Positions 1 to 64,000 of a DNA stretch of 64,000 nt are shown here, piece by piece. This DNA comes from Acetobacter oeni. GTDB lineage: Bacteria; Pseudomonadota; Alphaproteobacteria; Acetobacterales; Acetobacteraceae. Positions within the stretch are counted from its first letter, which is position 1. Every line of letters starts with the position of its first letter. Below the pieces are notes generated by a model. It was given only the letters and a program-made list of their open reading frames with translations. It made no database searches and had not been told where the DNA came from. A program made the position numbers and the translations under genes. Where the stretch lies: positions 62,001 to 126,000 of the forward strand of contig NZ_WOTA01000005.1 in the NCBI RefSeq assembly GCF_011516825.1, given 5' to 3'.

Positions 1-1
1 C

Positions 2-1210
2 GGTCCTTTCTTTCCGGACGCGCTTTACGATGAGGTTCGCCGCGCCGCGCCTTATTGGGCTCTGTCGCGAAAAGATTTCGATGATGTGCTGGGGTTTGTT
101 CAGGACGGGGGCTACGCGCTTAAGGCGTATGAGCGTCACCACCGGTTGTTTCGTGATTCCCTCGGGCAGTTCTGGGTTCGCAACGAGCGGATCATGAAGC
201 AGTTTCGCATGAATATCGGCACGATTGTCGATACGCCGATGCTGCGGGTCAGAACCCGCGGGGGGAAGCAGATCGGCGAGATCGACGAATACTTTGCCTC
301 AACCCTGGTTCCGGGCGATACGTTCCTGCTCAGCGGCGAGCTTTTCCGGTTTATCGGGATGCGGGACACGACGGTTCAGGTCTCAAAGGGCAGTTCGAAG
401 GAGCCTCGTATTCCTGTTTACGGGGGTAACCGGCTTTCCATTTCGGCCAGTCTTGCCTCCCGTGTCCGGGCCATGCTGCATAATCCCGATGCGTGGCATG
501 TTCTGCCGGAACCGGTGCGGAACTGGCTGGACATGCAGCGGCGCCGTTCTCATCTGCCGGGCGCTGACAATCTTCTTGTTGAGACATTTCCGCATCGCAA
601 CCGGTGGTATCTTGTGGCGTGCTGTTTTGAAGGGCGCAATGCTCATCAGACCCTGGGCATGCTTCTTACGAAGCGGCTGGAGCAGGCGGGCGCCGGTCCG
701 CTTGGGTTTGTAGCCAGCGATTACATGCTCGCCTGCTGGTCTGTTCGGGAACCTGTTAATATTGACAGGCTGTTTGACGAGGACATGCTGGGCGACGACC
801 TGACTGAGTGGACCGCGAACAGTGCCATGCTGCGCCGGACGTTCCGGGATGTTGCGATCATCTCCGGGCTCATTGAGCGCAATCATCCCGGGCGTGAAAA
901 AAGCCGGCGCCAGATGACCATCAGCAGCGATCTGCTCTACGATGTTCTGCGCAGGCACGATCCCGATCATGTTCTGCTTCGCGCCACCCGGGCGGACGCC
1001 GCTCATGGTCTTACGGATCTTGACCGGATTGCCGCCATGCTGAAGCGGATCAGGGGCCGCATCGACCATGTGCGTCTGTCGCGCGTCTCTCCCCTCTCCG
1101 TCCCGCTCATGCTTGAACTCGGTCGGGAAAAAATCAAAGGTGGTGCGGGAGAGGAGCAGCTTCTTGCTGAAGCGGACGCGCTTTTTGCCGAAGCGGACGC
1201 ATCCGGATGA
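2..1210 (+). CDS. Ligase-associated Lhr-like DEXH helicase, C-terminal part
   Basis: Only the last 402 codons are in the window; the frame is open from base 2 and the gene starts upstream. The visible part matches the region after the two RecA-like motor domains in Lhr-type superfamily 2 helicases (winged helix and beta-barrel core). Recognisable family segments are LLVETFPHRNRWYLVA (about residues 165-180 of this fragment) and HQTLGMLLTKRLEQ (about 191-204). Such helicases sit in a bacterial repair cassette with an ATP-dependent DNA ligase, an exonuclease and PdeM. The stop overlaps the start of the next gene by four bases (ATGA), implying translational coupling to pdeM, which supports the assignment. 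The ATPase motifs themselves cannot be seen here. Confidence 0.88.
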   Translation, partial: GPFFPDALYDEVRRAAPYWALSRKDFDDVLGFVQDGGYALKAYERHHRLFRDSLGQFWVRNERIMKQFRMNIGTIVDTPMLRVRTRGGKQIGEIDEYFASTLVPGDTFLLSGELFRFIGMRDTTVQVSKGSSKEPRIPVYGGNRLSISASLASRVRAMLHNPDAWHVLPEPVRNWLDMQRRRSHLPGADNLLVETFPHRNRWYLVACCFEGRNAHQTLGMLLTKRLEQAGAGPLGFVASDYMLACWSVREPVNIDRLFDEDMLGDDLTEWTANSAMLRRTFRDVAIISGLIERNHPGREKSRRQMTISSDLLYDVLRRHDPDHVLLRATRADAAHGLTDLDRIAAMLKRIRGRIDHVRLSRVSPLSVPLMLELGREKIKGGAGEEQLLAEADALFAEADASG

Positions 1211-1893
1211 CAGCTTCACCCGTTATTCTGGCGGGCGAGACGCTTCTGCTGCTGCCGGAAGGCGCGGTCTTTCATCCTGCCGGCAGGACGCTGATTGTCG
1301 CTGATCTTCATCTGGAAAAAAGTTCGTCCCGTCGGGAGGCGGGGCTATTGCTGCCTCCTTACGATACCGGTGTGACTCTGGAGCGCCTTACGGCTCTTGC
1401 TACACACTGGCAGCCGCAACGGATCATTGCTCTTGGTGACAGTTTTCACGACCGCGAGGCCGGCGAGCGGCTCTTATCCGCTGACCGGGCGCGTCTGGCT
1501 GTTCTTGGGGAGATGGCGGAGCTGCTCTGGCTGACCGGCAATCATGATCCGGTTGCTCCGGCAGATCTGCCCGGAGTCTGGCAGGCGGAGCATCAGGAGG
1601 GGCCGCTCCTGTTCCGTCATATTCCGGCTGGCGTCGTTCCGCCGGGGTTTGCTGAACTGGCCGGACATTTTCATCCGAAAGCACGTGTCACGCTCAGGGG
1701 GCATACGCTGTCGCGGCCGTGTTTCGTAATGGACGGGCGGCGTTTGCTGCTGCCTGCTTCCGGCGCCACCACGGGCGGGCTGGATGTGCGGGACCCCGCT
1801 ATTTCCGGGCTTTTTCCGGGTCCGATGCAGCTCTGGCTGAGGGGGAGGAACCGTCTCTTCCGGATGACCTTACGCGCGGGCGATGTGGAGTAA
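1207..1893 (+). CDS. pdeM: Ligase-associated DNA damage response endonuclease PdeM (calcineurin-like)
   Basis: A 228-residue metallophosphoesterase. The metal-binding motifs appear in order: DLH (33-35), GDSFHD (77-82), GNHD (111-114) and GHFHPK (153-158), the usual set for a di-metal calcineurin-like fold. The family is known from cassettes with an Lhr-type helicase and a ligase, and acts as a DNA endonuclease or phosphodiesterase in repair. The ATG overlaps the helicase stop, so the two are co-translated. The length is normal for the family. The role rests on family and context; the exact substrate is not visible in the sequence. Confidence 0.9.
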   Translation: MTASPVILAGETLLLLPEGAVFHPAGRTLIVADLHLEKSSSRREAGLLLPPYDTGVTLERLTALATHWQPQRIIALGDSFHDREAGERLLSADRARLAVLGEMAELLWLTGNHDPVAPADLPGVWQAEHQEGPLLFRHIPAGVVPPGFAELAGHFHPKARVTLRGHTLSRPCFVMDGRRLLLPASGATTGGLDVRDPAISGLFPGPMQLWLRGRNRLFRMTLRAGDVE

Positions 1894-1898
1894 CTGTT

Positions 1899-2297
1899 TT
1901 ACGGATCAGACGGGGGTGGCCGGGGGGCGCCATAATCGGAAGGCTGTGTCATCGCCAGTAACTGCTGCACGGCCTGGCTGGCCGCCGCCAGGTTGGAGCC
2001 GGACGGGTAGGCTGTTTCCTTCATCACGGCCAGCAGGGCCGCGCGGTCCGCGATCAGAAGTCCTGACAGTTTCTGCGGGGTCATATCGCCGGACATGACG
2101 GTGCCCCGTGCCATGCCATGTGCCATCAGATAGGTGTAAATCAGCGTATGCGGGGTTGTCCTCAGGCTGACCTCCGACGAAGTCTGGCAGGCGGATACCG
2201 CGCAGAGCACCGCTATGACACCGGCCGGGCGCAGGGTCGCGCGCAGACGCCTGGATCCCCGACGCAGCATGGCGGAAGTCCGGCCGGGCGGGTGCAT
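1899..2297 (-). CDS. Small putative lipoprotein, unknown function
   Basis: A 132-residue protein with a basic N-terminus (Arg-rich, residues 6-22), a hydrophobic stretch (about 25-33) and a lipobox-like VSAC ending at Cys37, so it is probably an inner- or outer-membrane lipoprotein. The mature part is about 95 residues with no domain I recognise. I chose the ATG at 2297 because AGGGAAAA precedes it; an in-frame TTG at 2318 and an ATG at 2270 are alternatives. It ends five bases after the convergent pdeM stop and is divergent from the LysR gene. It may be a small conserved protein of acetic acid bacteria, but that is a guess. Confidence 0.6.
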   Translation of the reverse strand: MHPPGRTSAMLRRGSRRLRATLRPAGVIAVLCAVSACQTSSEVSLRTTPHTLIYTYLMAHGMARGTVMSGDMTPQKLSGLLIADRAALLAVMKETAYPSGSNLAAASQAVQQLLAMTQPSDYGAPRPPPSDP

Positions 2298-2489
2298 GAT
2301 GTTTTTTCCCTGATGCAACAGGTCATCTTTCCGGTTATGGCGGACGAACCGTCAGGAGGTGGGACGAAAGCACATGCGACCGGCAACTCCGAAACAACGC
2401 GGATCACATGGTTCCGAACTTATCCTTCCGCACAGTCGCGGGCAAACCCGGCCCGGCGGACACCCGCGGCATCCGGAACTTATGCTGTC

Positions 2490-3425
2490 ATGAGACTTCC
2501 CGATTTTGAAGCCTGGGCCATTTTCGCCAGAGTTGCCGAACACGGTTCTTTCGCGAAAGCCGCCGATGACGTGCAGCTCTCCAGGCCCACCGTTTCCAAA
2601 GCCATCACCAGACTCGAAACGTCGCTCGGTCTTTCCCTGTTCAATCGCAGTTCCCGCCAGCTTTCCCTGACGGAGATGGGGCGCCAGCTTCTCGCTCACG
2701 CCCGTCAGCTCATTGCTGAAGCGGAGATGGCTGAGGCCGAGGCGCGCGAGACGATGCTGATCCCGACGGGACAGGTGAGAATCGCGGCGCCGATGACGTT
2801 CGGGATTCATCATCTGTCACCGCTTCTGCCCGGATTTTTCACCCGCTATCCGGATGTTGATGTCGCCATCGACTTCAGCGACTCTCTTGTGGATGTCATT
2901 GCTGATGGCTTCGACTTCGCGGTCCGTATTGCGACCCTCGCCGATTCCTCGCTCAGAACCCGCAAGTTGTGCGATGTCAGGCTGCTTCTGGTCGCCAGCC
3001 CCGTCTGGATCGACAGGACGGCGCCTTTACGCAGCCCGCAGGATCTCGAATCCCATAAGGGCTTTGTTTATACCGGCACGAGCACGCCCGGGCTGATCCG
3101 CCTGGCCTGTCGCACCGGAGAAACCTGCACGCTCACGCAACGCGCGGGCTTTCGCTCCAACAACGCCGAATCTTTTCTGCCTTCGCTTGAAGCGGGGTTT
3201 GGCTACGGGTTTTTCCCCGAATTCATGATCTGGGAGGCTCTGCGCGACGGCCGTCTGAAAAGGCTTCTGCCTGAGTGGCACGCCTCTCATGTCGGCATCT
3301 GTCTGGTCTCGCCGCCGAACGCCCTGCGTCCGAAACGCGTCCAGGTTCTTATGGACTATCTGTCCGAAACCGTGCCCGCGGCGCCGTGGGTCCGCCGCGA
3401 AACGGACGAACCCACATCTCTGTAA
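2490..3425 (+). CDS. LysR-family transcriptional regulator
   Basis: A 311-residue protein. The N-terminal winged helix-turn-helix (about residues 4-62) has the typical core FAKAADDVQLSRPTVSKAI followed by LETSLGLSLFNRSSR. A substrate-binding domain of LysR type follows (about 90-300, starting GQVRIAAPMTFG). I chose the ATG at 2490, which puts the HTH at the N-terminus; the frame is open about 370 bases further upstream but that part has no recognisable sequence. The neighbour downstream, wrbA, is convergent, so it is not in an operon with it. The effector and targets cannot be read from the sequence. CrgA/AaeR-like regulators of this size often control an adjacent oxidoreductase, so wrbA is one candidate target. 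Confidence 0.9.
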   Translation: MRLPDFEAWAIFARVAEHGSFAKAADDVQLSRPTVSKAITRLETSLGLSLFNRSSRQLSLTEMGRQLLAHARQLIAEAEMAEAEARETMLIPTGQVRIAAPMTFGIHHLSPLLPGFFTRYPDVDVAIDFSDSLVDVIADGFDFAVRIATLADSSLRTRKLCDVRLLLVASPVWIDRTAPLRSPQDLESHKGFVYTGTSTPGLIRLACRTGETCTLTQRAGFRSNNAESFLPSLEAGFGYGFFPEFMIWEALRDGRLKRLLPEWHASHVGICLVSPPNALRPKRVQVLMDYLSETVPAAPWVRRETDEPTSL

Positions 3426-3455
3426 TCCGCGTCTCCGGAAGGTGCGGAGGTCGGA

Positions 3456-4055
3456 TCAGGAGGCCAGTTTTGTTGCGATCCCGGCGACATGGGTTCCGAG
3501 ATATTTCGCGCCGTCCAGTTCCGTTACGGTCGGCTGCCGGGAACCGTCGGCCGCCGCGATGGTCGATGCGCCATAGGGGGTGCCGCCCTCGACCTGATCC
3601 AGACGTGTCAGTCCGGCGAAGCTGTAAGGCAGTCCGCTGACGATCATGCCGTGGTGGATCAGGTTGGTCATCAGCGAGAACTGTGTCGTTTCCTGTCCGC
3701 CATGCTGGCTGGCCGTGGAGGTAAACACGGCTCCCAGCTTGCCGATCAGGGCGCCTTTTGCCCAGAGGCCGCCAGTCTGGTCCCAGAAATTCGCCATTTG
3801 TGACGGCAGACGGCCAAATCGTGTCGGCGCTCCCAGGATAATCGCGTCGTATTCGGGCAGTTCGGCCGGCGTTGCGAGCGGAGCTTTCTGATCGAGCTGG
3901 AAATGGCTTGCCTTTGCGACTTCCTCCGGCACCAGTTCCGGAACGCGCTTTACGACGGCTTCGGAACCGGCTTCCCGCACGCCGTCGGCCACGGCGTAAG
4001 CCAGCTTTTCGACGTGTCCATAGGATGAATAATAAAGAACCAGCACTTTCGGCAT
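3456..4055 (-). CDS. wrbA: NAD(P)H:quinone oxidoreductase, WrbA type IV
   Basis: A 199-residue flavodoxin-like protein of normal WrbA length. The N-terminal FMN phosphate loop region [12 protein letters not shown] (residues 8-19) and the segment [22 protein letters not shown] (about 77-98) are diagnostic of the family, as is [11 protein letters not shown] further on. WrbA reduces quinones by two electrons with NAD(P)H and FMN in the cytosol, avoiding semiquinone radicals. The ATG at 4055 is preceded by AAGGAGT at good spacing; the frame stays open 23 codons upstream without a ribosome site. It is transcribed alone and converges on the LysR gene. Confidence 0.93.
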
Positions 4056-4206
4056 CAGGTCACTCCTTTTCAGATCTTCGCCGTACCGGCGCCGGTTGTT
4101 CAGCGCGGATATGCGGCGTTGCAAAGATACTGTCCGCCCGGGCGGGGCACAGAGAAAATAACGAAACGCACGGTTTCGGTTTTTTCCGGAAAATTCCGTG
4201 CCCCGG

Positions 4207-7056
4207 TCAGAACGATTTCAGTAGCCGGTCAAGATATTCCAGTTCCTGAGGCGGACGTGTCCTGTCCGAATCACGCCGGCGAAGCTCTTCCTCGATCTCG
4301 TGCGCCCGCTCGCGCGACATCGCATCGGGGATATGGCCGCCCTGATTTGTCCCGCTATCATTGCCTTCTCCCGTCGCGCGGCCCAGCGGATCGCGGTCGG
4401 CGTTCTGATCGGAACCGGAGCCTTCATCGCTGCCGTCATCGCCGTCGTCGCCGGAGTCACCCGAGCCGCTCTGGTCATTGCCGCTGCCGTGACCGCCGCC
4501 GAAGGAGGGCACGAAACTCGTCGCCCCGGAACCGCCGCCCTTGCTCTGCAATGACTGCTTCATCTGCTGGCGGCTCTGCCGCAGATCCTGAAGCGCCTTC
4601 TGCTGCGCCGTCACCGCCTGAGAATCGTTGTTCTGCGCCAGCGCATGTCGCGCGTCCTTCATATCGGCCTGGGCTTTTGCGAATGCCGGGGGCGTCTTGC
4701 CTGTCAGTTCCTTAAATTCCTGGCTCAGTTCGTCCGTTGCCCGCATCAGCGCGTGCTGGGAGGCGCGGTCGGCCTGCTGCTGTTCCGCCGACGTGGCTTT
4801 CGCAGCGTCCGAATTCTCTGCCGGCCGGGGCTGAGAGGAATCCCCTTCCTGCGCGTTCTGGCCCTGATCATTCTGGCCCTGCCCGTTCGGCCTCGGAGCG
4901 GGCTGAGCATTCTGTCCGGGCTGAGGTTCGCTGCCCTCTTCACCTGGCGGAGGGACAAGACCCAGCTTCCGCAGAAGATCCTGCGTCGACATGGTTGAAA
5001 GGTCCTGGTCTCCGTCTTCATCCGGCGGAGTCATGCGGTCCCGCCGCGTCGCGTCGGCCCGGTGCGTCTTATCGATCCGTGACTGTGCGTGATCGAGCAG
5101 CGAGGTCTGCTGCTTTACCAGATCCTGCAAACCCGCCTCCTGCTCCTGCAACTTCTGCTGTGCCTGCATCTGCTGCGCCATCTGCGCCAGATCCTGTGGC
5201 GTTGCATTGCGCATCCGCTCGATGGAATCCTCAAGCTGTTGCAGCTTGTCGCTCGCACCCTCGCGCCCTTCGGCGGCATCGTCCTGAAGCTGCTTCATCA
5301 GTTGCTGAAATGCCCGGTCTCCGTTCTTCGACAGGCCCGGCAGATCCGGAACCGCTGTTCCGTCCCGCATTGCCTGTTGTGCGAGCGCCTGCATTTTGCG
5401 CGAAATCGCCTGTCTCAGCGCCTGCATCCGGCGCTGCAACTCGGCCTGTTCCTGCGGGCCGTGCGCGTTATCCTCGCGCATATGCCGAAGCTGCTGCTCC
5501 ACGGCTTCCTGCGCGGCCCGCACATCGATCGACGCCAGGGCGCCTTCAGAACCGCCATGCAGCCGGTCTTCGATATCCAGCGCGAGATCCCACAGCCGCC
5601 CGACGGCCTCGTCCCGCGCGGCATCGTCGGCGACGTCCTGATCTTCGAGCAGAGAAGCCGTTGCTGTCAGATTCAGAAACATTCCGGTATTTTCGGCGAT
5701 TGGTCCCGGTGTTTCACCCAGCGCCGCCAGATCTTCCGCCGCCGCGCTCCGCGATTCCGAACCCAGCGCCAGCCTTTTACGCAGGTCCAGCACGGCCCGC
5801 GCCACCGGCGACTTAAACTGCTGCGATCCGAGCGTGAACGTCACCGCCTGGCTTCGTCCTTCCTGGTGACTCACGCTGGTCGCCACCAGAACCGCCGAGA
5901 CCTGCTCTCCGGCCCATGGATCGGACGACAGATCGGGCGTGGCGGTCCCCTTTGCATCGATCGGATGGCCCGAGAGCGGCAACGGGATGCGCAGCACCCG
6001 TTTCTTCGCGAGGAAGGACGGGTGCGCGAGCCGCATTTCCACGACAAGTGAGGCAATCCCGTACGCATGATGCGCCTCGAACGGAATCCGCGTCCGGCGG
6101 CCGCCTTTTTCGCCGCCGGGGTCTTTGCCCCATTTGACTGACGGCACGGAGTCCGGCGCGACTGTAATATCCCATCGCGCGATTGTTCGCCCGCGTGCCC
6201 GGAGCGCGAGAACGCCCGAAGATTCAAGTTTCCCCTCGACGCGCCATGATCGCCTGTCCAGCGCCTTTAATGTCTGGCCTCCGAGATGCCCCGAAAGTTC
6301 CGGCGCGCCGTGCAGTCCGGTCACTGTTGCTGTCAGGACGGCGCCCTGGGGCACGGAGCCCGGGGCCGTGGCACCCGGTGACCCGGTCTGGCTCAGGAAA
6401 ACCGGGGCCGAAGGGGCATAGGCCGGCGGGGTAATCCATGCTTCCACATGCGGCATCGGCACATCCGGATCGTCCCATCCGGGGACGAACCCGGCCTCAA
6501 TCCGGCCGGGCGCGTGACTGCCCGCCAGCGCCGCCGCAATCACCACGGCCGGCACCAGCAGCAAAGCAGCCCGCCAGGGATCGCCCGATGCGAACCGCAA
6601 CTGCGGCCATCCTGTCCGCAGCGGCCCGAGCGCCGCGACAAGGCGGCTCTGATAGGCCGACCACAACGCTCCTGATCCGATCCCCGCCGAGCGGTCTGTC
6701 AGGCTGGCCAGTGGCCGGTTCCGCAATCCCGACGCCTGCTCGATCCGCTGGTCCGCTGCCGCGCCGGTCGGTGGCTGGTAACCACGCAGTCCCCGCCGCG
6801 CGAGGAGGCCTGTCCCCGCCAGGCATGCCAGTTCGACAAGACCGTGCAGCCAGTCCGGCAGTTGCTGCGGCACCCGCAGGAGTGTTGCCAGGACATAAAG
6901 CAACAGAACGGAGAGGGCCGGAATGAGCCGGCGGGCGACCTGTTCCGTTACGAGGACTCTGTGTGCTCTCCGCCGGGCGGCTTCCAGCATCGTCACCGTC
7001 GGAGGGAGGCCTGGCAGAACCGGGTCCGTGTTTCCGTGCTGCTGTGCGCCGCTCAT
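4207..7056 (-). CDS. Large membrane-anchored low-complexity protein, TIGR02302/DUF4175 type
   Basis: A 949-residue protein. Two membrane segments lie near the N-terminus (about 44-62 and 71-88), a third around 160-180, followed by a large soluble part. The middle (about 450-700) is rich in Gln, Ala and Glu and probably coiled-coil; the C-terminal third has Asp/Ser/Gly-rich low complexity (about 840-890) before a conserved tail ([14 protein letters not shown], then [11 protein letters not shown]). This matches the alphaproteobacterial TIGR02302 family, whose function is not established. Its ATG at 7056 overlaps the lysA stop (ATGA), so it is coupled to lysA, an arrangement common in alphaproteobacteria. 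I rejected a start at 7137 because it would overlap lysA by about 85 bases. Confidence 0.85.
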
Positions 7057-8396
7057 GCCGTCTGCTTGATCCATTCCGGAACCACTTCGTCCGCCCACAA
7101 AGTTTCCACGTTCTGACGTGGCCGGATCACCGACCATCGCTCGCCATCCACCAGAACCTGGGCTGCCAGTGTGCGTGAATTATACGTGGAACTCATCACC
7201 GCTCCGTAAGCTCCGGTGTCCAGCACGGCCACTCTCGCCCCGCGTTCCAGCCGGGGGAGCACCCGTGCCGGCGCGAATGTATCTCCCGACTCACAAACCG
7301 GGCCGACAACGGCGACTGTTTCCACATCGGCGACGGCATCGCGGGGTGATAAGGGGACAATTCCATGCCAGGCATCATAAAGAGAAGGCCTCAACAGATC
7401 GTTCATCGCCGCATCGAGAATGATGAACGGGACGCCGCCTGTCACCACCTTGCGCAGCACGACCGTTGACAGGAGCACACCGGCCGGCGCCGCGATCCAG
7501 CGTCCCGGCTCGATCGCCAGGCGTACGTCCAGGCCACCGAGCTCCGCGCGGATGGCACCGGCCCAGGCGTCCGGCGATCCTTCGCCTTCATCACGGTAAC
7601 AGATTCCCAGTCCGCCGCCGCAATCCAGCGCGCTGACGGGATAACCCGCTGCCCGCGTGGCTTTCACCAGCGTCGCCAGCCGGGCATAGGCCTCGCGGAA
7701 CGGTTTTGCCGACAGAATCTGGCTTCCGATATGCATCGCGTAGCCGGCGGGGCGGAGGCCTGGCAGTTCCGAGGCACGCCGGTAAAGCGCGAGCGCCTCG
7801 TCATACGGCACGCCGAACTTGTTTTCCGCCACGCCGGTCGTGATCTTGGCATGCGTGCCGGCATCGACGTCCGGATTCACGCGGAGCAGCACTGTCATCT
7901 CCCGGTTGCACGCGCTGGCGAGCGCCGAGAGAATCTCAAGCTCTTCGGCGCTTTCGACATTCACCTGGGCGATGCCTTCGGCCAAAGCCAGCCGCAGTTC
8001 CGCGTCTGTCTTGCCCACGCCGGAAAACACGATGCGGGAGGCTGGAATCCCTGCATTCCGCGCCCTTCGCAGTTCGCCGCCGCTGACTACATCCGCTCCG
8101 AACCCGGTTTCGGACAGGATTCTGAGAACCGCCACATGGTCATTCGCCTTCACCGCGAAGTGCGGCGCGACCGAAAGCCCGGCCTGCGTCATGGCGCCGA
8201 GCAGACGCTGCGCCCTTACCCTCAGCGTTCCCGCGCTCATCACCCAGCATGGCGTACCGACCTCATCCGCGATGGCGGAGAGCGGCACGCCTTCGAGCAT
8301 CAGCCCGCACTGCACATCGGATGTGAGCTGGGGATGCGTTGCGAGAAGGTCGCGCACGGTTGGGTCAGGGGTGGTAAAAACTGTCGGTTCGGCCAT
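7053..8396 (-). CDS. lysA: Diaminopimelate decarboxylase
   Basis: A 447-residue PLP enzyme of the alanine-racemase-like fold, catalysing the last step of lysine synthesis, meso-diaminopimelate to L-lysine plus CO2. The PLP lysine is in AVKAND (K83). HIGSQI, the Gly-rich DCGGGLG and the EPGR motif (phosphate and substrate binding) follow in order, and VCESGD near residue 368 carries the catalytic Cys from the partner subunit. The length is slightly above the usual 420. It is the first gene of a two-gene unit with the TIGR02302 protein, and is divergent from the small gene at 8574, so promoters for both should lie in 8397-8573. Confidence 0.96.
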   Translation of the reverse strand: MAEPTVFTTPDPTVRDLLATHPQLTSDVQCGLMLEGVPLSAIADEVGTPCWVMSAGTLRVRAQRLLGAMTQAGLSVAPHFAVKANDHVAVLRILSETGFGADVVSGGELRRARNAGIPASRIVFSGVGKTDAELRLALAEGIAQVNVESAEELEILSALASACNREMTVLLRVNPDVDAGTHAKITTGVAENKFGVPYDEALALYRRASELPGLRPAGYAMHIGSQILSAKPFREAYARLATLVKATRAAGYPVSALDCGGGLGICYRDEGEGSPDAWAGAIRAELGGLDVRLAIEPGRWIAAPAGVLLSTVVLRKVVTGGVPFIILDAAMNDLLRPSLYDAWHGIVPLSPRDAVADVETVAVVGPVCESGDTFAPARVLPRLERGARVAVLDTGAYGAVMSSTYNSRTLAAQVLVDGERWSVIRPRQNVETLWADEVVPEWIKQTA

Positions 8397-8573
8397 TCGC
8401 GCACGTTACCGGCTCCGCCTCCGCTCTCCAAGGGGCAACGCGGGGCTGCCGGCTGTTACATGGCAGATGGCCACCTGGCTGATCGGGGGACTTCAGAATA
8501 AACGTAGCCTTAACCGATTGGGTAAAGATAAAACGCGCGGCATGGGAACACACCCCCTGAACGGAGCCTGTGG

Positions 8574-8981
8574 ATGAGCAAAACCGCCCCCTGCCTGACC
8601 GGCTTCTGGAACGGGCAGTTCACCTATCCCCGCATCCTTAATCCGGAGCATTTCACCGCGTCTCTTTTTGAAGCGGACGGGCTGCTGGGGGGCAGCATTA
8701 CGGAGCGGGCGAGTTCCGGCACGGCCGGGGGGCTTCGCTTTCTCTCATCCGTGCATGGGAAACGGGATGGGTTTGCCGTCCGTTTCACCAAAACTTACGA
8801 AAGCGGCAGCCGTCAGCATGCTGTCATCTATACTGGCATGCTGAGTGGGGATGGCGCTGAGATCGAAGGGCGCTGGCATATCCCTGGCTCCTGGTCGGGG
8901 AAGTTCCTGATGATCCGCAATTCCGGTGTCAGTGCAGAAAGTGTGACCGAAACCGAGGAGCTCATCCAGGCGCGGTTCTGA
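8574..8981 (+). CDS. Small uncharacterised protein, predicted beta-rich
   Basis: A 135-residue protein without signal peptide or membrane segment. It begins with LTGFWNGQFTYP and has alternating short strand-like segments (FTASLFEADG, LGGSITERAS, FAVRFTKTYE, YTGMLSGDGAEIEGRW, WSGKFLMIR), a pattern suggesting a small beta-barrel or lipocalin-like sheet. Similar short proteins occur in other alphaproteobacteria as hypothetical proteins, from memory; no function is assigned. The codon use is normal for the window, so I take it as a real gene. It stands alone, divergent from lysA and followed by about 400 bases that end in a terminator-like structure. Confidence 0.7.
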   Translation: MSKTAPCLTGFWNGQFTYPRILNPEHFTASLFEADGLLGGSITERASSGTAGGLRFLSSVHGKRDGFAVRFTKTYESGSRQHAVIYTGMLSGDGAEIEGRWHIPGSWSGKFLMIRNSGVSAESVTETEELIQARF

Positions 8982-9383
8982 AATATCCATGCCACGGACA
9001 GGCGGGCGGGACATTTCAGGCAGGTATTCTGTTGCATATCCGACACGGTGAAAACCGGCTGAATAAAACGGTGATTATTATGCGGCCGGCTTTCCGGTTG
9101 CCGGAGAGGGTGCGGGCTACCGGACGACATCGTTGCAGGCTGATTTTCAGTATCCTGAACATCCCGGTGCAACCACAACTTTTCACGATGCGGCCATCCT
9201 GGGTGGCCAGTTCACAACGAATTTCTAATTCGCTCCCTGAAGGACGGACGTTACGGCAAGGATATTCACGTCGTGTTATGATCTGCTCCGGAGCTTTCCA
9301 GGTTTTCCTGTAAGCTCCGGTCAGATTCACGGCATGGCCTGAAAAAAATCATCTCTTCGTGGCGGTTGTGCCGCTTTTTTTCA
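8982..9383. other. Gene-free 402-base gap between convergent genes
   Basis: No convincing coding sequence. Short open frames exist on both strands (9032-9313 plus, 9016-9330 minus) but neither has a ribosome site or recognisable sequence. The right end holds a terminator-like structure described separately. A small RNA ending at that T-tract is possible but there is no direct support. Confidence 0.6.
9340..9383. terminator. Bidirectional terminator-like structure
   Basis: A perfect 9-base inverted repeat, TGAAAAAAA at 9340-9348 and TTTTTTTCA at 9375-9383, encloses an inner hairpin GCGG (9362-9365) / CCGC (9371-9374) with loop TTGTG. For plus-strand transcripts the inner stem is followed directly by seven T. 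For the minus strand a T7 tract also appears, but about 13 bases after the stem. It lies directly after the stop of the minus-strand aminotransferase, as expected between converging genes. Confidence 0.6.
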
Positions 9384-10577
9384 TCAGACAATCACCCGAT
9401 CCAGCGCGCCGCAGAACCGCTCCATTTCTCCGGCGGAGCCGACGGTGATTCGTGACGCATTCGGCCACACGGGCCAGTTTCGTCCGATATCGATCCCCTG
9501 TTCGGCGAAGGCTGCCTTGACGGGGCCTGCCGGTTTCTTCCAGTCCACGATAAACATGTTGGCGTCACTCGGGATATAGGTGATGCCGCGCTGGCGGAGA
9601 TGCGCGAATGTTGCTTCGCGCGCGGCGATCATTTCATTGCGACGGCGAACGATATTCTGTGCCTGCAAGAGGCTGGATGACCCGACGGCGACCGCTACGA
9701 TCGACAGTGTTCCGCTTTGATTTTTGCCGTCGTAGCGCATCATTTTCGCATGCAGTTCCGGCTTTGCGAACGAAAAGCCGAGCCTGAGTCCGGCCATGCC
9801 GAACAGCTTGGAGAATGTTCGCAGAACGATCACGTCCTGATTCTGCGCCACCAGATAAGCCGCGCTTTTTGCTTCGGAAAAATGCAGATAGGCCTCGTCC
9901 ACGAGCACAATGGAGCCGGCGGGCTTGTTCGCGACCAGCCAGGCGATATCCGCGACAGGGGTCAGCGTGCCTGTCGGGTTATTCGGCGAGCAGACATAAT
10001 AGACGCCCGCGTTCGGATCGGCGGCCAGCATCGCTTTCACATCAGTGGCGTAATTGTTTTCTGGCCGCAGCGGGACTTTCGTGCATTTTACATTCAGCCA
10101 TGCTGCTGTTCGCCAGGATGCCTCGAAGGTCGGGTCGGCTGTCACCAGGCCGCGTCCGGGCGAGCAGAAGGTGACGACCACACGCGAAAGCGGATCGCTT
10201 GAGCCGGGCCAGGGCAGAATGTGGCTTTCCGGCAGGGCTTCGACCTTTGATGCGTTGGTAATAAGCTGAGAGCGGAGGTCTCCCGGTTCGTAACGATTGC
10301 CCAGTTTTACTGTTGCCGCGCCTGCGACGGCGGCGGAAGGAAATGGCCCTGTCCAGCATTCGTTGGTGCCGATGCGCACCATATTCCGTTTATCCGGGCG
10401 GGACATTTCCGGGATATCCGTCGTCGTGGCGGCCCTGCCCGTGCTCATGAATTTCGGCAGTGTCGCTGCGGCGGCAACGGGCATTCCCAGCAGCGCCGCA
10501 ATACGACCAAACTGGCGACGGGAATAACCGCGGGCAAGAAGCTCCTCGCGGCCTTCTTTAGAAATCATCGACGTCAT
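9384..10577 (-). CDS. Tat-exported PLP aminotransferase, HisC-like (class I/II)
   Basis: A 397-residue fold-type I aminotransferase most like histidinol-phosphate aminotransferases. The active-site set is intact: SPNNPTG with Asn200, Asp227 and Tyr230 in VDEAY, the PLP lysine K257 in TFSKLFG, and an Arg in RITVGS near 381. Unlike HisC it starts with a twin-arginine signal: SRRQFG (19-24), then a hydrophobic Ala/Leu-rich stretch (about 27-42) and an Ala-rich end. This predicts export of the folded, PLP-loaded enzyme to the periplasm. The start is secure: AGGAGT precedes the ATG at 10577. It is a single gene. Its amino donor and acceptor are unknown; histidine synthesis is unlikely given the location. 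Confidence 0.87.
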   Translation of the reverse strand: MTSMISKEGREELLARGYSRRQFGRIAALLGMPVAAAATLPKFMSTGRAATTTDIPEMSRPDKRNMVRIGTNECWTGPFPSAAVAGAATVKLGNRYEPGDLRSQLITNASKVEALPESHILPWPGSSDPLSRVVVTFCSPGRGLVTADPTFEASWRTAAWLNVKCTKVPLRPENNYATDVKAMLAADPNAGVYYVCSPNNPTGTLTPVADIAWLVANKPAGSIVLVDEAYLHFSEAKSAAYLVAQNQDVIVLRTFSKLFGMAGLRLGFSFAKPELHAKMMRYDGKNQSGTLSIVAVAVGSSSLLQAQNIVRRRNEMIAAREATFAHLRQRGITYIPSDANMFIVDWKKPAGPVKAAFAEQGIDIGRNWPVWPNASRITVGSAGEMERFCGALDRVIV

Positions 10578-10985
10578 CCGGCACTCCTGACACGACCGGC
10601 TCCGTGCCGGCTCGGATGCCTAACTCTTTACCTGAGCAGAATGACTGTCAATATCCGGTGCGATTTCGCAACGACGGAACGTGTTGCCGGTCTGTTATAT
10701 GCCGTTCGCTCCGGGATTAAAGACAGAACTCCGGACTGCGTGTCTGAAACGGGAGAGGCACCCCTGTCGTCATCGGTCCCGGTATGCGGCAAACATGTCG
10801 TTCCCTGCCATTTGTCCTCTGTGGGATGATCCGTTTTCTTCGGTCCCTGCCCTCCCAATCCGGCACACCTGCCGCCCGCACTGTTCTGAACTCTTCATCT
10901 TGCCTGCCAGCCCGCTGCTTCCTATACATTTTTCCCCTGCCATCCCGGCAGCGAAGAGCCTGAAGAGCCTGTAGGACGTCCGGCC
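10578..10985. other. Divergent intergenic region, 408 bases
   Basis: Lies between two divergently transcribed aminotransferase genes, so it should hold both promoters. I see no coding sequence. There is a CCGGC/GCCGG hairpin close to the minus-strand gene (about 10596-10610) and a tandem nine-base repeat GAAGAGCCT at 10953-10961 and 10962-10970 just before the ribosome site of the plus-strand gene. No clear promoter match. Confidence 0.55.
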
Positions 10986-12230
10986 ATGACCGAAGAGTTC
11001 CACCGCATCCGTCGCCTTCCGCCTTATGTTTTTGCGGAGGTCAACAAGGCCAAGGCCGCCGCCCGGGCGCGGGGTGAGGACATCATCGATCTTGGGATGG
11101 GCAATCCTGACACGCCCACGCCGCCGCACATCGTCAAAAAACTGGTGGAAACGGTCGCTGATCCCCGCAGTCACCGCTATTCGGTGAGTCGGGGTATTCC
11201 CGGTCTCCGCAAGGCGCTGGCCGGTTATTATGAGCGCCGGTTCGATGTGAAGCTCGATCCGGAAACGGAGGTGATCGCCACGCTGGGCTCGAAGGAGGGC
11301 CTCGCCAATCTCGCTTCCGCGATCACCAGCCCCGGCGACACGATCCTGGTGCCGAACCCGTCCTACCCGATCCATCAGTTCGGTTTCATCATCGCCGGCG
11401 CTTCCGTTCGCTCCATTCCGGCTCATCCGGACGAGAACATGCTGCGTGCTCTGGAGCGTGCCGTGCGGCACTCCGTGCCGAAGCCCACGGCTCTGATCGT
11501 CAACTTTCCGTCGAACCCGACCGCCTATCTGGCCGATCTCGATTTCTATAAGGAAATCGTCGCGTTCTGCCGTAAGGAAGAGATCTTCATCCTTTCCGAC
11601 CTTGCTTATGCCGAGATCTATTTCGGCGATCTCGTGCCGCCGTCGATCCTTGCCGTGCCGGGCGCGAAAGACATTGCCGTCGAGTTTACGTCTCTGTCCA
11701 AGACCTATTCGATGGCGGGCTGGCGCATGGGGTTCGCGGCGGGCAACCCGCATCTGATCGCCGCTCTGACCCGGATCAAATCCTATCTCGATTACGGGGC
11801 TTTCACGCCGATTCAGGTTGCTGCCGTCGCGGCGCTCAGTGGTCCGCAGGATTGCGTCGCCGAAATCCGGGCGATGTATAAGGAGCGGCGCGATGTACTA
11901 CTTCGTGGTCTTCAGGGATCGGGCTGGGATATTCCTTCTCCTGAAGGATCGATGTTTGCGTGGGCGCCGATTCCCGAGCCTTTCCGCGATATGGGCAGCG
12001 TGGCTTTCTCCAAACTTCTGTTGCAGGAGGCTGGTGTTGCCGTTGCGCCGGGGCTTGGCTTCGGTGAACATGGCGAGGGCTTTGTCCGCATCGGGCTGGT
12101 CGAGAACACACAGCGCCTGCGTCAGGCAACACGCGCCATTCGCGGCTTTCTCAACGCACATGGCGTCGGGCCTGCTCAGCCGGCGTCGAAATCCGATAAA
12201 CAGCCGGTTCTGGAGGACAGCGCATCGTGA
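10986..12230 (+). CDS. alaC: Class I/II aminotransferase, AlaC / LL-DAP aminotransferase-like
   Basis: A 414-residue cytosolic PLP aminotransferase. Active-site residues are visible: Asn177 in FPSNPT, Asp205 and Tyr208 in SDLAYAE, K239 in SLSKTYSMAGWRMGF with Arg247. The sequence resembles the alphaproteobacterial group annotated as alanine transaminase AlaC or LL-diaminopimelate aminotransferase; in this group alanine/glutamate transamination with pyruvate is the better-supported role. The gene stop overlaps the GTG of hom (GTGA), giving a coupled pair, a common alphaproteobacterial arrangement. The ATG at 10986 is preceded by AGGA at about 10 bases. The symbol is tentative because substrate cannot be read from sequence. 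Confidence 0.85.
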   Translation: MTEEFHRIRRLPPYVFAEVNKAKAAARARGEDIIDLGMGNPDTPTPPHIVKKLVETVADPRSHRYSVSRGIPGLRKALAGYYERRFDVKLDPETEVIATLGSKEGLANLASAITSPGDTILVPNPSYPIHQFGFIIAGASVRSIPAHPDENMLRALERAVRHSVPKPTALIVNFPSNPTAYLADLDFYKEIVAFCRKEEIFILSDLAYAEIYFGDLVPPSILAVPGAKDIAVEFTSLSKTYSMAGWRMGFAAGNPHLIAALTRIKSYLDYGAFTPIQVAAVAALSGPQDCVAEIRAMYKERRDVLLRGLQGSGWDIPSPEGSMFAWAPIPEPFRDMGSVAFSKLLLQEAGVAVAPGLGFGEHGEGFVRIGLVENTQRLRQATRAIRGFLNAHGVGPAQPASKSDKQPVLEDSAS

Positions 12231-13549
12231 CATCAGCCCCCGGACACGCCACATCACCCGGACCTCTGCGGCTTGGCGTGGCCGGGCTTGGTACGGTCGG
12301 CGCCGGCCTTATCTCACTACTTCGTGACAATGCTGACATCATAACGGCCCGTGCCGGTCGGCCGATTGAGGTCACTGCCGTGGCGGCCCGGGACCGGCAT
12401 CGTGATCGCGGGATCGATCTCAGCCGTTTTCGCTGGCATGACACGGTTGCCGGTCTGGTCAGTGATCCGGATGTGGATGTTGTTGTGGAGCTTATTGGCG
12501 GGGCGGAAGGCACGGCAAGGGAGCTTGTCGAATCCGCGCTGGCCGGTGGAAAGCCGGTTGTGACCGCCAACAAGGCGCTGATCGCCCTGCATGGTGACAG
12601 GCTGGCGCGTCTCAGCGAGCAGAACAGGGCGCCGTTGCTGTTCGAGGCGGCTGTTGCGGGTGGTATCCCCGCCATCAAGACCGTGCGTGAAGGGCTGGCG
12701 GCAGACCGTCTTCTGTGGATTGGCGGCATTCTGAACGGAACCTGCAACTACATTCTTACGGCGATGCGCGAAACGGGCCGTGATTTTGCGGATGTGCTCG
12801 CTGAAGCTCAGGCTCTGGGGTATGCGGAGGCCGATCCTTCCACAGATGTCGATGGCATCGATGCTGCGCATAAGCTGACGATTCTTGCTTCGCTGGCCTT
12901 CGGTAATCCGGTTATTTTCGAAAGTGTTCATGTCGAGGGTATTCGCCGTATCGGTGCGCTTGATTTCAGTTTTGCCCGGACGCTTGGCTACCGGATCAAG
13001 CTGATCGGTCTTGCGAGGCAGAGCGAAAACGGGGTTGAAGCCCGGGTGGCGCCATGCCTTGTTCCCGAGACCTCGCCTGTTGCTCAGGTTGACGGCGTCT
13101 TCAATGCAGTGATCGCGGAAGGGACGTATGTCGGTCGTCTCATGGTTGAGGGGCGTGGCGCCGGGGCGGGTCCGACGGCCAGCGCCGTGGCGGCGGATCT
13201 CATCGATCTCGCGCGCGACACGGCTGTTCCCGTATGGGGCACGCGAACGACCGCTCTCACTCCGGTTCACAGTCGTCCGGTATCCGAACGCGAGGGCGCA
13301 TTTTATATCCGTCTGGCCGTTGAGGACCGTCCGGGGGTCATTGCCGACATTGCGGCCATCCTCCGGGATTGCAACGTGTCACTTAACAGCATGATCCAGC
13401 ATCCCTCCGCCACACAGAGCGCGCATGTCCCGCTTGTGCTGGTGACCCATCCCACCCCTGAAGCAGGAATGCAGGCAGCCGTTCATAAAATTACTTCTCT
13501 TCCTGTCGTTGTTTCCGAACCGGTTCTGATCAGGATCGAAAACATCTGA
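12227..13549 (+). CDS. hom: Homoserine dehydrogenase
   Basis: A 440-residue NAD(P)H-dependent enzyme converting aspartate semialdehyde to homoserine, the branch to threonine and methionine. The N-terminal Rossmann loop is GVAGLGTVGAG (17-27), followed by the NAD-binding domain segment KPVVTANKALI, the catalytic domain with GGIPAIK and GILNGTCNYIL, and a C-terminal ACT domain (from about residue 357, FYIRLAVEDRPG) that usually mediates threonine feedback. The length is typical of monofunctional enzymes with an ACT domain. The start is GTG, with GGAGG 10 bases before, overlapping the aminotransferase stop. Confidence 0.96.
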   Translation: MTSAPGHATSPGPLRLGVAGLGTVGAGLISLLRDNADIITARAGRPIEVTAVAARDRHRDRGIDLSRFRWHDTVAGLVSDPDVDVVVELIGGAEGTARELVESALAGGKPVVTANKALIALHGDRLARLSEQNRAPLLFEAAVAGGIPAIKTVREGLAADRLLWIGGILNGTCNYILTAMRETGRDFADVLAEAQALGYAEADPSTDVDGIDAAHKLTILASLAFGNPVIFESVHVEGIRRIGALDFSFARTLGYRIKLIGLARQSENGVEARVAPCLVPETSPVAQVDGVFNAVIAEGTYVGRLMVEGRGAGAGPTASAVAADLIDLARDTAVPVWGTRTTALTPVHSRPVSEREGAFYIRLAVEDRPGVIADIAAILRDCNVSLNSMIQHPSATQSAHVPLVLVTHPTPEAGMQAAVHKITSLPVVVSEPVLIRIENI

Positions 13550-13709
13550 TGGTGCCATAAAAAAGACTGTTTGACCGCCGACGACCCTGACCGGTGCAGT
13601 GCCACGTGATACGAAAACACGGGGATGCTGACTGAGTTTTCAGACTGAATCTGCAACGCAGAAATCCGTTGCCGCCCGGAAAAGGCGGCATCATAACCGG
13701 AGAAACGCC

Positions 13710-14708
13710 ATGTCGAGCAAAGCCACTCCCAGATCTTTCGTCGTATCGGATCGCAATCTCGCTCTTGAACTCGTTCGCGTTACGGAAGCCGCTGCTCTGG
13801 CTTCTTCGCACTGGACGGGCCGTGGTCAGAAGAATGACGCGGACGGGGCCGCTGTTGAAGCGATGCGCACGGCATTCGATACCGTTGCCATCGATGGCAC
13901 CGTCGTGATCGGCGAAGGCGAGATGGACGAAGCGCCGATGCTTTATATCGGCGAAAAAGTCGGTGCCGGTGGCCCGGCCATGGACATTGCGGTTGATCCG
14001 CTTGAGGGCACCAATCTCTGTGCCAAAGACATGCCCAATGCCATTACTGTTGTTGCTCTTGCGGAACACGGTAACTTCCTGCATGCGCCGGACGTTTACA
14101 TGGACAAGATTATCGTCGGCGCGGGGCTGCCGGACGATGTGACCGATCTGGACGCGCCCATCGGCGAGAATCTCCGCAATCTGGCGAAGGCGCGCGGCAA
14201 GGATATTGGCGAGATTGTTCTCTGTGCTCTGGATCGTGAGCGTCATGCCGAGCTGATTGCGAAAACCCGTGAAGCCGGTGCCAGGGTTCGGCTGATTTCA
14301 GATGGTGACGTCGCGGCCGGTATTGCCGCCTGTCTTGATACGGCGACCGTTGATATCTATGCCGGGTCCGGTGGCGCGCCGGAGGGTGTGCTGGCGGCGG
14401 CGGCTGTTCGCTGTATGAACGGTCAGATGCAGGCGCGTCTGCTGTTTGAAGACAAGACACAGCGTGAGCGCGCATTAAAGATGAATCCGGGCAAGGAGCC
14501 TGACAGGAAACTCGGGCTGCATGATCTTGCTGCGGGAGACGTGCTGTTCTCAGCAACGGGCGTTACGACGGGCTTTCTGCTTCAGGGCATCAAGCGGCGC
14601 ATCAATCATGCTGTCACTCATTCGCTGGTCATGCGTTCCAAGTCCGGGACGCTTCGGTTTGTGGAAGGGCATCATAACTTCAACACAAAAACCTGGATCA
14701 GCAGCTAA
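13710..14708 (+). CDS. glpX: Class II fructose-1,6-bisphosphatase
   Basis: A 332-residue GlpX-type phosphatase removing the C1 phosphate of fructose 1,6-bisphosphate in gluconeogenesis, and in some organisms sedoheptulose bisphosphate. The lithium-sensitive phosphatase signatures are present: GEGEMDEAPMLYIGE (about 69-83) with metal-binding acids, then DPLEGTNLCA (about 98-107), and later ISDGDVAAGI. The ATG at 13710 follows CCGGAGAAACGCC. It is 160 bases downstream of hom and follows the known alphaproteobacterial order hom-glpX-recJ. Confidence 0.95.
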   Translation: MSSKATPRSFVVSDRNLALELVRVTEAAALASSHWTGRGQKNDADGAAVEAMRTAFDTVAIDGTVVIGEGEMDEAPMLYIGEKVGAGGPAMDIAVDPLEGTNLCAKDMPNAITVVALAEHGNFLHAPDVYMDKIIVGAGLPDDVTDLDAPIGENLRNLAKARGKDIGEIVLCALDRERHAELIAKTREAGARVRLISDGDVAAGIAACLDTATVDIYAGSGGAPEGVLAAAAVRCMNGQMQARLLFEDKTQRERALKMNPGKEPDRKLGLHDLAAGDVLFSATGVTTGFLLQGIKRRINHAVTHSLVMRSKSGTLRFVEGHHNFNTKTWISS

Positions 14709-14768
14709 ACCGTGGGAAGCGTGATGCTCCGCGTTTCCGGCTGTCTGGCAGGGTAATCGGTCTGCTTC

Positions 14769-16631
14769 ATGACAACCGGCGTTATTGACACTGACAACGA
14801 GGACGGCGCGCTTTCACCCGCTGCGTTCGGGGTGGAATCGAGCCTGTCCGGCGGCCGGTGGCAGTGGCGTCCGAGAGCGGACAGTCCCGTGACGGCCAGG
14901 CTGGGTTCGGCGATTGCCCAGCGGTATGATCTCCCTGAGATTGTCGGTCGGGTCATGGTGCTGCGTGGTATTCAGCCTGAGAATGCCGAAACATTTCTCG
15001 ATCCGACTTTACGCGCGTTAATGCCGGACCCGTTCTGCCTGAAGGACATGGACATTGCGGCGAAACGTCTTGCTGAAGCGATAAGAAATCAGGAAACGGT
15101 TGCTGTTTTCGGCGATTATGATGTGGACGGGGCGTGTTCGACTGCGTTGCTCGCTACGCTGATGCGGGATCAGGGCTGTCCGGTTCTCACTTATATTCCG
15201 GACAGAATGACGGAGGGTTATGGCCCCAATGCTCCGGCGTTGCTTTCGCTCGCCGATCAGGGTGCCACACTTGTGGTCTGTCTCGATTGTGGCACGGCCG
15301 CGGGGGATATTCTGGATTGTCTGAAGGGCCGCGCGGACGTTGTTGTTATCGATCACCACAAATCGGAAGGTCAGATTCCGGACATTGTTGCGACCGTTAA
15401 TCCGAACAGGTCTGACTGCGGGTCACAGCTCAACACTCTTTGCGCCGCAGCACTGACATTTTTTGCGGCGGTTGCCACTGTTCGCGAACTTCGCAGAACG
15501 GGGTGGTTTTCGGAGCAGCGACCGGCTCCGGATCTGCTCCGGCAACTGGATATTGTGGCGCTGGCGACTGTCTGCGACGTGATGCCGCTTACGGGTTTAA
15601 ACAGAGCTTTTGTCCGTCAGGGTATTCGTGCGATGGCGGGGCAGGCGCGGCTGGGTCTGCGCCATCTTTCGGAGGTTGCCGGGCTTAAGTCCGCGCCTTC
15701 TGCTTTTACCTGTGGTTATACGCTCGGGCCGCGCATTAATGCGGGCGGCCGGATTGCTGAATCCGATCTGGGAGTACGGCTTCTCACAACGCAGGACGCT
15801 GAAGAAGCGCAGATTCTGTCGCAACGTCTTGATGCGATCAATCGCCGGCGGCAGGAAGTCGAAGCGGATATTCTGGAGCCTGCGATAGAGCAGGCGCAGC
15901 TTCAGAACGATCAGGGTAATGCGGTTCTGGTGCTGGCCGATGCGAAATGGCATGCCGGTGTGGTCGGGATTGTTGCCAGTCGGATCAAAGAACGGTTCAA
16001 TCGTCCTGTTCTTGTCTGCGCGGAGCAGGATGATGGTCAGCTGAAGGGATCGGGGCGTTCTGTTCCCGGGCTGGATCTGGGGGCTGCTGTTATCGCGGCG
16101 AGAGAGCACGGGTTACTGACTAATGGCGGCGGTCATATGATGGCCGCCGGATTTAGTCTGTCGAAACTCAATCTGCCGGCTTTTCACGCTTTTCTGAACC
16201 AGAGGCTGGCGAATGCGCTTTGCCGGCCTGACCGGACAATATACGAAATTGACGCGCCGCTTTCGCCTCGCGGGATTTCCGTGGAAACCGCGAAGGCGAT
16301 GGATGTTCTGGCCCCTTTTGGTCAGGGGAATGAAGAGCCGCTGATTTCGGTTTCTGACGTACAGGTTCTGCGGCTGGACCGGATTGGTTCAGATGGCACG
16401 ACGATCCGTCTTATTCTGGCCGGAGACGGAAACCGTAGTATTAAAGCGCTTATGTTTCGTGTTACCGATGACTCACTTCTGGCGGTGTTTGAAGATCGCA
16501 CAAGGCCATTTCTCACTGTTATTGGTCATCTTCGGCACGAAGTCTGGCAGGGACGTGAAGGTGTGACATTCTTTATTCGGGATGTGGCAGTGTGTCGTCA
16601 GTCGGGCAGGACGACGGCGGAAGCGATCTGA
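14769..16631 (+). CDS. recJ: Single-stranded-DNA-specific exonuclease RecJ
   Basis: A 620-residue 5'-3' ssDNA exonuclease of recombination and mismatch repair. DHH-family motifs are visible: FGDYDVDGACSTALL (114-128, metal-binding Asp116/118/120), CLDCG (171-175), IDHH (194-197), and the DHHA1 domain motif NGGGHMMAAGFS near 453. A C-terminal OB domain follows. The length is somewhat above the E. coli protein. It begins 60 bases after glpX and ends ten bases before the convergent radC stop, leaving no room for a separate terminator. Confidence 0.96.
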   Translation: MTTGVIDTDNEDGALSPAAFGVESSLSGGRWQWRPRADSPVTARLGSAIAQRYDLPEIVGRVMVLRGIQPENAETFLDPTLRALMPDPFCLKDMDIAAKRLAEAIRNQETVAVFGDYDVDGACSTALLATLMRDQGCPVLTYIPDRMTEGYGPNAPALLSLADQGATLVVCLDCGTAAGDILDCLKGRADVVVIDHHKSEGQIPDIVATVNPNRSDCGSQLNTLCAAALTFFAAVATVRELRRTGWFSEQRPAPDLLRQLDIVALATVCDVMPLTGLNRAFVRQGIRAMAGQARLGLRHLSEVAGLKSAPSAFTCGYTLGPRINAGGRIAESDLGVRLLTTQDAEEAQILSQRLDAINRRRQEVEADILEPAIEQAQLQNDQGNAVLVLADAKWHAGVVGIVASRIKERFNRPVLVCAEQDDGQLKGSGRSVPGLDLGAAVIAAREHGLLTNGGGHMMAAGFSLSKLNLPAFHAFLNQRLANALCRPDRTIYEIDAPLSPRGISVETAKAMDVLAPFGQGNEEPLISVSDVQVLRLDRIGSDGTTIRLILAGDGNRSIKALMFRVTDDSLLAVFEDRTRPFLTVIGHLRHEVWQGREGVTFFIRDVAVCRQSGRTTAEAI

Positions 16632-16641
16632 CCGGGTTAAG

Positions 16642-17412
16642 TTAAAGCAGCCCTTTTTCCGCGAAACTCAGCCATCGGCCGTTTCCCACGATGATATGGT
16701 CCCGGACGACCAGTCCCAGGATTGCGGCCGCCGCGCTGACCTGTCGTGTCATAGCCAGATCGTCCGGAGACGGTGTCGGGTCGCCGCTTGGGTGGTTATG
16801 TACCAGAATGATCGATGTGGCGCCGAGTTCGAGCGCTCTCCGCACGACTTCTCGTGGGTAGACGGGCGTGTGGTTGACCGTTCCGCGGGCCTGGGCCTCG
16901 TCCGCGATGAGTGTATCGTCTGACCGCAGGAATAAGATCCGGAACTGTTCGATGACTTCCCGTGCCAGTACTGCTGACAGGTACTGATAAAGGCGTGGCC
17001 GGTCTGACAGAATTTCGATGCTCTGCAATGAGGCGCGGTGGAGCCGCAATGCGGCATCCTGCATGATCCGGATTGCGGAAAGCAGATGCGGGCCGACGCC
17101 GGCGATGGCTCGTAATGACTGATTTGTTGCCGTGAGAACGCCGGAAAGAGACCCGAAATGAAGCAGTAAACTCTGGCTGAGCTGCCCCGGATCTTCGTGT
17201 TTTGGCATAGCGAGCCGGATCAGGGCGGTTACTATGTCGAGATCACTGGTAATACTGTAATCATCTGAAAGTATGTCAGATTTTTTGATCGCGATGGCTG
17301 AATGACCGGAATTCGGTTCCGTTTTACGGGAATAGCCAGAAGCCGCTATCTGGGCGTAAAGCAGATTTGAAGGCAATCCGCTGTCGGATAATCCTTTCAC
17401 GTCTTCGCCCAA
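16642..17412 (-). CDS. radC: RadC family protein (JAB/MPN domain)
   Basis: A 256-residue protein. The C-terminal MPN/JAB domain has HNHPSG (205-210) followed by D211 and D218, the metal-binding JAMM-type signature of RadC. A helix-hairpin-helix-like part precedes it (RAIAGVGPHLLSAI, about 101-114). The N-terminal 50 residues differ from typical RadC: the usual basic HRxRLRERF block is replaced by a short, non-basic segment. The start is TTG at 17412 with a strong GGAGGCGGAGG just upstream; no in-frame ATG fits better. Despite the name, a direct DNA repair role is not established for the family. It borders the AT-rich gene-free block. Confidence 0.88.
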   Translation of the reverse strand: MGEDVKGLSDSGLPSNLLYAQIAASGYSRKTEPNSGHSAIAIKKSDILSDDYSITSDLDIVTALIRLAMPKHEDPGQLSQSLLLHFGSLSGVLTATNQSLRAIAGVGPHLLSAIRIMQDAALRLHRASLQSIEILSDRPRLYQYLSAVLAREVIEQFRILFLRSDDTLIADEAQARGTVNHTPVYPREVVRRALELGATSIILVHNHPSGDPTPSPDDLAMTRQVSAAAAILGLVVRDHIIVGNGRWLSFAEKGLL

Positions 17413-17448
17413 CCTCCGCCTCCATCTGCACGCAGTGTGCTGACGGAA

Positions 17449-17660
17449 AAATAACTGCGGTTATTGAGTTATGTAAGTAAGTTCCTGTATTTATGTTTTA
17501 GATTATTCCAAATAATATTACTTTTTATATGTTTTTTCGAATATTATTGTTCTATATAAATATTTATTATTTTCTATAATACAAAAAATATTCTAATTAT
17601 CTAAAGTAATTGTATTATATCATCTATATTATGTGAATATTACCTTAAATTCTCGTTCTG
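17449..17660. other. Highly AT-rich segment
   Basis: About 200 bases consist almost entirely of A and T (for example 17505-17640), in sharp contrast to the GC-rich surroundings. No open frame of useful length occurs on either strand. Such segments are often silencer-bound, recently acquired, or strongly bent promoter DNA. The sequence shows composition only; function is inference. Confidence 0.8.
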
Positions 17661-18138
17661 ATTCCTGGGCAGAGTGATGTAATCTCTCAGACCTGTCTGG
17701 AAATTCGATGTGATTCAAGCTTTGAATGTGGACGCCGGAGCAACGGAGCCGGATGCCCGAAGGGCGAAATGCTACCTGTCCGGCAGGACGTGCAGGCAAT
17801 GGGAGCAGGCCGGGTCGCTGATGTCGCAGTCAGGGGCGCGGCGGACCACGGAAGATCGGGTCCATGAGGTGATTAACATGGACAGCACGAAAAGCCTGGG
17901 GACTATTCTCGCGGAAGGGGCATGGGGATAAATTTCTGCCGGACGACCTCCAGGCGGTGGCTCCTGGCCGTGATTACGAATGTCGCATGGACATGCCACA
18001 GGCAAACCGATCCGTGTCTGATTTTATCAGAAGTTATACGATTACGGATCACCTTCGGGAGAAGAGCTCGTTTAACTCAGAACATGAAGTACGTGTTTAT
18101 ATATCTCATGTGAATATTTGAATTCGAAATATAATTAT

Positions 18139-18163
18139 GGCGGGAGACCTGTATTCTCCCGCC
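18139..18163 (-). terminator. Probable terminator of the VOC gene
   Basis: A perfect 8-base stem GGCGGGAG (18139-18146) / CTCCCGCC (18156-18163) with a 9-base loop, ten bases after the VOC stop on the minus strand. It is followed on that strand by the AT-rich ATAATTATATTTCG rather than a pure T run. Confidence 0.6.
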
Positions 18164-18172
18164 TGGTTAATA

Positions 18173-18559
18173 TCAGCCGGCCGGCACAGGGCAAATCGCA
18201 CAGAGTTTATTGCCATCCGGGTCACGCAGATAGGCGAGATAGAGATCGCCCATTGCTGTCTTACGAATTCCAGGCGGGTTTTCGATCGCCTCGCCACCGT
18301 TGGCGACGCCTGCGCGGTGCCAGGCCTCGACATGCTCCGGGCTGTCGACGGAGAAGCCGATTGTTCCGCCATTTGCCGCGGTTGCGGGCTGTCCGTTGAT
18401 GGGTTTGCCTATCATGAGCTGCTGCTGATGATGTGCATAGACCAGCCGGCCTTTTTCGTTAATTTCGGACGGAGGGATGCTTATTGCTTCAAAGACAGCA
18501 TCATAAAACTTTTTCGACCGCTCAATGTCATTACTGCCGAGCACGATATGGCTGAACAT
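18173..18559 (-). CDS. VOC family protein (glyoxalase/bleomycin-resistance fold)
   Basis: A 128-residue single-domain protein with the paired beta-alpha-beta-beta-beta modules of the vicinal-oxygen-chelate superfamily. It opens FSHIVLGSNDIERSKKFYDAV, has GTIGFSVDSPEHVEAWH in the middle and ends with YLRDPDGNKLCAIC, whose DPDGN segment is typical. Potential metal ligands are His4, Gln/His around 43-46 and an acidic residue in the last strand. The subfamily resembles small uncharacterised lactoylglutathione-lyase-like proteins; the substrate is unknown. It is divergent from the GH32 gene with only about 60 bases between them. Confidence 0.88.
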   Translation of the reverse strand: MFSHIVLGSNDIERSKKFYDAVFEAISIPPSEINEKGRLVYAHHQQQLMIGKPINGQPATAANGGTIGFSVDSPEHVEAWHRAGVANGGEAIENPPGIRKTAMGDLYLAYLRDPDGNKLCAICPVPAG

Positions 18560-18622
18560 TAGATTCTCCGTTGTAAACGAGCGGAGCCTGCCATCCGGAA
18601 CCGAGTTCGACTACCTCAAAAA

Positions 18623-20392
18623 ATGACCCGTCTGGCATCTCGTCTCCGCGCCCCTTACAGTCTGCTTATGACTGATGAGCCCAGGCCCAACCCATCCCGC
18701 CGTCGTGTGCTGTCTTCCGTTGCCACAATTGGCGCTGCGGCCTGCCTTTCCGGGCCCGCACGGGGGGATGATATGCCTGTTCCACCGAATGTGCCGGCGA
18801 AGCCCGCCGTGCCGCAGGCGCCGGATCATGACCGGACGACTGAGCCCAATGCCTCCCATCCCTCCCCTGCTGACCAGCCCGGCGTGATTTCGCGTCCGGT
18901 GGTGAAAACTCAGAGCGATACGCTTTACCGGCCGACCGTTCATTTCTCTCCCGTCACCGGATTTATGAACGATCCTAACGGGCTGGTATTCGATGGAATG
19001 CAGTATCATCTGTATTACCAGTATGATCCTTTCGCGCCGTATGCCGGGCGTGTTCACTGGGGCCATGCGACCAGTTCTGATCTGTTAAACTGGCAGGACC
19101 AGCCGATTGCCATTGCCGAAACGAAAGATGGAGAAGCCTATACGGGCTGTGCCGTTATTGATGAAAAGAACGCCACGGGGCTTTTCGGGACCGGTGAGAG
19201 CCGGATCGTGGCGATCTATACCCGTGCCTCGCCCGAGAAGCAGAGTCAGTTTCTTGCGATCAGCGACGATCATGGCAGGACATTTACTGATTACGTACAT
19301 AATCCTGTGCTTGATATTGGCAGCAACTCCTTTCGCGATCCGCAGGTTCAGTTTCATAAACCCACGAACCAGTGGGTGATGGTGGTCGCTAAATCGCGGC
19401 TGCATCAGATTGCATTTTTTGCCTCTGTTGATCTGATTCACTGGGTACATCTGAGTGATTTCGGACCGTCCGGTTTATTTGGGGTCGACTACGAATGTCC
19501 GAATCTTATTGAGATCCCTGTTGAAGGTGGTGGTTCGCGGTGGGTTCTGTTTGTTTCTGTCAATCCGGGCGGCCCGACGGGCGGAAGTATTACTCAGTAT
19601 TTTGTGGGAAAGTTCGATGGCTCGTGGTTTATTCCGGATGATACGGTTATCGGTCTGACCGATTTTGCAAAAGATGCTTATGCGCTACAGGTTTATAATA
19701 ATATGCCGCATGGGGAGGCGGTCTCCGTCGCCTGGCTGGGAAACTGGCAGTATTGTCAGGAACTGCCGACGCAGAGCTGGCGCGGCGTGATGACTGTTCC
19801 GCGCACGATGACGCTCCGGCGGGATTTTGCCGGGTGGCTTCGTCTGGCGCAGCAGCCGCGGGGAATTGAGACGCTGCGGGAGGTGGCTATTCCTTTTACT
19901 GTCCACCGGCTTGAAGCGGGGGCGAGTGTGCAGATCGTCATTCCGGTCGGGACAGCGCTTGATCTGTCCATGAACGTGACCGTTGATGAACGGGCGCCTG
20001 ATCTTCCACCGGGGGATAAGGGACGGACGGGGCGATTTGTCATCGTGCTCGGCAATGAGGATGGAGAGACGCTGAGCATCGGGTTCGACGCATTTTCGGG
20101 GCAGATGTGGCTGGATCGAAATAACCTTCGCGGGTTTGCGCAGCCGTTTTTTACCGGTGAGTTTTCCACGGTGCTGAACCCGGATGATCGCCACTTTGAC
20201 ATCCGCATGATTTTTGATGCCTCGACGCTGGAGATTTTTGCCAACGGAGGGCTTTCTGTCGGGACGGCTCTGGTTTTCCCGGCGGCGCCGCTCGATTTTC
20301 TGCGGCTTGAGACAAGCGGCGCCGGGGCGACTGTGGAGAGCCTGTCTCTCTGTCCGCTGCGGAAAGTCACGAACCGCGAAACGGCATTGTGA
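18623..20392 (+). CDS. Exported glycoside hydrolase family 32 (levanase/inulinase/invertase type)
   Basis: A 589-residue enzyme. The GH32 catalytic triad is present: NDPNG (116-120, nucleophile Asp117), RDP (238-240, transition-state Asp239) and ECP (291-293, acid/base Glu291), in a five-bladed propeller followed by a C-terminal beta-sandwich (about 430-575). It hydrolyses beta-fructosyl linkages in sucrose, levan or inulin. The N-terminus has SRRRVL (25-30) followed by a hydrophobic Ala-rich run, a likely Tat signal, then a Pro-rich linker (51-75). A start at the ATG 18668 would give a shorter, more typical signal; neither ATG has a clear ribosome site. Export suggests extracellular or periplasmic fructan use. 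Confidence 0.92.
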   Translation: MTRLASRLRAPYSLLMTDEPRPNPSRRRVLSSVATIGAAACLSGPARGDDMPVPPNVPAKPAVPQAPDHDRTTEPNASHPSPADQPGVISRPVVKTQSDTLYRPTVHFSPVTGFMNDPNGLVFDGMQYHLYYQYDPFAPYAGRVHWGHATSSDLLNWQDQPIAIAETKDGEAYTGCAVIDEKNATGLFGTGESRIVAIYTRASPEKQSQFLAISDDHGRTFTDYVHNPVLDIGSNSFRDPQVQFHKPTNQWVMVVAKSRLHQIAFFASVDLIHWVHLSDFGPSGLFGVDYECPNLIEIPVEGGGSRWVLFVSVNPGGPTGGSITQYFVGKFDGSWFIPDDTVIGLTDFAKDAYALQVYNNMPHGEAVSVAWLGNWQYCQELPTQSWRGVMTVPRTMTLRRDFAGWLRLAQQPRGIETLREVAIPFTVHRLEAGASVQIVIPVGTALDLSMNVTVDERAPDLPPGDKGRTGRFVIVLGNEDGETLSIGFDAFSGQMWLDRNNLRGFAQPFFTGEFSTVLNPDDRHFDIRMIFDASTLEIFANGGLSVGTALVFPAAPLDFLRLETSGAGATVESLSLCPLRKVTNRETAL

Positions 20393-20482
20393 GGGACGGA
20401 TCCGACGGAAAACGGGGACGAATCGCCAGGCCGCGCAATCAGGAGCAGGCCTGGCTTATTACTGAGAGGACTGAGTATATTT

Positions 20483-21199
20483 ATGACTGGTATTGAAGAC
20501 GCGCTTCGCGGATCGGCTGTTCTGTTCGATCTTGACGGGACCATTGTGGATTCACGGGCCGGGATTATCGACAGTCTCCACAGCACGCTCAGGGATCTTG
20601 GTCATACACCTGATCCGTCGCATGATCTGAACTGGGTTGTGGGGCCGCCGCTTCGTGATCTGATCGGTGAAATCCTGTTGCATTATAATGACACACGCTG
20701 CGACGAGGCGATGGAGTTTTATCGTCGGAACTATGAAAAGAACGGGATGAAGCGGACGCCTGTATTCGCCGGGATGCGTGAGGTGATCCGGGCTGCTGGC
20801 GATGCCGGAGCGCGGTTATTTATTGCGACGTCAAAACCGGCGACGCTGGCGCGTGCCATTCTGAAACAGAATGATCTTCTCTCGCATTTCAGCGAAGTGT
20901 ATGGCGCGCGGCCCGATGACAGCGGGGCTGAGAAGCCGGAGCTGGTTGGCGCTGTTTTGCGGGACCATGAAATTGACAGTCACCGTGCGGTGATGATCGG
21001 GGATCGCCGGTTTGATATTTCCGGTGCTCACGCCAACAATGTTCGCGCTCTTGGCGTTCGCTGGGGGTATAGCGGCGCGGGTGAGCTTGAAGAGGCGGGT
21101 CCGGAGGTGATTGTCGCGGAGCCGGCTGATCTTCCTGCCCTGATTGCCGGGCAGCTTGCGGCGGCAAAGCGGCACATTCATACGACAACGACAATCTGA
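20483..21199 (+). CDS. HAD-family hydrolase, phosphoglycolate-phosphatase-like
   Basis: A 238-residue haloacid-dehalogenase-type phosphatase. Motif I is FDLDGT (15-20), motif II is ATSK near 114-117, the motif III Lys lies in EKPELV, and motif IV is IGDRRFDISGA. The four-helix cap between motifs I and II (about 25-95) fits the Gph/PpaX group. Probable activity is on a small phosphorylated metabolite such as 2-phosphoglycolate, but the substrate is not determined by sequence. It follows the GH32 gene by 90 bases in the same direction and may be read from the same transcript. Confidence 0.88.
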   Translation: MTGIEDALRGSAVLFDLDGTIVDSRAGIIDSLHSTLRDLGHTPDPSHDLNWVVGPPLRDLIGEILLHYNDTRCDEAMEFYRRNYEKNGMKRTPVFAGMREVIRAAGDAGARLFIATSKPATLARAILKQNDLLSHFSEVYGARPDDSGAEKPELVGAVLRDHEIDSHRAVMIGDRRFDISGAHANNVRALGVRWGYSGAGELEEAGPEVIVAEPADLPALIAGQLAAAKRHIHTTTTI

Positions 21200-21404
21200 G
21201 GCAGCGGCCGGGGGTATTCCGTCAGGCGTGTTGTGCGGCTGTTAACGGCGTGACGCGAGGCTCGTTCATCTTCGGGGATGACGGGACCGGGCTGGATTGC
21301 GTGTGTCCGGATTGCTCATTGCCTCGTTTTCCGGTCAAGTGTTGCCCCCGAGTAATTACCCCCGGTCATGTGGGGATCAGACAGGTATCCAGGAGAGACA
21401 GGCC

Positions 21405-22499
21405 GTGAGCAGCGCCGACGATTTGACGTTCACCCACCTTCCGCATCCTCATCCGACTTCGCCGGAGAAGCGGGCGGCGATGATGGCCGATCCTGCCTTT
21501 GGCCGCGTTGCGACGGATCATATGGTGATGATTCGCTATAAAGAGGGCAAAGGCTGGTATGACGCGCAGGTTATGCCGCGCGGGCCTCTGACGCTCGATC
21601 CTTCGGCGGCAGTTCTGCATTATGCTCAGGAAATTTTTGAGGGCATGAAGGCGTTCCGGACGAACGAGGACGGGATTGCGATTTTCCGTCCGGAGGCGAA
21701 TGCGCGGCGGTTTCAGAAATCGGCGGAGCGGATGGCGATGCCGGTTCTGCCGGAAAAGCTGTTCATTGAGGCGGTCGACCAGTTTGTGAAAGCGGATGCG
21801 GACTGGGTGCCGGAAGGCGAGAGTTCAAGCCTCTACATCCGTCCGTTCATGTTTGCGAATGATGCGTTTCTGGGCGTGAAACCAGCGTCCGAGTATATTT
21901 TTCTGGTGATTGGCGCGCCGGTCGGGGCTTATTTCAGCAACGGTGCTGTAACGGTCTGGGTTTCGGAGACGTATACGCGCGCGGCGCCGGGTGGAACGGG
22001 TGCGGCGAAGTGTGGCGGCAACTATGCGGGTAGTCTGCTGGCTCAGGCCGAGGCGAAGGAGCATGGCTGCGATCAGGTGGTGTTCCTGGATGCCGTGAAG
22101 CATCGTTTCGTTGAAGAAATGGGCGGAATGAATGTGTTTTTTGTGTTTGAGGACGGGTCGATTGCAACCCCTCCCCTGACCGGCACCATTCTGCCGGGGA
22201 TCACGCGGGATTCCGTGCTGACGATTGCGCGTGAGCAGGGTCTGACGGTGCGTGAAGAGCCTTATGCGATTGATCAGTGGCTGGAGGATGCGAAATCGGG
22301 TCGTCTGACGGAGGCTTTTGCCTGCGGGACGGCGGCGGCTATCTCACCGATCGGCGCGGTGAAGACAAGTGCGGGTGAGGTGAAGATCGGCAGCGGAACG
22401 GGTGCGGGACAGGTGACGGGGGCGTTGCGGACGGCGTTGCTGGGCACGCAGCGCGGACGGGTTGCGGACACGCATGGCTGGGTGCATCGGGTGGTCTGA
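21405..22499 (+). CDS. ilvE: Branched-chain amino acid aminotransferase (fold type IV)
   Basis: A 364-residue PLP enzyme interconverting Leu, Ile and Val with their 2-oxo acids. Family segments are HYAQEIFEGMKAFR (72-85), YIRPFMFAND (144-153), the PLP Lys202 in AAKCGGNYAGS, and GTAAAISPIG near the C-terminus for phosphate binding. The length matches the longer group of bacterial BCATs related to eukaryotic enzymes. I chose the GTG at 21405, preceded by AGGAGA with eight bases spacing; the frame is open 36 codons further but lacks a ribosome site and family sequence. A terminator follows at 22528. Confidence 0.94.
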   Translation: MSSADDLTFTHLPHPHPTSPEKRAAMMADPAFGRVATDHMVMIRYKEGKGWYDAQVMPRGPLTLDPSAAVLHYAQEIFEGMKAFRTNEDGIAIFRPEANARRFQKSAERMAMPVLPEKLFIEAVDQFVKADADWVPEGESSSLYIRPFMFANDAFLGVKPASEYIFLVIGAPVGAYFSNGAVTVWVSETYTRAAPGGTGAAKCGGNYAGSLLAQAEAKEHGCDQVVFLDAVKHRFVEEMGGMNVFFVFEDGSIATPPLTGTILPGITRDSVLTIAREQGLTVREEPYAIDQWLEDAKSGRLTEAFACGTAAAISPIGAVKTSAGEVKIGSGTGAGQVTGALRTALLGTQRGRVADTHGWVHRVV

Positions 22500-22819
22500 T
22501 CTGGCTTTTTGCCGGGATTGTTCCGGGGCTCTGCGTCACACATGATGTGATGCGGGGCCTTTTCGCTTTCTGGCGGACCGGATGTCTGTCTGTGGTTTCG
22601 GGATTGCGATCCTGACCGGGATGAAGCGGATTTTCTAAATAAAATGGGATGTCTGTGAAGGGACAGGCATAAAGCGGGACGGTTTTAAACCGGATCTGCT
22701 GCGCTGTGTGCCGTTACTGATTGATAAATTTATCTGTTGCAGAACTGCTTGTTGAGACTTTTTTTACTTATTGCGCGGCATAGAGGTCCACAGACATATC
22801 CCGGGCGCAAAAAATCATT
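22500..22819. other. Intergenic region before the autotransporter, 320 bases
   Basis: Contains the ilvE terminator (22528-22563) and then about 250 bases of lower-GC sequence leading to the autotransporter gene. The final 80 bases are AT-rich with a T7 run (about 22757-22764), probably its promoter zone, but I cannot assign a clear -35/-10 pair. No coding sequence seen. Confidence 0.55.
22528..22563 (+). terminator. Terminator after ilvE
   Basis: A 12-base-pair stem with three G-U pairs: GCTCTGCGTCAC (22528-22539) and GTGATGCGGGGC (22547-22558), loop ACATGAT, followed by CTTTTCG. It lies about 30 bases after the ilvE stop. Confidence 0.65.
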
Positions 22820-25800
22820 ATGAAAAATCTTTTGATTTGTACAACCTTTTTGACAATCGTTATTTTTCCTGTTGAAAGATCGGCTGCTGCGTCGCTGACG
22901 ATCAGTGATTCGTCGTCTTCGCCTGTGTCTTTGTCGGGAAACGATACGCTTACTGTTGACAGTGCCGGAGCACTGGCAACCGGGGACGAGAAAGCTGTCA
23001 CGCTTTCAGACCCGTCGGCTATCAGTATTACGACGGCGGCAGGCAGCACGATTTCCGGTGATGATGATGGGATTCATGCCAGTTCGACGACGGATGGCAG
23101 CGGAACGATCAGCATCGTTAATGACGGGACGATCCATAGTACTGGCGGTCAGAGCATTGATCTGGATGATGTGTCGGCTTCCGGCGTGACTACGACCATT
23201 ACAAATGGTGCCACGGGTCAGCTGATTTCAGATAATGCGGATGGCATCCGGCCTGGAAACAATGCCACTGTTATTAACAATGGTCTTATTTCGGCCAGCG
23301 GAGCAACCGGAGAAAGTCATGACGGGATTGATTTTCAGCAGTATTCGGGAACGGTAATCAATAAGAGTGGTGGTGTGATTACGGGAGAGCGTCACGGAAT
23401 TACGTCCTCAACCAACGTGGATGTCACGAATGAAGCGGGCGGGACGATTATCGGACGGAACGGGTCCGGTGTCGGGTCTGACGGGACGGGCACGGTCGTC
23501 AACTATGGCACGATTATTGGCTCTTATGACGGGTCCGGGCCTGGGGATGGTGACGGGGTTGATATTGACGGAGATTTCTCAGTCACCAATTACGGCACGA
23601 TTTCGGCGCAGGGGGCTGCGGGGTATGACAAAACAGGCCAGCTGAACGTTTCGGAAGGTGTGGCGCTGACCGGAAGCGGCACACTGACTAATGAGGCAAG
23701 CGGAGTTATTACGTCCACACAGGTAGGTGTGACGCTGTGCTGTAATGCGGGAACGCAGTCCTTTATCAATTATGGAAGTGTTTACGGGGCGGATGTCGGG
23801 TTTCGTTCGACACAGAGCACGGTGACGCTGACGAATTACGGGCAGATTTCAAGTGACCGTTTCGGGATCGATAATATTGCGAACTCCGGGCTCGCGTCTG
23901 TTCTGCTGATCGACAATTATGGCAGTATTTCCGGGGCGGCGGATGCGTTGTTTCTGGAAAACGGGACGACGACTGTGCTGACCGTTCATCCGGGCTCTGA
24001 GATCAATGGAGCGATCAGTCTTACAGGCTCGCTGACTGTGGACGCGGACACGGCTTACACGCTGTCCGGGGCTCTGAGCGGGACAGGCGATTTTACCAAG
24101 ACCGGTAACGGCACTCTTGTTCTTGCCGGGGATGCTTCCGGATATAGCGGGGCGGTAACCGTCAGTGCGGGCGCGCTTGAGAGCACGGCGTCCGGTTTTG
24201 GAAGTGGTGCCATTACAGATAATGCTTCTCTTGTACTTGCTCAGAAACAGGATGGAACGCTGACGAATACTGTCAGTGGCACCGGATCGCTGCTGAAGAC
24301 GGGGAGTGGCGATCTCACTCTGACGGCTGAGAATACGTATAGCGGTGACACGACTGTTGAGGCCGGGACACTGACTGTTTCCGGTTCTGTTGCTCAGTCC
24401 GCAGTTTCTGTTGAAAACGGCGCCACGCTGACAGGGACCGGCACAACAGGCGCGACGAGCGTTCAGGCGGGAGGGACGCTGAATACGGCGGTCAGCGGCG
24501 TCGGCACGCAGTTTCATGTAAATGGAAATCTGGGTTTGCAGTCCGGGTCAGATTATGTCGCGGCGGTCGGGACCAGCGGGAATGCCAGTCAGACCGTAGT
24601 GAGTGGCGCGCTGAATATTGGTCAGAGCACGCTTATAGCAGATTCAGCCGCAGGGGCTGTTCTTACAAAGGACAGCCAGTATACGCTGATTACTGCTGCG
24701 GGCGGGATTTCAGGGGCATTTTCATCGTTTCAGAGCAATCTCATCAATCCTTATTATTTCCTGTCACCGACGCTGGCTTACAGTACGGACAGTGTTTCTC
24801 TGCTGATGGCGCGTAACAGCCGCAGCTATGCTTCTGCGGCTGTTACGCGAAACGAGTATGGGGTGGGCAGTGCGCTCGATACGATGAGCGGGAGTTCGGT
24901 GATCAACGCTATTGAGGGGCTGGATGAGAGGGGGGCGCGGCACGCATATAATGCGCTGTCGGGTGAGATCCATGCTTCCGCGCGGACAAATCTGATCCAG
25001 GATGCTTTCTATATTCGTAATGCGGCTCTGGACCGGTTGCAGACGGCTGATTGCGTAAGCGGGGTCAGTTACAGCACTGTCAAAACTTCGGATCTGGCCG
25101 GGCATAGTACGGCGGGGTGCGATAATCGGGGGGCGGCGCTCTGGGGAACGGCTTACGGGGCATGGGGACGGAATGGTGGAGGAGGGAATGCCGGGGCCAC
25201 GCATCATGCGACCGGCGGGTTTATTATCGGGGCCGACACCATGGCTTTCGAGACCTGGCGTATCGGCGGACTTGTCAGTTATGGACACACGTCTTTTGAT
25301 ACGGGCGCGGTGAATTCATCCGGACATAGCGACGACGTGAGCGTTGGCGGTTATGCCGGCACACACTGGGGGCATATTCATTTCAAACTCGGTGCTTTTT
25401 ATAGCTGGGACATGCTGTCTGCGGTGAGGACGGCGGCTATCGCGGGCTATCGTGACCGCCTGAGCAGCAGTTATCCGGGCGGTACGGCGCAGAGTTTCGG
25501 GGATCTCTCCTACAGGTTTCATGTCGGAAAAACGGCTGAGGTCGAACCTTTTGCGAATGTGGCCTATGTAAATGTCCATACGAACCATTACCGCGAGAAT
25601 GGTGGTGCGGCGGCACTTGAGGGGCGCGCTATGGATACGGGGACGACGTATTCTACTTTCGGCGTGCGGGGCGGAGCGTCTTTCAGGCTGGGTGGAATCA
25701 CCCTGACTCCGAATGCCAGCCTTGGGTATCGTCATACTTACGGGCTGGTGACACCGACGACTCATGAGGCGTTTCGTAGCGGAAGCAGCGATTTTGAAGC

Positions 25801-25957
25801 AGCCGGAGCTTTGCTTGCCCGGGATGCGGCGGTGCTGAATGCGGGCATGTCGACCAGACTGACGGACCGGGTGGATGTCGGACTGTCTTATATCGGGCAG
25901 TATGGCAGGAACTACACGGACAGCGGACTTCGCGGGAAGGTGACGCTGAAGTTCTGA
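22820..25957 (+). CDS. Autotransporter with beta-helical passenger and C-terminal barrel
   Basis: A 1045-residue type V secretion protein. Signal peptide: MKN, hydrophobic segment to about residue 19, cleavage probably after SAAA (22-25). The passenger (about 26-720) is rich in Gly, Thr, Ser and Asn with many repeats of the form N-x-G-x-I (VINNGLI, VTNYGTI, FINYGSV, LTNYGQI, IDNYGSI), and two autotransporter-associated beta-strand repeats (GTLVLAG near 430; GDLTLTAENTYSGDTTVEAGTL near 500). The barrel (about 770-1045) ends in Phe (TLKF), the BamA recognition end. A Cys-Cys pair in the passenger and two Cys before the barrel are unusual. The start lacks a clear ribosome site. Adhesion is a guess; no protease motif is seen. 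Confidence 0.93.
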   Translation: MKNLLICTTFLTIVIFPVERSAAASLTISDSSSSPVSLSGNDTLTVDSAGALATGDEKAVTLSDPSAISITTAAGSTISGDDDGIHASSTTDGSGTISIVNDGTIHSTGGQSIDLDDVSASGVTTTITNGATGQLISDNADGIRPGNNATVINNGLISASGATGESHDGIDFQQYSGTVINKSGGVITGERHGITSSTNVDVTNEAGGTIIGRNGSGVGSDGTGTVVNYGTIIGSYDGSGPGDGDGVDIDGDFSVTNYGTISAQGAAGYDKTGQLNVSEGVALTGSGTLTNEASGVITSTQVGVTLCCNAGTQSFINYGSVYGADVGFRSTQSTVTLTNYGQISSDRFGIDNIANSGLASVLLIDNYGSISGAADALFLENGTTTVLTVHPGSEINGAISLTGSLTVDADTAYTLSGALSGTGDFTKTGNGTLVLAGDASGYSGAVTVSAGALESTASGFGSGAITDNASLVLAQKQDGTLTNTVSGTGSLLKTGSGDLTLTAENTYSGDTTVEAGTLTVSGSVAQSAVSVENGATLTGTGTTGATSVQAGGTLNTAVSGVGTQFHVNGNLGLQSGSDYVAAVGTSGNASQTVVSGALNIGQSTLIADSAAGAVLTKDSQYTLITAAGGISGAFSSFQSNLINPYYFLSPTLAYSTDSVSLLMARNSRSYASAAVTRNEYGVGSALDTMSGSSVINAIEGLDERGARHAYNALSGEIHASARTNLIQDAFYIRNAALDRLQTADCVSGVSYSTVKTSDLAGHSTAGCDNRGAALWGTAYGAWGRNGGGGNAGATHHATGGFIIGADTMAFETWRIGGLVSYGHTSFDTGAVNSSGHSDDVSVGGYAGTHWGHIHFKLGAFYSWDMLSAVRTAAIAGYRDRLSSSYPGGTAQSFGDLSYRFHVGKTAEVEPFANVAYVNVHTNHYRENGGAAALEGRAMDTGTTYSTFGVRGGASFRLGGITLTPNASLGYRHTYGLVTPTTHEAFRSGSSDFEAAGALLARDAAVLNAGMSTRLTDRVDVGLSYIGQYGRNYTDSGLRGKVTLKF

Positions 25958-25977
25958 GCGGCGCAAACTGTGTTTTC

Positions 25978-25996
25978 CCCTGCCCTTGCGGCAGGG
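25978..25996 (+). terminator. Hairpin after autotransporter stop
   Basis: A perfect 7-base stem CCCTGCC (25978-25984) / GGCAGGG (25990-25996) with a 5-base loop, 20 bases after the stop. There is no T run directly after it (ATTTTTC appears about 14 bases later), so it is only a possible terminator. Confidence 0.4.
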
Positions 25997-26068
25997 CGGG
26001 ATCAGAGGGGATTTTTCAGATATAATCTGAGCGCCGGGTTTTTGGGCGGGTTTCTTCGAAAGAGAGTA

Positions 26069-26086
26069 TTCTCTTCATGAAGAGAA
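26069..26086. repeat. 18-base perfect palindrome
   Basis: TTCTCTTCATGAAGAGAA reads identically on both strands, with a further partial GAGAGTATTCTC overlap on its left. It could be a dimeric regulator site or a stem without loop. It sits between convergent genes, where an operator is not expected. Confidence 0.6.
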
Positions 26087-26208
26087 CATGGACTGCTGCG
26101 TTTTTTCATCGGGGGCGCTGAAAGAAGGCTGCATTGATCTGTGGGCTTCACAATGTCCCACTGACAGGACGGTCGTACGAAAAGATGGCGTTGCGAGAAC
26201 AGGAAAGG

Positions 26209-26238
26209 CTCAACGTATCGGTACCGCGATACGTTGAG
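26209..26238 (-). terminator. 12-base inverted repeat downstream of lpd
   Basis: CTCAACGTATCG (26209-26220) and CGATACGTTGAG (26227-26238) form a perfect 12-base stem with a 6-base loop. On the minus strand it begins 28 bases after the lpd stop and is followed by CCTTTCCTG, so it probably terminates the PDH operon transcript, although the T run is poor. Confidence 0.6.
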
Positions 26239-26266
26239 GGATATTTCCTTACCGGATCAGTCTGTT

Positions 26267-27676
26267 TCAGAAATGCAGGGCGCCGTCATACGCAGCGAGA
26301 ACGGCTTCGTGCATGGATTCCGAGATTGTCGGATGCGGGAAGATGGTTTCTTTCAGTTCGGCTTCCGTGAGTTCGCCGGTTCTGGCGATGACGTAGCCCT
26401 GGATCATTTCCGTGACTTCGGCGCCGATCATATGGGCGCCCAGAAGTTCGCCGGTTTTCGCGTCGAAGACGGTTTTTACCAGGCCTTCGGGTTCGCCCAT
26501 GGCGATGGCCTTGCCGTTGCCGATTAAGGGGAAACGACCGACGCGGATCTGGTAGCCTGCGGCTTTCGCTTTCGCTTCGGTAAAGCCGACGGACGCGATC
26601 TGCGGGCGGCAGTAGGTGCAGCCGGGGATTTTTGTGATGTCGATCGGATGGACCGGGAGGCCGGCGATGGCTTCCACGCACATGACGGCTTCGTGGCTGG
26701 CTTTATGAGCGAGCCAGGGCGCGCCGGCGACATCACCGATGGCATAAATACCGGGTTCACCGGTTTTACACAGGTGATCGGTTTTGATGTGCGTGCGATC
26801 GGCCTCGATCTTTGTATTTTCCAGACCGAGTTTTTCGACATTGCCGACGATGCCTACGGCGGAGATAACGCGATCGAACGTCAGCTTTTCCGTGCCTCTG
26901 GCTGTGGTGATCTCGACGGTCACATCGTCTTTGCCTTTTGAAAGCGGACCGGGCTTTGCGCTGGTGAGGATTTTCATCCCCTGCTTTTCGAAGGCGGTAT
27001 GGGCCAGCTTGCTGATTTCTTCGTCCTCGACCGGGAGGATGCGGTCGGCGACTTCGACGAGAGTCACCTCCGATCCCATATTCCGGTAGAACGAGGCGAA
27101 TTCGGTTCCGATGGCGCCGGAGCCGATGACGAGGAGGCGGCGGGGCAGAATGTCGGGGACGAGAGCCTCGCGGTAGGACCAGATGAATTTACCGTCCGGC
27201 TCAAAACCGGGAAGCACACGGGCGCGGGCGCCGGTGGCGAGGATGACGTGCGCGGCTTTCAGCTCAGTCGTGCTGCCGTCGTTCAGTGCGACGGTGATTT
27301 TTCGTTTTTTACCGTCCGTGCCGTTGAGTTTTCCGAATCCATTAAAGACAGGGATTCTGGCTTTTTTGAGCAGGTGGCCAATGCCACCGGAAAGCTGCTT
27401 TGAGACGGCGCGTGAACGTGCAACGACTTTTTCAAAATCGAAGCGGGGATTGTCCACGGTGAAGCCGAACTGTCCGAGATCGTGCAGGAGGTGGTTGATC
27501 TCGGAGGCGCGCAGCAGCGCCTTTGTGGGGATGCAGCCCCAGTTCAGGCAGATACCGCCGAGGTGATTTCCCTCGACGACGGCGACGGAAAGTTTGAGCT
27601 GGGCTGCGCGCAGGGCCGCGACGTAACCGCCCGGGCCGCCGCCGATGACAACCAGATCGAAGTCGGTTGTGCTCAT
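26267..27676 (-). CDS. lpdA: Dihydrolipoyl dehydrogenase (E3) of the PDH complex
   Basis: A 469-residue FAD enzyme reoxidising dihydrolipoamide with NAD+. It shows GGGPGGYVAA (12-21) for FAD, the redox disulfide in GGICLNWGCIP (Cys43, Cys48), the NAD-binding GSGAIGTEFASFY, the FAD segment YAIGDVAG, and the C-terminal His-Glu pair in HPTISESMHE from the partner subunit. I chose the ATG at 27676, which places the FAD motif at the normal distance. It is the last gene of pdhA-pdhB-pdhC-lpdA, so it is probably dedicated to pyruvate dehydrogenase. Confidence 0.96.
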   Translation of the reverse strand: MSTTDFDLVVIGGGPGGYVAALRAAQLKLSVAVVEGNHLGGICLNWGCIPTKALLRASEINHLLHDLGQFGFTVDNPRFDFEKVVARSRAVSKQLSGGIGHLLKKARIPVFNGFGKLNGTDGKKRKITVALNDGSTTELKAAHVILATGARARVLPGFEPDGKFIWSYREALVPDILPRRLLVIGSGAIGTEFASFYRNMGSEVTLVEVADRILPVEDEEISKLAHTAFEKQGMKILTSAKPGPLSKGKDDVTVEITTARGTEKLTFDRVISAVGIVGNVEKLGLENTKIEADRTHIKTDHLCKTGEPGIYAIGDVAGAPWLAHKASHEAVMCVEAIAGLPVHPIDITKIPGCTYCRPQIASVGFTEAKAKAAGYQIRVGRFPLIGNGKAIAMGEPEGLVKTVFDAKTGELLGAHMIGAEVTEMIQGYVIARTGELTEAELKETIFPHPTISESMHEAVLAAYDGALHF

Positions 27677-27719
27677 ATGTGTGCTCCTGAAGTCGTCTCT
27701 GACTGAAAGGCTTGATGTC

Positions 27720-28967
27720 TCAGACCACCAGGCTGATGGGGTTTTCGACGACGGAACGGAAAACCGACATCCATTGCGCGGCCAGGGCGCCATCGACGAC
27801 GCGGTGATCGACGGAGATGGTTGCGGTCATCACGGTGCCTATAGCGAGGCTGTCGCCTTTGACGACCGGGCGTTTTTCGCCGGCCGCGATGGCGAGGATA
27901 CCGGCCTGAGGCGGGTTGATGATAGCCGAGAAGGCGCTGATTCCGAACATGCCCATATTGGAGATCGAGAATGATCCGCCCTGGAATTCTTCCGGTTTCA
28001 GTTTGCCGGCGCGGGCGCGGGCGACGAGGTCTTTCGTCTCGTTGCTGATTTCGCGCAGGCTTTTCTTATCGGCGTTGCGGATGATCGGGGTGATCAGCCC
28101 GTCCGGGATCGAGACGGCGACGGAGATATCGACGTTCGGGTAATGGACGATGGCGTCCGGTGCATAGGACACGTTCATATCGGGGACGCGGCGCAGGGTG
28201 AGTGCGGTGGCCTTGATGAGCATATCGTTGACGGAGAGTTTGAACGCATCATCGCCTTCGGGCGGCGAGGCGGCATTCAGTTGCTGGCGGAGGCTGAGCA
28301 GCGCGTCCAGCTGCACATCCACGGAGACGTAGAAATGCGGGATCGTCGTTTTAGCTTCCGTCAGGCGGCGTGCGATAACTTTCCGCATTGACGACATCGG
28401 AACGGTTTCGGCTTCAGCCGGAAGGACCGCTGTTGCGGCGGGCTTTGCCGGGCCGCGTGTTTTCGCGTTCTCGACATCGCGTTTGACGATGCGACCGTTG
28501 GGGCCAGAGCCTTTGATGCCGCTGAGATCGAGACCGGCCTCTTTCGCGATCCGCTTTGCTAGCGGGGACGCGACGATCCGCCCGGTCGGCGTGGCGACCG
28601 GTTGCGGGGTTGACGCAGGCGCCATTTTTTGTGGCGCGGCGGCGGTTTTCGGTGTGGCGGCTGTGGCCTCCGGCTGTCTGACCGGTGCGGTTTTCGGCGC
28701 GGGAGCCTGCTCGGGGACGGCCTCGCCTTCCTCGATCAGGACGGCGATGGGGGTGTTGACGGCGACGCCTTCGGTCCCTTCGGGGATGAAGATTTTGCCC
28801 AGGATGCCTTCCTCGACGGCTTCCACTTCCATCGTGGCCTTGTCGGTCTCGATTTCAGCGATGACCTGACCGGGGCTGATGGTTTCGCCTTCTTTTTTCA
28901 GCCAGCGGGCGAGTTTACCTTCCGTCATGGTCGGCGAGAGGGCCGGCATCAGGATATCGGTAGCCAT
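27720..28967 (-). CDS. pdhC: Pyruvate dehydrogenase E2, dihydrolipoamide acetyltransferase
   Basis: A 415-residue core subunit. Order: one lipoyl domain (1-80, lipoyl Lys43 in ETDKATME), an Ala/Pro-rich linker (82-130), the peripheral subunit-binding domain (about 132-166, [13 protein letters not shown] and [11 protein letters not shown]) and the catalytic domain (about 185-415) with the active-site His388 and Asp in DHRVVDG. It transfers acetyl groups to CoA. GAGGAGAAC precedes the ATG at 28967, ten bases after the pdhB stop. The lipoyl-domain DNA is about 92% identical to that in pdhB. Confidence 0.96.
28723..28967 (-). repeat. Lipoyl-domain repeat, copy in pdhC
   Basis: 245 bases that align without gaps to 30092-30336. 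By eye I count about 19 mismatches, many of them at synonymous positions or at the extreme 5' end. Both copies begin at the start codon of their gene. Confidence 0.85.
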
Positions 28968-28977
28968 GACGTTCTCC

Positions 28978-30336
28978 TCAGACCAGTTTGCGGACGGCAT
29001 CCACGACCCAGTCGGGCTGTGGCAGGGCCAGTTTTTCGAGGTTGGCGGCGAACGGCATCGGCACATCCACGCCGGCGACGCGGACGGGCGGCGCATCGAG
29101 CCAGTCGAAGGCGTGTTCGATGACCTGCATGACGATTTCCGCGCCGATTCCGGCGAACGGCCACCCTTCTTCGACGGTGACCAGGCGGCTGGTCTTTTTC
29201 ACGCTTTCGACGATCGTTTCGGTATCGAACGGGCGCAGGGAGCGAAGGTTGATGACTTCGGCGTCGATCCCCTGTTCGGCCAGAAGGTCGGCGGCGGCGA
29301 GCGCGGTGCCGACGCTGATCGAGAAGCCTACGAGAGTGACGTCTTTGCCGGGGCGTTCGATCTTTGCCTTACCGATCGGCAGGATAAAATCTTCATCGAC
29401 GGGACAGGGGAATTTCTGTCCGTAGAGAATTTCGTTTTCGAGGAAGATCACCGGGTTCGGGTCGCGGATGGCGGCGCGGAGCAGGCCTTTGGCGTCGGCG
29501 GCGGACCAGGGAGCGACGACCTTCAGGCCGGGGACATGGGCGTACCAGCTGCCGTAGCACTGGGAGTGCTGCGCGCCGACGCGGGATGCGGGGCCGTTCG
29601 GGCCACGGAAGACGATGGGGCAGCCCATCTGGCCGCCGGACATATAGAGGGTTTTGGCGGCAGAATTGATGATCTGGTCGATGGCCTGCATCGAGAAATT
29701 CATGGTCATGAATTCGACGATGGGTTTCAGGCCGGTCAATGCGGCTCCGACGGCCATGCCGGTGAAGCCGTGTTCGGTGATCGGCATGTCGAGCACGCGC
29801 TTTTCGCCGAATTCGTCCAGCAGGCCCTGGGAGACTTTATAAGCGCCCTGGTACTGGGCGACTTCCTCGCCGAGCAGGAAGACGTCCTCGTCGCGGCGCA
29901 TTTCCAGCGCCATGGCGTCGCGCAGGGCTTCACGGACAGTGATTTCTGCTGTCTCGCCCCAGTCTTTTTCGGGTTCGGGGGCGGATTTTACCGGGGCAGC
30001 CGGGGGGCTGGCGGCTTCGGGCACCTGGGTCGCGGGCTTTTCCCCGGCGGCGGATTTCGGGGCGGTTCCGGTCGCTTCGGCGGGGGGCGTTTCGCCTTCC
30101 TCGATCAGGACGGCGATGGGGGTGTTGACGGCGACGCCTTCGGTGCCTTCGGGGACGAAGATTTTACCGAGAATGCCTTCCTCGACGGCTTCTATTTCCA
30201 TCGTGGCCTTATCGGTCTCGATTTCAGCGATGACCTGACCGGGGCTGATGGGTTCGCCTTCTTTTTTCAGCCAGCGGGCGAGTTTGCCTTCCGTCATGGT
30301 GGGCGAAAGGGCCGGCATGAGAATCTGAACAGCCAT
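28978..30336 (-). CDS. pdhB: Pyruvate dehydrogenase E1 beta with N-terminal lipoyl domain
   Basis: A 452-residue subunit. Residues 1-80 are a lipoyl domain (Lys43 in ETDKATME), then a Pro/Ala linker (about 82-128), then the E1-beta domain with [32 protein letters not shown] and a C-terminal transketolase-like domain (from about 325). A lipoyl domain on E1 beta is a known feature of alphaproteobacterial PDH. E1 decarboxylates pyruvate with thiamine diphosphate and reductively acetylates lipoamide. It sits between pdhA (six bases upstream) and pdhC (ten bases downstream). Confidence 0.96.
30092..30336 (-). repeat. Lipoyl-domain repeat, copy in pdhB
   Basis: Partner of 28723-28967, same length and strand, 1.1 kb apart, about 92% identical by eye. 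It is the direct-repeat counterpart encoding the E1-beta lipoyl domain. Confidence 0.85.
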
Positions 30337-30342
30337 AATGTA

Positions 30343-31350
30343 TCAAGCCTCTACGAGCACGTCTGTGTACAGTTCGGACGGATCGGGCTCGGGGCTCGTT
30401 TCAGCGAACTCTGTCGCCTCGGCAACCACGGCCTTTACGCCGGCTTCGATTTTTTTCAGATTTTCTTCTTCGACACCGGCGGCCAGCAGCGCGTTGCGGA
30501 CATGGTCGATCGGGTCGCGTTTCTGACGGATTTCATCGACTTCTGTGCGGGCGCGATATTTTGCCGGATCGGACATCGAGTGACCGCGATAGCGGTAGGT
30601 CGACATCTCGAGAAGGTAGGGACCATTGCCGGCGCGGCAGTGTGCGACGGCTTCTTTTGTCGCTGCGTTGACGGCCGACACATCCATGCCGTCGATCTGT
30701 TTGCCGGGGATGCCCCAGGGCTCGCCGTTGCGCCAGAGTTCTTTGGAGGCGGAGGCGCGTTCGACACTGGTGCCCATGCCGTAGCGGTTGTTTTCGATGA
30801 CGAAAATGCAGGGGAGTTTGTGCAGGGCGGCGATGTTGAAGCTTTCGTAGACCTGGCCCTGGTTCGACGCGCCCTCACCGAAATAGGCCACGGAGACTTC
30901 GTCGGTTCCGCGGTATTTGTTAGCAAAGGCAAGGCCGATACCGAGCGCGACCTGGGCGCCGACGATGCCGTGGCCGCCGTAGAAATTCTTTTCCCGGGAG
31001 AACATGTGCATCGAGCCGCCCTTGCCGTGCGAATAGCCGGTGGCACGCCCGGTCAGTTCGGCCATGACGCCTTTCGGGTCCATGCCGGCGGCGAGCATCT
31101 GGCCATGGTCACGGTAGGAGGTGATGATTTTATCGCCCTGTTTCAGTGCAAGCTGAACCCCGACGACGACGGCTTCCTGTCCGATATAGAGGTGGCAGAA
31201 GCCACCGATCAGACCCATGCCGTACAGCTGGCCGGCTTTCTCTTCGAAGCGCCGGATGAGAAGCATGTCGTGAAAGGCATGTTCCAGTTCCTGTGTTGAG
31301 AGGCCGGGATCGTTTCGTCCCTGGGTGGCCATGCCCGCACCGTCATTCAT
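30343..31350 (-). CDS. pdhA: Pyruvate dehydrogenase E1 alpha
   Basis: A 335-residue thiamine-diphosphate-binding subunit. The TPP/Mg motif runs GEGASNQG (158-165) to ENN (186-188), with Glu where most members have Asp (GDG). The phosphorylation-loop region YRYRGHSMSDP near 255-265 and the N-terminal GGFCHLYIGQEA are typical. It starts with ATG preceded by GGAGCGCGG and heads pdhA-pdhB-pdhC-lpdA, about 80 bases downstream of moaC, so it may have its own promoter in 31351-31430 or be read from the trp-moaC transcript. Confidence 0.95.
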   Translation of the reverse strand: MNDGAGMATQGRNDPGLSTQELEHAFHDMLLIRRFEEKAGQLYGMGLIGGFCHLYIGQEAVVVGVQLALKQGDKIITSYRDHGQMLAAGMDPKGVMAELTGRATGYSHGKGGSMHMFSREKNFYGGHGIVGAQVALGIGLAFANKYRGTDEVSVAYFGEGASNQGQVYESFNIAALHKLPCIFVIENNRYGMGTSVERASASKELWRNGEPWGIPGKQIDGMDVSAVNAATKEAVAHCRAGNGPYLLEMSTYRYRGHSMSDPAKYRARTEVDEIRQKRDPIDHVRNALLAAGVEEENLKKIEAGVKAVVAEATEFAETSPEPDPSELYTDVLVEA

Positions 31351-31430
31351 AAACCGCGCTCCATTTACTCATCGCATGAAGAGTCGGCAGAGACGCCCGG
31401 AGAGGCGCTCTGTCTGGTCTTCGCCTGAAT

Positions 31431-31970
31431 TCAGCCCGACTCGCCGGGCGCTACGAAAGTCCCGGACCGACCACCGGATTTTTGCATAAGGCGTATATCT
31501 CCGATACGCATTGTTCGATCCAAAGCCTTACACATGTCATAAACTGTTAGTGCGCAGACGGTCACGGCCGTCAGTGCTTCCATCTCAACGCCTGTGGGTC
31601 CCGTGGTTTTCGCCACGGCTTCAATTTCGATCCCGGAGGCATCCGGTTTGAGAAAAACCTTGAGGGATGTGAGAAAAATCGGGTGGCAGAGCGGGATGAG
31701 ATCAGAGGTTTTTTTGCCCGCCATCAGGCCTGCGATCCGGGCGGTGGCGATCACATCACCTTTTGGTGTGTTGCCGCTCACGATCAGGTCGAGAACATCC
31801 GGTCTGATGTCGATACGACCACGGGCGGTGGCGGCCCGCTCCGTATCAGGCTTGGCGGAGACATCCACCATGACCGCGTTGCCCGCGGCGTCCAGATGGG
31901 TGAGGCCCGGCTTTGTCGCGGCTGCCCGGCTGTCTTCGCCGGGAGGAGACATCGGTTTGTGCTCTGTCAC
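31431..31970 (-). CDS. moaC: Cyclic pyranopterin monophosphate synthase, molybdenum cofactor synthesis
   Basis: A 179-residue protein, slightly long for the family because of an N-terminal tail. Motifs are GNAVMVDVS, KGDVIATARIAGLMAGKKTSDLIPLCHP with the catalytic KKT and CHP, and GVEMEALTAV. It makes cPMP from the MoaA product. The start is GTG at 31970, with an in-frame ATG at 31952 as alternative; neither has a strong ribosome site. It lies 15 bases after trpC, as in other alphaproteobacteria, but the usual next gene moeA is absent and pdhA follows instead. Confidence 0.94.
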   Translation of the reverse strand: MTEHKPMSPPGEDSRAAATKPGLTHLDAAGNAVMVDVSAKPDTERAATARGRIDIRPDVLDLIVSGNTPKGDVIATARIAGLMAGKKTSDLIPLCHPIFLTSLKVFLKPDASGIEIEAVAKTTGPTGVEMEALTAVTVCALTVYDMCKALDRTMRIGDIRLMQKSGGRSGTFVAPGESG

Positions 31971-31985
31971 AGGTTTTGACAGGGC

Positions 31986-32831
31986 TTAGCTGTTGCCCAG
32001 CAGCGCGCGGATGCCCGCGCCCGGATCGGGGTTGCGCAGCAGGGATTCTCCGACGAGGAAGCCGCTGGCGCCGACGGCGCTCAGGCGCTGGACGTCCTCG
32101 TGTGTTTTGATGCCGCTTTCCGAGACGATAATTTTATCCGGCGGGACGAGCGGCGCGAGGTTTATGGTCGTCTGAAGATCGGTCCTCAGGGTTTTGAGGT
32201 CGCGGTTGTTGATCCCGATCAGAGACGTGTCGAGCACGAGTGCGCGGTTGAGTTCGTCTTCGGAGTGGACTTCCACGAGAACATCCATGTCCAGGCCCTT
32301 GGCGTGATCGACGAGGTCGGCGGCTTCCTCGTCGGTCAGGATGGCCATGATGAGCAGGATGCAGTCGGCGCTGATCAGGCGGGTCTCGTAGACCTGCCAG
32401 GGATCGACGATGAAGTCCTTGCGGAGGATCGGCAACTGACAGCCGTTACGGACGGCAACGAGATCATCGGGGCTGCCGTGAAAGCAGGAATTTTCCGTCA
32501 ACACGGAAAGGCAGGCGGCGCCGGCGGCTTCGTAGGATTTCGCGATGGCGACGGGGTCGTACGGGTCACGGAGCAGGCCTGCGGAAGGCGAGGCTTTCTT
32601 GATTTCTGCGATCAGGCCCGGGGTCTGGTCGGCGGTTTTTTCCTTGAGCGCCCGGCCGAAACCGCGCGGTTGAAAATCGATTTCGCGCGCTTTCGCTGAA
32701 ATTTCTTTCAGGCTTGTCAGGGTTGAACGGTGAGCCACTTCGATGCGCGTCCGCGCGACGATGCGGTCGAGCACATCCGGAGCGCATTCGGCGACGTGCT
32801 CAAGAGTTTTATCCGGTGTCTCGTTCATCAT
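31986..32831 (-). CDS. trpC: Indole-3-glycerol phosphate synthase
   Basis: A 281-residue TIM barrel for the ring-closure step of tryptophan synthesis. Catalytic segments include AEIKKASPSAGLL (Lys in EIKKASPS), LTENSCFHGSPDDL, LRKDFIVDPWQVYETR and ISESGI-like VSESGIKTHEDV. Two consecutive ATGs (32831, 32828) are the likely start; a TTG at 32846 lies just upstream. It is monofunctional, not fused to trpF. It follows trpD after about 160 bases. Confidence 0.95.
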   Translation of the reverse strand: MMNETPDKTLEHVAECAPDVLDRIVARTRIEVAHRSTLTSLKEISAKAREIDFQPRGFGRALKEKTADQTPGLIAEIKKASPSAGLLRDPYDPVAIAKSYEAAGAACLSVLTENSCFHGSPDDLVAVRNGCQLPILRKDFIVDPWQVYETRLISADCILLIMAILTDEEAADLVDHAKGLDMDVLVEVHSEDELNRALVLDTSLIGINNRDLKTLRTDLQTTINLAPLVPPDKIIVSESGIKTHEDVQRLSAVGASGFLVGESLLRNPDPGAGIRALLGNS

Positions 32832-32990
32832 ATTTCTGTCTCGCAACTGGACGTGAATAACAACGCGCGACGTCTCGTGCGCAGCATGGCGTGAAAAACC
32901 GTCTGACGTTCGGAGATCCGGCCCCTGAAGGCATGATGGCGGATCGTGGCGTTGCAGACGGAAACTGTATATCCGGCCCCGGTCATTGCC

Positions 32991-34118
32991 TTATGACACC
33001 TGCCCGTTGCCGGGCCGCGATGTGCTGGCGCGGGTCGCGTTCAGGACGGCCAGGGCGGCGCCGTTATCGAGCACATGGGCTGCCGAAGATACCAGACTCT
33101 TCAGCGCGGCGGGAACGATCCGGTTGTCTTTCAGAAGCATGCCCTGTCCTGCCACATGCAGGGCGCAGGCAGCGTTCAGCAGGACTGTATCGCGGTACGG
33201 ACCTTTGCTGCCGTGCAGCAGGGCTTCGAGAGCGGCGGCATTCTGAACCGGGCCGCCGCCTGCGATGGCGGAAACGGGGGCTTCGGGGAGTCCGGCCATG
33301 TCGGGGGTCAGGCTGAAGCTGAAACGGGTACCGTTTTCGAGGGCTTCGACGTGGGCAGGACCGGCGAGCGTGACTTCATCGATGGTGCCAGCGGTTCCAT
33401 CCGGATGATCGCCCGGGATTTCGCCGCAGACGCACCAGATGCGCTCTGATCCGAGCTTTTCAAGGGTATCGACGATCGGTTTCATCCACTGCATGGAGGA
33501 GACCCCGATGAGCTGCCGTCTGACCTGTGCGGGATTGGCGAGCGGGCCGATGAAGTTGAAGAGCGTGCGGATGCCGAGGGCTTTGCGGGCGGAGGCGGCG
33601 TGCCGCATGGCGGGATGGTGTTCGGGGGCCGACAGGAAGGCGAGCCGGCGGTCGCGCAGATCTGCGCCCAGTGTGTCGGGGTCTGTCTTCAACGGCACGC
33701 CGAGCGCTTCGAGCACATCCGAGGCGCCGGAGAGGGAGGACAGCGCGCGGTTGCCGTGTTTGGCGACCGGGACGCCGAGTGCGGCCAGAACGAACGAGAC
33801 GGCAGTGGACACGTTGAGGGTGCCGTGGCCGTCGCCGCCGGTTCCGCAGACATCGATGGTGCCGGCGGGTGCGTTCGGGACGGCCTTCATCCTGGCGCGC
33901 ATGGCCCGGACGGCGCCGATGAGTTCCTGAGGCTGTTCGCCGCGCACGCGCATGGCCATCAGCAGGGCGGCGATGCGGGATTCACCGACGAGACCGTCCA
34001 TGATCAGACCGAAAACGTCCTCGGCTTCCTGTTCGGAAAACACTTTTCCTGTGGCGGCGGCTGTCAGAAAATCCTGAAAGCGGCGTTCGCCCTGCGCCGG
34101 AACGGAGGATGCGGGCAT
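32991..34118 (-). CDS. trpD: Anthranilate phosphoribosyltransferase
   Basis: A 375-residue enzyme joining anthranilate to PRPP. The PRPP loop is CGTGGDGHGTLNVST (91-105), followed by KHGNRALSS and the long C-terminal alpha/beta domain with TLFNFIGPLANPA. The C-terminal tail is about 25 residues longer than in E. coli. It begins with ATG 34118, preceded by AGGA, 33 bases after trpG. Confidence 0.95.
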   Translation of the reverse strand: MPASSVPAQGERRFQDFLTAAATGKVFSEQEAEDVFGLIMDGLVGESRIAALLMAMRVRGEQPQELIGAVRAMRARMKAVPNAPAGTIDVCGTGGDGHGTLNVSTAVSFVLAALGVPVAKHGNRALSSLSGASDVLEALGVPLKTDPDTLGADLRDRRLAFLSAPEHHPAMRHAASARKALGIRTLFNFIGPLANPAQVRRQLIGVSSMQWMKPIVDTLEKLGSERIWCVCGEIPGDHPDGTAGTIDEVTLAGPAHVEALENGTRFSFSLTPDMAGLPEAPVSAIAGGGPVQNAAALEALLHGSKGPYRDTVLLNAACALHVAGQGMLLKDNRIVPAALKSLVSSAAHVLDNGAALAVLNATRASTSRPGNGQVS

Positions 34119-34151
34119 TATGCGGCATCCTGAGAGAGCATTGTCATCGGT

Positions 34152-34748
34152 TCAGGCGGCTCGCGACAGATCGTGCCACTGGCGGGCGATGGACAGGAAA
34201 TTCCGCAGAAGATCGTGCCCGTTTTCCGAGGCGATGCTTTCCGGGTGGAACTGCACGCCGTGGATCGGGAAATGCCGGTGTTTCAGGCCCATGATGATGC
34301 CGTCTTTTGTCCAGGCGGTGCGTTCCAGCACATCCGGGCAGGTTTCGGGCTCGACGATGAGGCTGTGATAGCGAGTAGCCTGGAAGGGATCGGGCAGTCC
34401 TGCGAAGACGCTGGTGTTTTCGTGGAAAACGGGGCTCAGCTTCCCGTGGACGGGTTTCGGGGCGCGGGCGACTTTGCCACCATAGACCTGGCCGATGGCC
34501 TGATGGCCCAGGCAGACACCGAGGATCGGGGTTTGCGGGCCGGCGGCGCGGATGAGATCGCAGCAGATGCCGGCTTCGGTCGGGGTGCAGGGACCGGGTG
34601 AGATGACGATGGCTTCGGGCCGGAGGGCGATGGCCTCTTCGACGGTCAGGGCGTCGTTACGGCGGACGTCACACTCGGCTCCGAGTTCACCGAAATAGTG
34701 AACGAGGTTGAATGTGAAGCTATCATAATTGTCGATCAGCAGGATCAT
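34152..34748 (-). CDS. trpG: Anthranilate synthase glutamine amidotransferase component
   Basis: A 198-residue class I glutamine amidotransferase. The nucleophile Cys79 lies in [10 protein letters not shown] and the His-Glu pair is in FHPES near 170; the N-terminus [15 protein letters not shown] is typical of TrpG/PabA. It supplies ammonia to anthranilate synthase; trpE is not in the window. The same protein may also serve aminodeoxychorismate synthase. I chose the ATG at 34748; an open 22-codon extension has no family sequence. It heads trpG-trpD-trpC-moaC and is divergent from the deoxyribosyltransferase gene. Confidence 0.94.
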
Positions 34749-34837
34749 GACATTATGATGGCCTTCACACCGGCTGCGGTCAAACATTGTTGATATCCGG
34801 CTGTGGTGTTTCATCCGAATTCAGTGAGTTTCCGTTT

Positions 34838-35515
34838 ATGCATCCGACTGAAAAACAGCGCTGTTCTCCCGCTCGGGCGACCGATGACGTTAACCATTCG
34901 GCGGGACCGGTGCGCGGGGTGAGACGGCGTCCACGAATCTATCTTGCGGGAGATCTGGTTTTCCGGCCCGGGGCGGAGGCGATCTTTGCCGGCCTGAAAC
35001 AGATCTGCGCCGAAGCCGGGCTTGAGGGGGTCGCGCCGCTGGACGGGCAGATGGATCTGAGTGGTCTGGAACCGGGATTTGAGACCACGATGGCCATTAT
35101 TTCGGCGGATCGCGGGCTGATGGACGGATGCGATGCAGGGCTGTTCTGTCTCGATCCGTTCCGCCGGGCGGCGGATATGGACCCCGGGACGGCGGTGGAG
35201 ATCGGCTATATGGCCGCGCAGGGGAAGCCGCTCTGCGGCTACACGGTGGACGGACGGTTTTATCCGGAGAAGGTTCGGGACTACTGGCGCAAAGCCTGGG
35301 GGGCGGAATTGCAGCGGCGGTCGGGTGCTGGCGGGAGCGGCGATCTGGAGGACACGGATGGGATCATCGTGCATTCCGAGGGCATGGTTCAGAACGGGAT
35401 GACCGAGGGGTTCATCCGGCTGTCCGGTGGTACGGTAGGGGTTGGGGCGACGCTGTGTGAGGCCGCCCTGTCGGCGATCAGGGTGCTGGCGGAGCGTCTG
35501 CTTCCGGCGGAGTGA
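34838..35515 (+). CDS. Nucleoside 2-deoxyribosyltransferase family protein
   Basis: A 225-residue protein. After a 33-residue basic tail it shows YLAGDLVF, then DAGLFCLDPFR and the conserved DPGTAVEIGYMAAQGKPLCGY, where Asp and the Glu of VEIGYM correspond to the catalytic region of the family. These enzymes exchange bases on deoxynucleosides or hydrolyse modified deoxynucleotides in salvage or nucleotide-pool cleaning. The insert around YWRKAWGAELQRRSGAGG is longer than in small members. Its 3' end overlaps the convergent rsmB stop by 38 bases. The exact substrate is unknown. Confidence 0.85.
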   Translation: MHPTEKQRCSPARATDDVNHSAGPVRGVRRRPRIYLAGDLVFRPGAEAIFAGLKQICAEAGLEGVAPLDGQMDLSGLEPGFETTMAIISADRGLMDGCDAGLFCLDPFRRAADMDPGTAVEIGYMAAQGKPLCGYTVDGRFYPEKVRDYWRKAWGAELQRRSGAGGSGDLEDTDGIIVHSEGMVQNGMTEGFIRLSGGTVGVGATLCEAALSAIRVLAERLLPAE

Positions 35516-36839
35516 CCGCCGGTTCGGTGATGGTGGGTTCAGTGATGGCGGGTTCGGCTTTTCGTTCGAGGACGGCGGCGAAGAAACCGTCGGTTTCGTC
35601 TTTTGCGGGAGAGAGCGAGAGGATCGGAGAGTCCCGGAACCGCTCGGGGATCTCGGCTGTGTCCGGGGCGACCAGTGAAAAATCGCTGTTGCGGGCCATG
35701 AACGCGTCGATCTGGTTGCGGTTTTCGGCGTCGAGGATCGAGCAGGTGGCGTAGACCATGCGACCGCCGGGACGCACCAGGGCGGCGGCTCGGTCGAGGA
35801 TGTCGGCCTGCTTGACGGTGAGTTCCTTCAGGTCCCGTTCTTCGAGCCGGACGCGGGCGTCCGGGTTACGGCGCCAGGTGCCGGTTCCGGTGCAGGGGGC
35901 ATCGACGAGGACGCGGTCGAAGGATTTCGCGCGGCGTTTGGCCCATTTGTCGCCGGGGGTGAGCAGATGGCGTTCGACGTTGTGGGCTCCGGCGCGGCGG
36001 AGGCGGCGGACGGCGCCGTCGAGACGGGGAACGGAGACATCGCAGGCGATGATGTGGCCGCGATTCTGCATGGTCATGGCGATGGCGAGCGTTTTGCCCC
36101 CTGCCCCGGCGCAGTAGTCGAGGACGCGCATTTCGGGTGTGGCGCCGAGCATGGCGACGACGAGCTGGCTGCCTTCGTCCTGGATTTCGACGAGGCCGTC
36201 TTTGAAGGCGGCGCTGCTGGTGACGGGCAGACGGCCCGGCAGGCGCAGGCCCCAGGGGGAGAGCGGGGTCGGTTCGGCGTGGAGGCCCTCGCGCATGAGT
36301 TTTTTGCGGACGGTTTCACGGTCGCCGCGCAGGGTGTTGACGCGGAGATCGAGGGTGGCTTCCTGGCCCAGGGCTTCCAGTTCTTTTTCCAGATCGGCGC
36401 CGAATCGCGCCTGGAGGTGGGGGAACAGCCAGTCGGGGATTTCGAGCCTTACGGCATCGGGCTGCTGTTCTGACGGGTCGGCTCTGGCGATGCGGTCGAG
36501 CGTGTGGCGTTCGTTCTGGGTGAGCGCGCCGGGCGCAAAGCGGCCTTCGACGAAAGCCTGGGAGATGGCGCCGGGGGTTGAGCCGGTCAGGATCTGCCGG
36601 CTGGCGATGCGCAGGCGTGGCGTTGGCTCGCCACCGGCGCGTTCGATGAACCAGGCGGCGCGACGCCAGTGACGGAGGGAATCCCAGACCAGGGCGGAGA
36701 TGGCTCTCCGGTCGCCGCCGCCGATAAAGCGTCGTTCACGGAAAAAGCTGTTGGCGACGGCGTCGGCGGGGCGACGGGGCGCGGCGTCCATTTCCGCCAG
36801 CAGGTCGATGGCGGCGGCAAGCCGGGCGGAGGGCGTCAT
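35478..36839 (-). CDS. rsmB: RsmB-type rRNA cytosine-C5 methyltransferase
   Basis: A 453-residue SAM-dependent enzyme. The SAM site is LDYCAGAGGKTLA (about 257-269); motif IV is DAPCTGTGTWRRNPD and motif VI is YATCSILDAEN, the two Cys of RNA m5C methyltransferases. The N-terminal NusB-like part (1-140) is divergent. It likely methylates 16S rRNA C967. The C-terminus has a repetitive tail (three copies of an xITEP-like unit). Its position after guaB is conserved in alphaproteobacteria. The ATG at 36839 places the NusB-like part at the start. Confidence 0.88.
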   Translation of the reverse strand: MTPSARLAAAIDLLAEMDAAPRRPADAVANSFFRERRFIGGGDRRAISALVWDSLRHWRRAAWFIERAGGEPTPRLRIASRQILTGSTPGAISQAFVEGRFAPGALTQNERHTLDRIARADPSEQQPDAVRLEIPDWLFPHLQARFGADLEKELEALGQEATLDLRVNTLRGDRETVRKKLMREGLHAEPTPLSPWGLRLPGRLPVTSSAAFKDGLVEIQDEGSQLVVAMLGATPEMRVLDYCAGAGGKTLAIAMTMQNRGHIIACDVSVPRLDGAVRRLRRAGAHNVERHLLTPGDKWAKRRAKSFDRVLVDAPCTGTGTWRRNPDARVRLEERDLKELTVKQADILDRAAALVRPGGRMVYATCSILDAENRNQIDAFMARNSDFSLVAPDTAEIPERFRDSPILSLSPAKDETDGFFAAVLERKAEPAITEPTITEPAVTPPEADAPPAP

Positions 36840-36875
36840 ACGTGATCCTGGTATCCGGGAGAGAGCGGGTGGTGC

Positions 36876-36900
36876 CGGACGGCGGCGGGTGCGCCGTCCG
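36876..36900 (-). terminator. GC-rich hairpin between guaB and rsmB
   Basis: A 9-base stem CGGACGGCG (36876-36884) / CGCCGTCCG (36892-36900) with a 7-base loop, 13 bases after the guaB stop. No T run follows, so it may stabilise the guaB mRNA or attenuate rsmB rather than terminate fully. Confidence 0.45.
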
Positions 36901-36913
36901 TCCGGCGGTACGA

Positions 36914-38791
<1,878 letters not shown>

Positions 38792-39322
38792 GTGGGTTTA
38801 TTTCATCACAGCAGGGGCCGTCGGGACGAGCCGACGCTTCCTTCAGAACGGCCGGACGCGCTTATGGGCGTTGTGCTGGCCTCGGCGCTCGGGCCCGCGG
38901 TGGACGCGCATCCGGAACGTGTGAAGGACCGGGAGCAGGCTATTCTCGATCTTTGCCAGACGGCGCATTTTCGCCCGGAGGGGCTGACGGGTCCGTTTAT
39001 TCTGCATCTTTCGGTCAGCGGGCATTCGGGGCTGGTGTTCGACGTTCATAATGAAGAAGACACGCCGCTTTATACGTATGGGATTTCTCTTTCGCCTTTC
39101 AGTCGCCTTATCAAGGATTACGCGCTGATGATCGAGAGTTTTGAGCTGGCGATGGAGGAGGGCAACCGCACGAAGGTTCAGGCGATCGATATGGGGCGGC
39201 GGGGTGTTCATGACGAGGCGGCGGAGCTGCTGACGGAGCGGCTGAAGGGGAAGATCGCCATGGATCTGCCGACGGCGCGGCGGCTGTTTTCGCTGATGTG
39301 TCTGCTGGCTCAGAGGCGGTAG
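38792..39322 (+). CDS. UPF0262 family protein
   Basis: A protein of 176 residues from the GTG at 38792, or 152 from the ATG at 38864. Conserved family segments are REQAILDL, YGISLSPFSRLIKDYALMIESF, VQAIDMGRRGVHDEAAELL and LPTARRLFSLMCLL. I prefer the GTG because GGAG lies seven bases before it, whereas the ATG has no ribosome site and would trim the first strand of the family. The family is alphaproteobacterial and of unknown function. It precedes cysG by 40 bases and may share its transcript. Confidence 0.85.
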   Translation: MGLFHHSRGRRDEPTLPSERPDALMGVVLASALGPAVDAHPERVKDREQAILDLCQTAHFRPEGLTGPFILHLSVSGHSGLVFDVHNEEDTPLYTYGISLSPFSRLIKDYALMIESFELAMEEGNRTKVQAIDMGRRGVHDEAAELLTERLKGKIAMDLPTARRLFSLMCLLAQRR

Positions 39323-39361
39323 GCCGGTTCCTCGTGAGATCTGAAAGGATGTGCGCCGTCG

Positions 39362-40828
39362 ATGACTGAGGCTGCTCCCGGCGCCGAGGCGCTGATGCCC
39401 TGGTTTCCTGTTACACTGCGGATGGATTCCGCCGCGTCCGCGCTTGTGGTCGGTGGAGGCGGTATCGCGGCGAACAAGGTCGCGCTGCTGGCGACGACGG
39501 AGGCGGCTATTACCGTGCTTTCGCCGGATCTCAATGCGGAGCTGGTCCGGCTCGTGGCGCGGGGGCGGATCTCTCATGATCCCGTTCCGGTTTCGCGGGA
39601 GGTTCTGGGGAAGCATCTGCCGGGGAAGCGGCTGGTCTTCGCGGCGACGAATGATCGCGCGGTGAACCGGCTGGTCGCGGAAATGGCCCGGGGGATGAAC
39701 ATTCCGGTCTGCGCGGTCGACGATCCTGATCCCTCGACGTTTATTACGCCCGCGATTGTGCGTCGTCCGCCGGTTCTGGTGGCGATTTCCACTGCCGGGG
39801 CGGCTCCGGTTCTGGCGCGGCGTCTTCGGGAGCAGATTGAGAGTCTGTTACCGGCGCAACTGGGGCGGATGGCGCGGTTTATGCAACGTCTGCGTCCGGC
39901 GGTTGCGGCGCTGCATCCGGTGGCGGAGACGCGCAGGCGGGTGTGGGAGCGGTTTCTGGACGGGATCGGAAGCGAGCAGGCGCTGGCGGGCGATGAGGCC
40001 GGGGCGCGGCTGACGCTGGAGCGGGAAGCCCGGGGCGAGACCGGCTCCGGAGAGGTGTGGCTGGTCGGCGCGGGGCCGGGAGATGCGGATCTTCTCACGC
40101 TGAAGGCGCTGCGGCTGATGCAGAATGCGGACAGTGTTCTCTACGATCATCTTTTGCCGCCTGAGATTCTGGAGCGGGTGCGACGGGATGCGGAGCGGGT
40201 GTTTGTCGGCAAGCAGCGCAGCGATCATGCGTTACCGCAGCCGGCGATCAACGATGAGCTGATCCGGCGGGCACGGGCGGGCGAGCGGGTATTGCGTCTG
40301 AAGGGGGGCGATCCGTTTATTTTCGGGCGTGGAGGCGAGGAGATCGAGGCGCTGATGGCGGCGGACATTCCGTTCCGCATCGTGCCGGGAATTTCGGCGG
40401 CGAACGGGTGTGCCGCGTCGGCGGGGATTCCGCTGACTCATCGGGATTGCGCGCAGTCCTGTCTGTTTCTGACCGGTCATGCGCGGGCGGACGGGACGCT
40501 GGATCTGCCGTGGGACACCATTGCCCGGCGCGGGCAGACGGTGGTGATTTACATGGGGCTCGGCGGCATTGCGATGCTGTGCGAGCGGCTGATGCGGCAT
40601 GGTCTGCCGCCGGACTGGCCGGCGGCTGTTGTGGAAAAGGGTACGCAGCCGGATCAGCGGGTGGTTGTCGGGGATCTGCGGTCGCTGCCGGAGCAGGTCA
40701 TGGCTGAGGTATTTCGCAGTCCGTCGCTGATTATTGTGGGTGAGGTTGTGCGGCATCGGGTAGTGTCACGGTCTGTTTCGCCGGATGTGACGGCGGGTAC
40801 TGGTGGCGGCCCACCGGAGGTTGTATAG
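39362..40828 (+). CDS. cysG: Siroheme synthase, fused CysG
   Basis: A 488-residue trifunctional enzyme. The N-terminal dehydrogenase/ferrochelatase part (1-215) has the NAD loop VVGGGGIAANK (about 30-40). The C-terminal uroporphyrinogen-III methyltransferase (about 222-470) has VWLVGAGPGDADLLTLKA, DHLLPPEIL and LKGGDPFIFGRGGEE. It makes siroheme for sulfite or nitrite reductase; no such reductase gene is next to it. The start is ATG after AAGGATGTGCGCCG. Confidence 0.95.
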   Translation: MTEAAPGAEALMPWFPVTLRMDSAASALVVGGGGIAANKVALLATTEAAITVLSPDLNAELVRLVARGRISHDPVPVSREVLGKHLPGKRLVFAATNDRAVNRLVAEMARGMNIPVCAVDDPDPSTFITPAIVRRPPVLVAISTAGAAPVLARRLREQIESLLPAQLGRMARFMQRLRPAVAALHPVAETRRRVWERFLDGIGSEQALAGDEAGARLTLEREARGETGSGEVWLVGAGPGDADLLTLKALRLMQNADSVLYDHLLPPEILERVRRDAERVFVGKQRSDHALPQPAINDELIRRARAGERVLRLKGGDPFIFGRGGEEIEALMAADIPFRIVPGISAANGCAASAGIPLTHRDCAQSCLFLTGHARADGTLDLPWDTIARRGQTVVIYMGLGGIAMLCERLMRHGLPPDWPAAVVEKGTQPDQRVVVGDLRSLPEQVMAEVFRSPSLIIVGEVVRHRVVSRSVSPDVTAGTGGGPPEVV

Positions 40829-40835
40829 CCGGATT

Positions 40836-41426
40836 ATGTTCTCGCTTTCCTCTCTGATGGCTCTCCTCCAGGTCGTTCTGATCGACATTACTCTGGCCGG
40901 GGACAACGCTGTTGTTGTTGGTCTTGCCGTCAGGCGGCTTGAGGCTTCGCAGCGCAGAATCGCGGTTCTGACAGGTGTTGGCGCGGCGGCGGTGATCCGG
41001 CTGGCGCTGGCTGTGGTCGCGACGAAGATGCTGGCGATCATCGGGCTGCGGTTTGCTGGTGGTCTTTTGCTACTCTGGGTCTGCTGGAAGATGTATCGCG
41101 AGCTTCGCAGACCGGATGTTCATGACGAGGATGGCGCGCCGGCTCCGGGGGCGCTCCGGAGCGCCATTATCCGGATTATCGTTGCCGATCTGTCGATGAG
41201 CCTGGATAATGTGCTGGCCGTTGCCGGGGCGGCGGGCGAGCACATCTGGGTGCTGGTGTCCGGGCTCGCTATTTCCGTGATTCTCATGGCGGTTGCGGCG
41301 ACTGTGATTGCGCGTCTGCTCGACCGGTATCGCTGGATTGCCTGGGTTGGCCTGCTGGTTGTTCTGGGGGTTGCCATCGAGCTGATCGTGGGCGGCGGGC
41401 ATGAGGTTCTGGAGCATGTGACTTGA
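40836..41426 (+). CDS. TerC family integral membrane protein
   Basis: A 196-residue protein with about six or seven membrane segments. Two internally repeated motifs, LAGDNAVVVG (about 20-29) and MSLDNVLAVAG (about 124-134), each with a conserved Asp-Asn, define the TerC/YjbE group (LysE superfamily). These are linked to metal ion export, often manganese or calcium, and to tellurite resistance in some contexts; no other ter genes are present here. The start ATG lies eight bases after the cysG stop and the stop overlaps the TTG of the next gene, so cysG, this gene and the transglycosylase may be one unit. Confidence 0.9.
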   Translation: MFSLSSLMALLQVVLIDITLAGDNAVVVGLAVRRLEASQRRIAVLTGVGAAAVIRLALAVVATKMLAIIGLRFAGGLLLLWVCWKMYRELRRPDVHDEDGAPAPGALRSAIIRIIVADLSMSLDNVLAVAGAAGEHIWVLVSGLAISVILMAVAATVIARLLDRYRWIAWVGLLVVLGVAIELIVGGGHEVLEHVT

Positions 41427-43381
41427 CCGGGCGCCGGCTTCGCCTGATTGCGGTGACGGCGGGGCTGTCCGCCTGTTCCGCCGCGCCGCAGACCGGACCG
41501 GCGGTGGTGTCGCCTCCGGCCTGGCCGACGGAGCAGCAGGCGACGACGGCCGCTGTGTCAGATGATGTGGCCGCACGGCTGACGGTCTGGCTTCGGCTGA
41601 CAGGTCCGGGCGATCCCGCGATTCCCGCGAAAACTTACGCGGATTTTCTGGCCACACGGCCCGTGTGGCCGCGCTGGCATATGATCGAACTGCGTTATCA
41701 GGCGGCGCTTGCTGCTGAACCCGATGATGCGGTTGCCTCGGCCTTGTGCGGCGAGCGCCCCCCTGCCACGGCGAAGGCGCTGAGCCGCTGTGTGGGTGTG
41801 GCCGGAAAGACGCCTGCGATGCGGGATGCGGCGCGCGCGATCTGGCGCAACGGGGCGGAGGGGGCCGGGGACGCCGCGCTTGTGCGGTTGCTGTTCGCCG
41901 CCGATCTGACGCCGGGGGACAGCTGGGAGCGGTTTTTGCGGGAGGAGCGGACCGGGCAGCTGACGGCGGCGGCGCAGACGGTGAGTTCTCTCCCGGCGGA
42001 CAGGGCCGGGCTGGCGGCGGCACGGCTGGCGTTTCGCAGGAATGACGCCGATGCGGAAACGGCACTGAGCGCCCTGCCCGCCTCTGAGGCGTCCGATCCG
42101 ATGCTGGTGGTCGATCATGCGCGCTGGCTTCGGAAGGCGCAGCGTGAAGACGATGAGCTGGCTTTGTGGAAGACGCAGGGTTTCGCGGTTGAATCGGAGG
42201 CGCCGGCGTCTGCCAGGGGTGCGTTCTGGACGGAACGGGATGCGCTGGCGCGCGATCTGCTGGCGGCGGGACGGGCGCAGGATGCGTTCACGCTAGCGGA
42301 TGACACGACGCAGACGGACGACACGAAGCGGTGGAACGCGGCGTTTCTGGCCGGCTGGGTTTCTCTGCGGCAGTTGCATAATCCCGCGCAGGCCGAGGCT
42401 TTTTTCAGAAAGATGACGGAGAGTCGTTCGCTTCTGACGCGCAGCGGCGGGTATTACTGGCTTGGTCGCGCTCATGCGGAAATGGGCAATATGTCGTCGG
42501 CCACGGCTGACTGGCAGCGGGCGGCGGAAACGCCTCAGACGTTTTACGGTCAGATGGCTGTCGCGGCGCTGGCGCATGGGGGCACGACGCTGCTGTCTCC
42601 GGCGCAGCCGTGCCCGGCGCTCCGGGATGCGTTGCAGCGCTGGCAGCGGACGACCCGGGGTGGCGCGGATGTGACGGCGACGACCGTGCATGTGGACGGC
42701 AGCGACCTGGCGCAGGCGGCGCAGATTCTGGTGTCGTGGAACGACCGGGCGCATGCGCGTGAGTTTCTGAATCTGTTGCTGGCGCAGGATAATGAGCCGT
42801 CGGATCAGCGGGCTGTCGCGGAACTCGCGGTGAAGCTGGGGATACCGGATATCGGAGTCGCTGTGGCGCGGAAGGCGAGCATGCGGGGCGTATCGATGCC
42901 GGACATGGGGTGGCCGGAGCCGTTTGCCGAACCTTCGACGGATCTGCCTCGCGGGCTGCCGCTCGGGCTGATGCGGCAGGAGAGCAATTTCAATCCGGAT
43001 GCGGTGAGTTCGTCGGGGGCGATCGGGCTGATGCAGCTGCTGCCCGGCACGGCGCGGGATATGGCGCGGGCGACCGGGGCAGGAAGTCTGAATGTGGCGG
43101 AGCTTCATGCGCCGTCCGTCAATATTCAACTGGGCACGGCTTATCTGGACCGGATGTATAAGAAATTTGACGGTGTGGTGCCTTATACGGCGGCGGCATA
43201 CAATGCCGGCCCGCATCGGGTCAGTCAGTGGCTGGAAGCGGGTGGCGATCCGGCACGGACGGGTGCGGACCAGGACGCGCTGATCGACTGGATCGAGCAG
43301 ATTCCGTATTCCGAGACCAGAAGTTATGTAAAACGCGTGTGGGAAAGCATGGTTGTTTATTCAGTCCGCGATCAGGGCTGA
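41423..43381 (+). CDS. Lytic transglycosylase, Slt type, lipoprotein
   Basis: A 652-residue periplasmic murein hydrolase. A short signal ends in the lipobox LSAC (15-18). A long alpha-helical superhelix follows (about 40-480), then the GH23 catalytic domain (about 505-640) with LMRQESNFNP (catalytic Glu near 520), SSSGAIGLMQLLPGTA and YTAAAYNAGPHRV. It cleaves peptidoglycan glycan strands forming 1,6-anhydro ends. The start is TTG overlapping the TerC stop (TTGA). Confidence 0.93.
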   Translation: MTGRRLRLIAVTAGLSACSAAPQTGPAVVSPPAWPTEQQATTAAVSDDVAARLTVWLRLTGPGDPAIPAKTYADFLATRPVWPRWHMIELRYQAALAAEPDDAVASALCGERPPATAKALSRCVGVAGKTPAMRDAARAIWRNGAEGAGDAALVRLLFAADLTPGDSWERFLREERTGQLTAAAQTVSSLPADRAGLAAARLAFRRNDADAETALSALPASEASDPMLVVDHARWLRKAQREDDELALWKTQGFAVESEAPASARGAFWTERDALARDLLAAGRAQDAFTLADDTTQTDDTKRWNAAFLAGWVSLRQLHNPAQAEAFFRKMTESRSLLTRSGGYYWLGRAHAEMGNMSSATADWQRAAETPQTFYGQMAVAALAHGGTTLLSPAQPCPALRDALQRWQRTTRGGADVTATTVHVDGSDLAQAAQILVSWNDRAHAREFLNLLLAQDNEPSDQRAVAELAVKLGIPDIGVAVARKASMRGVSMPDMGWPEPFAEPSTDLPRGLPLGLMRQESNFNPDAVSSSGAIGLMQLLPGTARDMARATGAGSLNVAELHAPSVNIQLGTAYLDRMYKKFDGVVPYTAAAYNAGPHRVSQWLEAGGDPARTGADQDALIDWIEQIPYSETRSYVKRVWESMVVYSVRDQG

Positions 43382-43470
43382 CGGGGTCGGCAGCGAAAAT
43401 CCGCCCGGTGGACTCTGTGGCCGGTGGTTGCTGTTATCTGCCCTGCCCGTTCCGCTTCGGAGAGTGAATT

Positions 43471-46191
43471 TTGAACACAGAGACCGAGGATCAGGCCCCG
43501 GCGCCGTCAGCACGCAGACTGTCGCCTGAGGGGGCCTCGCCCGCGATGGCGCAATGGTTTGCGCTGAAGGCCGAAAATCCGGAATTTCTTCTGTTTTTCC
43601 GGATGGGCGATTTCTACGAGTTGTTTTTTGACGATGCGATTGCGGCTGCTTCGGCGCTCGACATTGCGCTGACGGCGCGGGGGTCGCACGGGGGGGAGCC
43701 GATTGCGATGTGCGGGGTGCCGGCGGCGGCGGCTCCGGCTTATCTCTCCCGGCTGATCCGTCGCGGGTTTCGGGTTGCGGTTGCGGAGCAGACGGCGCAG
43801 GCGCCTTCGAAGAAGGCGGGAAAGGGGGGCAAATCCGGGCCGGCTCAGAAAGGTCCCCTGCCCCGCGCTGTTGTCCGGCTGGTGACGCCGGGCACGCTGA
43901 CCGAGGATGAACTGCTGGAGCCGGGGCGGTCCAATCTGCTTGTGGCGCTGGTGCCGGGCGGTGGCGGGCGCGGAGAGGCCGATTTGCGTGGCGTTGCGTG
44001 GATCGACATTTCCACCGGGCAGTTTGAGACGGCATCGTGCGCTCCGGGCGAGCTGGGGCATCTGCTGGCACGGCTTGATCCGGCGGAGATCCTGGCGTCG
44101 CAGGACTGCGATCTGGGGGAGTATGAATCCCGGCGTCATCCGGGGGCGGCGGTGCCGCCGGCTCATGCGGCACGGGCGCGGCTGGCGGAGACGTTCAGCG
44201 TGGCCAGTCTGGATGCGTTCGGCACGTTTACGGATGCCGAGGCGGCGGCGGGTCTGATGGCGGTCGAGTATATCCGGCGGTCTCAGGCGGGGTCGATGCC
44301 GCGTCTGTCGCATCCTCAGCCCCAGGCGGACCGGGATACGCTGGGGCTCGATCCGGCGACGCGGGCCAGTCTCGATCTCCTGCGGGCGCGGGATGGCGGT
44401 GTTGAGCACACGCTGTTTTCGGCGGTGAACCGGACGGTGACGGCGGCGGGCGCGCGGCTGCTTTCGACCTGGATCGCTGCGCCGCTGACCAGCCCCGAGC
44501 GGATCGGGGCACGGCAGGCCTGCTGGGACTGGCTGCGGCATGACAGCGCCAGCCTGGAAGCGTTGCGTCAGGTTCTTCGCGGAGCGCCTGATATTGACCG
44601 GGCGCTGGGGCGGCTCTCGGTCGGTCGGGGGCAGCCACGCGATCTGGCGACGTTGTGGGATGCGGTGAGTGCGGCGCACAGGGCGGCGGCCGTGCTGGAA
44701 TCGGTAAAGCACGGGACGCGGCCGCCGCTCATGGAAACGGCGCTGACGGCTTTGCGTGGCGCGGGGGCACTGGAAGGGGAACTGGAGCGGGCGCTGGCGG
44801 ATGAACTCCCTGCCCGGCTTGAAGACGGCGGGGTGATCGCGGCTGGTTATGACGGCGAACTCGACGCGCACCGGGCCTTGCGGGATGATTCGCGTCGGGT
44901 GATCGCGACGCTTCAGAACGAATATGCACAGCGTTTTGGCGTGGCGAGTCTGAAGATCCGGCATCATGCACAGCTTGGCTATGTCATGGAGGTGCCGGTC
45001 GCCGCCGGGGCAAGGCTGCGGGAGCGGGACGATCTGAGTTTCCGGCAGGGCACGACGGGTGCGGCGCGGTTTGCGACTGAGGAACTGATCGATCTGGATT
45101 CCCGGATCAGCGAGGCGACCGAGCGGGCCGCCATCCGGGAGCGGCAGATTTTCGGGGCACTGGTTGCCAGGGCGCTCGATGACAGGGAGTTGCCGCCGCT
45201 GGCGCGGGCGCTGGCGCTTATGGACGTGGTGCAGTCATGCGCGGGGCTGGCGACGGGCGGAACATGGTGCCGGGCCAGGATCGATGACGGTACGGCGTTT
45301 GATCTGACGGCCTGTCGTCATCCGGTGGTTGAGGCGGCGCTGGGGACGGGCGCGCGGTTTACGGCCAATAACTGCTCTCTGGAGGCGGATCATCGGGTGA
45401 TGCTGCTGACGGGGCCGAATATGGCCGGGAAATCGACATTTCTGCGACAGAACGCGCTGGCAGTGATTCTGGCTCAGGCGGGGCTGCCGGTTCCGGCGAA
45501 GGCGGCTCATATCGGGGTGGTTGACCGGCTGTTCTCGCGTGTCGGCGCATCTGACGATCTGGCGCGGGGGCGCTCGACCTTCATGGTTGAGATGACGGAG
45601 ACGGCGGGCATTCTGAATCAGGCGGGGCCGCGTTCTCTGGTTGTTGTTGATGAGATCGGGCGCGGGACATCGACGCTGGACGGGTTGTCGATTGCGTGGG
45701 CGGTGCTGGAGGCGATGCACTCGACGCTGCGCTGCCGGACGATTTTCGCGACCCATTTTCATGAGCTGGCGCAGCTTTCGGAAACGCTGCCCCGGCTTTC
45801 CCCGCATACGATGGCGGTGCGGGACTGGAAGGGCCAGGTGGTGTTTCTGCACGAGGTTGTTCCGGGTTCGGCGCGGAAGAGCTGGGGCGTGCACGTGGCG
45901 CGGCTGGCGGGTGTGCCTCTGCCGGTGGTGAATCGTGCGGCCCGGCTGCTGAAGGAACTGGAGCAGGAACATTCCGTCGGGCAGCGTCCCCTGCCACTGT
46001 TCGATGATTTACCGGCGGCGTCTGAGGCGCAGCCGGAGGGCCGGAATGGCAGCGAAAATGTCACACGGGAGATTTTCGAGCAGGTGCTGGGCCTTGATCC
46101 TGATTCTTTGTCTCCCCGCGACGCGCTTGCCGCGCTATATCATCTGAAGAATGCGGCGCTTGAAACCGAAAATCGTCTGGCCCGACCATAG
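43471..46191 (+). CDS. mutS: DNA mismatch repair protein MutS
   Basis: A 906-residue mismatch-recognition ATPase. The mismatch-binding GDFYELFFDDA (46-56, Phe48 and Glu50) is present, as are Walker A GPNMAGKST (about 648-656), Walker B VVDEIGRGTSTLDG, and the C-terminal helix-turn-helix. The start is TTG at 43471 with GGAGAG six bases upstream; an alternative ATG (residue 26) would still keep the FYE motif. mutL is not in the window. glnD follows by 41 bases; the mutS-glnD order is common in alphaproteobacteria. Confidence 0.97.
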   Translation: MNTETEDQAPAPSARRLSPEGASPAMAQWFALKAENPEFLLFFRMGDFYELFFDDAIAAASALDIALTARGSHGGEPIAMCGVPAAAAPAYLSRLIRRGFRVAVAEQTAQAPSKKAGKGGKSGPAQKGPLPRAVVRLVTPGTLTEDELLEPGRSNLLVALVPGGGGRGEADLRGVAWIDISTGQFETASCAPGELGHLLARLDPAEILASQDCDLGEYESRRHPGAAVPPAHAARARLAETFSVASLDAFGTFTDAEAAAGLMAVEYIRRSQAGSMPRLSHPQPQADRDTLGLDPATRASLDLLRARDGGVEHTLFSAVNRTVTAAGARLLSTWIAAPLTSPERIGARQACWDWLRHDSASLEALRQVLRGAPDIDRALGRLSVGRGQPRDLATLWDAVSAAHRAAAVLESVKHGTRPPLMETALTALRGAGALEGELERALADELPARLEDGGVIAAGYDGELDAHRALRDDSRRVIATLQNEYAQRFGVASLKIRHHAQLGYVMEVPVAAGARLRERDDLSFRQGTTGAARFATEELIDLDSRISEATERAAIRERQIFGALVARALDDRELPPLARALALMDVVQSCAGLATGGTWCRARIDDGTAFDLTACRHPVVEAALGTGARFTANNCSLEADHRVMLLTGPNMAGKSTFLRQNALAVILAQAGLPVPAKAAHIGVVDRLFSRVGASDDLARGRSTFMVEMTETAGILNQAGPRSLVVVDEIGRGTSTLDGLSIAWAVLEAMHSTLRCRTIFATHFHELAQLSETLPRLSPHTMAVRDWKGQVVFLHEVVPGSARKSWGVHVARLAGVPLPVVNRAARLLKELEQEHSVGQRPLPLFDDLPAASEAQPEGRNGSENVTREIFEQVLGLDPDSLSPRDALAALYHLKNAALETENRLARP

Positions 46192-46232
46192 TTTCCCCTT
46201 CCCTCCGGATTTCCGAGCCTGATCTGAACACT

Positions 46233-49163
46233 ATGTCCAGTCTTCAAACAGTTGCTTCTCCTGTCGTTTCAGAGGTTTCTCTTTCCGGTGGCGACGGTTC
46301 GTTATGTCCTGAGCTGCTGGCGGACAGCCTGTCGGCCGCGCTGCACGATGCGGGCGGCCCGGATGGCACGCCACCGCCCCGGGATATGGCCCTGACCATT
46401 TTCCGGCGGCATCTCGGGCGGTATCAGACCGATGTGCGGGCGCAGTTCGAGAACCGCGAGATCAAGGGCGTGGATGCGGCGAAGGCCCTGGCGGCGTATG
46501 CTGATGTGCTTGTGAAGGCGCTGGCGGAGTTTGCCGGGACGGCTCTGGGGTTCGGGCAGGAGGCGCTGGACCAGATCGTGGTTGCGGCGACCGGTGGTTA
46601 TGGCAAGAGGCTGCTTGCGCCGTTCAGTGACATCGATCTGCTGTTTCTGACATCCGAGCAGCCGTCGGCCGATGTTCTCAGTCTTGTTGAATATATCCTG
46701 TATTTTCTGTGGGATATGGGGCTGAAAGTCGGTCATGCGACGCGCTCGATCAGCGAATGCGTTGCGCAGGCGGAGCAGGATACGACCGTGCGGACAGCGC
46801 TGCTGGATGCGCGGATGCTGATCGGCAGTTTCAGTCTGTTCGCGATGTTTGAGGCGCGGTTTATCGTGGCCTGCGTTGAGGCGGGGTCGGCGCGGTTTAT
46901 CGCTGACAAGCGGGCCGAACGGGCGGAGCGGCATCGCCGGTTCGGGGACAGTCCTTATCTTGTTGAGCCGAATATCAAGGAAGGCCGGGGCGGTTTGCGG
47001 GACATGCAGACGCTCTACTGGATGTGCCGGTATATTTTCGGCACCCGGCATGTGTCCGATCTGCTGGCACCGGAATTTACCCGGCTTGGTTTTCTGACCG
47101 AGCAGGAAGCGGCGCGGGCGCGGCGGTCCTGGGATTTTCTGTGGACGGTGCGGCTGCATCTCCATTACGTCGCTGGTCGTGGCGAGGACCGGCTGACTTT
47201 CGACATGCAGCCCGTGGTGGGCGGACGCATGGGCTATACGCGGCACGGGCGGCAGAACGGTGTCGAGCGGTTCATGCGGCACTATTTTCTGACGGTGCGC
47301 GAGGTCATGCGGCTGACGCATGTGCTGGAGCCGACGATCATGCGGGTGGCGCTGGGGCCGGCGGCGCATGTGATGAAGGCGGACGACGCGATGCGTGAGG
47401 CGGGCTTCACGCTGATCGACGGCAAGATCCTGGCGGACCGGGGGGTATCGTTCGAGGCTGAGCCACTGAAGATGTTCGAGTTGCTGGAATGGGCGCGGCT
47501 GCGTCATCTGGCTCTGCATCCGCTGGCACGTCAGCAACTGATCCGGTGGGAGCGCAGGGCTTCGACATTGCGGTCGAACCCGAAGGCGGCGGAGATTTTT
47601 CTGGATCTGCTGTGCGATGACCGTCCGACGCGGCTCAGGCGCCCGGCTGCCCGGGAGAAGAAGGACGAGCTGGCGGTTTCTGAGACTGAGCAGAACAGTC
47701 ATCTCGACCATGTGCACTGGCTGCGGGTACTGAATGAGACCGGGCTGTGGGGCGGGCTGATCCCGGAATGGTCACGCATTGTCGGGCAGATGCAGTTCGA
47801 CACGTATCATATCTTCACGGTCGATGAGCACACGATCGAGGCCATCCGTATTCTGCGCTGTGTCGAGAACGGCACGATGGCGGATGAGATTCCGGTTGCT
47901 TATGAACTGGCGCGGGGCATTCAGTCACGGCGGGCGCTTTATATGGCGGTCATGCTGCATGACATCGCCAAGGGGCGTGGCGGCGATCATTCCGAACTGG
48001 GTTCGGAGATCGCTCTGGAGCTGTGTCCGACGCTGGGGCTTTCCGGCGAGGAGACGGAGACGGTTTCGTGGCTGGTGCTCCAGCACCTGCTGCTGAGTCA
48101 TACGGCGTTTCAGCGCGACATTGATGATCCGAAGACCATTCTGGATGTGGCGGATGTGGTGCAGTCGCCGGAGCGGCTGCGGCTGCTTCTGCTGCTGACG
48201 ATCGTGGATATGCGGGCGGTCAGTCCGCGCGTGTGGAATGCGTGGAAGGCGACGCTGCTTCGGGAGCTTTATACGCGTGTGGCCGAGGTGCTGGAGGGCG
48301 GACTGGCGACGCCGGAGCGCGATATGCGTGTGGCGCATAGCAAGGCGATGCTGGCTGAGTTGCTGGCTGAGGAAGGTGCCTCGAAGGCTGAAACGGATCA
48401 TTTTCTTGAGCTTGGCTATGCGGGGTACTGGCTGTCCTTTGACCAGGAAACGCAGCTTCGTCATGCGCGTCTGATCCGTGAGGCGGAGGCGCGGTCCGCG
48501 CCGTTTGTGATCGAGACGCAGCCCCTTCCCTCACGCGGGGTTACGGAAGTGACGATCCATACGCAGGATCATCCGGGGCTTTTTGCTGAGATCGCCGGGG
48601 CGATGGCGCTTGCCGGGGCCTCAATCGTGGATGCGCGGATTCATACGCTGACCAACGGCATGGCGCTGGATACGCTGTGGATTCAGGATGCGTCGGGCGA
48701 GGCGTTCGATGAGCCTCACCGTCTTGCCAGGCTGTCTGCTCTGGCGGAGCGGGCATTACGGGGCGGGCTCGATATTGAGGCGGAGATCAGGAAGAATCAG
48801 CCGGGCCTGACGATGTCACGGACGCGGGCTATCCACGTGCCGCCACGTGTTGTGATCGATAACCGGGCGTCCAATTCGCATACCGTCGTGGAGATTAACG
48901 GGCGTGACCGGTCCGGGCTGCTGCATGACGTGGCCAGCGCCCTGAATGAGCTGAAACTTCAGATCGGGTCGGCGCATATTACAACTTATGGCGTTCGGGC
49001 GATCGACGTTTTTTATGTAAAAGATCTTTCTGGCCTGAAGGTGACGGACGAGCGGCGCCTCGCGCATATTCGCGAGCGGCTGCTGACCGGTCTGAAAAAG
49101 GCCGAGGAGAAGATCAATCCTGGCTATCATGAGTCAGAACTGACTGCGGATCAGCCGGAATAA
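46233..49163 (+). CDS. glnD: Bifunctional [protein-PII] uridylyltransferase / UMP-removing enzyme
   Basis: A 976-residue nitrogen sensor. The nucleotidyltransferase motif is GGYGKRLLAPFSDIDLLF (about 120-137), the HD hydrolase motif is HDIAKGRGGDHS (about 575-586), and two ACT domains (about 770-850 and 882-960, e.g. VEINGRDRSGLLHDVASAL) bind glutamine. It uridylylates or deuridylylates PII proteins to control glutamine synthetase. The length is typical for alphaproteobacteria. No PII gene lies nearby. Confidence 0.96.
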   Translation: MSSLQTVASPVVSEVSLSGGDGSLCPELLADSLSAALHDAGGPDGTPPPRDMALTIFRRHLGRYQTDVRAQFENREIKGVDAAKALAAYADVLVKALAEFAGTALGFGQEALDQIVVAATGGYGKRLLAPFSDIDLLFLTSEQPSADVLSLVEYILYFLWDMGLKVGHATRSISECVAQAEQDTTVRTALLDARMLIGSFSLFAMFEARFIVACVEAGSARFIADKRAERAERHRRFGDSPYLVEPNIKEGRGGLRDMQTLYWMCRYIFGTRHVSDLLAPEFTRLGFLTEQEAARARRSWDFLWTVRLHLHYVAGRGEDRLTFDMQPVVGGRMGYTRHGRQNGVERFMRHYFLTVREVMRLTHVLEPTIMRVALGPAAHVMKADDAMREAGFTLIDGKILADRGVSFEAEPLKMFELLEWARLRHLALHPLARQQLIRWERRASTLRSNPKAAEIFLDLLCDDRPTRLRRPAAREKKDELAVSETEQNSHLDHVHWLRVLNETGLWGGLIPEWSRIVGQMQFDTYHIFTVDEHTIEAIRILRCVENGTMADEIPVAYELARGIQSRRALYMAVMLHDIAKGRGGDHSELGSEIALELCPTLGLSGEETETVSWLVLQHLLLSHTAFQRDIDDPKTILDVADVVQSPERLRLLLLLTIVDMRAVSPRVWNAWKATLLRELYTRVAEVLEGGLATPERDMRVAHSKAMLAELLAEEGASKAETDHFLELGYAGYWLSFDQETQLRHARLIREAEARSAPFVIETQPLPSRGVTEVTIHTQDHPGLFAEIAGAMALAGASIVDARIHTLTNGMALDTLWIQDASGEAFDEPHRLARLSALAERALRGGLDIEAEIRKNQPGLTMSRTRAIHVPPRVVIDNRASNSHTVVEINGRDRSGLLHDVASALNELKLQIGSAHITTYGVRAIDVFYVKDLSGLKVTDERRLAHIRERLLTGLKKAEEKINPGYHESELTADQPE

Positions 49164-49215
49164 GGTGGTTTTCCCCGTGAGTCTGTCTGGTGGAATGACC
49201 TGACGGGTGTTTGTT

Positions 49216-49692
49216 TCAGAGTGCGGGGCGTACTCTGCCGGCGGGTAGTGCCGCGAACTGTGACGGGCCGTAAATCTCTCTGGCGCGTTTGATAAACGCG
49301 GAGACCATGAGGCGGACGGCCTCGTTGAACACGACGCCGATGGCTGCCTGGAGCAGACGCGAGCGGAACTCGAAATCGACGAAAAAATCGACGAGGCAGC
49401 CTTTTGGGTCTGCCGTAAAGGTCCAGACGTTATTGAGGTAACGGAACGGGCCTTTTTCATAGGTCACGCGGATGACGCGGGGGCGGTCGAGCGTGACGCG
49501 GGAGGTAAAGGTTTCGCGAAACGGTCCGAACCCGACGGTGAGGTCGGCGACGAGTTCCTGCGATGTTTTCGATTTTACCCTTACATTTGTGCACCAGGGC
49601 AGAAATTTCGGATAATTAGCGACGTCGGCAACGAGATCGAAGATCTGTTCCGGTGTGTAATTAAGAACACGACGTTCGGAATGGGTGGGCAT
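49216..49692 (-). CDS. RatA/COQ10-like START-domain protein
   Basis: A 158-residue SRPBCC/START-like domain: YTPEQIFDLVADVANYPKFLPWC near the N-terminus and LNNVWTFTADPKGCLVDFFVDFEF in the middle. Bacterial members are either ubiquinone-binding COQ10 homologues or annotated as RatA toxin. In alphaproteobacteria the gene next to lipA is usually seen as a COQ10-like protein, so a ubiquinone chaperone role is more likely than a toxin. No antitoxin gene (RatB) is adjacent. It starts one base after the lipA stop. Confidence 0.88.
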   Translation of the reverse strand: MPTHSERRVLNYTPEQIFDLVADVANYPKFLPWCTNVRVKSKTSQELVADLTVGFGPFRETFTSRVTLDRPRVIRVTYEKGPFRYLNNVWTFTADPKGCLVDFFVDFEFRSRLLQAAIGVVFNEAVRLMVSAFIKRAREIYGPSQFAALPAGRVRPAL

Positions 49693-49693
49693 A

Positions 49694-50701
49694 TCAACAA
49701 GGTTCCGCGTGAGCTGGGTGCGTCGGAGCGGGCGCGGCTTTTTGCAGTTGCGCGTCTCTGGCGGCGCGCAGGGCGGCGAAGTCGGCGTCTGCGTGATAGG
49801 AGGAGCGGGTCAGCGGGGTGGAGCTGACCTGAAGGAAGCCTTTGACACGGGCCATGGCGGCGTAATCGTCAAACTCCGCGGGTGTGACGAAGCGGGCGAC
49901 GGCGGCATGTTTGACGGTGGGCTGGAGGTACTGGCCCATGGTTATGAAATCTATGTCGGCGATACGGAAATCGTCCATGACCTGCGCGACTTCCGCTTTC
50001 TCTTCGCCAAGTCCGAGCATCAGGCCGGATTTGGTGAAGATCGAGGGGTCAAGCTGTTTGACGCGATCGAGCAGGCGGACGGACTGGTAGTAACGCGCGC
50101 CGGGGCGGATCGTGGTGTAGAGCCTGGGGACGGTTTCGATATTATGATTGAAAACATCCGGGCGGGCGGCGACGACGATTTCGAGGGCGCCGCGTTTGCG
50201 CAGGAAGTCCGGGGTGAGGACTTCGATTGTCGTTTCCGGCGAGGCGGCTCTGATTGAGGCGATCACCTGCGCGAAGTGGTCGGCGCCTCCGTCCGCGAGG
50301 TCATCGCGGTCAACGGAGGTAATGACGACATGCCTCAGCCCGAGCTTTGCCACGGCGTCTGCGACGCGGGACGGCTCATCGGCATCGAGCGCGCCGGGCA
50401 GGCCGGTGGTGACGTTGCAGAAGGCGCAGGCGCGGGTGCAGATCTCGCCCATGATCATCATGGTGGCGTGGCGCTGTGACCAGCATTCGCCAATATTCGG
50501 GCAGGAGGCTTCTTCGCAGACCGTGACGAGGTTGTTGTCGCGCATGAGCTGACGCGTCTCGTGGTACACGGGGTGGCCCGGCGCCTTGACCCTGATCCAG
50601 TCGGGCTTGCGCGCGATCGGGTTATCGGGCCGGTGCGCCTTCTCGGGATGGCGGGGCGCCTGGGGATTTTTGCGATGATCGATCAGAACGCGAACGCTCA
50701 T
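49694..50701 (-). CDS. lipA: Lipoyl synthase
   Basis: A 335-residue radical-SAM enzyme inserting two sulfurs into protein-bound octanoyl groups. The auxiliary cluster Cys are 62, 67 and 73 ([12 protein letters not shown]) and the radical-SAM Cys are 88, 92 and 95 (CTRACAFC). The C-terminal RSSYHAD segment carries the conserved Ser ligand. It matures the lipoyl domains of PdhB and PdhC encoded in this window. It heads a two-gene unit with the COQ10-like gene. Confidence 0.97.
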
Positions 50702-50879
50702 TGGGTTCCTGTCCGGGCGCGAGAAGAGATTTCTAACAAGTGAGACGAGCGCGATCGATCGTCAAGCGCTGTCTCCGCAAGGCGAGGGCAAGGTTTCGCG
50801 AGCAGACAGCGGCGTGCCCTCCGTGATAGGGGTTATGCTCGTCCGTCCGGCCCCTGCCCGTCTTTACAGACATGTCATG

Positions 50880-50905
50880 GTTGCAAAGCGTCTTATTTTT
50901 GCAAC
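50880..50905. repeat. Inverted repeat upstream of the UvrD-type helicase
   Basis: GTTGCAAA (50880-50887) and TTTGCAAC (50898-50905), perfect 8-base arms with a 10-base spacer, 55 bases before the helicase start. It could be an operator; it does not match the alphaproteobacterial LexA box (GTTC-N7-GTTC). Confidence 0.45.
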
Positions 50906-50959
50906 ATGTGTTTCGGAGCAGTCTTCCGGGCTATCAGTTCTGCCAGCCCGAAGAGTCCC

Positions 50960-53188
50960 GTGACCACGCAATCTCATCTCGAACGCCTTAATCCTGAACA
51001 GCGCGCTGCTATTGAGACCACGGAAGGGCCTCTGCTTGTTCTTGCCGGCGCCGGCACGGGCAAGACGCGGGTGCTGACGACGCGGTTCGCGCATATTCTG
51101 CTCTCCGGGCATGCAAAGCCGTGGCAGATCCTTGCGGTGACGTTCACCAACAAGGCGGCGCGGGAGATGCGGGAGCGGATTTCGGCGCTGATCGGCGAAC
51201 CTGCCGAGGGGCTGTGGCTGGGGACGTTCCATGCCCTGTGCGCGCGGATGCTGCGCCGGCATGCGGAGTATGTCGGGCTGACGAGCGGGTTTCTGATTCT
51301 GGACACGGATGATCAGCTTCGTCTGGTGAAGCAGGTTGTGGAACCCTGGCGGATTGATGTGAAGCGCTGGCCGCTGCCCGGTCTGCTGGGGGTGATTCAG
51401 CGCTGGAAGGATCGCGGACTGACGCCGGACCGGGTGACGGGGGCGGAGGATTGCGGATATGCGGACGGACATGCGCGGGCGATTTACGCGGCGTATCAGA
51501 CGCGGCTTCGTGAGCTGAATGCCTGCGATTTTGGCGATCTGATGCTCCATATTGTCGAGATTCTGCGGACGCGGCCGGACGTGCTGGAGCAGTATCATCG
51601 TCTGTTCCGCTATATTCTGGTGGATGAGTATCAGGACACGAATACGGTTCAGTATCTGTGGCTGCGTTTGCTTGCGCGGCGGGAGGGTGCTCCGTCGAAC
51701 ATCTGCTGCGTGGGGGATGACGATCAGTCGATCTACTCCTGGCGGGGAGCGGAGGTTGAGAATATCCTTCGGTTCGAGAAGGATTTTCCGGGTGCGAAGA
51801 TTGTCCGGCTGGAGAGAAATTACCGTTCGACGGCGCAGATCCTGGGGGCAGCGGCGGGGCTGATCGCGCATAATGACGGGCGGCTGGGCAAGACGCTTCG
51901 TCCGGGGCGGGAGGATGCGCAGGGGCTGCCTGTACAGATTATCAGCACCTGGGATTCGGACGCCGAGGCGCGGGATGTGTGTCAGCGGATCGAGACGTTG
52001 CGGCGTGACGACCATGCATTAGGTGAGATGGCCATTCTGGTGAGAGCCGGTTTTCAGACGCGGGCGTTTGAGGAGCGGCTTGTACAGTTCGGTATTCCTT
52101 ACCGGATTGTCGGTGGTCTGCGTTTCTATGAACGGGCTGAAATCAGGGATGCGCTGGCTTACATGCGGGTGCTGATTAATCCGGTGGATGATCTGGCGTT
52201 CGAGCGGATTGTGAATGTGCCTAAGCGTGGCGTCGGGACGGCGGCGTTGCAGAAGCTGCATGCCGAGGCGCGCGCAAGGCGATCCGGGCTGGCGGAAGCG
52301 GTGGAGAGCCTGTTGCAGTCGGATGGATTCCGGGGGAAATCCAGGGAGCGACTGGCTTCTCTGATGGATGTGTTTTCAGGGCAGCGTCGAACTCTTGAGA
52401 AAGAAGGCCATGTCGTTGCGGTGAACGGACTGCTTGAGGACAGTGGCTATCTTGAGATGTGGCGCAATGACACCTCTCCGGATGCGCCGGGGCGGCTGGA
52501 GAATCTGAAGGAGCTGGTCCGGGCGCTGGCTGATTTCGGGACGCTTGGCGAGTTTCTGGAGCATGTCTCGCTGGTCATGGATGCCGAGGGCGCGGCGGAA
52601 GAGGCGCGGGTTTCGGTCATGACGCTGCATGGCGCCAAGGGGCTGGAGTTTGACACGGTGTTTCTGCCGGGCTGGGAGGAAGGCGTCTTTCCTTCCCAGA
52701 GAACGCTGGACGAAGGTGGCGACAAGGGGCTGGAGGAGGAACGGCGGCTTGCTTATGTCGGCATCACGCGGGCGCGGCATCGGGCGGTGATTCTGCATGC
52801 GGCGAGCCGGCGGATTTATGCGAACTGGCAGGAATCCATGCCGAGCCGGTTTCTGGATGAGTTGCCGGATGAGTATGTCGAGCGCGAGGGCGAGACGCCG
52901 ACGCGGCGGGACCGGCAGGATTATTCCGGGTTCTTTAGCAACAGTGTGTTTTCCGACAGTCAGAACAGCACGATGGCGCCGCTTGTTGCGAAGCGGCGAC
53001 GGGTTTCTCCGGTGCATGAGGATCTGATGAACAGCGCGCCGCAGATTGAGGTGGGCGTGCGGGTTTTTCACCAGAAATTTGGATCTGGCGTGGTGGTCAG
53101 CGCGGATCGCGGGGCGACTGAGGTGGCGTTTGAGGAGTCCGGCACGCGGCGGGTGATGTCGTCCTATTTGCAGGTTATGTCGGACTAA
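50960..53188 (+). CDS. uvrD: UvrD/PcrA-type ATP-dependent DNA helicase
   Basis: A 742-residue superfamily 1A helicase translocating 3'-5' on ssDNA in excision and mismatch repair. Motif I is LAGAGTGKTR (28-37), motif II VDEYQDTN, motif III GDDDQSIYSWRGA, motif IV region LERNYRS, motif V TLHGAKGLEF and motif VI YVGITRAR. A Tudor-like C-terminal domain (about 690-742) follows. I chose the GTG at 50960, three residues before the conserved N-terminus; GAAGAG lies upstream. An open extension to 50906 lacks family sequence. Confidence 0.94.
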   Translation: MTTQSHLERLNPEQRAAIETTEGPLLVLAGAGTGKTRVLTTRFAHILLSGHAKPWQILAVTFTNKAAREMRERISALIGEPAEGLWLGTFHALCARMLRRHAEYVGLTSGFLILDTDDQLRLVKQVVEPWRIDVKRWPLPGLLGVIQRWKDRGLTPDRVTGAEDCGYADGHARAIYAAYQTRLRELNACDFGDLMLHIVEILRTRPDVLEQYHRLFRYILVDEYQDTNTVQYLWLRLLARREGAPSNICCVGDDDQSIYSWRGAEVENILRFEKDFPGAKIVRLERNYRSTAQILGAAAGLIAHNDGRLGKTLRPGREDAQGLPVQIISTWDSDAEARDVCQRIETLRRDDHALGEMAILVRAGFQTRAFEERLVQFGIPYRIVGGLRFYERAEIRDALAYMRVLINPVDDLAFERIVNVPKRGVGTAALQKLHAEARARRSGLAEAVESLLQSDGFRGKSRERLASLMDVFSGQRRTLEKEGHVVAVNGLLEDSGYLEMWRNDTSPDAPGRLENLKELVRALADFGTLGEFLEHVSLVMDAEGAAEEARVSVMTLHGAKGLEFDTVFLPGWEEGVFPSQRTLDEGGDKGLEEERRLAYVGITRARHRAVILHAASRRIYANWQESMPSRFLDELPDEYVEREGETPTRRDRQDYSGFFSNSVFSDSQNSTMAPLVAKRRRVSPVHEDLMNSAPQIEVGVRVFHQKFGSGVVVSADRGATEVAFEESGTRRVMSSYLQVMSD

Positions 53189-53326
53189 GATCGGACGGCG
53201 TCTTTCGCCGTGCTCCGGGCAGGCATTTCCGCCCTCTGGGTTTGAGAGGCAAGCTCTGATATTCAGCGGGCTTTCGTGGCCGGCTCTCCCGGCTGCCGCC
53301 TTACTGCCCTTCGGGAGGAGTGCCAG

Positions 53327-54226
53327 ATGACCGCTTCACGCCGCAGACATGCGACCGGACTTGAGACCATTTCCGTCACGGTGCCGGAGGCCGGGGTTGA
53401 AGCGTATGAGAATGCGATCGGTCTGGTCTGCACGACGGTTGGAATTTTCGAGTTCGATGAGGAAGAGAAGCTCTGGCGCGTGGAAGGTGTCAGGGATGCG
53501 GGCCACAGAGAGGATGAACTGGTGGCGGCGCTGGCGATTGCCGCGCTGACCAGCGGTATTTCGGCTGAACCTGAGCGCTCGGAGACGGAATCCGAGGGCT
53601 GGCTGGCGCGGACGTATGAGTCGTTTCCGGAGCAGAATGTCGGGCGGCGGTTTACGGTTCGGGGATCTCATCTGGATGAGCCGGGACCGACGAACCGGAT
53701 CACCATCACGCTTGATGCCGGTATGGCGTTCGGCTCCGGCGAACATGGTTCGACGCGGGGATGTCTGCGGGCGCTTGAGAAGATTGCTTACAGAAATCCT
53801 CAGCGCATTCTCGATCTGGGATGCGGGTCCGGCATTCTGGCGATGGCGGCGGCGGCGCTGTTTCACCGGCATGTGCTGGCGACGGATATTGATCCGTGGT
53901 CGGTGCGGATCACGGAGGCGAATGCGGCGCGAAACGGGTTGTCGCGGCTGGTTGAGGCGCGGCTGGGTAACGGGTGGTCGACTCCTCAGATCCGGCGGGA
54001 GGCGCCGTATGATCTGGTGTTTGCCAATATTCTGGCGCGTCCGTTGTGTCTGATGGCGACGGATCTGGCGGCGAATCTGATGCCGGGCGGCACGGCGATT
54101 CTGGCCGGGCTGCTGAACACGCAGGCACGGATGGTGCTGGCGGCGCATCGGCGGTGCGGGCTGGTGCTGGAGACGCATCTGCGTGAGGGGGACTGGGGGA
54201 CGCTGATCGTTCGCAAGCCGTTTTAA
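53327..54226 (+). CDS. prmA: Ribosomal protein L11 methyltransferase
   Basis: A 299-residue SAM methyltransferase modifying L11. The SAM loop is DLGCGSGILA (163-172), preceded by AFGSGEHGSTRGCL (134-147) that is typical of PrmA, and followed by FANILARPL. The N-terminal substrate-binding domain (1-105) is divergent. The ATG at 53327 has GGGAGGAG eight bases upstream. An open 17-codon extension is unlikely to be translated. Confidence 0.92.
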   Translation: MTASRRRHATGLETISVTVPEAGVEAYENAIGLVCTTVGIFEFDEEEKLWRVEGVRDAGHREDELVAALAIAALTSGISAEPERSETESEGWLARTYESFPEQNVGRRFTVRGSHLDEPGPTNRITITLDAGMAFGSGEHGSTRGCLRALEKIAYRNPQRILDLGCGSGILAMAAAALFHRHVLATDIDPWSVRITEANAARNGLSRLVEARLGNGWSTPQIRREAPYDLVFANILARPLCLMATDLAANLMPGGTAILAGLLNTQARMVLAAHRRCGLVLETHLREGDWGTLIVRKPF

Positions 54227-54728
54227 GGGCGCTGGTCTGTTTTGGCGGGGAGGCTGGTTTCGGGTTCTTCAGGGAAAGGGGCCGTTATCTGGTCCCGATT
54301 CATTTTTTTCGGATGCCTGCCGCCATCTCCGCTTCGTGAACGCCATGCGTCAACATCGCCCCTGATCGCGTCAAACGATCGTTCGTTCTTTATATTTGAA
54401 AGAACGGCAGCAGACGGCGCGAACCGCTCCGTCGGACCCGGAAACCGTTTAACGGCGCGCCGGGCCACATCCTGCCCGGGCAGGAACATATAATGGGCCT
54501 CAGCCGAATTTCCCGGGAATCATCTCGCTTTTACTGAATGATATGCTTTTACGTCCTGCGCCGTGCTTCACAAACGGCCTCCCTCCCGGCCTGTCTTCCG
54601 TCACCATACCGCCCCTTCCCGGACCCAACGATCGGGTAAGCCTTGTCAGCATCTGCTTTCGTGAGAATAAGGTCATCGACCTGATCGTTTGGCGGGGCTG
54701 CAATCGTTTTTATTGATGGAGGTCTGAC
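54227..54728. other. Gene-free stretch of 502 bases
   Basis: Between prmA and the GNAT gene. Short open frames of 80-90 codons exist on both strands (54223-54489 minus, 54242-54493 plus) without ribosome sites or recognised motifs. It contains an inverted repeat at 54384-54406. The lower coding quality suggests intergenic or decayed sequence. Confidence 0.6.
54384..54406. repeat. 8-base inverted repeat
   Basis: CGTTCTTT (54384-54391) and AAAGAACG (54399-54406) around a 7-base AT-rich loop. No T run follows on either strand, so an operator or RNA hairpin is possible. Function unknown. Confidence 0.45.
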
Positions 54729-55259
54729 ATGGGGTTCGTGATTAAGCCGGCGGAAGAATGGGATGTGCCGGCGATCCTTGCGATCACCAATCAGGCCATC
54801 CGGGAGACGACGGCGCTGTGGGTTTCGGCTCCTTATACCTATGAGGAGCGGCTGGCCTGGTTCCGGCAGCGGCGGGATGAAGGGTTTCCGGTTCTGGTGG
54901 CGCATGAAGCGGGGCAGGTTCTGGGGTTCGGGTCTTACGGGCATTTCCGGGTTTATGAGGGGTATTCGCAGACTGTCGAACATTCTGTGTATGTCGATGC
55001 GGATTCCAGGAAACGGGGTGTCGGACGGGCGTTGCTGGAGGCGCTGGCTGATACGGCGGCGCGGCAGGGGCTGCACGTTATGATCGGAGCGATTACGGCG
55101 GACAATGCGGCGTCGGTCGGGCTGCATGAGCAATGTGGGTTTGTGCGGGGCGGGGTTCTGCCTGAGGTGGGACGGAAATTCGGAAACTGGCTCGATCTTT
55201 TGTTTATGTACAAGTTGTTATCCATGAATCCTGATATTGAATCTGAACAGATTGTGTGA
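54729..55259 (+). CDS. GNAT N-acetyltransferase, phosphinothricin-acetyltransferase-like
   Basis: A 176-residue acetyltransferase. The acetyl-CoA loop is SRKRGVGRALLEAL (about 95-108, pattern R-x-x-G-x-G/A). The sequence HVMIGAITADNAASVGLHEQCGFVRGG matches the PAT/YwnH group that acetylates small amines such as methionine sulfoximine or phosphinothricin. Substrate not determined. TGGAGGTCTGAC precedes the ATG, an excellent ribosome site. It is a single gene, followed directly by a decayed gene. Confidence 0.9.
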   Translation: MGFVIKPAEEWDVPAILAITNQAIRETTALWVSAPYTYEERLAWFRQRRDEGFPVLVAHEAGQVLGFGSYGHFRVYEGYSQTVEHSVYVDADSRKRGVGRALLEALADTAARQGLHVMIGAITADNAASVGLHEQCGFVRGGVLPEVGRKFGNWLDLLFMYKLLSMNPDIESEQIV

Positions 55260-55327
55260 CTGAAACGGGAACCGCCGGGGCTTCTGGCACGCTGTAACAG
55301 CGGATTTGAAACGACAGGACCTGTGAA

Positions 55328-55632
55328 ATGGCCGGTAATTTTGAAACATTCCGCAAAACCTGACAGCGGACGTGCCACCGCCTGGAACGGATCTGGCGCT
55401 GTCGGCCATCTGATGGGCGGGGCATGGCGATCCGGAACGGGCGCATGAATGTGTTCAGGCGGACGAGGGCAATCCGGATTGCGATATTGTTCATGCCTGG
55501 CCGCATCGGCGGGAGTGCGATCTCAGTAACGCGCGCTACTGGTACCGGCGGGCCGGGTGGCCGGTTTCCTCGCGGTCGGTGGATGCGGAGTGGGAGGTGA
55601 TTGTGCGGTTTCTGCTGAACCGGGAGGCGTGA
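55328..55632 (+). pseudogene. Decayed gene of a small YWYRRAG-motif protein family
   Basis: Reading from the ATG at 55328 (AGGA eight bases before) gives MAGNFETFRKT and then a stop. Shifting the frame by one base near 55358-55362 gives a continuous sequence through LTADVPPPGTDLALSAI, an in-frame TGA at 55411 where Trp is expected, then WAGHGDPERAHEC, DIVHAWPHRRECDLSNA and RYWYRRAGWPV to the stop at 55632. The NARYWYRRAG signature and overall length (about 100 residues) fit an uncharacterised family in Acetobacteraceae and other alphaproteobacteria (from memory). Two independent lesions, one frameshift and one nonsense, indicate a pseudogene rather than a single read error. Confidence 0.75.
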
Positions 55633-55648
55633 CGGAAGCCGGGTAAAA

Positions 55649-57439
55649 TTATTTGGCCAGACCCTGACCGCGGACGAGGCGGGCGTAGAGGCCGTCCTGG
55701 GCGATGAGTTCGCTGTGGGTACCACATTCGATAGCCTGCCCTTCGTCCATCGCCACCACGACGTCGGCGGAGCGAACTGTAGAGAGGCGGTGTGCCACGA
55801 CGATGGTGGTGCGGCCGGTACGTATCCGGGCCAGGGCGTCCTGGACCTGCGCTTCGTTTTCACTGTCGAGGGCGCTGGTCGCTTCGTCGAGCAGGAGCAG
55901 GCGCGGGTCGCGCAGGAGGGCGCGGGCCAGGGCGATCCGCTGACGCTGGCCGCCGGAGAGGCGACCGCCGCCCGGTCCGACGCGGGTATCGAAGCCGTTC
56001 GGAAGGGCCTCGATGAAGGGACGGGCGGCTGCGAGACGGGCGGCTTCCCTCATCTCTTCATCGGACGCAGAGGGACGCCCCATCAGGATATTATCGCGCA
56101 CGGAAACGTCGAAGAGCAGCGTGTCCTGACTGACATAGGCGATGGCATCCCGCAGGGCGTCGAGGCGCACGTCTCTCAGATCGGCGCCGTCGAGCGTGAT
56201 TGAGCCGGCCGAGATATCGTGGAGTCTGGGGATCAGGGACAGGGCTGTGGATTTACCGGCTCCGGACGGCCCGACGAGTGCGACGGTCATGCCGGGACGA
56301 GCGTCGAAGGAGAGGCTTCTCAGGCCCATGCGACCATCCGGGTAACGGAACGAGACATTCCGGAAGCACAGATGACCGCGTCCGGGCGGGAGGGCGCTGG
56401 CGTTCGGACATTCCTGTACGGCTGGTTTTTCGTCGATGACAGTGAAGATGCGGGCGAGGCCGGCGAGGCCTTCCTGCAGGGCGGCGTTGAGGGCGCCCAG
56501 GGCGCGGAGCGGACGGGCGGCGAGCAGGAGGGCGGCGACGAAACCGGAAAAGTCCCCGAGCGTGGCGCCGCCCATGGCAGCGCGCCAGCCGGCGAAACCG
56601 AGCACGGCGGCGACGGCTGAGCCGCCGAGGGCTTCGAGCAGCGGATCGACGCGAGCGCGACCGTTGGTGATTCTGACGAAGGCTTCATGCAGGAGGTCGA
56701 ACGAGCGATCGGCCCGGGCCTGCTCGCGGTCTTCCAGGCGGTAGACGCGGACGGTGCGGGCCTGGGAGAAGGTTTCGGTCAGAAGGGCGGCGGTTTCGCC
56801 GATCTGTTCCTGCACGTTGCCGGAGGCGCGGCGGACGCGTTTGCCGAGTTTCTGGATGGGCACGGCGGCGATGGGATAAAGCAGCGCGGCGATCAGGCTG
56901 AGTTCCCAGTCCATGTAGAACATCGCGGCGATCAGGCCGACGACAGTGACGACATCGCCGAGAGAATTGACGGCGCGGACCATGGCTTCGCGGATGGAGA
57001 CGGCGTCGGTGGTGAAGCGGGCGGCGATGGAGGCCGGGGCTTCCCGCTCGATACGGGCGACGTCCGTGACCATGAGGTGCCGGAACATCGAACCCTGGAG
57101 ACCCCGGATCACGACGAGCACCAGTCCCTGGGTTGCCAGAGTCTGGCCGTACTGGGCGGCAGATTTGGCCAGGGTGATGGCGACAACGAGCAACGGAACC
57201 TGGTAGAGGATACGCTCGTCGTGAGTGGAGAACATGTCGAGGGCGCGCTGGATGACCAGTGGGTAGAGCGCGGTAAGTCCGGCGGTGAGCACGGTCAGTC
57301 CGATCACCGAAGCGATGCGGCTGCGATGACACTTCACCTGCTCGCGCCAGAGTCTGGCGAGGAGAGTTCTGCTGTCGTCGGGGAGCAGGGCGCGTTTCTG
57401 ACGTGTGGCTGGCGGCGGGACAGGCGGAACGACGTTCAT
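55649..57439 (-). CDS. ABC exporter, fused permease and ATPase (MsbA-like)
   Basis: A 596-residue half-transporter. The membrane domain (about 40-320) has six predicted helices; the ATPase has Walker A GPSGAGKST (about 388-396), signature LSGGQRQR, Walker B LLLLDEATSALD and the H-loop in VVAHRLSTV. It resembles the lipid/drug exporter group. The same order DUF1285-cca-ABC in alphaproteobacteria is familiar, and an MsbA-like lipid flippase role is plausible but not proven. The ATG at 57439 is preceded by AGAGGACG. The gap to cca upstream (181 bases, AT-rich) may contain its own promoter. Confidence 0.9.
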   Translation of the reverse strand: MNVVPPVPPPATRQKRALLPDDSRTLLARLWREQVKCHRSRIASVIGLTVLTAGLTALYPLVIQRALDMFSTHDERILYQVPLLVVAITLAKSAAQYGQTLATQGLVLVVIRGLQGSMFRHLMVTDVARIEREAPASIAARFTTDAVSIREAMVRAVNSLGDVVTVVGLIAAMFYMDWELSLIAALLYPIAAVPIQKLGKRVRRASGNVQEQIGETAALLTETFSQARTVRVYRLEDREQARADRSFDLLHEAFVRITNGRARVDPLLEALGGSAVAAVLGFAGWRAAMGGATLGDFSGFVAALLLAARPLRALGALNAALQEGLAGLARIFTVIDEKPAVQECPNASALPPGRGHLCFRNVSFRYPDGRMGLRSLSFDARPGMTVALVGPSGAGKSTALSLIPRLHDISAGSITLDGADLRDVRLDALRDAIAYVSQDTLLFDVSVRDNILMGRPSASDEEMREAARLAAARPFIEALPNGFDTRVGPGGGRLSGGQRQRIALARALLRDPRLLLLDEATSALDSENEAQVQDALARIRTGRTTIVVAHRLSTVRSADVVVAMDEGQAIECGTHSELIAQDGLYARLVRGQGLAK

Positions 57440-57584
57440 GAGCGTCCTCTACCAGCGCCGCCGGTTAGCGCAAAGATGGCGGACAAAACGGAATTACGGG
57501 GCGCGGGAGGTGATCGGAGAGTGCAGCAGAGGACGGGGAGCTGATATCTGGTGTATTATTTTTTAATTATCCTTTACAATCAGA

Positions 57585-57599
57585 AGATTATTATAATCT
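57585..57599. repeat. AT-rich 15-base palindrome
   Basis: AGATTAT (57585-57591), central T, ATAATCT (57593-57599), in the AT-rich gap between cca and the ABC exporter. It could be part of a terminator or promoter region; no T run follows on the minus strand. Confidence 0.4.
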
Positions 57600-57620
57600 A
57601 ATGATTTTTAGGTTCAGGTA

Positions 57621-58880
57621 TTATTTTATCTGACTGATGAGTGATCGCGCAGAGGCGAGACAGGCTTCTTTTCCATCGCGGCATCCGGCTTCCCGCCAGT
57701 GTTGCCGAATTCCGGCAAGAACTTCGCCAACGCGCGGGCCGGCCGGAATACCGAGCGCGACGAGATCGCGCCCGGCCAGAGGAAACACCGGCACCGGATC
57801 AGTGGTCAGGTGGTGTCGCAGGGTGTTCCAGTCCGGATTTTCCGATTCATGAGCGTTGCGCTGTGCGGCTTCTGCCTGGGCGAGCCAGGCGCGTCCGGTG
57901 AGGACGGTGCGAGGGGTGTCGGCCAGCAGACGGGCGACCCCGGCCTCGTCGGTGGCGAGCTGTGGCGTGGGCGCAGGTTCTCCGCAAAGGCTGACGACTT
58001 CGCAGGCGTCGGCGCGGGAGAGGCGGAGACGTTTCACGCATTGCCTGATGAGATCCGGGGAGGAAGCGGCACCTTTGAGCAGGGCGGCGAGACGGAGTCG
58101 CGCGTCGGGCGGCGCTCCGCAGGCAATCAGCGAGGCAAGAAGGCCGATGGCGGCATTTCGATGTGACCCGAGTTCCGGAAGACATGGGTTCATCACGCCG
58201 GTTTCAGACATCAGCGCGAGCATTTCGGGCGCATGGGGGCCGGTCAGGATACGTCTGAGCTCGGACCAGACACGTTCGACGGACAGAGTCTGAACGAGCA
58301 CGGCGCTTTCTGACAGTGCTGACAGGATGTGCCGATCGGGCGGCATGTCCCCGAAACGGCCCTGAAAACGGAAGAAACGGAGGATACGGAGGGCATCTTC
58401 GCCGATGCGCTCGCGGGCATTGCCGACAAACCGGACGCGGGCGGCGTGGAGATCGGCCAGGCCACCAAAATAGTCATAGACGCGGCCATCGCGGTCACAG
58501 GACATGGCGTTGATGGTGAAGTCGCGGCGGGCGGCGTCTTCCCGCCAGTCCTGTGTCCAGGCAACTTCGGCATGACGTCCGTCGGTTCGTTCGTCGCGTC
58601 TGAGAGTGGTGATTTCGAATCCCGCCCCGTCGATCACGGCGGTGACGGTGCCGTGAGAGAGGCCTGTGGGAATGGTTTTGATTCCGGTGGCGGTCAGTCT
58701 GTCCGTAACCTGTCCGGGAGGCTCGGGCGTGCCGAAATCGAAGTCCGCGACATCTTTTTCGAGCAGCAGGTCACGGACGGCGCCGCCGACCAGGCGGGAG
58801 TCGGGCAGGACGGACCAGATTTTTTGCAGGCTCTGCCATGCGCGCAGTGTGTCGAGCGGGAGTCGTCGCTCTGTGATCAC
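57621..58880 (-). CDS. cca: CCA tRNA nucleotidyltransferase / poly(A) polymerase family protein
   Basis: A 419-residue class II nucleotidyltransferase. The N-terminus shows VGGAVRDLLLEKDVADFDFGTPE (catalytic Asp pair D-x-D), then RRDFTINAMSCD and the neck-domain GxxRxRIGEDALRILRFFRF. It adds or repairs the 3' CCA of tRNA. I chose the GTG at 58880 because it overlaps the DUF1285 stop (GTGA), and it leaves a normal N-terminus; an open extension to 58997 lies within the preceding gene. Confidence 0.94.
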   Translation of the reverse strand: MITERRLPLDTLRAWQSLQKIWSVLPDSRLVGGAVRDLLLEKDVADFDFGTPEPPGQVTDRLTATGIKTIPTGLSHGTVTAVIDGAGFEITTLRRDERTDGRHAEVAWTQDWREDAARRDFTINAMSCDRDGRVYDYFGGLADLHAARVRFVGNARERIGEDALRILRFFRFQGRFGDMPPDRHILSALSESAVLVQTLSVERVWSELRRILTGPHAPEMLALMSETGVMNPCLPELGSHRNAAIGLLASLIACGAPPDARLRLAALLKGAASSPDLIRQCVKRLRLSRADACEVVSLCGEPAPTPQLATDEAGVARLLADTPRTVLTGRAWLAQAEAAQRNAHESENPDWNTLRHHLTTDPVPVFPLAGRDLVALGIPAGPRVGEVLAGIRQHWREAGCRDGKEACLASARSLISQIK

Positions 58881-59512
58881 GGGGTGTCGTCGTCGCAGTC
58901 GGGAATATTTGCATCCGGGCAGCCACGGGGTGCTCTGGCGAGCGGGAAAAACACGCCGCCGCTCCAGACGCCGAGGCAGGGCTGGCCGCAATAGCATCCG
59001 GGTTCGGCCAGGGCAGCGAGTTCGTACCAGACCGGGCGGGAGATCCGGGCTTCGACGGGAAGTGGACCTTCGCCGGCGCGGACAGTGAGATAGGGCGGTG
59101 TGGCGCTGTCACAGGCATCGAGCGGGACGTCCCACTGTGTGCGGAGCGGGTATTCGGGGCCGGCGGTGATGACGGCATCGACGTTGGTCCGGAAGCAGAG
59201 GGTCTGTTCGCGACCGGTGCCGCGCCAGTTCAGTTCGGTGACGACGAAGGGGGCGTCCTCGACTTCGATCGTACCTTCCTCGACGGGGGTCCGGAGCCAG
59301 AAAATGCCGTCCGCGGCGCGGCGGAGGGCGGAGGCGAACAGGCAGACCATCGGTTTTCGGCGGATAACACTGCCCTTATAGAGCCAGGAGCCATCTTTTC
59401 GGATGAGGAAAGGCAGCTTACCGCACTGATGTGGCTGCTTTTTTGTGCCTTCGGCGTGAAGTTTTGCGATGAGGCCGGACCCGAAACCGGCTGGAAAACT
59501 GTCTGGCGTCAC
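58877..59512 (-). CDS. DUF1285 domain-containing protein
   Basis: A 211-residue cytosolic protein. Conserved family segments are FLIRKDGSWLYKGSVIRRKPMVCLFA near residues 35-60, YLRTPVE-like WLRTPVEEG, and WRGTGREQTLCFRTNVD near 95-111. The function of the family is unknown. Six Cys occur in the last 60 residues, including CYCGQPC (about 172-178), a possible metal site not typical of the family. The start is GTG. It is coupled to cca and divergent from moxR with a 94-base gap that should hold both promoters. Confidence 0.88.
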   Translation of the reverse strand: MTPDSFPAGFGSGLIAKLHAEGTKKQPHQCGKLPFLIRKDGSWLYKGSVIRRKPMVCLFASALRRAADGIFWLRTPVEEGTIEVEDAPFVVTELNWRGTGREQTLCFRTNVDAVITAGPEYPLRTQWDVPLDACDSATPPYLTVRAGEGPLPVEARISRPVWYELAALAEPGCYCGQPCLGVWSGGVFFPLARAPRGCPDANIPDCDDDTP

Positions 59513-59606
59513 GATCGGTTAACTCACATCTGTTTGCCTTGGCGCCATACGGATATAGGGTTGCCCCCCGGCTTGATGTAAGCCCCGGACATGTCAGACT
59601 GGACCC

Positions 59607-60665
59607 ATGACGCCAGAAATAATGCCGATTCAGATGATCTCTTTCGCGCCGGACACAGGTTCCGGCTCCTCCGGTCTCTCTCCTGAAGCAGCCACGGCCG
59701 CGCAGCGGGCGGATCTTGTTACGGCACAGCTCCAGGCTGTCCGGCAGGAAATCGGCCAGGTTGTGTTCGGGCAACACGATGTCGTGGAGCAGGCCCTGGT
59801 GAGCATTCTGGCCGGTGGTCATGCGCTGCTGGTGGGGGCTCCGGGGCTTGGTAAGACGTTGCTGGTGTCCACGCTTGGCACGGTTCTGGGACTGGATGCG
59901 CGGCGGGTGCAGTTTACGCCGGATCTGATGCCGTCGGATATTACCGGCAGTGAGATCCTCGATGAGGATGCGGGCGGGCACCGGAGCTTTCGTTTTGTGC
60001 CGGGTCCGGTCTTCTGTCAGCTTCTGATGGCCGATGAGATCAACCGCGCCAGCCCGCGCACGCAGTCCGCGCTGCTTCAGGCGATGCAGGAGCATCGGGT
60101 GACGATTGCGGGCACGGAATATGCGCTGCCGCGTCCGTTCCACGTTCTGGCGACACAGAATCCGATCGATCAGGAAGGCACGTATCCGCTGCCCGAGGCG
60201 CAGCTTGACCGGTTCATGTTGCAGATTCAGCTGACATTTCCGGATGCGTCCGATGAGCGGGAGATGCTGCTGGCGACGACGGGCGCGACTCAGGCGACGG
60301 CCCGGCAGGTGCTGACGGTGGAAGAGCTGCTGACGGCGCAGGCGATGGTGCGTCAGCTGCCGGTGGGCGACCGGATTGTGGATGCCATTCTGACGCTCGT
60401 GCGTTCGGCGCGGCCTGAGACAACGGATGTGCCTTTGGTGCGGGAAGCGATTGCATGGGGCCCCGGCCCGCGCGCGGCGCAGACGCTGATGCTGGCGACG
60501 CGGGCGCGGGCGCTGCTTGATGGCCGGCTGTCACCGGGTCTGGACGATGTGGCGGCGCTGGCGCGTCCGGTTCTGGCACATCGGATGGCGCTGAGTTTCG
60601 CGGCGCGGGCGGATTCGCTGCGGGTCGGGGATGTGATTGACGACCTCGTTGGACGTCTGGGCTGA
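59607..60665 (+). CDS. MoxR family AAA+ ATPase
   Basis: A 352-residue ATPase of MoxR type. Walker A is GAPGLGKT (78-85), Walker B LLMADEINRASP with sensor 1 in FHVLATQNP. MoxR ATPases act with DUF58/vWA proteins as chaperones or assembly factors of extracytoplasmic or metal-binding proteins. The next gene begins three bases after the stop and encodes a DUF58 protein, confirming the pairing. Confidence 0.93.
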   Translation: MTPEIMPIQMISFAPDTGSGSSGLSPEAATAAQRADLVTAQLQAVRQEIGQVVFGQHDVVEQALVSILAGGHALLVGAPGLGKTLLVSTLGTVLGLDARRVQFTPDLMPSDITGSEILDEDAGGHRSFRFVPGPVFCQLLMADEINRASPRTQSALLQAMQEHRVTIAGTEYALPRPFHVLATQNPIDQEGTYPLPEAQLDRFMLQIQLTFPDASDEREMLLATTGATQATARQVLTVEELLTAQAMVRQLPVGDRIVDAILTLVRSARPETTDVPLVREAIAWGPGPRAAQTLMLATRARALLDGRLSPGLDDVAALARPVLAHRMALSFAARADSLRVGDVIDDLVGRLG

Positions 60666-60667
60666 TT

Positions 60668-61699
60668 TTGGCTTCTGACACGCAGTTTACGGCAGGTCGG
60701 GCCGGTCTTTTTTCGCGCGTCTTCCGGGGCCTGCGAGGTGAACGGTCGTCTTCATCGTTGGGCGCCGGATTTTCGGGGACCGGTGGCGGGGCTGTGCCCG
60801 GGACGGCGGGATCGCTCGCCGGGGAGGCGGCGATGCTGGCCGCGCGGCTGCCGGGGCTGGTGGTTCATGCGGAACGGATAGCCGCGACGGTGGCGGCTGG
60901 TCAGCACGGGCGGCGGCGGGCCGGGCCGGGTGAGACCTTCTGGCAGTATCGTCCGGCCCAGCCGGGAGAGCCTGTTACCCGTATTGACTGGCGGCAGTCG
61001 GCACGGAGTCATCGGGCTTATGTGCGGGAGACGGAAGCCGAGATCGCGCAGACGGTCTATCTGTGGTGCGATCTCAGTCCGTCGATGGCGTGGTCGTCTT
61101 CTCAGGGAGGCAATCTGCCGCAGAAGCGGGATCGGGCGATCCTGCTGCTCCTGGCTCTGGCGACTTTGCTGGAAAACGGCGGGGAGCGGGTTCGGCTGCT
61201 GACGTCTGAAGGGCCGGCTGATCTGCCGCCGGGCGCGGGGCGCATTGCGACGCGGATGGCTTTGTCGCTGAGCACTCTGGCGGACCGGCCACAGCGCAGG
61301 ATTCCTGCTGCGGGTGTGTTGCCCCGGTTTGCGAAGCTGGTGATTGCGGGGGATTTTCTCGGGGATGAGGCTGAACTGACACATGGGTTGCGGCATCTCG
61401 CGGCCCGGCCTGTGCCGACACAACTGTTACAGATCGTCGATCCGGCGGAACGGGATCTGCCTTATGCGGGGCGTGTGCGTTTTGTGGGGACCGAAGATGA
61501 GGGCGAGGTGATTCTGCCGCATGTGGAAGCGTTACGTCCCGATTATGGAACGATCTTTTCGGAGCGGCAGGAGCGGCTCAGGGCGATGGTGGACGGGAGC
61601 GGGCATACGCTTTTGACGCATTTTACCGATCAGTCACCGGCTATGACGCTTCTGGCGCTCAGCGGCTCGGTTTCCGGTCAGTCGGGCGGCGGCCGGTAA
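60668..61699 (+). CDS. DUF58 domain-containing protein
   Basis: A 343-residue protein. The diagnostic DUF58 segment is GETFWQYRPAQPGEPVTRIDW followed by RQSARSHRAYVRETE (about 93-126). A degenerate vWA-like fold follows with WCDLSPSMAW (the D-x-S-x-S region, about 135-144). It probably works with the MoxR ATPase upstream. The annotated start is TTG at 60668; ATG codons further in would remove part of the Gly/Ser-rich N-terminus only. No membrane segment in contrast to longer DUF58 proteins. Confidence 0.9.
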   Translation: MASDTQFTAGRAGLFSRVFRGLRGERSSSSLGAGFSGTGGGAVPGTAGSLAGEAAMLAARLPGLVVHAERIAATVAAGQHGRRRAGPGETFWQYRPAQPGEPVTRIDWRQSARSHRAYVRETEAEIAQTVYLWCDLSPSMAWSSSQGGNLPQKRDRAILLLLALATLLENGGERVRLLTSEGPADLPPGAGRIATRMALSLSTLADRPQRRIPAAGVLPRFAKLVIAGDFLGDEAELTHGLRHLAARPVPTQLLQIVDPAERDLPYAGRVRFVGTEDEGEVILPHVEALRPDYGTIFSERQERLRAMVDGSGHTLLTHFTDQSPAMTLLALSGSVSGQSGGGR

Positions 61700-61700
61700 A

Positions 61701-64000
61701 ATGATTTTTCACTCCCCTGCCCTGCTCGCAGCTTTTGCGCTGCTTCCGGCGATCTGGTGGCTGCTGCGAGCCAGACCGCCCGCGCCGCGCACGCAGGTTT
61801 TTCCGCCGATCGCCCTGCTGCGTCGCCTGAAGCCGGAACAGAACGATGCGTCGACCCCGCCTCTGTGGCTGCTGCTGCTGCGAATCATTGCGGTCGGGCT
61901 TCTGATTATCGGGCTGGCGGGGCCGGTATTGCCTGGTCAGCCGGTGGCGCTTCCGGGGACGGGCACGCTGCTTCTGGTGCTTGATGACGGGCTGATGTCG
62001 GCGGCGGACTGGAGTGAGCGCAACAACGCGGCGCATGCCATTCTGGATGCGGCGGCGCATGACGGTCGTCAGGTGATTTTCCTGCGCACGGCTCATTCCG
62101 ACGGGTCTGACACCACGAGTGGCAGTAATGGCGCGGAGCTGAAAGCTGTTGCGCCGGAGCGGGCGACGGCTGTGCTGGATGCGACGCGGCCTGCGCCGTG
62201 GGGAGATAACCGGCTTCACGCGGCGGAGCTTCTGCGGACGCTTGCGAAGGCGGGCACGCCGGTTGGTGCTGTGCTGTATATGAGTGACGGGATTGCTTCG
62301 GGGGGAGTTGGCGGGGGACAGGCTGATGCGGCTTTTGCCGGGGCGCTCCGGTCGCTGGGGCCTGTGCAGGAAATCCGCTTTCATGCCGGGGAGCCGGTTG
62401 TGCTGGTTTCGGCACGTGGGGCCACGTCTTCCGGGGCGGCGGGCAGCGGAGCGGAGACTTCCGGTGTGATGGCGCGGCTTGTCACGGTTCCGGTGGCGAC
62501 ACCGCGCGGGATGCGGGTTCGGGCGCATAGTCAGGACGGCGGAACGCTGGCGCTGACGGAGGTGACGATTCCGGCCGGGGAAGAAAGCGTTGTCGTGCCT
62601 GTAACACTGCCATCCGCCATGCGTAATCGGGTTGATATGCTGTCCGTTGACGGGTTTCCGTCCGCGGCGGCGACGATGCTGCTTGATGAGGGAGACCGCC
62701 TCCGTCCGGTGGGGCTGATCTCGACGGGGGCGAGCGATACGCCGCTGGTCGGGTCTCTGTTCTATCTGCATCGGGCACTGGGACCGACGGCGGATCTGCG
62801 TGAAGGGACGGCGGCCTCCCTGCTGAGCCAGCCTCTCTCCGTGCTGGTTGCGCCGGACGGATCGCTTGCGGACGCGGACACACGGCATCGGGTCGCGGAA
62901 TGGGTGCATAATGGCGGGACGCTGATTCGTTTTGCCGGGCGCACGGTGGCGGGTCATGCGGATGATGCATCGGATCAGCCGGATATGGATGCCGGTCAGA
63001 CCGATGCATCGGTTACGGGAGGGCGCAATCCGGTTGAGGCATCGCTTCTTCCCGTTCCGCTGATGCCTGCGGCGCGTCAGCTTGGCGGCACGATGTCCTG
63101 GGGAAAGCCGCAGACGCTTGAACCGTTTGCCGCTGACTCTCCGTTTCATGGTCTGACGGTTCCGCAGGACGTGACGGTTTCGCGACAGGTTCTGGCGCAT
63201 CCTTCGGCGGATCTTCCGGCGCATAGCTGGGCACGGCTGACTGATGGAACGCCGCTTGTGACTCATGCGGGCTATGGGAAAGGTGAGGTTGTTCTTTTCC
63301 ATGTGACGCCGACGGCGGACTGGTCGAACCTGCCGTTGTCCGGTCTGTTTGTGGATATGCTCGACAGGCTGGTCGAGCACGCGGCGGGGGTTGATGCGCC
63401 TGCTGACGAGGCGGTTCTTCCACCGGTGCTGACACTTGATGGTGACGGGGCTCTGGGGGCGCCGCCGCCGTTTGCGCGGGGACTGGCGGCGAGCCGGTTC
63501 GGCACGGAGCCGCCTTCTCCCGAGCATCCGCCGGGTTTGTATGGCTCGCGGGCCAGCCGGCGGGCGCTGAATGTGGGCGACACGGTCCGGCATCTCACGG
63601 TGGCTGAGCCGGTCGGGACGGTGACGGACCCGGCAGGGCATCGGCCTGACCGGTTTCCCGGGCCTGCTTTGCTTGCGGCTGCTCTGATTCTGCTAAGTCT
63701 CGATGCCTGTTTCACGCTGCTTTTGCGGGGCCTGCCTTTTTCCTGGCGTCGGGTGGGACGGCGGAATGTGGTGTCTGTGTTTCTGATCGGCGGGACGTTG
63801 CTGGCCGTGTCCGGCTCTGTTCCTGCTCTGGCACAGGGGACCGGCGTGGTTTCGCCGCCACGCCCGGATCTGCCGGCTGGCGGGCCTCCTGCGGCCAGTC
63901 CGGGCGTGCCGGGCGCGGCTCTGGAGACGCGGCTGGCGTATGTGGTGACCGGGAACGAGGAAACAGATGCGGTCTCGCGCGAGGGGCTTCAGGGGCTCTC
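61701..64000 (+). CDS. BatA-like/DUF4159 membrane protein, 5' part
   Basis: An open frame from ATG 61701, two bases after the DUF58 stop, to the window end (766 codons visible). The N-terminus is a BatA-type double transmembrane region: HSPALLAAFALLPAIWWLLRA (4-24) and LWLLLLRIIAVGLLIIGLAGPV (54-75). A degenerate vWA-like domain follows (LLLVLDDGLMSAADW, about 89-103), then a class I glutaminase-amidotransferase-like fold, further membrane segments near 655-677 and 688-706, and the start of DUF4159 (LAYVVTGNEETDAVS, about 745-759). This matches the third gene of the alphaproteobacterial moxR-DUF58-DUF4159 cluster. The domain boundaries in the middle are estimates. Confidence 0.88.
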   Translation, partial: MIFHSPALLAAFALLPAIWWLLRARPPAPRTQVFPPIALLRRLKPEQNDASTPPLWLLLLRIIAVGLLIIGLAGPVLPGQPVALPGTGTLLLVLDDGLMSAADWSERNNAAHAILDAAAHDGRQVIFLRTAHSDGSDTTSGSNGAELKAVAPERATAVLDATRPAPWGDNRLHAAELLRTLAKAGTPVGAVLYMSDGIASGGVGGGQADAAFAGALRSLGPVQEIRFHAGEPVVLVSARGATSSGAAGSGAETSGVMARLVTVPVATPRGMRVRAHSQDGGTLALTEVTIPAGEESVVVPVTLPSAMRNRVDMLSVDGFPSAAATMLLDEGDRLRPVGLISTGASDTPLVGSLFYLHRALGPTADLREGTAASLLSQPLSVLVAPDGSLADADTRHRVAEWVHNGGTLIRFAGRTVAGHADDASDQPDMDAGQTDASVTGGRNPVEASLLPVPLMPAARQLGGTMSWGKPQTLEPFAADSPFHGLTVPQDVTVSRQVLAHPSADLPAHSWARLTDGTPLVTHAGYGKGEVVLFHVTPTADWSNLPLSGLFVDMLDRLVEHAAGVDAPADEAVLPPVLTLDGDGALGAPPPFARGLAASRFGTEPPSPEHPPGLYGSRASRRALNVGDTVRHLTVAEPVGTVTDPAGHRPDRFPGPALLAAALILLSLDACFTLLLRGLPFSWRRVGRRNVVSVFLIGGTLLAVSGSVPALAQGTGVVSPPRPDLPAGGPPAASPGVPGAALETRLAYVVTGNEETDAVSREGLQGL

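Follow-up and report, generated by a model that had tools for sequence, protein, structure and literature searches.

A probable Tat-exported, HisC-like aminotransferase of Acetobacter oeni with relatives in acetic acid bacteria and sphingomonads

Among the described systems closest to the protein studied here, PtaA of pseudomonads is a periplasmic transaminase that is transported by the twin-arginine translocation (Tat) pathway and carries its pyridoxal phosphate (PLP) along; it is found also in species without pyoverdine (PMC6206403). PvdN is likewise a periplasmic, Tat-exported PLP enzyme, which acts in pyoverdine tailoring by a decarboxylation that keeps the amino group (PMC6206403). Both enzymes tailor pyoverdine, and they are the two periplasmic PLP enzymes with an assigned role that came up in the literature consulted (PMC6206403). 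A reporter assay has validated the Tat signal of PA2531 of P. aeruginosa, which is called an aminotransferase (PMC6085387). A search of a collection of open-licence papers gave none on the protein of acetic acid bacteria. A catalogue of proteins released by Asaia bogorensis lists, in the part available, an 'Aminotransferase hisC A0AAN4R5F7' (PMC12502724); as the accession is unmapped to a gene and the catalogue holds many cytosolic proteins, this entry is not counted as evidence.

The window, by which we mean the whole stretch of 64,000 nucleotides of Acetobacter oeni DNA that was analysed, contains an aminotransferase gene whose features are collected in Table 1. An earlier note on this DNA had given its coordinates correctly, without stating that it lies on the minus strand. 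The note also held that the ribosome site fixes the start. A Shine-Dalgarno sequence does precede the ATG and supports it as the start, but since codon 4 is a second in-frame ATG, the start is not strictly fixed. The gene stands alone, and a consensus scan of positions 8900-11000 revealed neither a sigma-70-like promoter nor a minus-strand terminator just past the gene, which is a weak negative in both cases. The neighbouring 135-aa open reading frame matches no Pfam or NCBIfam family at E 0.001. A function read from the neighbours in the window (lysA, this reading frame, the LL-diaminopimelate/alanine aminotransferase gene and a homoserine dehydrogenase-like gene) was rejected, because lysA has other neighbours in two congeners that lack the gene (G030 and G117; loci L145 and L146) and because the aminotransferase gene has its own ribosome site and orientation.

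Table 1. Features of the aminotransferase gene and its surroundings, in positions of the window.
Feature	Position	Strand	Basis or match
lysA	7053-8396	-	NCBIfam lysA model, over cut-off
135-aa ORF, on the same side of the aminotransferase gene as lysA	8574-8981	+	
CDS, 397 aa, predicted Tat-exported HisC-like aminotransferase (NF006580 subfamily)	9384..10577	-	one open frame
R376, presumed substrate carboxylate arginine, C-terminal	9450..9452	-	aligned to E. coli HisC R335
R265	9783..9785	-	aligned to E. coli HisC R222
K257, presumed Schiff-base lysine	9807..9809	-	aligned to E. coli HisC K214
Y230	9888..9890	-	aligned to E. coli HisC Y187
D227	9897..9899	-	aligned to E. coli HisC D184
N200	9978..9980	-	aligned to E. 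coli HisC N157
Predicted Tat signal peptide, residues 1-49, cleavage after A49	10431..10577	-	motif + conservation
Twin-arginine motif S19-R20-R21-Q-F-G24	10506..10523	-	motif + alignment
Shine-Dalgarno AGGAG	10584..10588	-	6 bases upstream of ATG at 10577
LL-diaminopimelate aminotransferase-type gene, other side of the aminotransferase gene	10986-12230	+	NCBIfam

Within the encoded protein, Pfam Aminotran_1_2 is found on residues 66-392 with 128 bits. The NF006580 (PRK09105) model matches residues 16-396 with 479 bits, above its cut-off of 444, and no difference was found from this subfamily, which is not named for a function. The fold and the PLP residues are shared with HisC (TIGR01141): 3ly1 ranks first in both the sequence and the fold searches of the PDB, and HisC-like enzymes lead among the matches listed. 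A structure model of the window protein reached a mean pLDDT of 84.4 and a pTM of 0.85. Unlike HisC, the protein carries a predicted signal peptide and reaches only 190.3 bits in TIGR01141, against a cut-off of 276.55, and the genome has its own HisC, which passes this model with 289.2 bits. A CobD-like enzyme of the same genome passes TIGR01140.

The complete fold-type I active site that had been proposed from Asn200, Asp227, Tyr230, Lys257 and a C-terminal Arg is correct; the C-terminal Arg is R376, and R265 can be added, so that the Asn, Asp, Tyr, Lys and Arg of this fold type and the carboxylate arginine are all present. All six residues are invariant in an alignment of 37 sequences, which consists of the window protein and 36 loci picked for spread out of the best 80 of 153, while the genome's own HisC carries Ala at the place of N200. 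We take the six residues to have their usual catalytic roles, with K257 as the Schiff-base lysine and R376 as the arginine that binds the substrate carboxylate; the matches to E. coli HisC are positions counted along the HMMER alignment to 1fg3.

The window protein begins with MTSMISKEGREELLARGYSRRQFGRIAALLGMPVAAAA..., and the SRRQFG motif pointed out earlier was confirmed at residues 19-24, with the hydrophobic stretch after it. Mean hydropathy is 1.54 over the 15 residues from F23, and the highest value for any 15 residues within residues 1-80 is 2.01. At the predicted cleavage site (residues 47-49), 29 of the 37 aligned sequences have A-x-A, whereas the window protein reads G-R-A; taken separately, Ala occupies -3 in 33/37 and -1 in 33/37. 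The N-terminus thus has the sequence features of a Tat substrate, namely S/T-R-R-x-hydrophobic, an h-region and a small-residue cleavage site, conserved in homologues, and TatC is encoded in the genome (243 bits, cut-off 25.1). As a background, 937 other genes, called in the window or at homologous loci, were screened for the motif [STN]RR.[FLIVMA] in the first 40 residues together with a hydrophobic stretch. Two of them have this combination; one has the look of a true Tat protein, and some true Tat proteins are missed at this cut-off. The combination of SRR motif and hydrophobic stretch in the window protein is more than chance.

Homologues starting downstream and lacking the signal, which the earlier note had named as counter-evidence, were looked for. 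Among the best 80 of 153 related stretches, 78 retain the arginine pair at the aligned place, and 60 of these 78 have an upstream start codon together with a Shine-Dalgarno-like run of at least 4 bases. The exceptions are L031, with W for the second R and no upstream start codon, and L062, in which the N-terminus is out of frame. L031 (8001-9173, Komagataeibacter melomenusus) is a second copy of the gene that looks decayed, with the intact copy L028 in the same assembly; in L062 (8001-9175, Asaia platycodi) the frame break at the N-terminus reflects either a decayed gene or an assembly error. Every one of the 63 non-HisC rows in the tree described below, PtaA among them, likewise has an RR-x-hydrophobic motif within its N-terminal 50 residues.

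The complete HisC-type active site, the conserved twin-arginine signal, the fairly conserved cleavage site, TatC and the separate HisC make it probable, as judged from sequence, that the window protein is a PLP aminotransferase of the PtaA/NF006580 kind which Tat exports to the periplasm. On the model of PtaA, it would fold and bind PLP in the cytoplasm, pass through Tat in the folded state and have its signal cut after about residue 49. In the periplasm it would then transaminate by a ping-pong mechanism, in which a keto acid present there returns pyridoxamine phosphate (PMP) to PLP. The earlier note had called such a periplasmic step an unusual extension. That it would be unprecedented is not supported, since PtaA is already known (PMC6206403, available in part) and passes the same NF006580 model (489.5 bits for PtaA of L103, which also reaches 672 bits in the PtaA model). 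Periplasmic transamination in acetic acid bacteria is plausible, shared by many species and not without precedent.

Members of the family occur in both acetic acid bacteria and sphingomonads; of the best 80 of 153 loci, 42 are of acetic-acid-bacterial and 38 of sphingomonad type. At E 1e-60, matches are present in 14 of 150 genomes of the Acetobacteraceae family and in 16 of 49 genomes of the genus, the own genome being included in both counts. Within these 49 genomes the window type is limited to the own genome and G481, and the 14 others carry a type that is 48-52% identical. In eight Sphingobium loci (L085, L086, L090, L092, L093, L097, L098 and L100) a tandem second copy of an exported-type aminotransferase lies just downstream. 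In an IQ-TREE phylogeny of 64 rows, which has several long branches and is rooted by midpoint only, the window protein joins Gluconacetobacter and G481 (support 100/97). PtaA falls with three other rows into another, weakly supported group (90/43), and both groups lie inside one set (100/99).

The window protein resembles PtaA (NF051461) as a HisC-like transaminase with a twin-arginine signal from the NF006580 subfamily, and a further likeness is that the PtaA gene, in the available account, lies as a rule outside the cluster of its pathway (PMC6206403). To PvdN it is similar as a predicted periplasmic, Tat-dependent PLP enzyme (PMC6206403, in part), but PvdN is not named among the solved relatives listed (best 60 of 61 by sequence, top 50 by fold). 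PA2531 resembles it as an aminotransferase with a Tat signal (PMC6085387). An orthologue of PtaA in function would tailor a siderophore or peptide-like product in the periplasm, converting a terminal glutamate to 2-oxoglutarate. The shared subfamily and the 300.2 bits in the PtaA model would fit this, as would the TonB receptors near the gene in relatives, for which FepA/CirA-like siderophore receptors are among the best-scoring named models, though far below cut-off. The score nevertheless misses the equivalog cut-off of 500, the identity to PtaA is 37%, the two proteins stand in separate tree groups, and no siderophore enzymes are found among the neighbour proteins scanned. That it is an orthologue of PtaA in function is therefore unlikely.

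Another question is whether the signal, once exported, is removed. Mean column entropy is 0.89 for columns 10-21 and 1.09 for columns 22-31, compared to 1.06 for the core, so that residues 10-31 of the signal are as conserved as the enzyme core, whereas residues 32-66 are variable (2.1-2.2). Core-like conservation is unusual for a throw-away signal, and an uncut signal could act as an N-terminal anchor, tethering the enzyme to the periplasmic side of the inner membrane. The presence of Ala at both -3 and -1 in 29 of the 37 sequences argues for cleavage instead, and in the Acetobacter rows linked to a TonB receptor the region before the arginine pair differs. We consider such an anchor quite unlikely.

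As to its role, the earlier view that no pathway hint exists holds for the window but not for relatives, in which transport and amino-acid genes recur near the gene. These were counted by tblastn; the codon-usage gene caller missed genes (the homologue itself is uncalled in L040, L043, L099 and several Acetobacter loci), and between the two methods the cupin count among the best 80 of 153 loci rose from 19 to 26 while TauE stayed at 11. A TonB receptor related to that of L028 lies 0.9-3.5 kb from the gene in 10 of these 80 loci (3 acetic acid bacteria and 7 sphingomonads) and is absent from the flank examined in 70. A search with the L028 receptor ranks the gene-linked receptor first in five of the seven sphingomonad genomes and second in two, with 1-3 matches per genome scoring at least as high as the weakest linked receptor; these seven were preselected, as their receptors cluster with the L028 query, and share in part one inherited operon, and related loci are not independent. 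A TauE/SafE permease adjoins the gene in 11 of the best 80 of 153 loci, all among the 38 of sphingomonad type and on the same strand in 8, and in three loci what we assign as an Lrp/AsnC-like regulator is found beside it. Three Novacetimonas loci (L039, L046 and L051) among the same best 80 of 153 hold a solute-binding/permease fusion and a DDAH/arginine-deiminase-like enzyme.

Within Acetobacter, a wider stretch was examined for 13 of the 14 genomes with the 48-52% type. Seven of these loci (L132, L136, L139-L142 and L147) have an amino-acid ABC transporter, a DDAH/ADI-like enzyme and an M20 carbamoylase, together with a 2-hydroxyacid dehydrogenase where one was called. Three have a TonB receptor beside the gene, in two cases between two copies of it, and three have neither a TonB receptor nor the amino-acid transport and carbamoylase set.

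In the acetic acid bacteria, a secreted cupin is found within 0.5 kb of the gene in 26 of the best 80 of 153 loci, all from this group, on the same strand in 25 and for the most part within the hopanoid operon. HpnC is present in 27 of the 80, in all 27 on the strand opposite to the aminotransferase gene, and in Gluconobacter, Asaia and their kin the cupin and aminotransferase genes are inverted between hpnC and hpnD (e.g. L041 and L045, about 7400-9200); the hpn families were confirmed on six example proteins. A role as a hopanoid enzyme was rejected. We read the pair as an old insertion, because it lies on the other strand and because in the stretches read from the window's genome neither gene is beside hpn genes, the cupin lying about 82 kb from the aminotransferase gene with no hpn neighbours in the 18 kb read. 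Over the genomes, the cupin occurs in 10 of 14 with the gene and in 9 of 136 without, the 150-genome sets behind the two counts being taken as the same set. This co-occurrence may follow phylogeny, and the cupin tracks part of the family.

On the whole, the neighbours in relatives point to amino compounds and transport, and not to one pathway, as they differ by lineage (hopanoid operon, GH20/permease, lysA/DAP region). The likeliest role appears to be a transamination of amino compounds in the periplasm that is linked to uptake. In this role, an amino acid or amino-bearing compound entering via the TonB receptor would be deaminated or tailored, and the keto acid would be fed to uptake or catabolism; we propose this job tentatively, as it is drawn from the neighbours of relatives. 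It is less sure than the export of the protein; the neighbour links are found in relatives and not at the window gene. Somewhat more doubtful is a periplasmic pathway for amino compounds common to acetic acid bacteria and sphingomonads, with TonB receptors of one subfamily for entry of the substrate, the Tat-exported transaminase of HisC type for removal or exchange of its amino group in the periplasm, and a TauE/SafE permease or an ABC system for the product. If so, transamination outside the cytoplasm would be coupled to uptake, a role that we did not find described for PtaA in the available portions of its account (PMC6206403). The width of the family, its conserved Tat signals and the transport genes that recur near it suggest that transamination in the periplasm extends beyond pyoverdine tailoring. 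What sustains a PLP cycle outside the cytoplasm, and on which substrate, becomes a testable question in acetic acid bacteria that are easy to grow, for example Gluconobacter oxydans and Asaia.

Another role would be in the oxidation of amino acids in the periplasm, in which the enzyme, as partner of an exported L-amino acid oxidase and of a cytochrome c, would make or use the keto acids formed there. In L028, two flavin amine oxidases, one of them with a Tat-like N-terminus, and a TonB receptor are found around the gene. On another contig of the window's genome (G000:C4:103095-107825, equal to L151 8096-12826), a related TonB receptor, a Tat-like flavin amine oxidase and a cytochrome c stand in a row. 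This cluster resembles lao-cccA-ridA of Gluconacetobacter diazotrophicus, for which the available text describes a Tat-signal L-amino acid oxidase that converts tryptophan to indolepyruvate and genes for cytochrome c and RidA, and differs from it by the added receptor (PMC5053998). However, a flavin amine oxidase is found beside the gene in 1 of the best 80 of 153 loci (L028), the cluster of the own genome is on a contig other than that of the gene, and the exported L-amino acid oxidase does not track the gene, being present in 3 of 14 genomes with it and in 25 of 136 without. The partnership predicted from L028 and the own-genome cluster is thus not supported by co-occurrence, and is very unlikely.

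Finally, an additional HisC or a general amino acid aminotransferase, located in the cytosol and with an N-terminus that only looks like a signal, would explain the HisC fold, the 190 bits in TIGR01141 and the modelling of the N-terminal 30 residues as helices (block pLDDT 71-84), as a folded arm might be, but it is rejected as highly improbable, as the HisC cut-off is missed and the genome has a better HisC, 78 of the best 80 of 153 loci retain the arginine pair, after which come an A-x-A site conserved in most sequences and a variable linker, TatC is present, and PtaA of the same architecture is exported (PMC6206403, available in part).

Elsewhere in the window, a long protein (about 1008 aa as called) is encoded on the plus strand at 22931-25957, which by eye is repetitive and adhesin-like.
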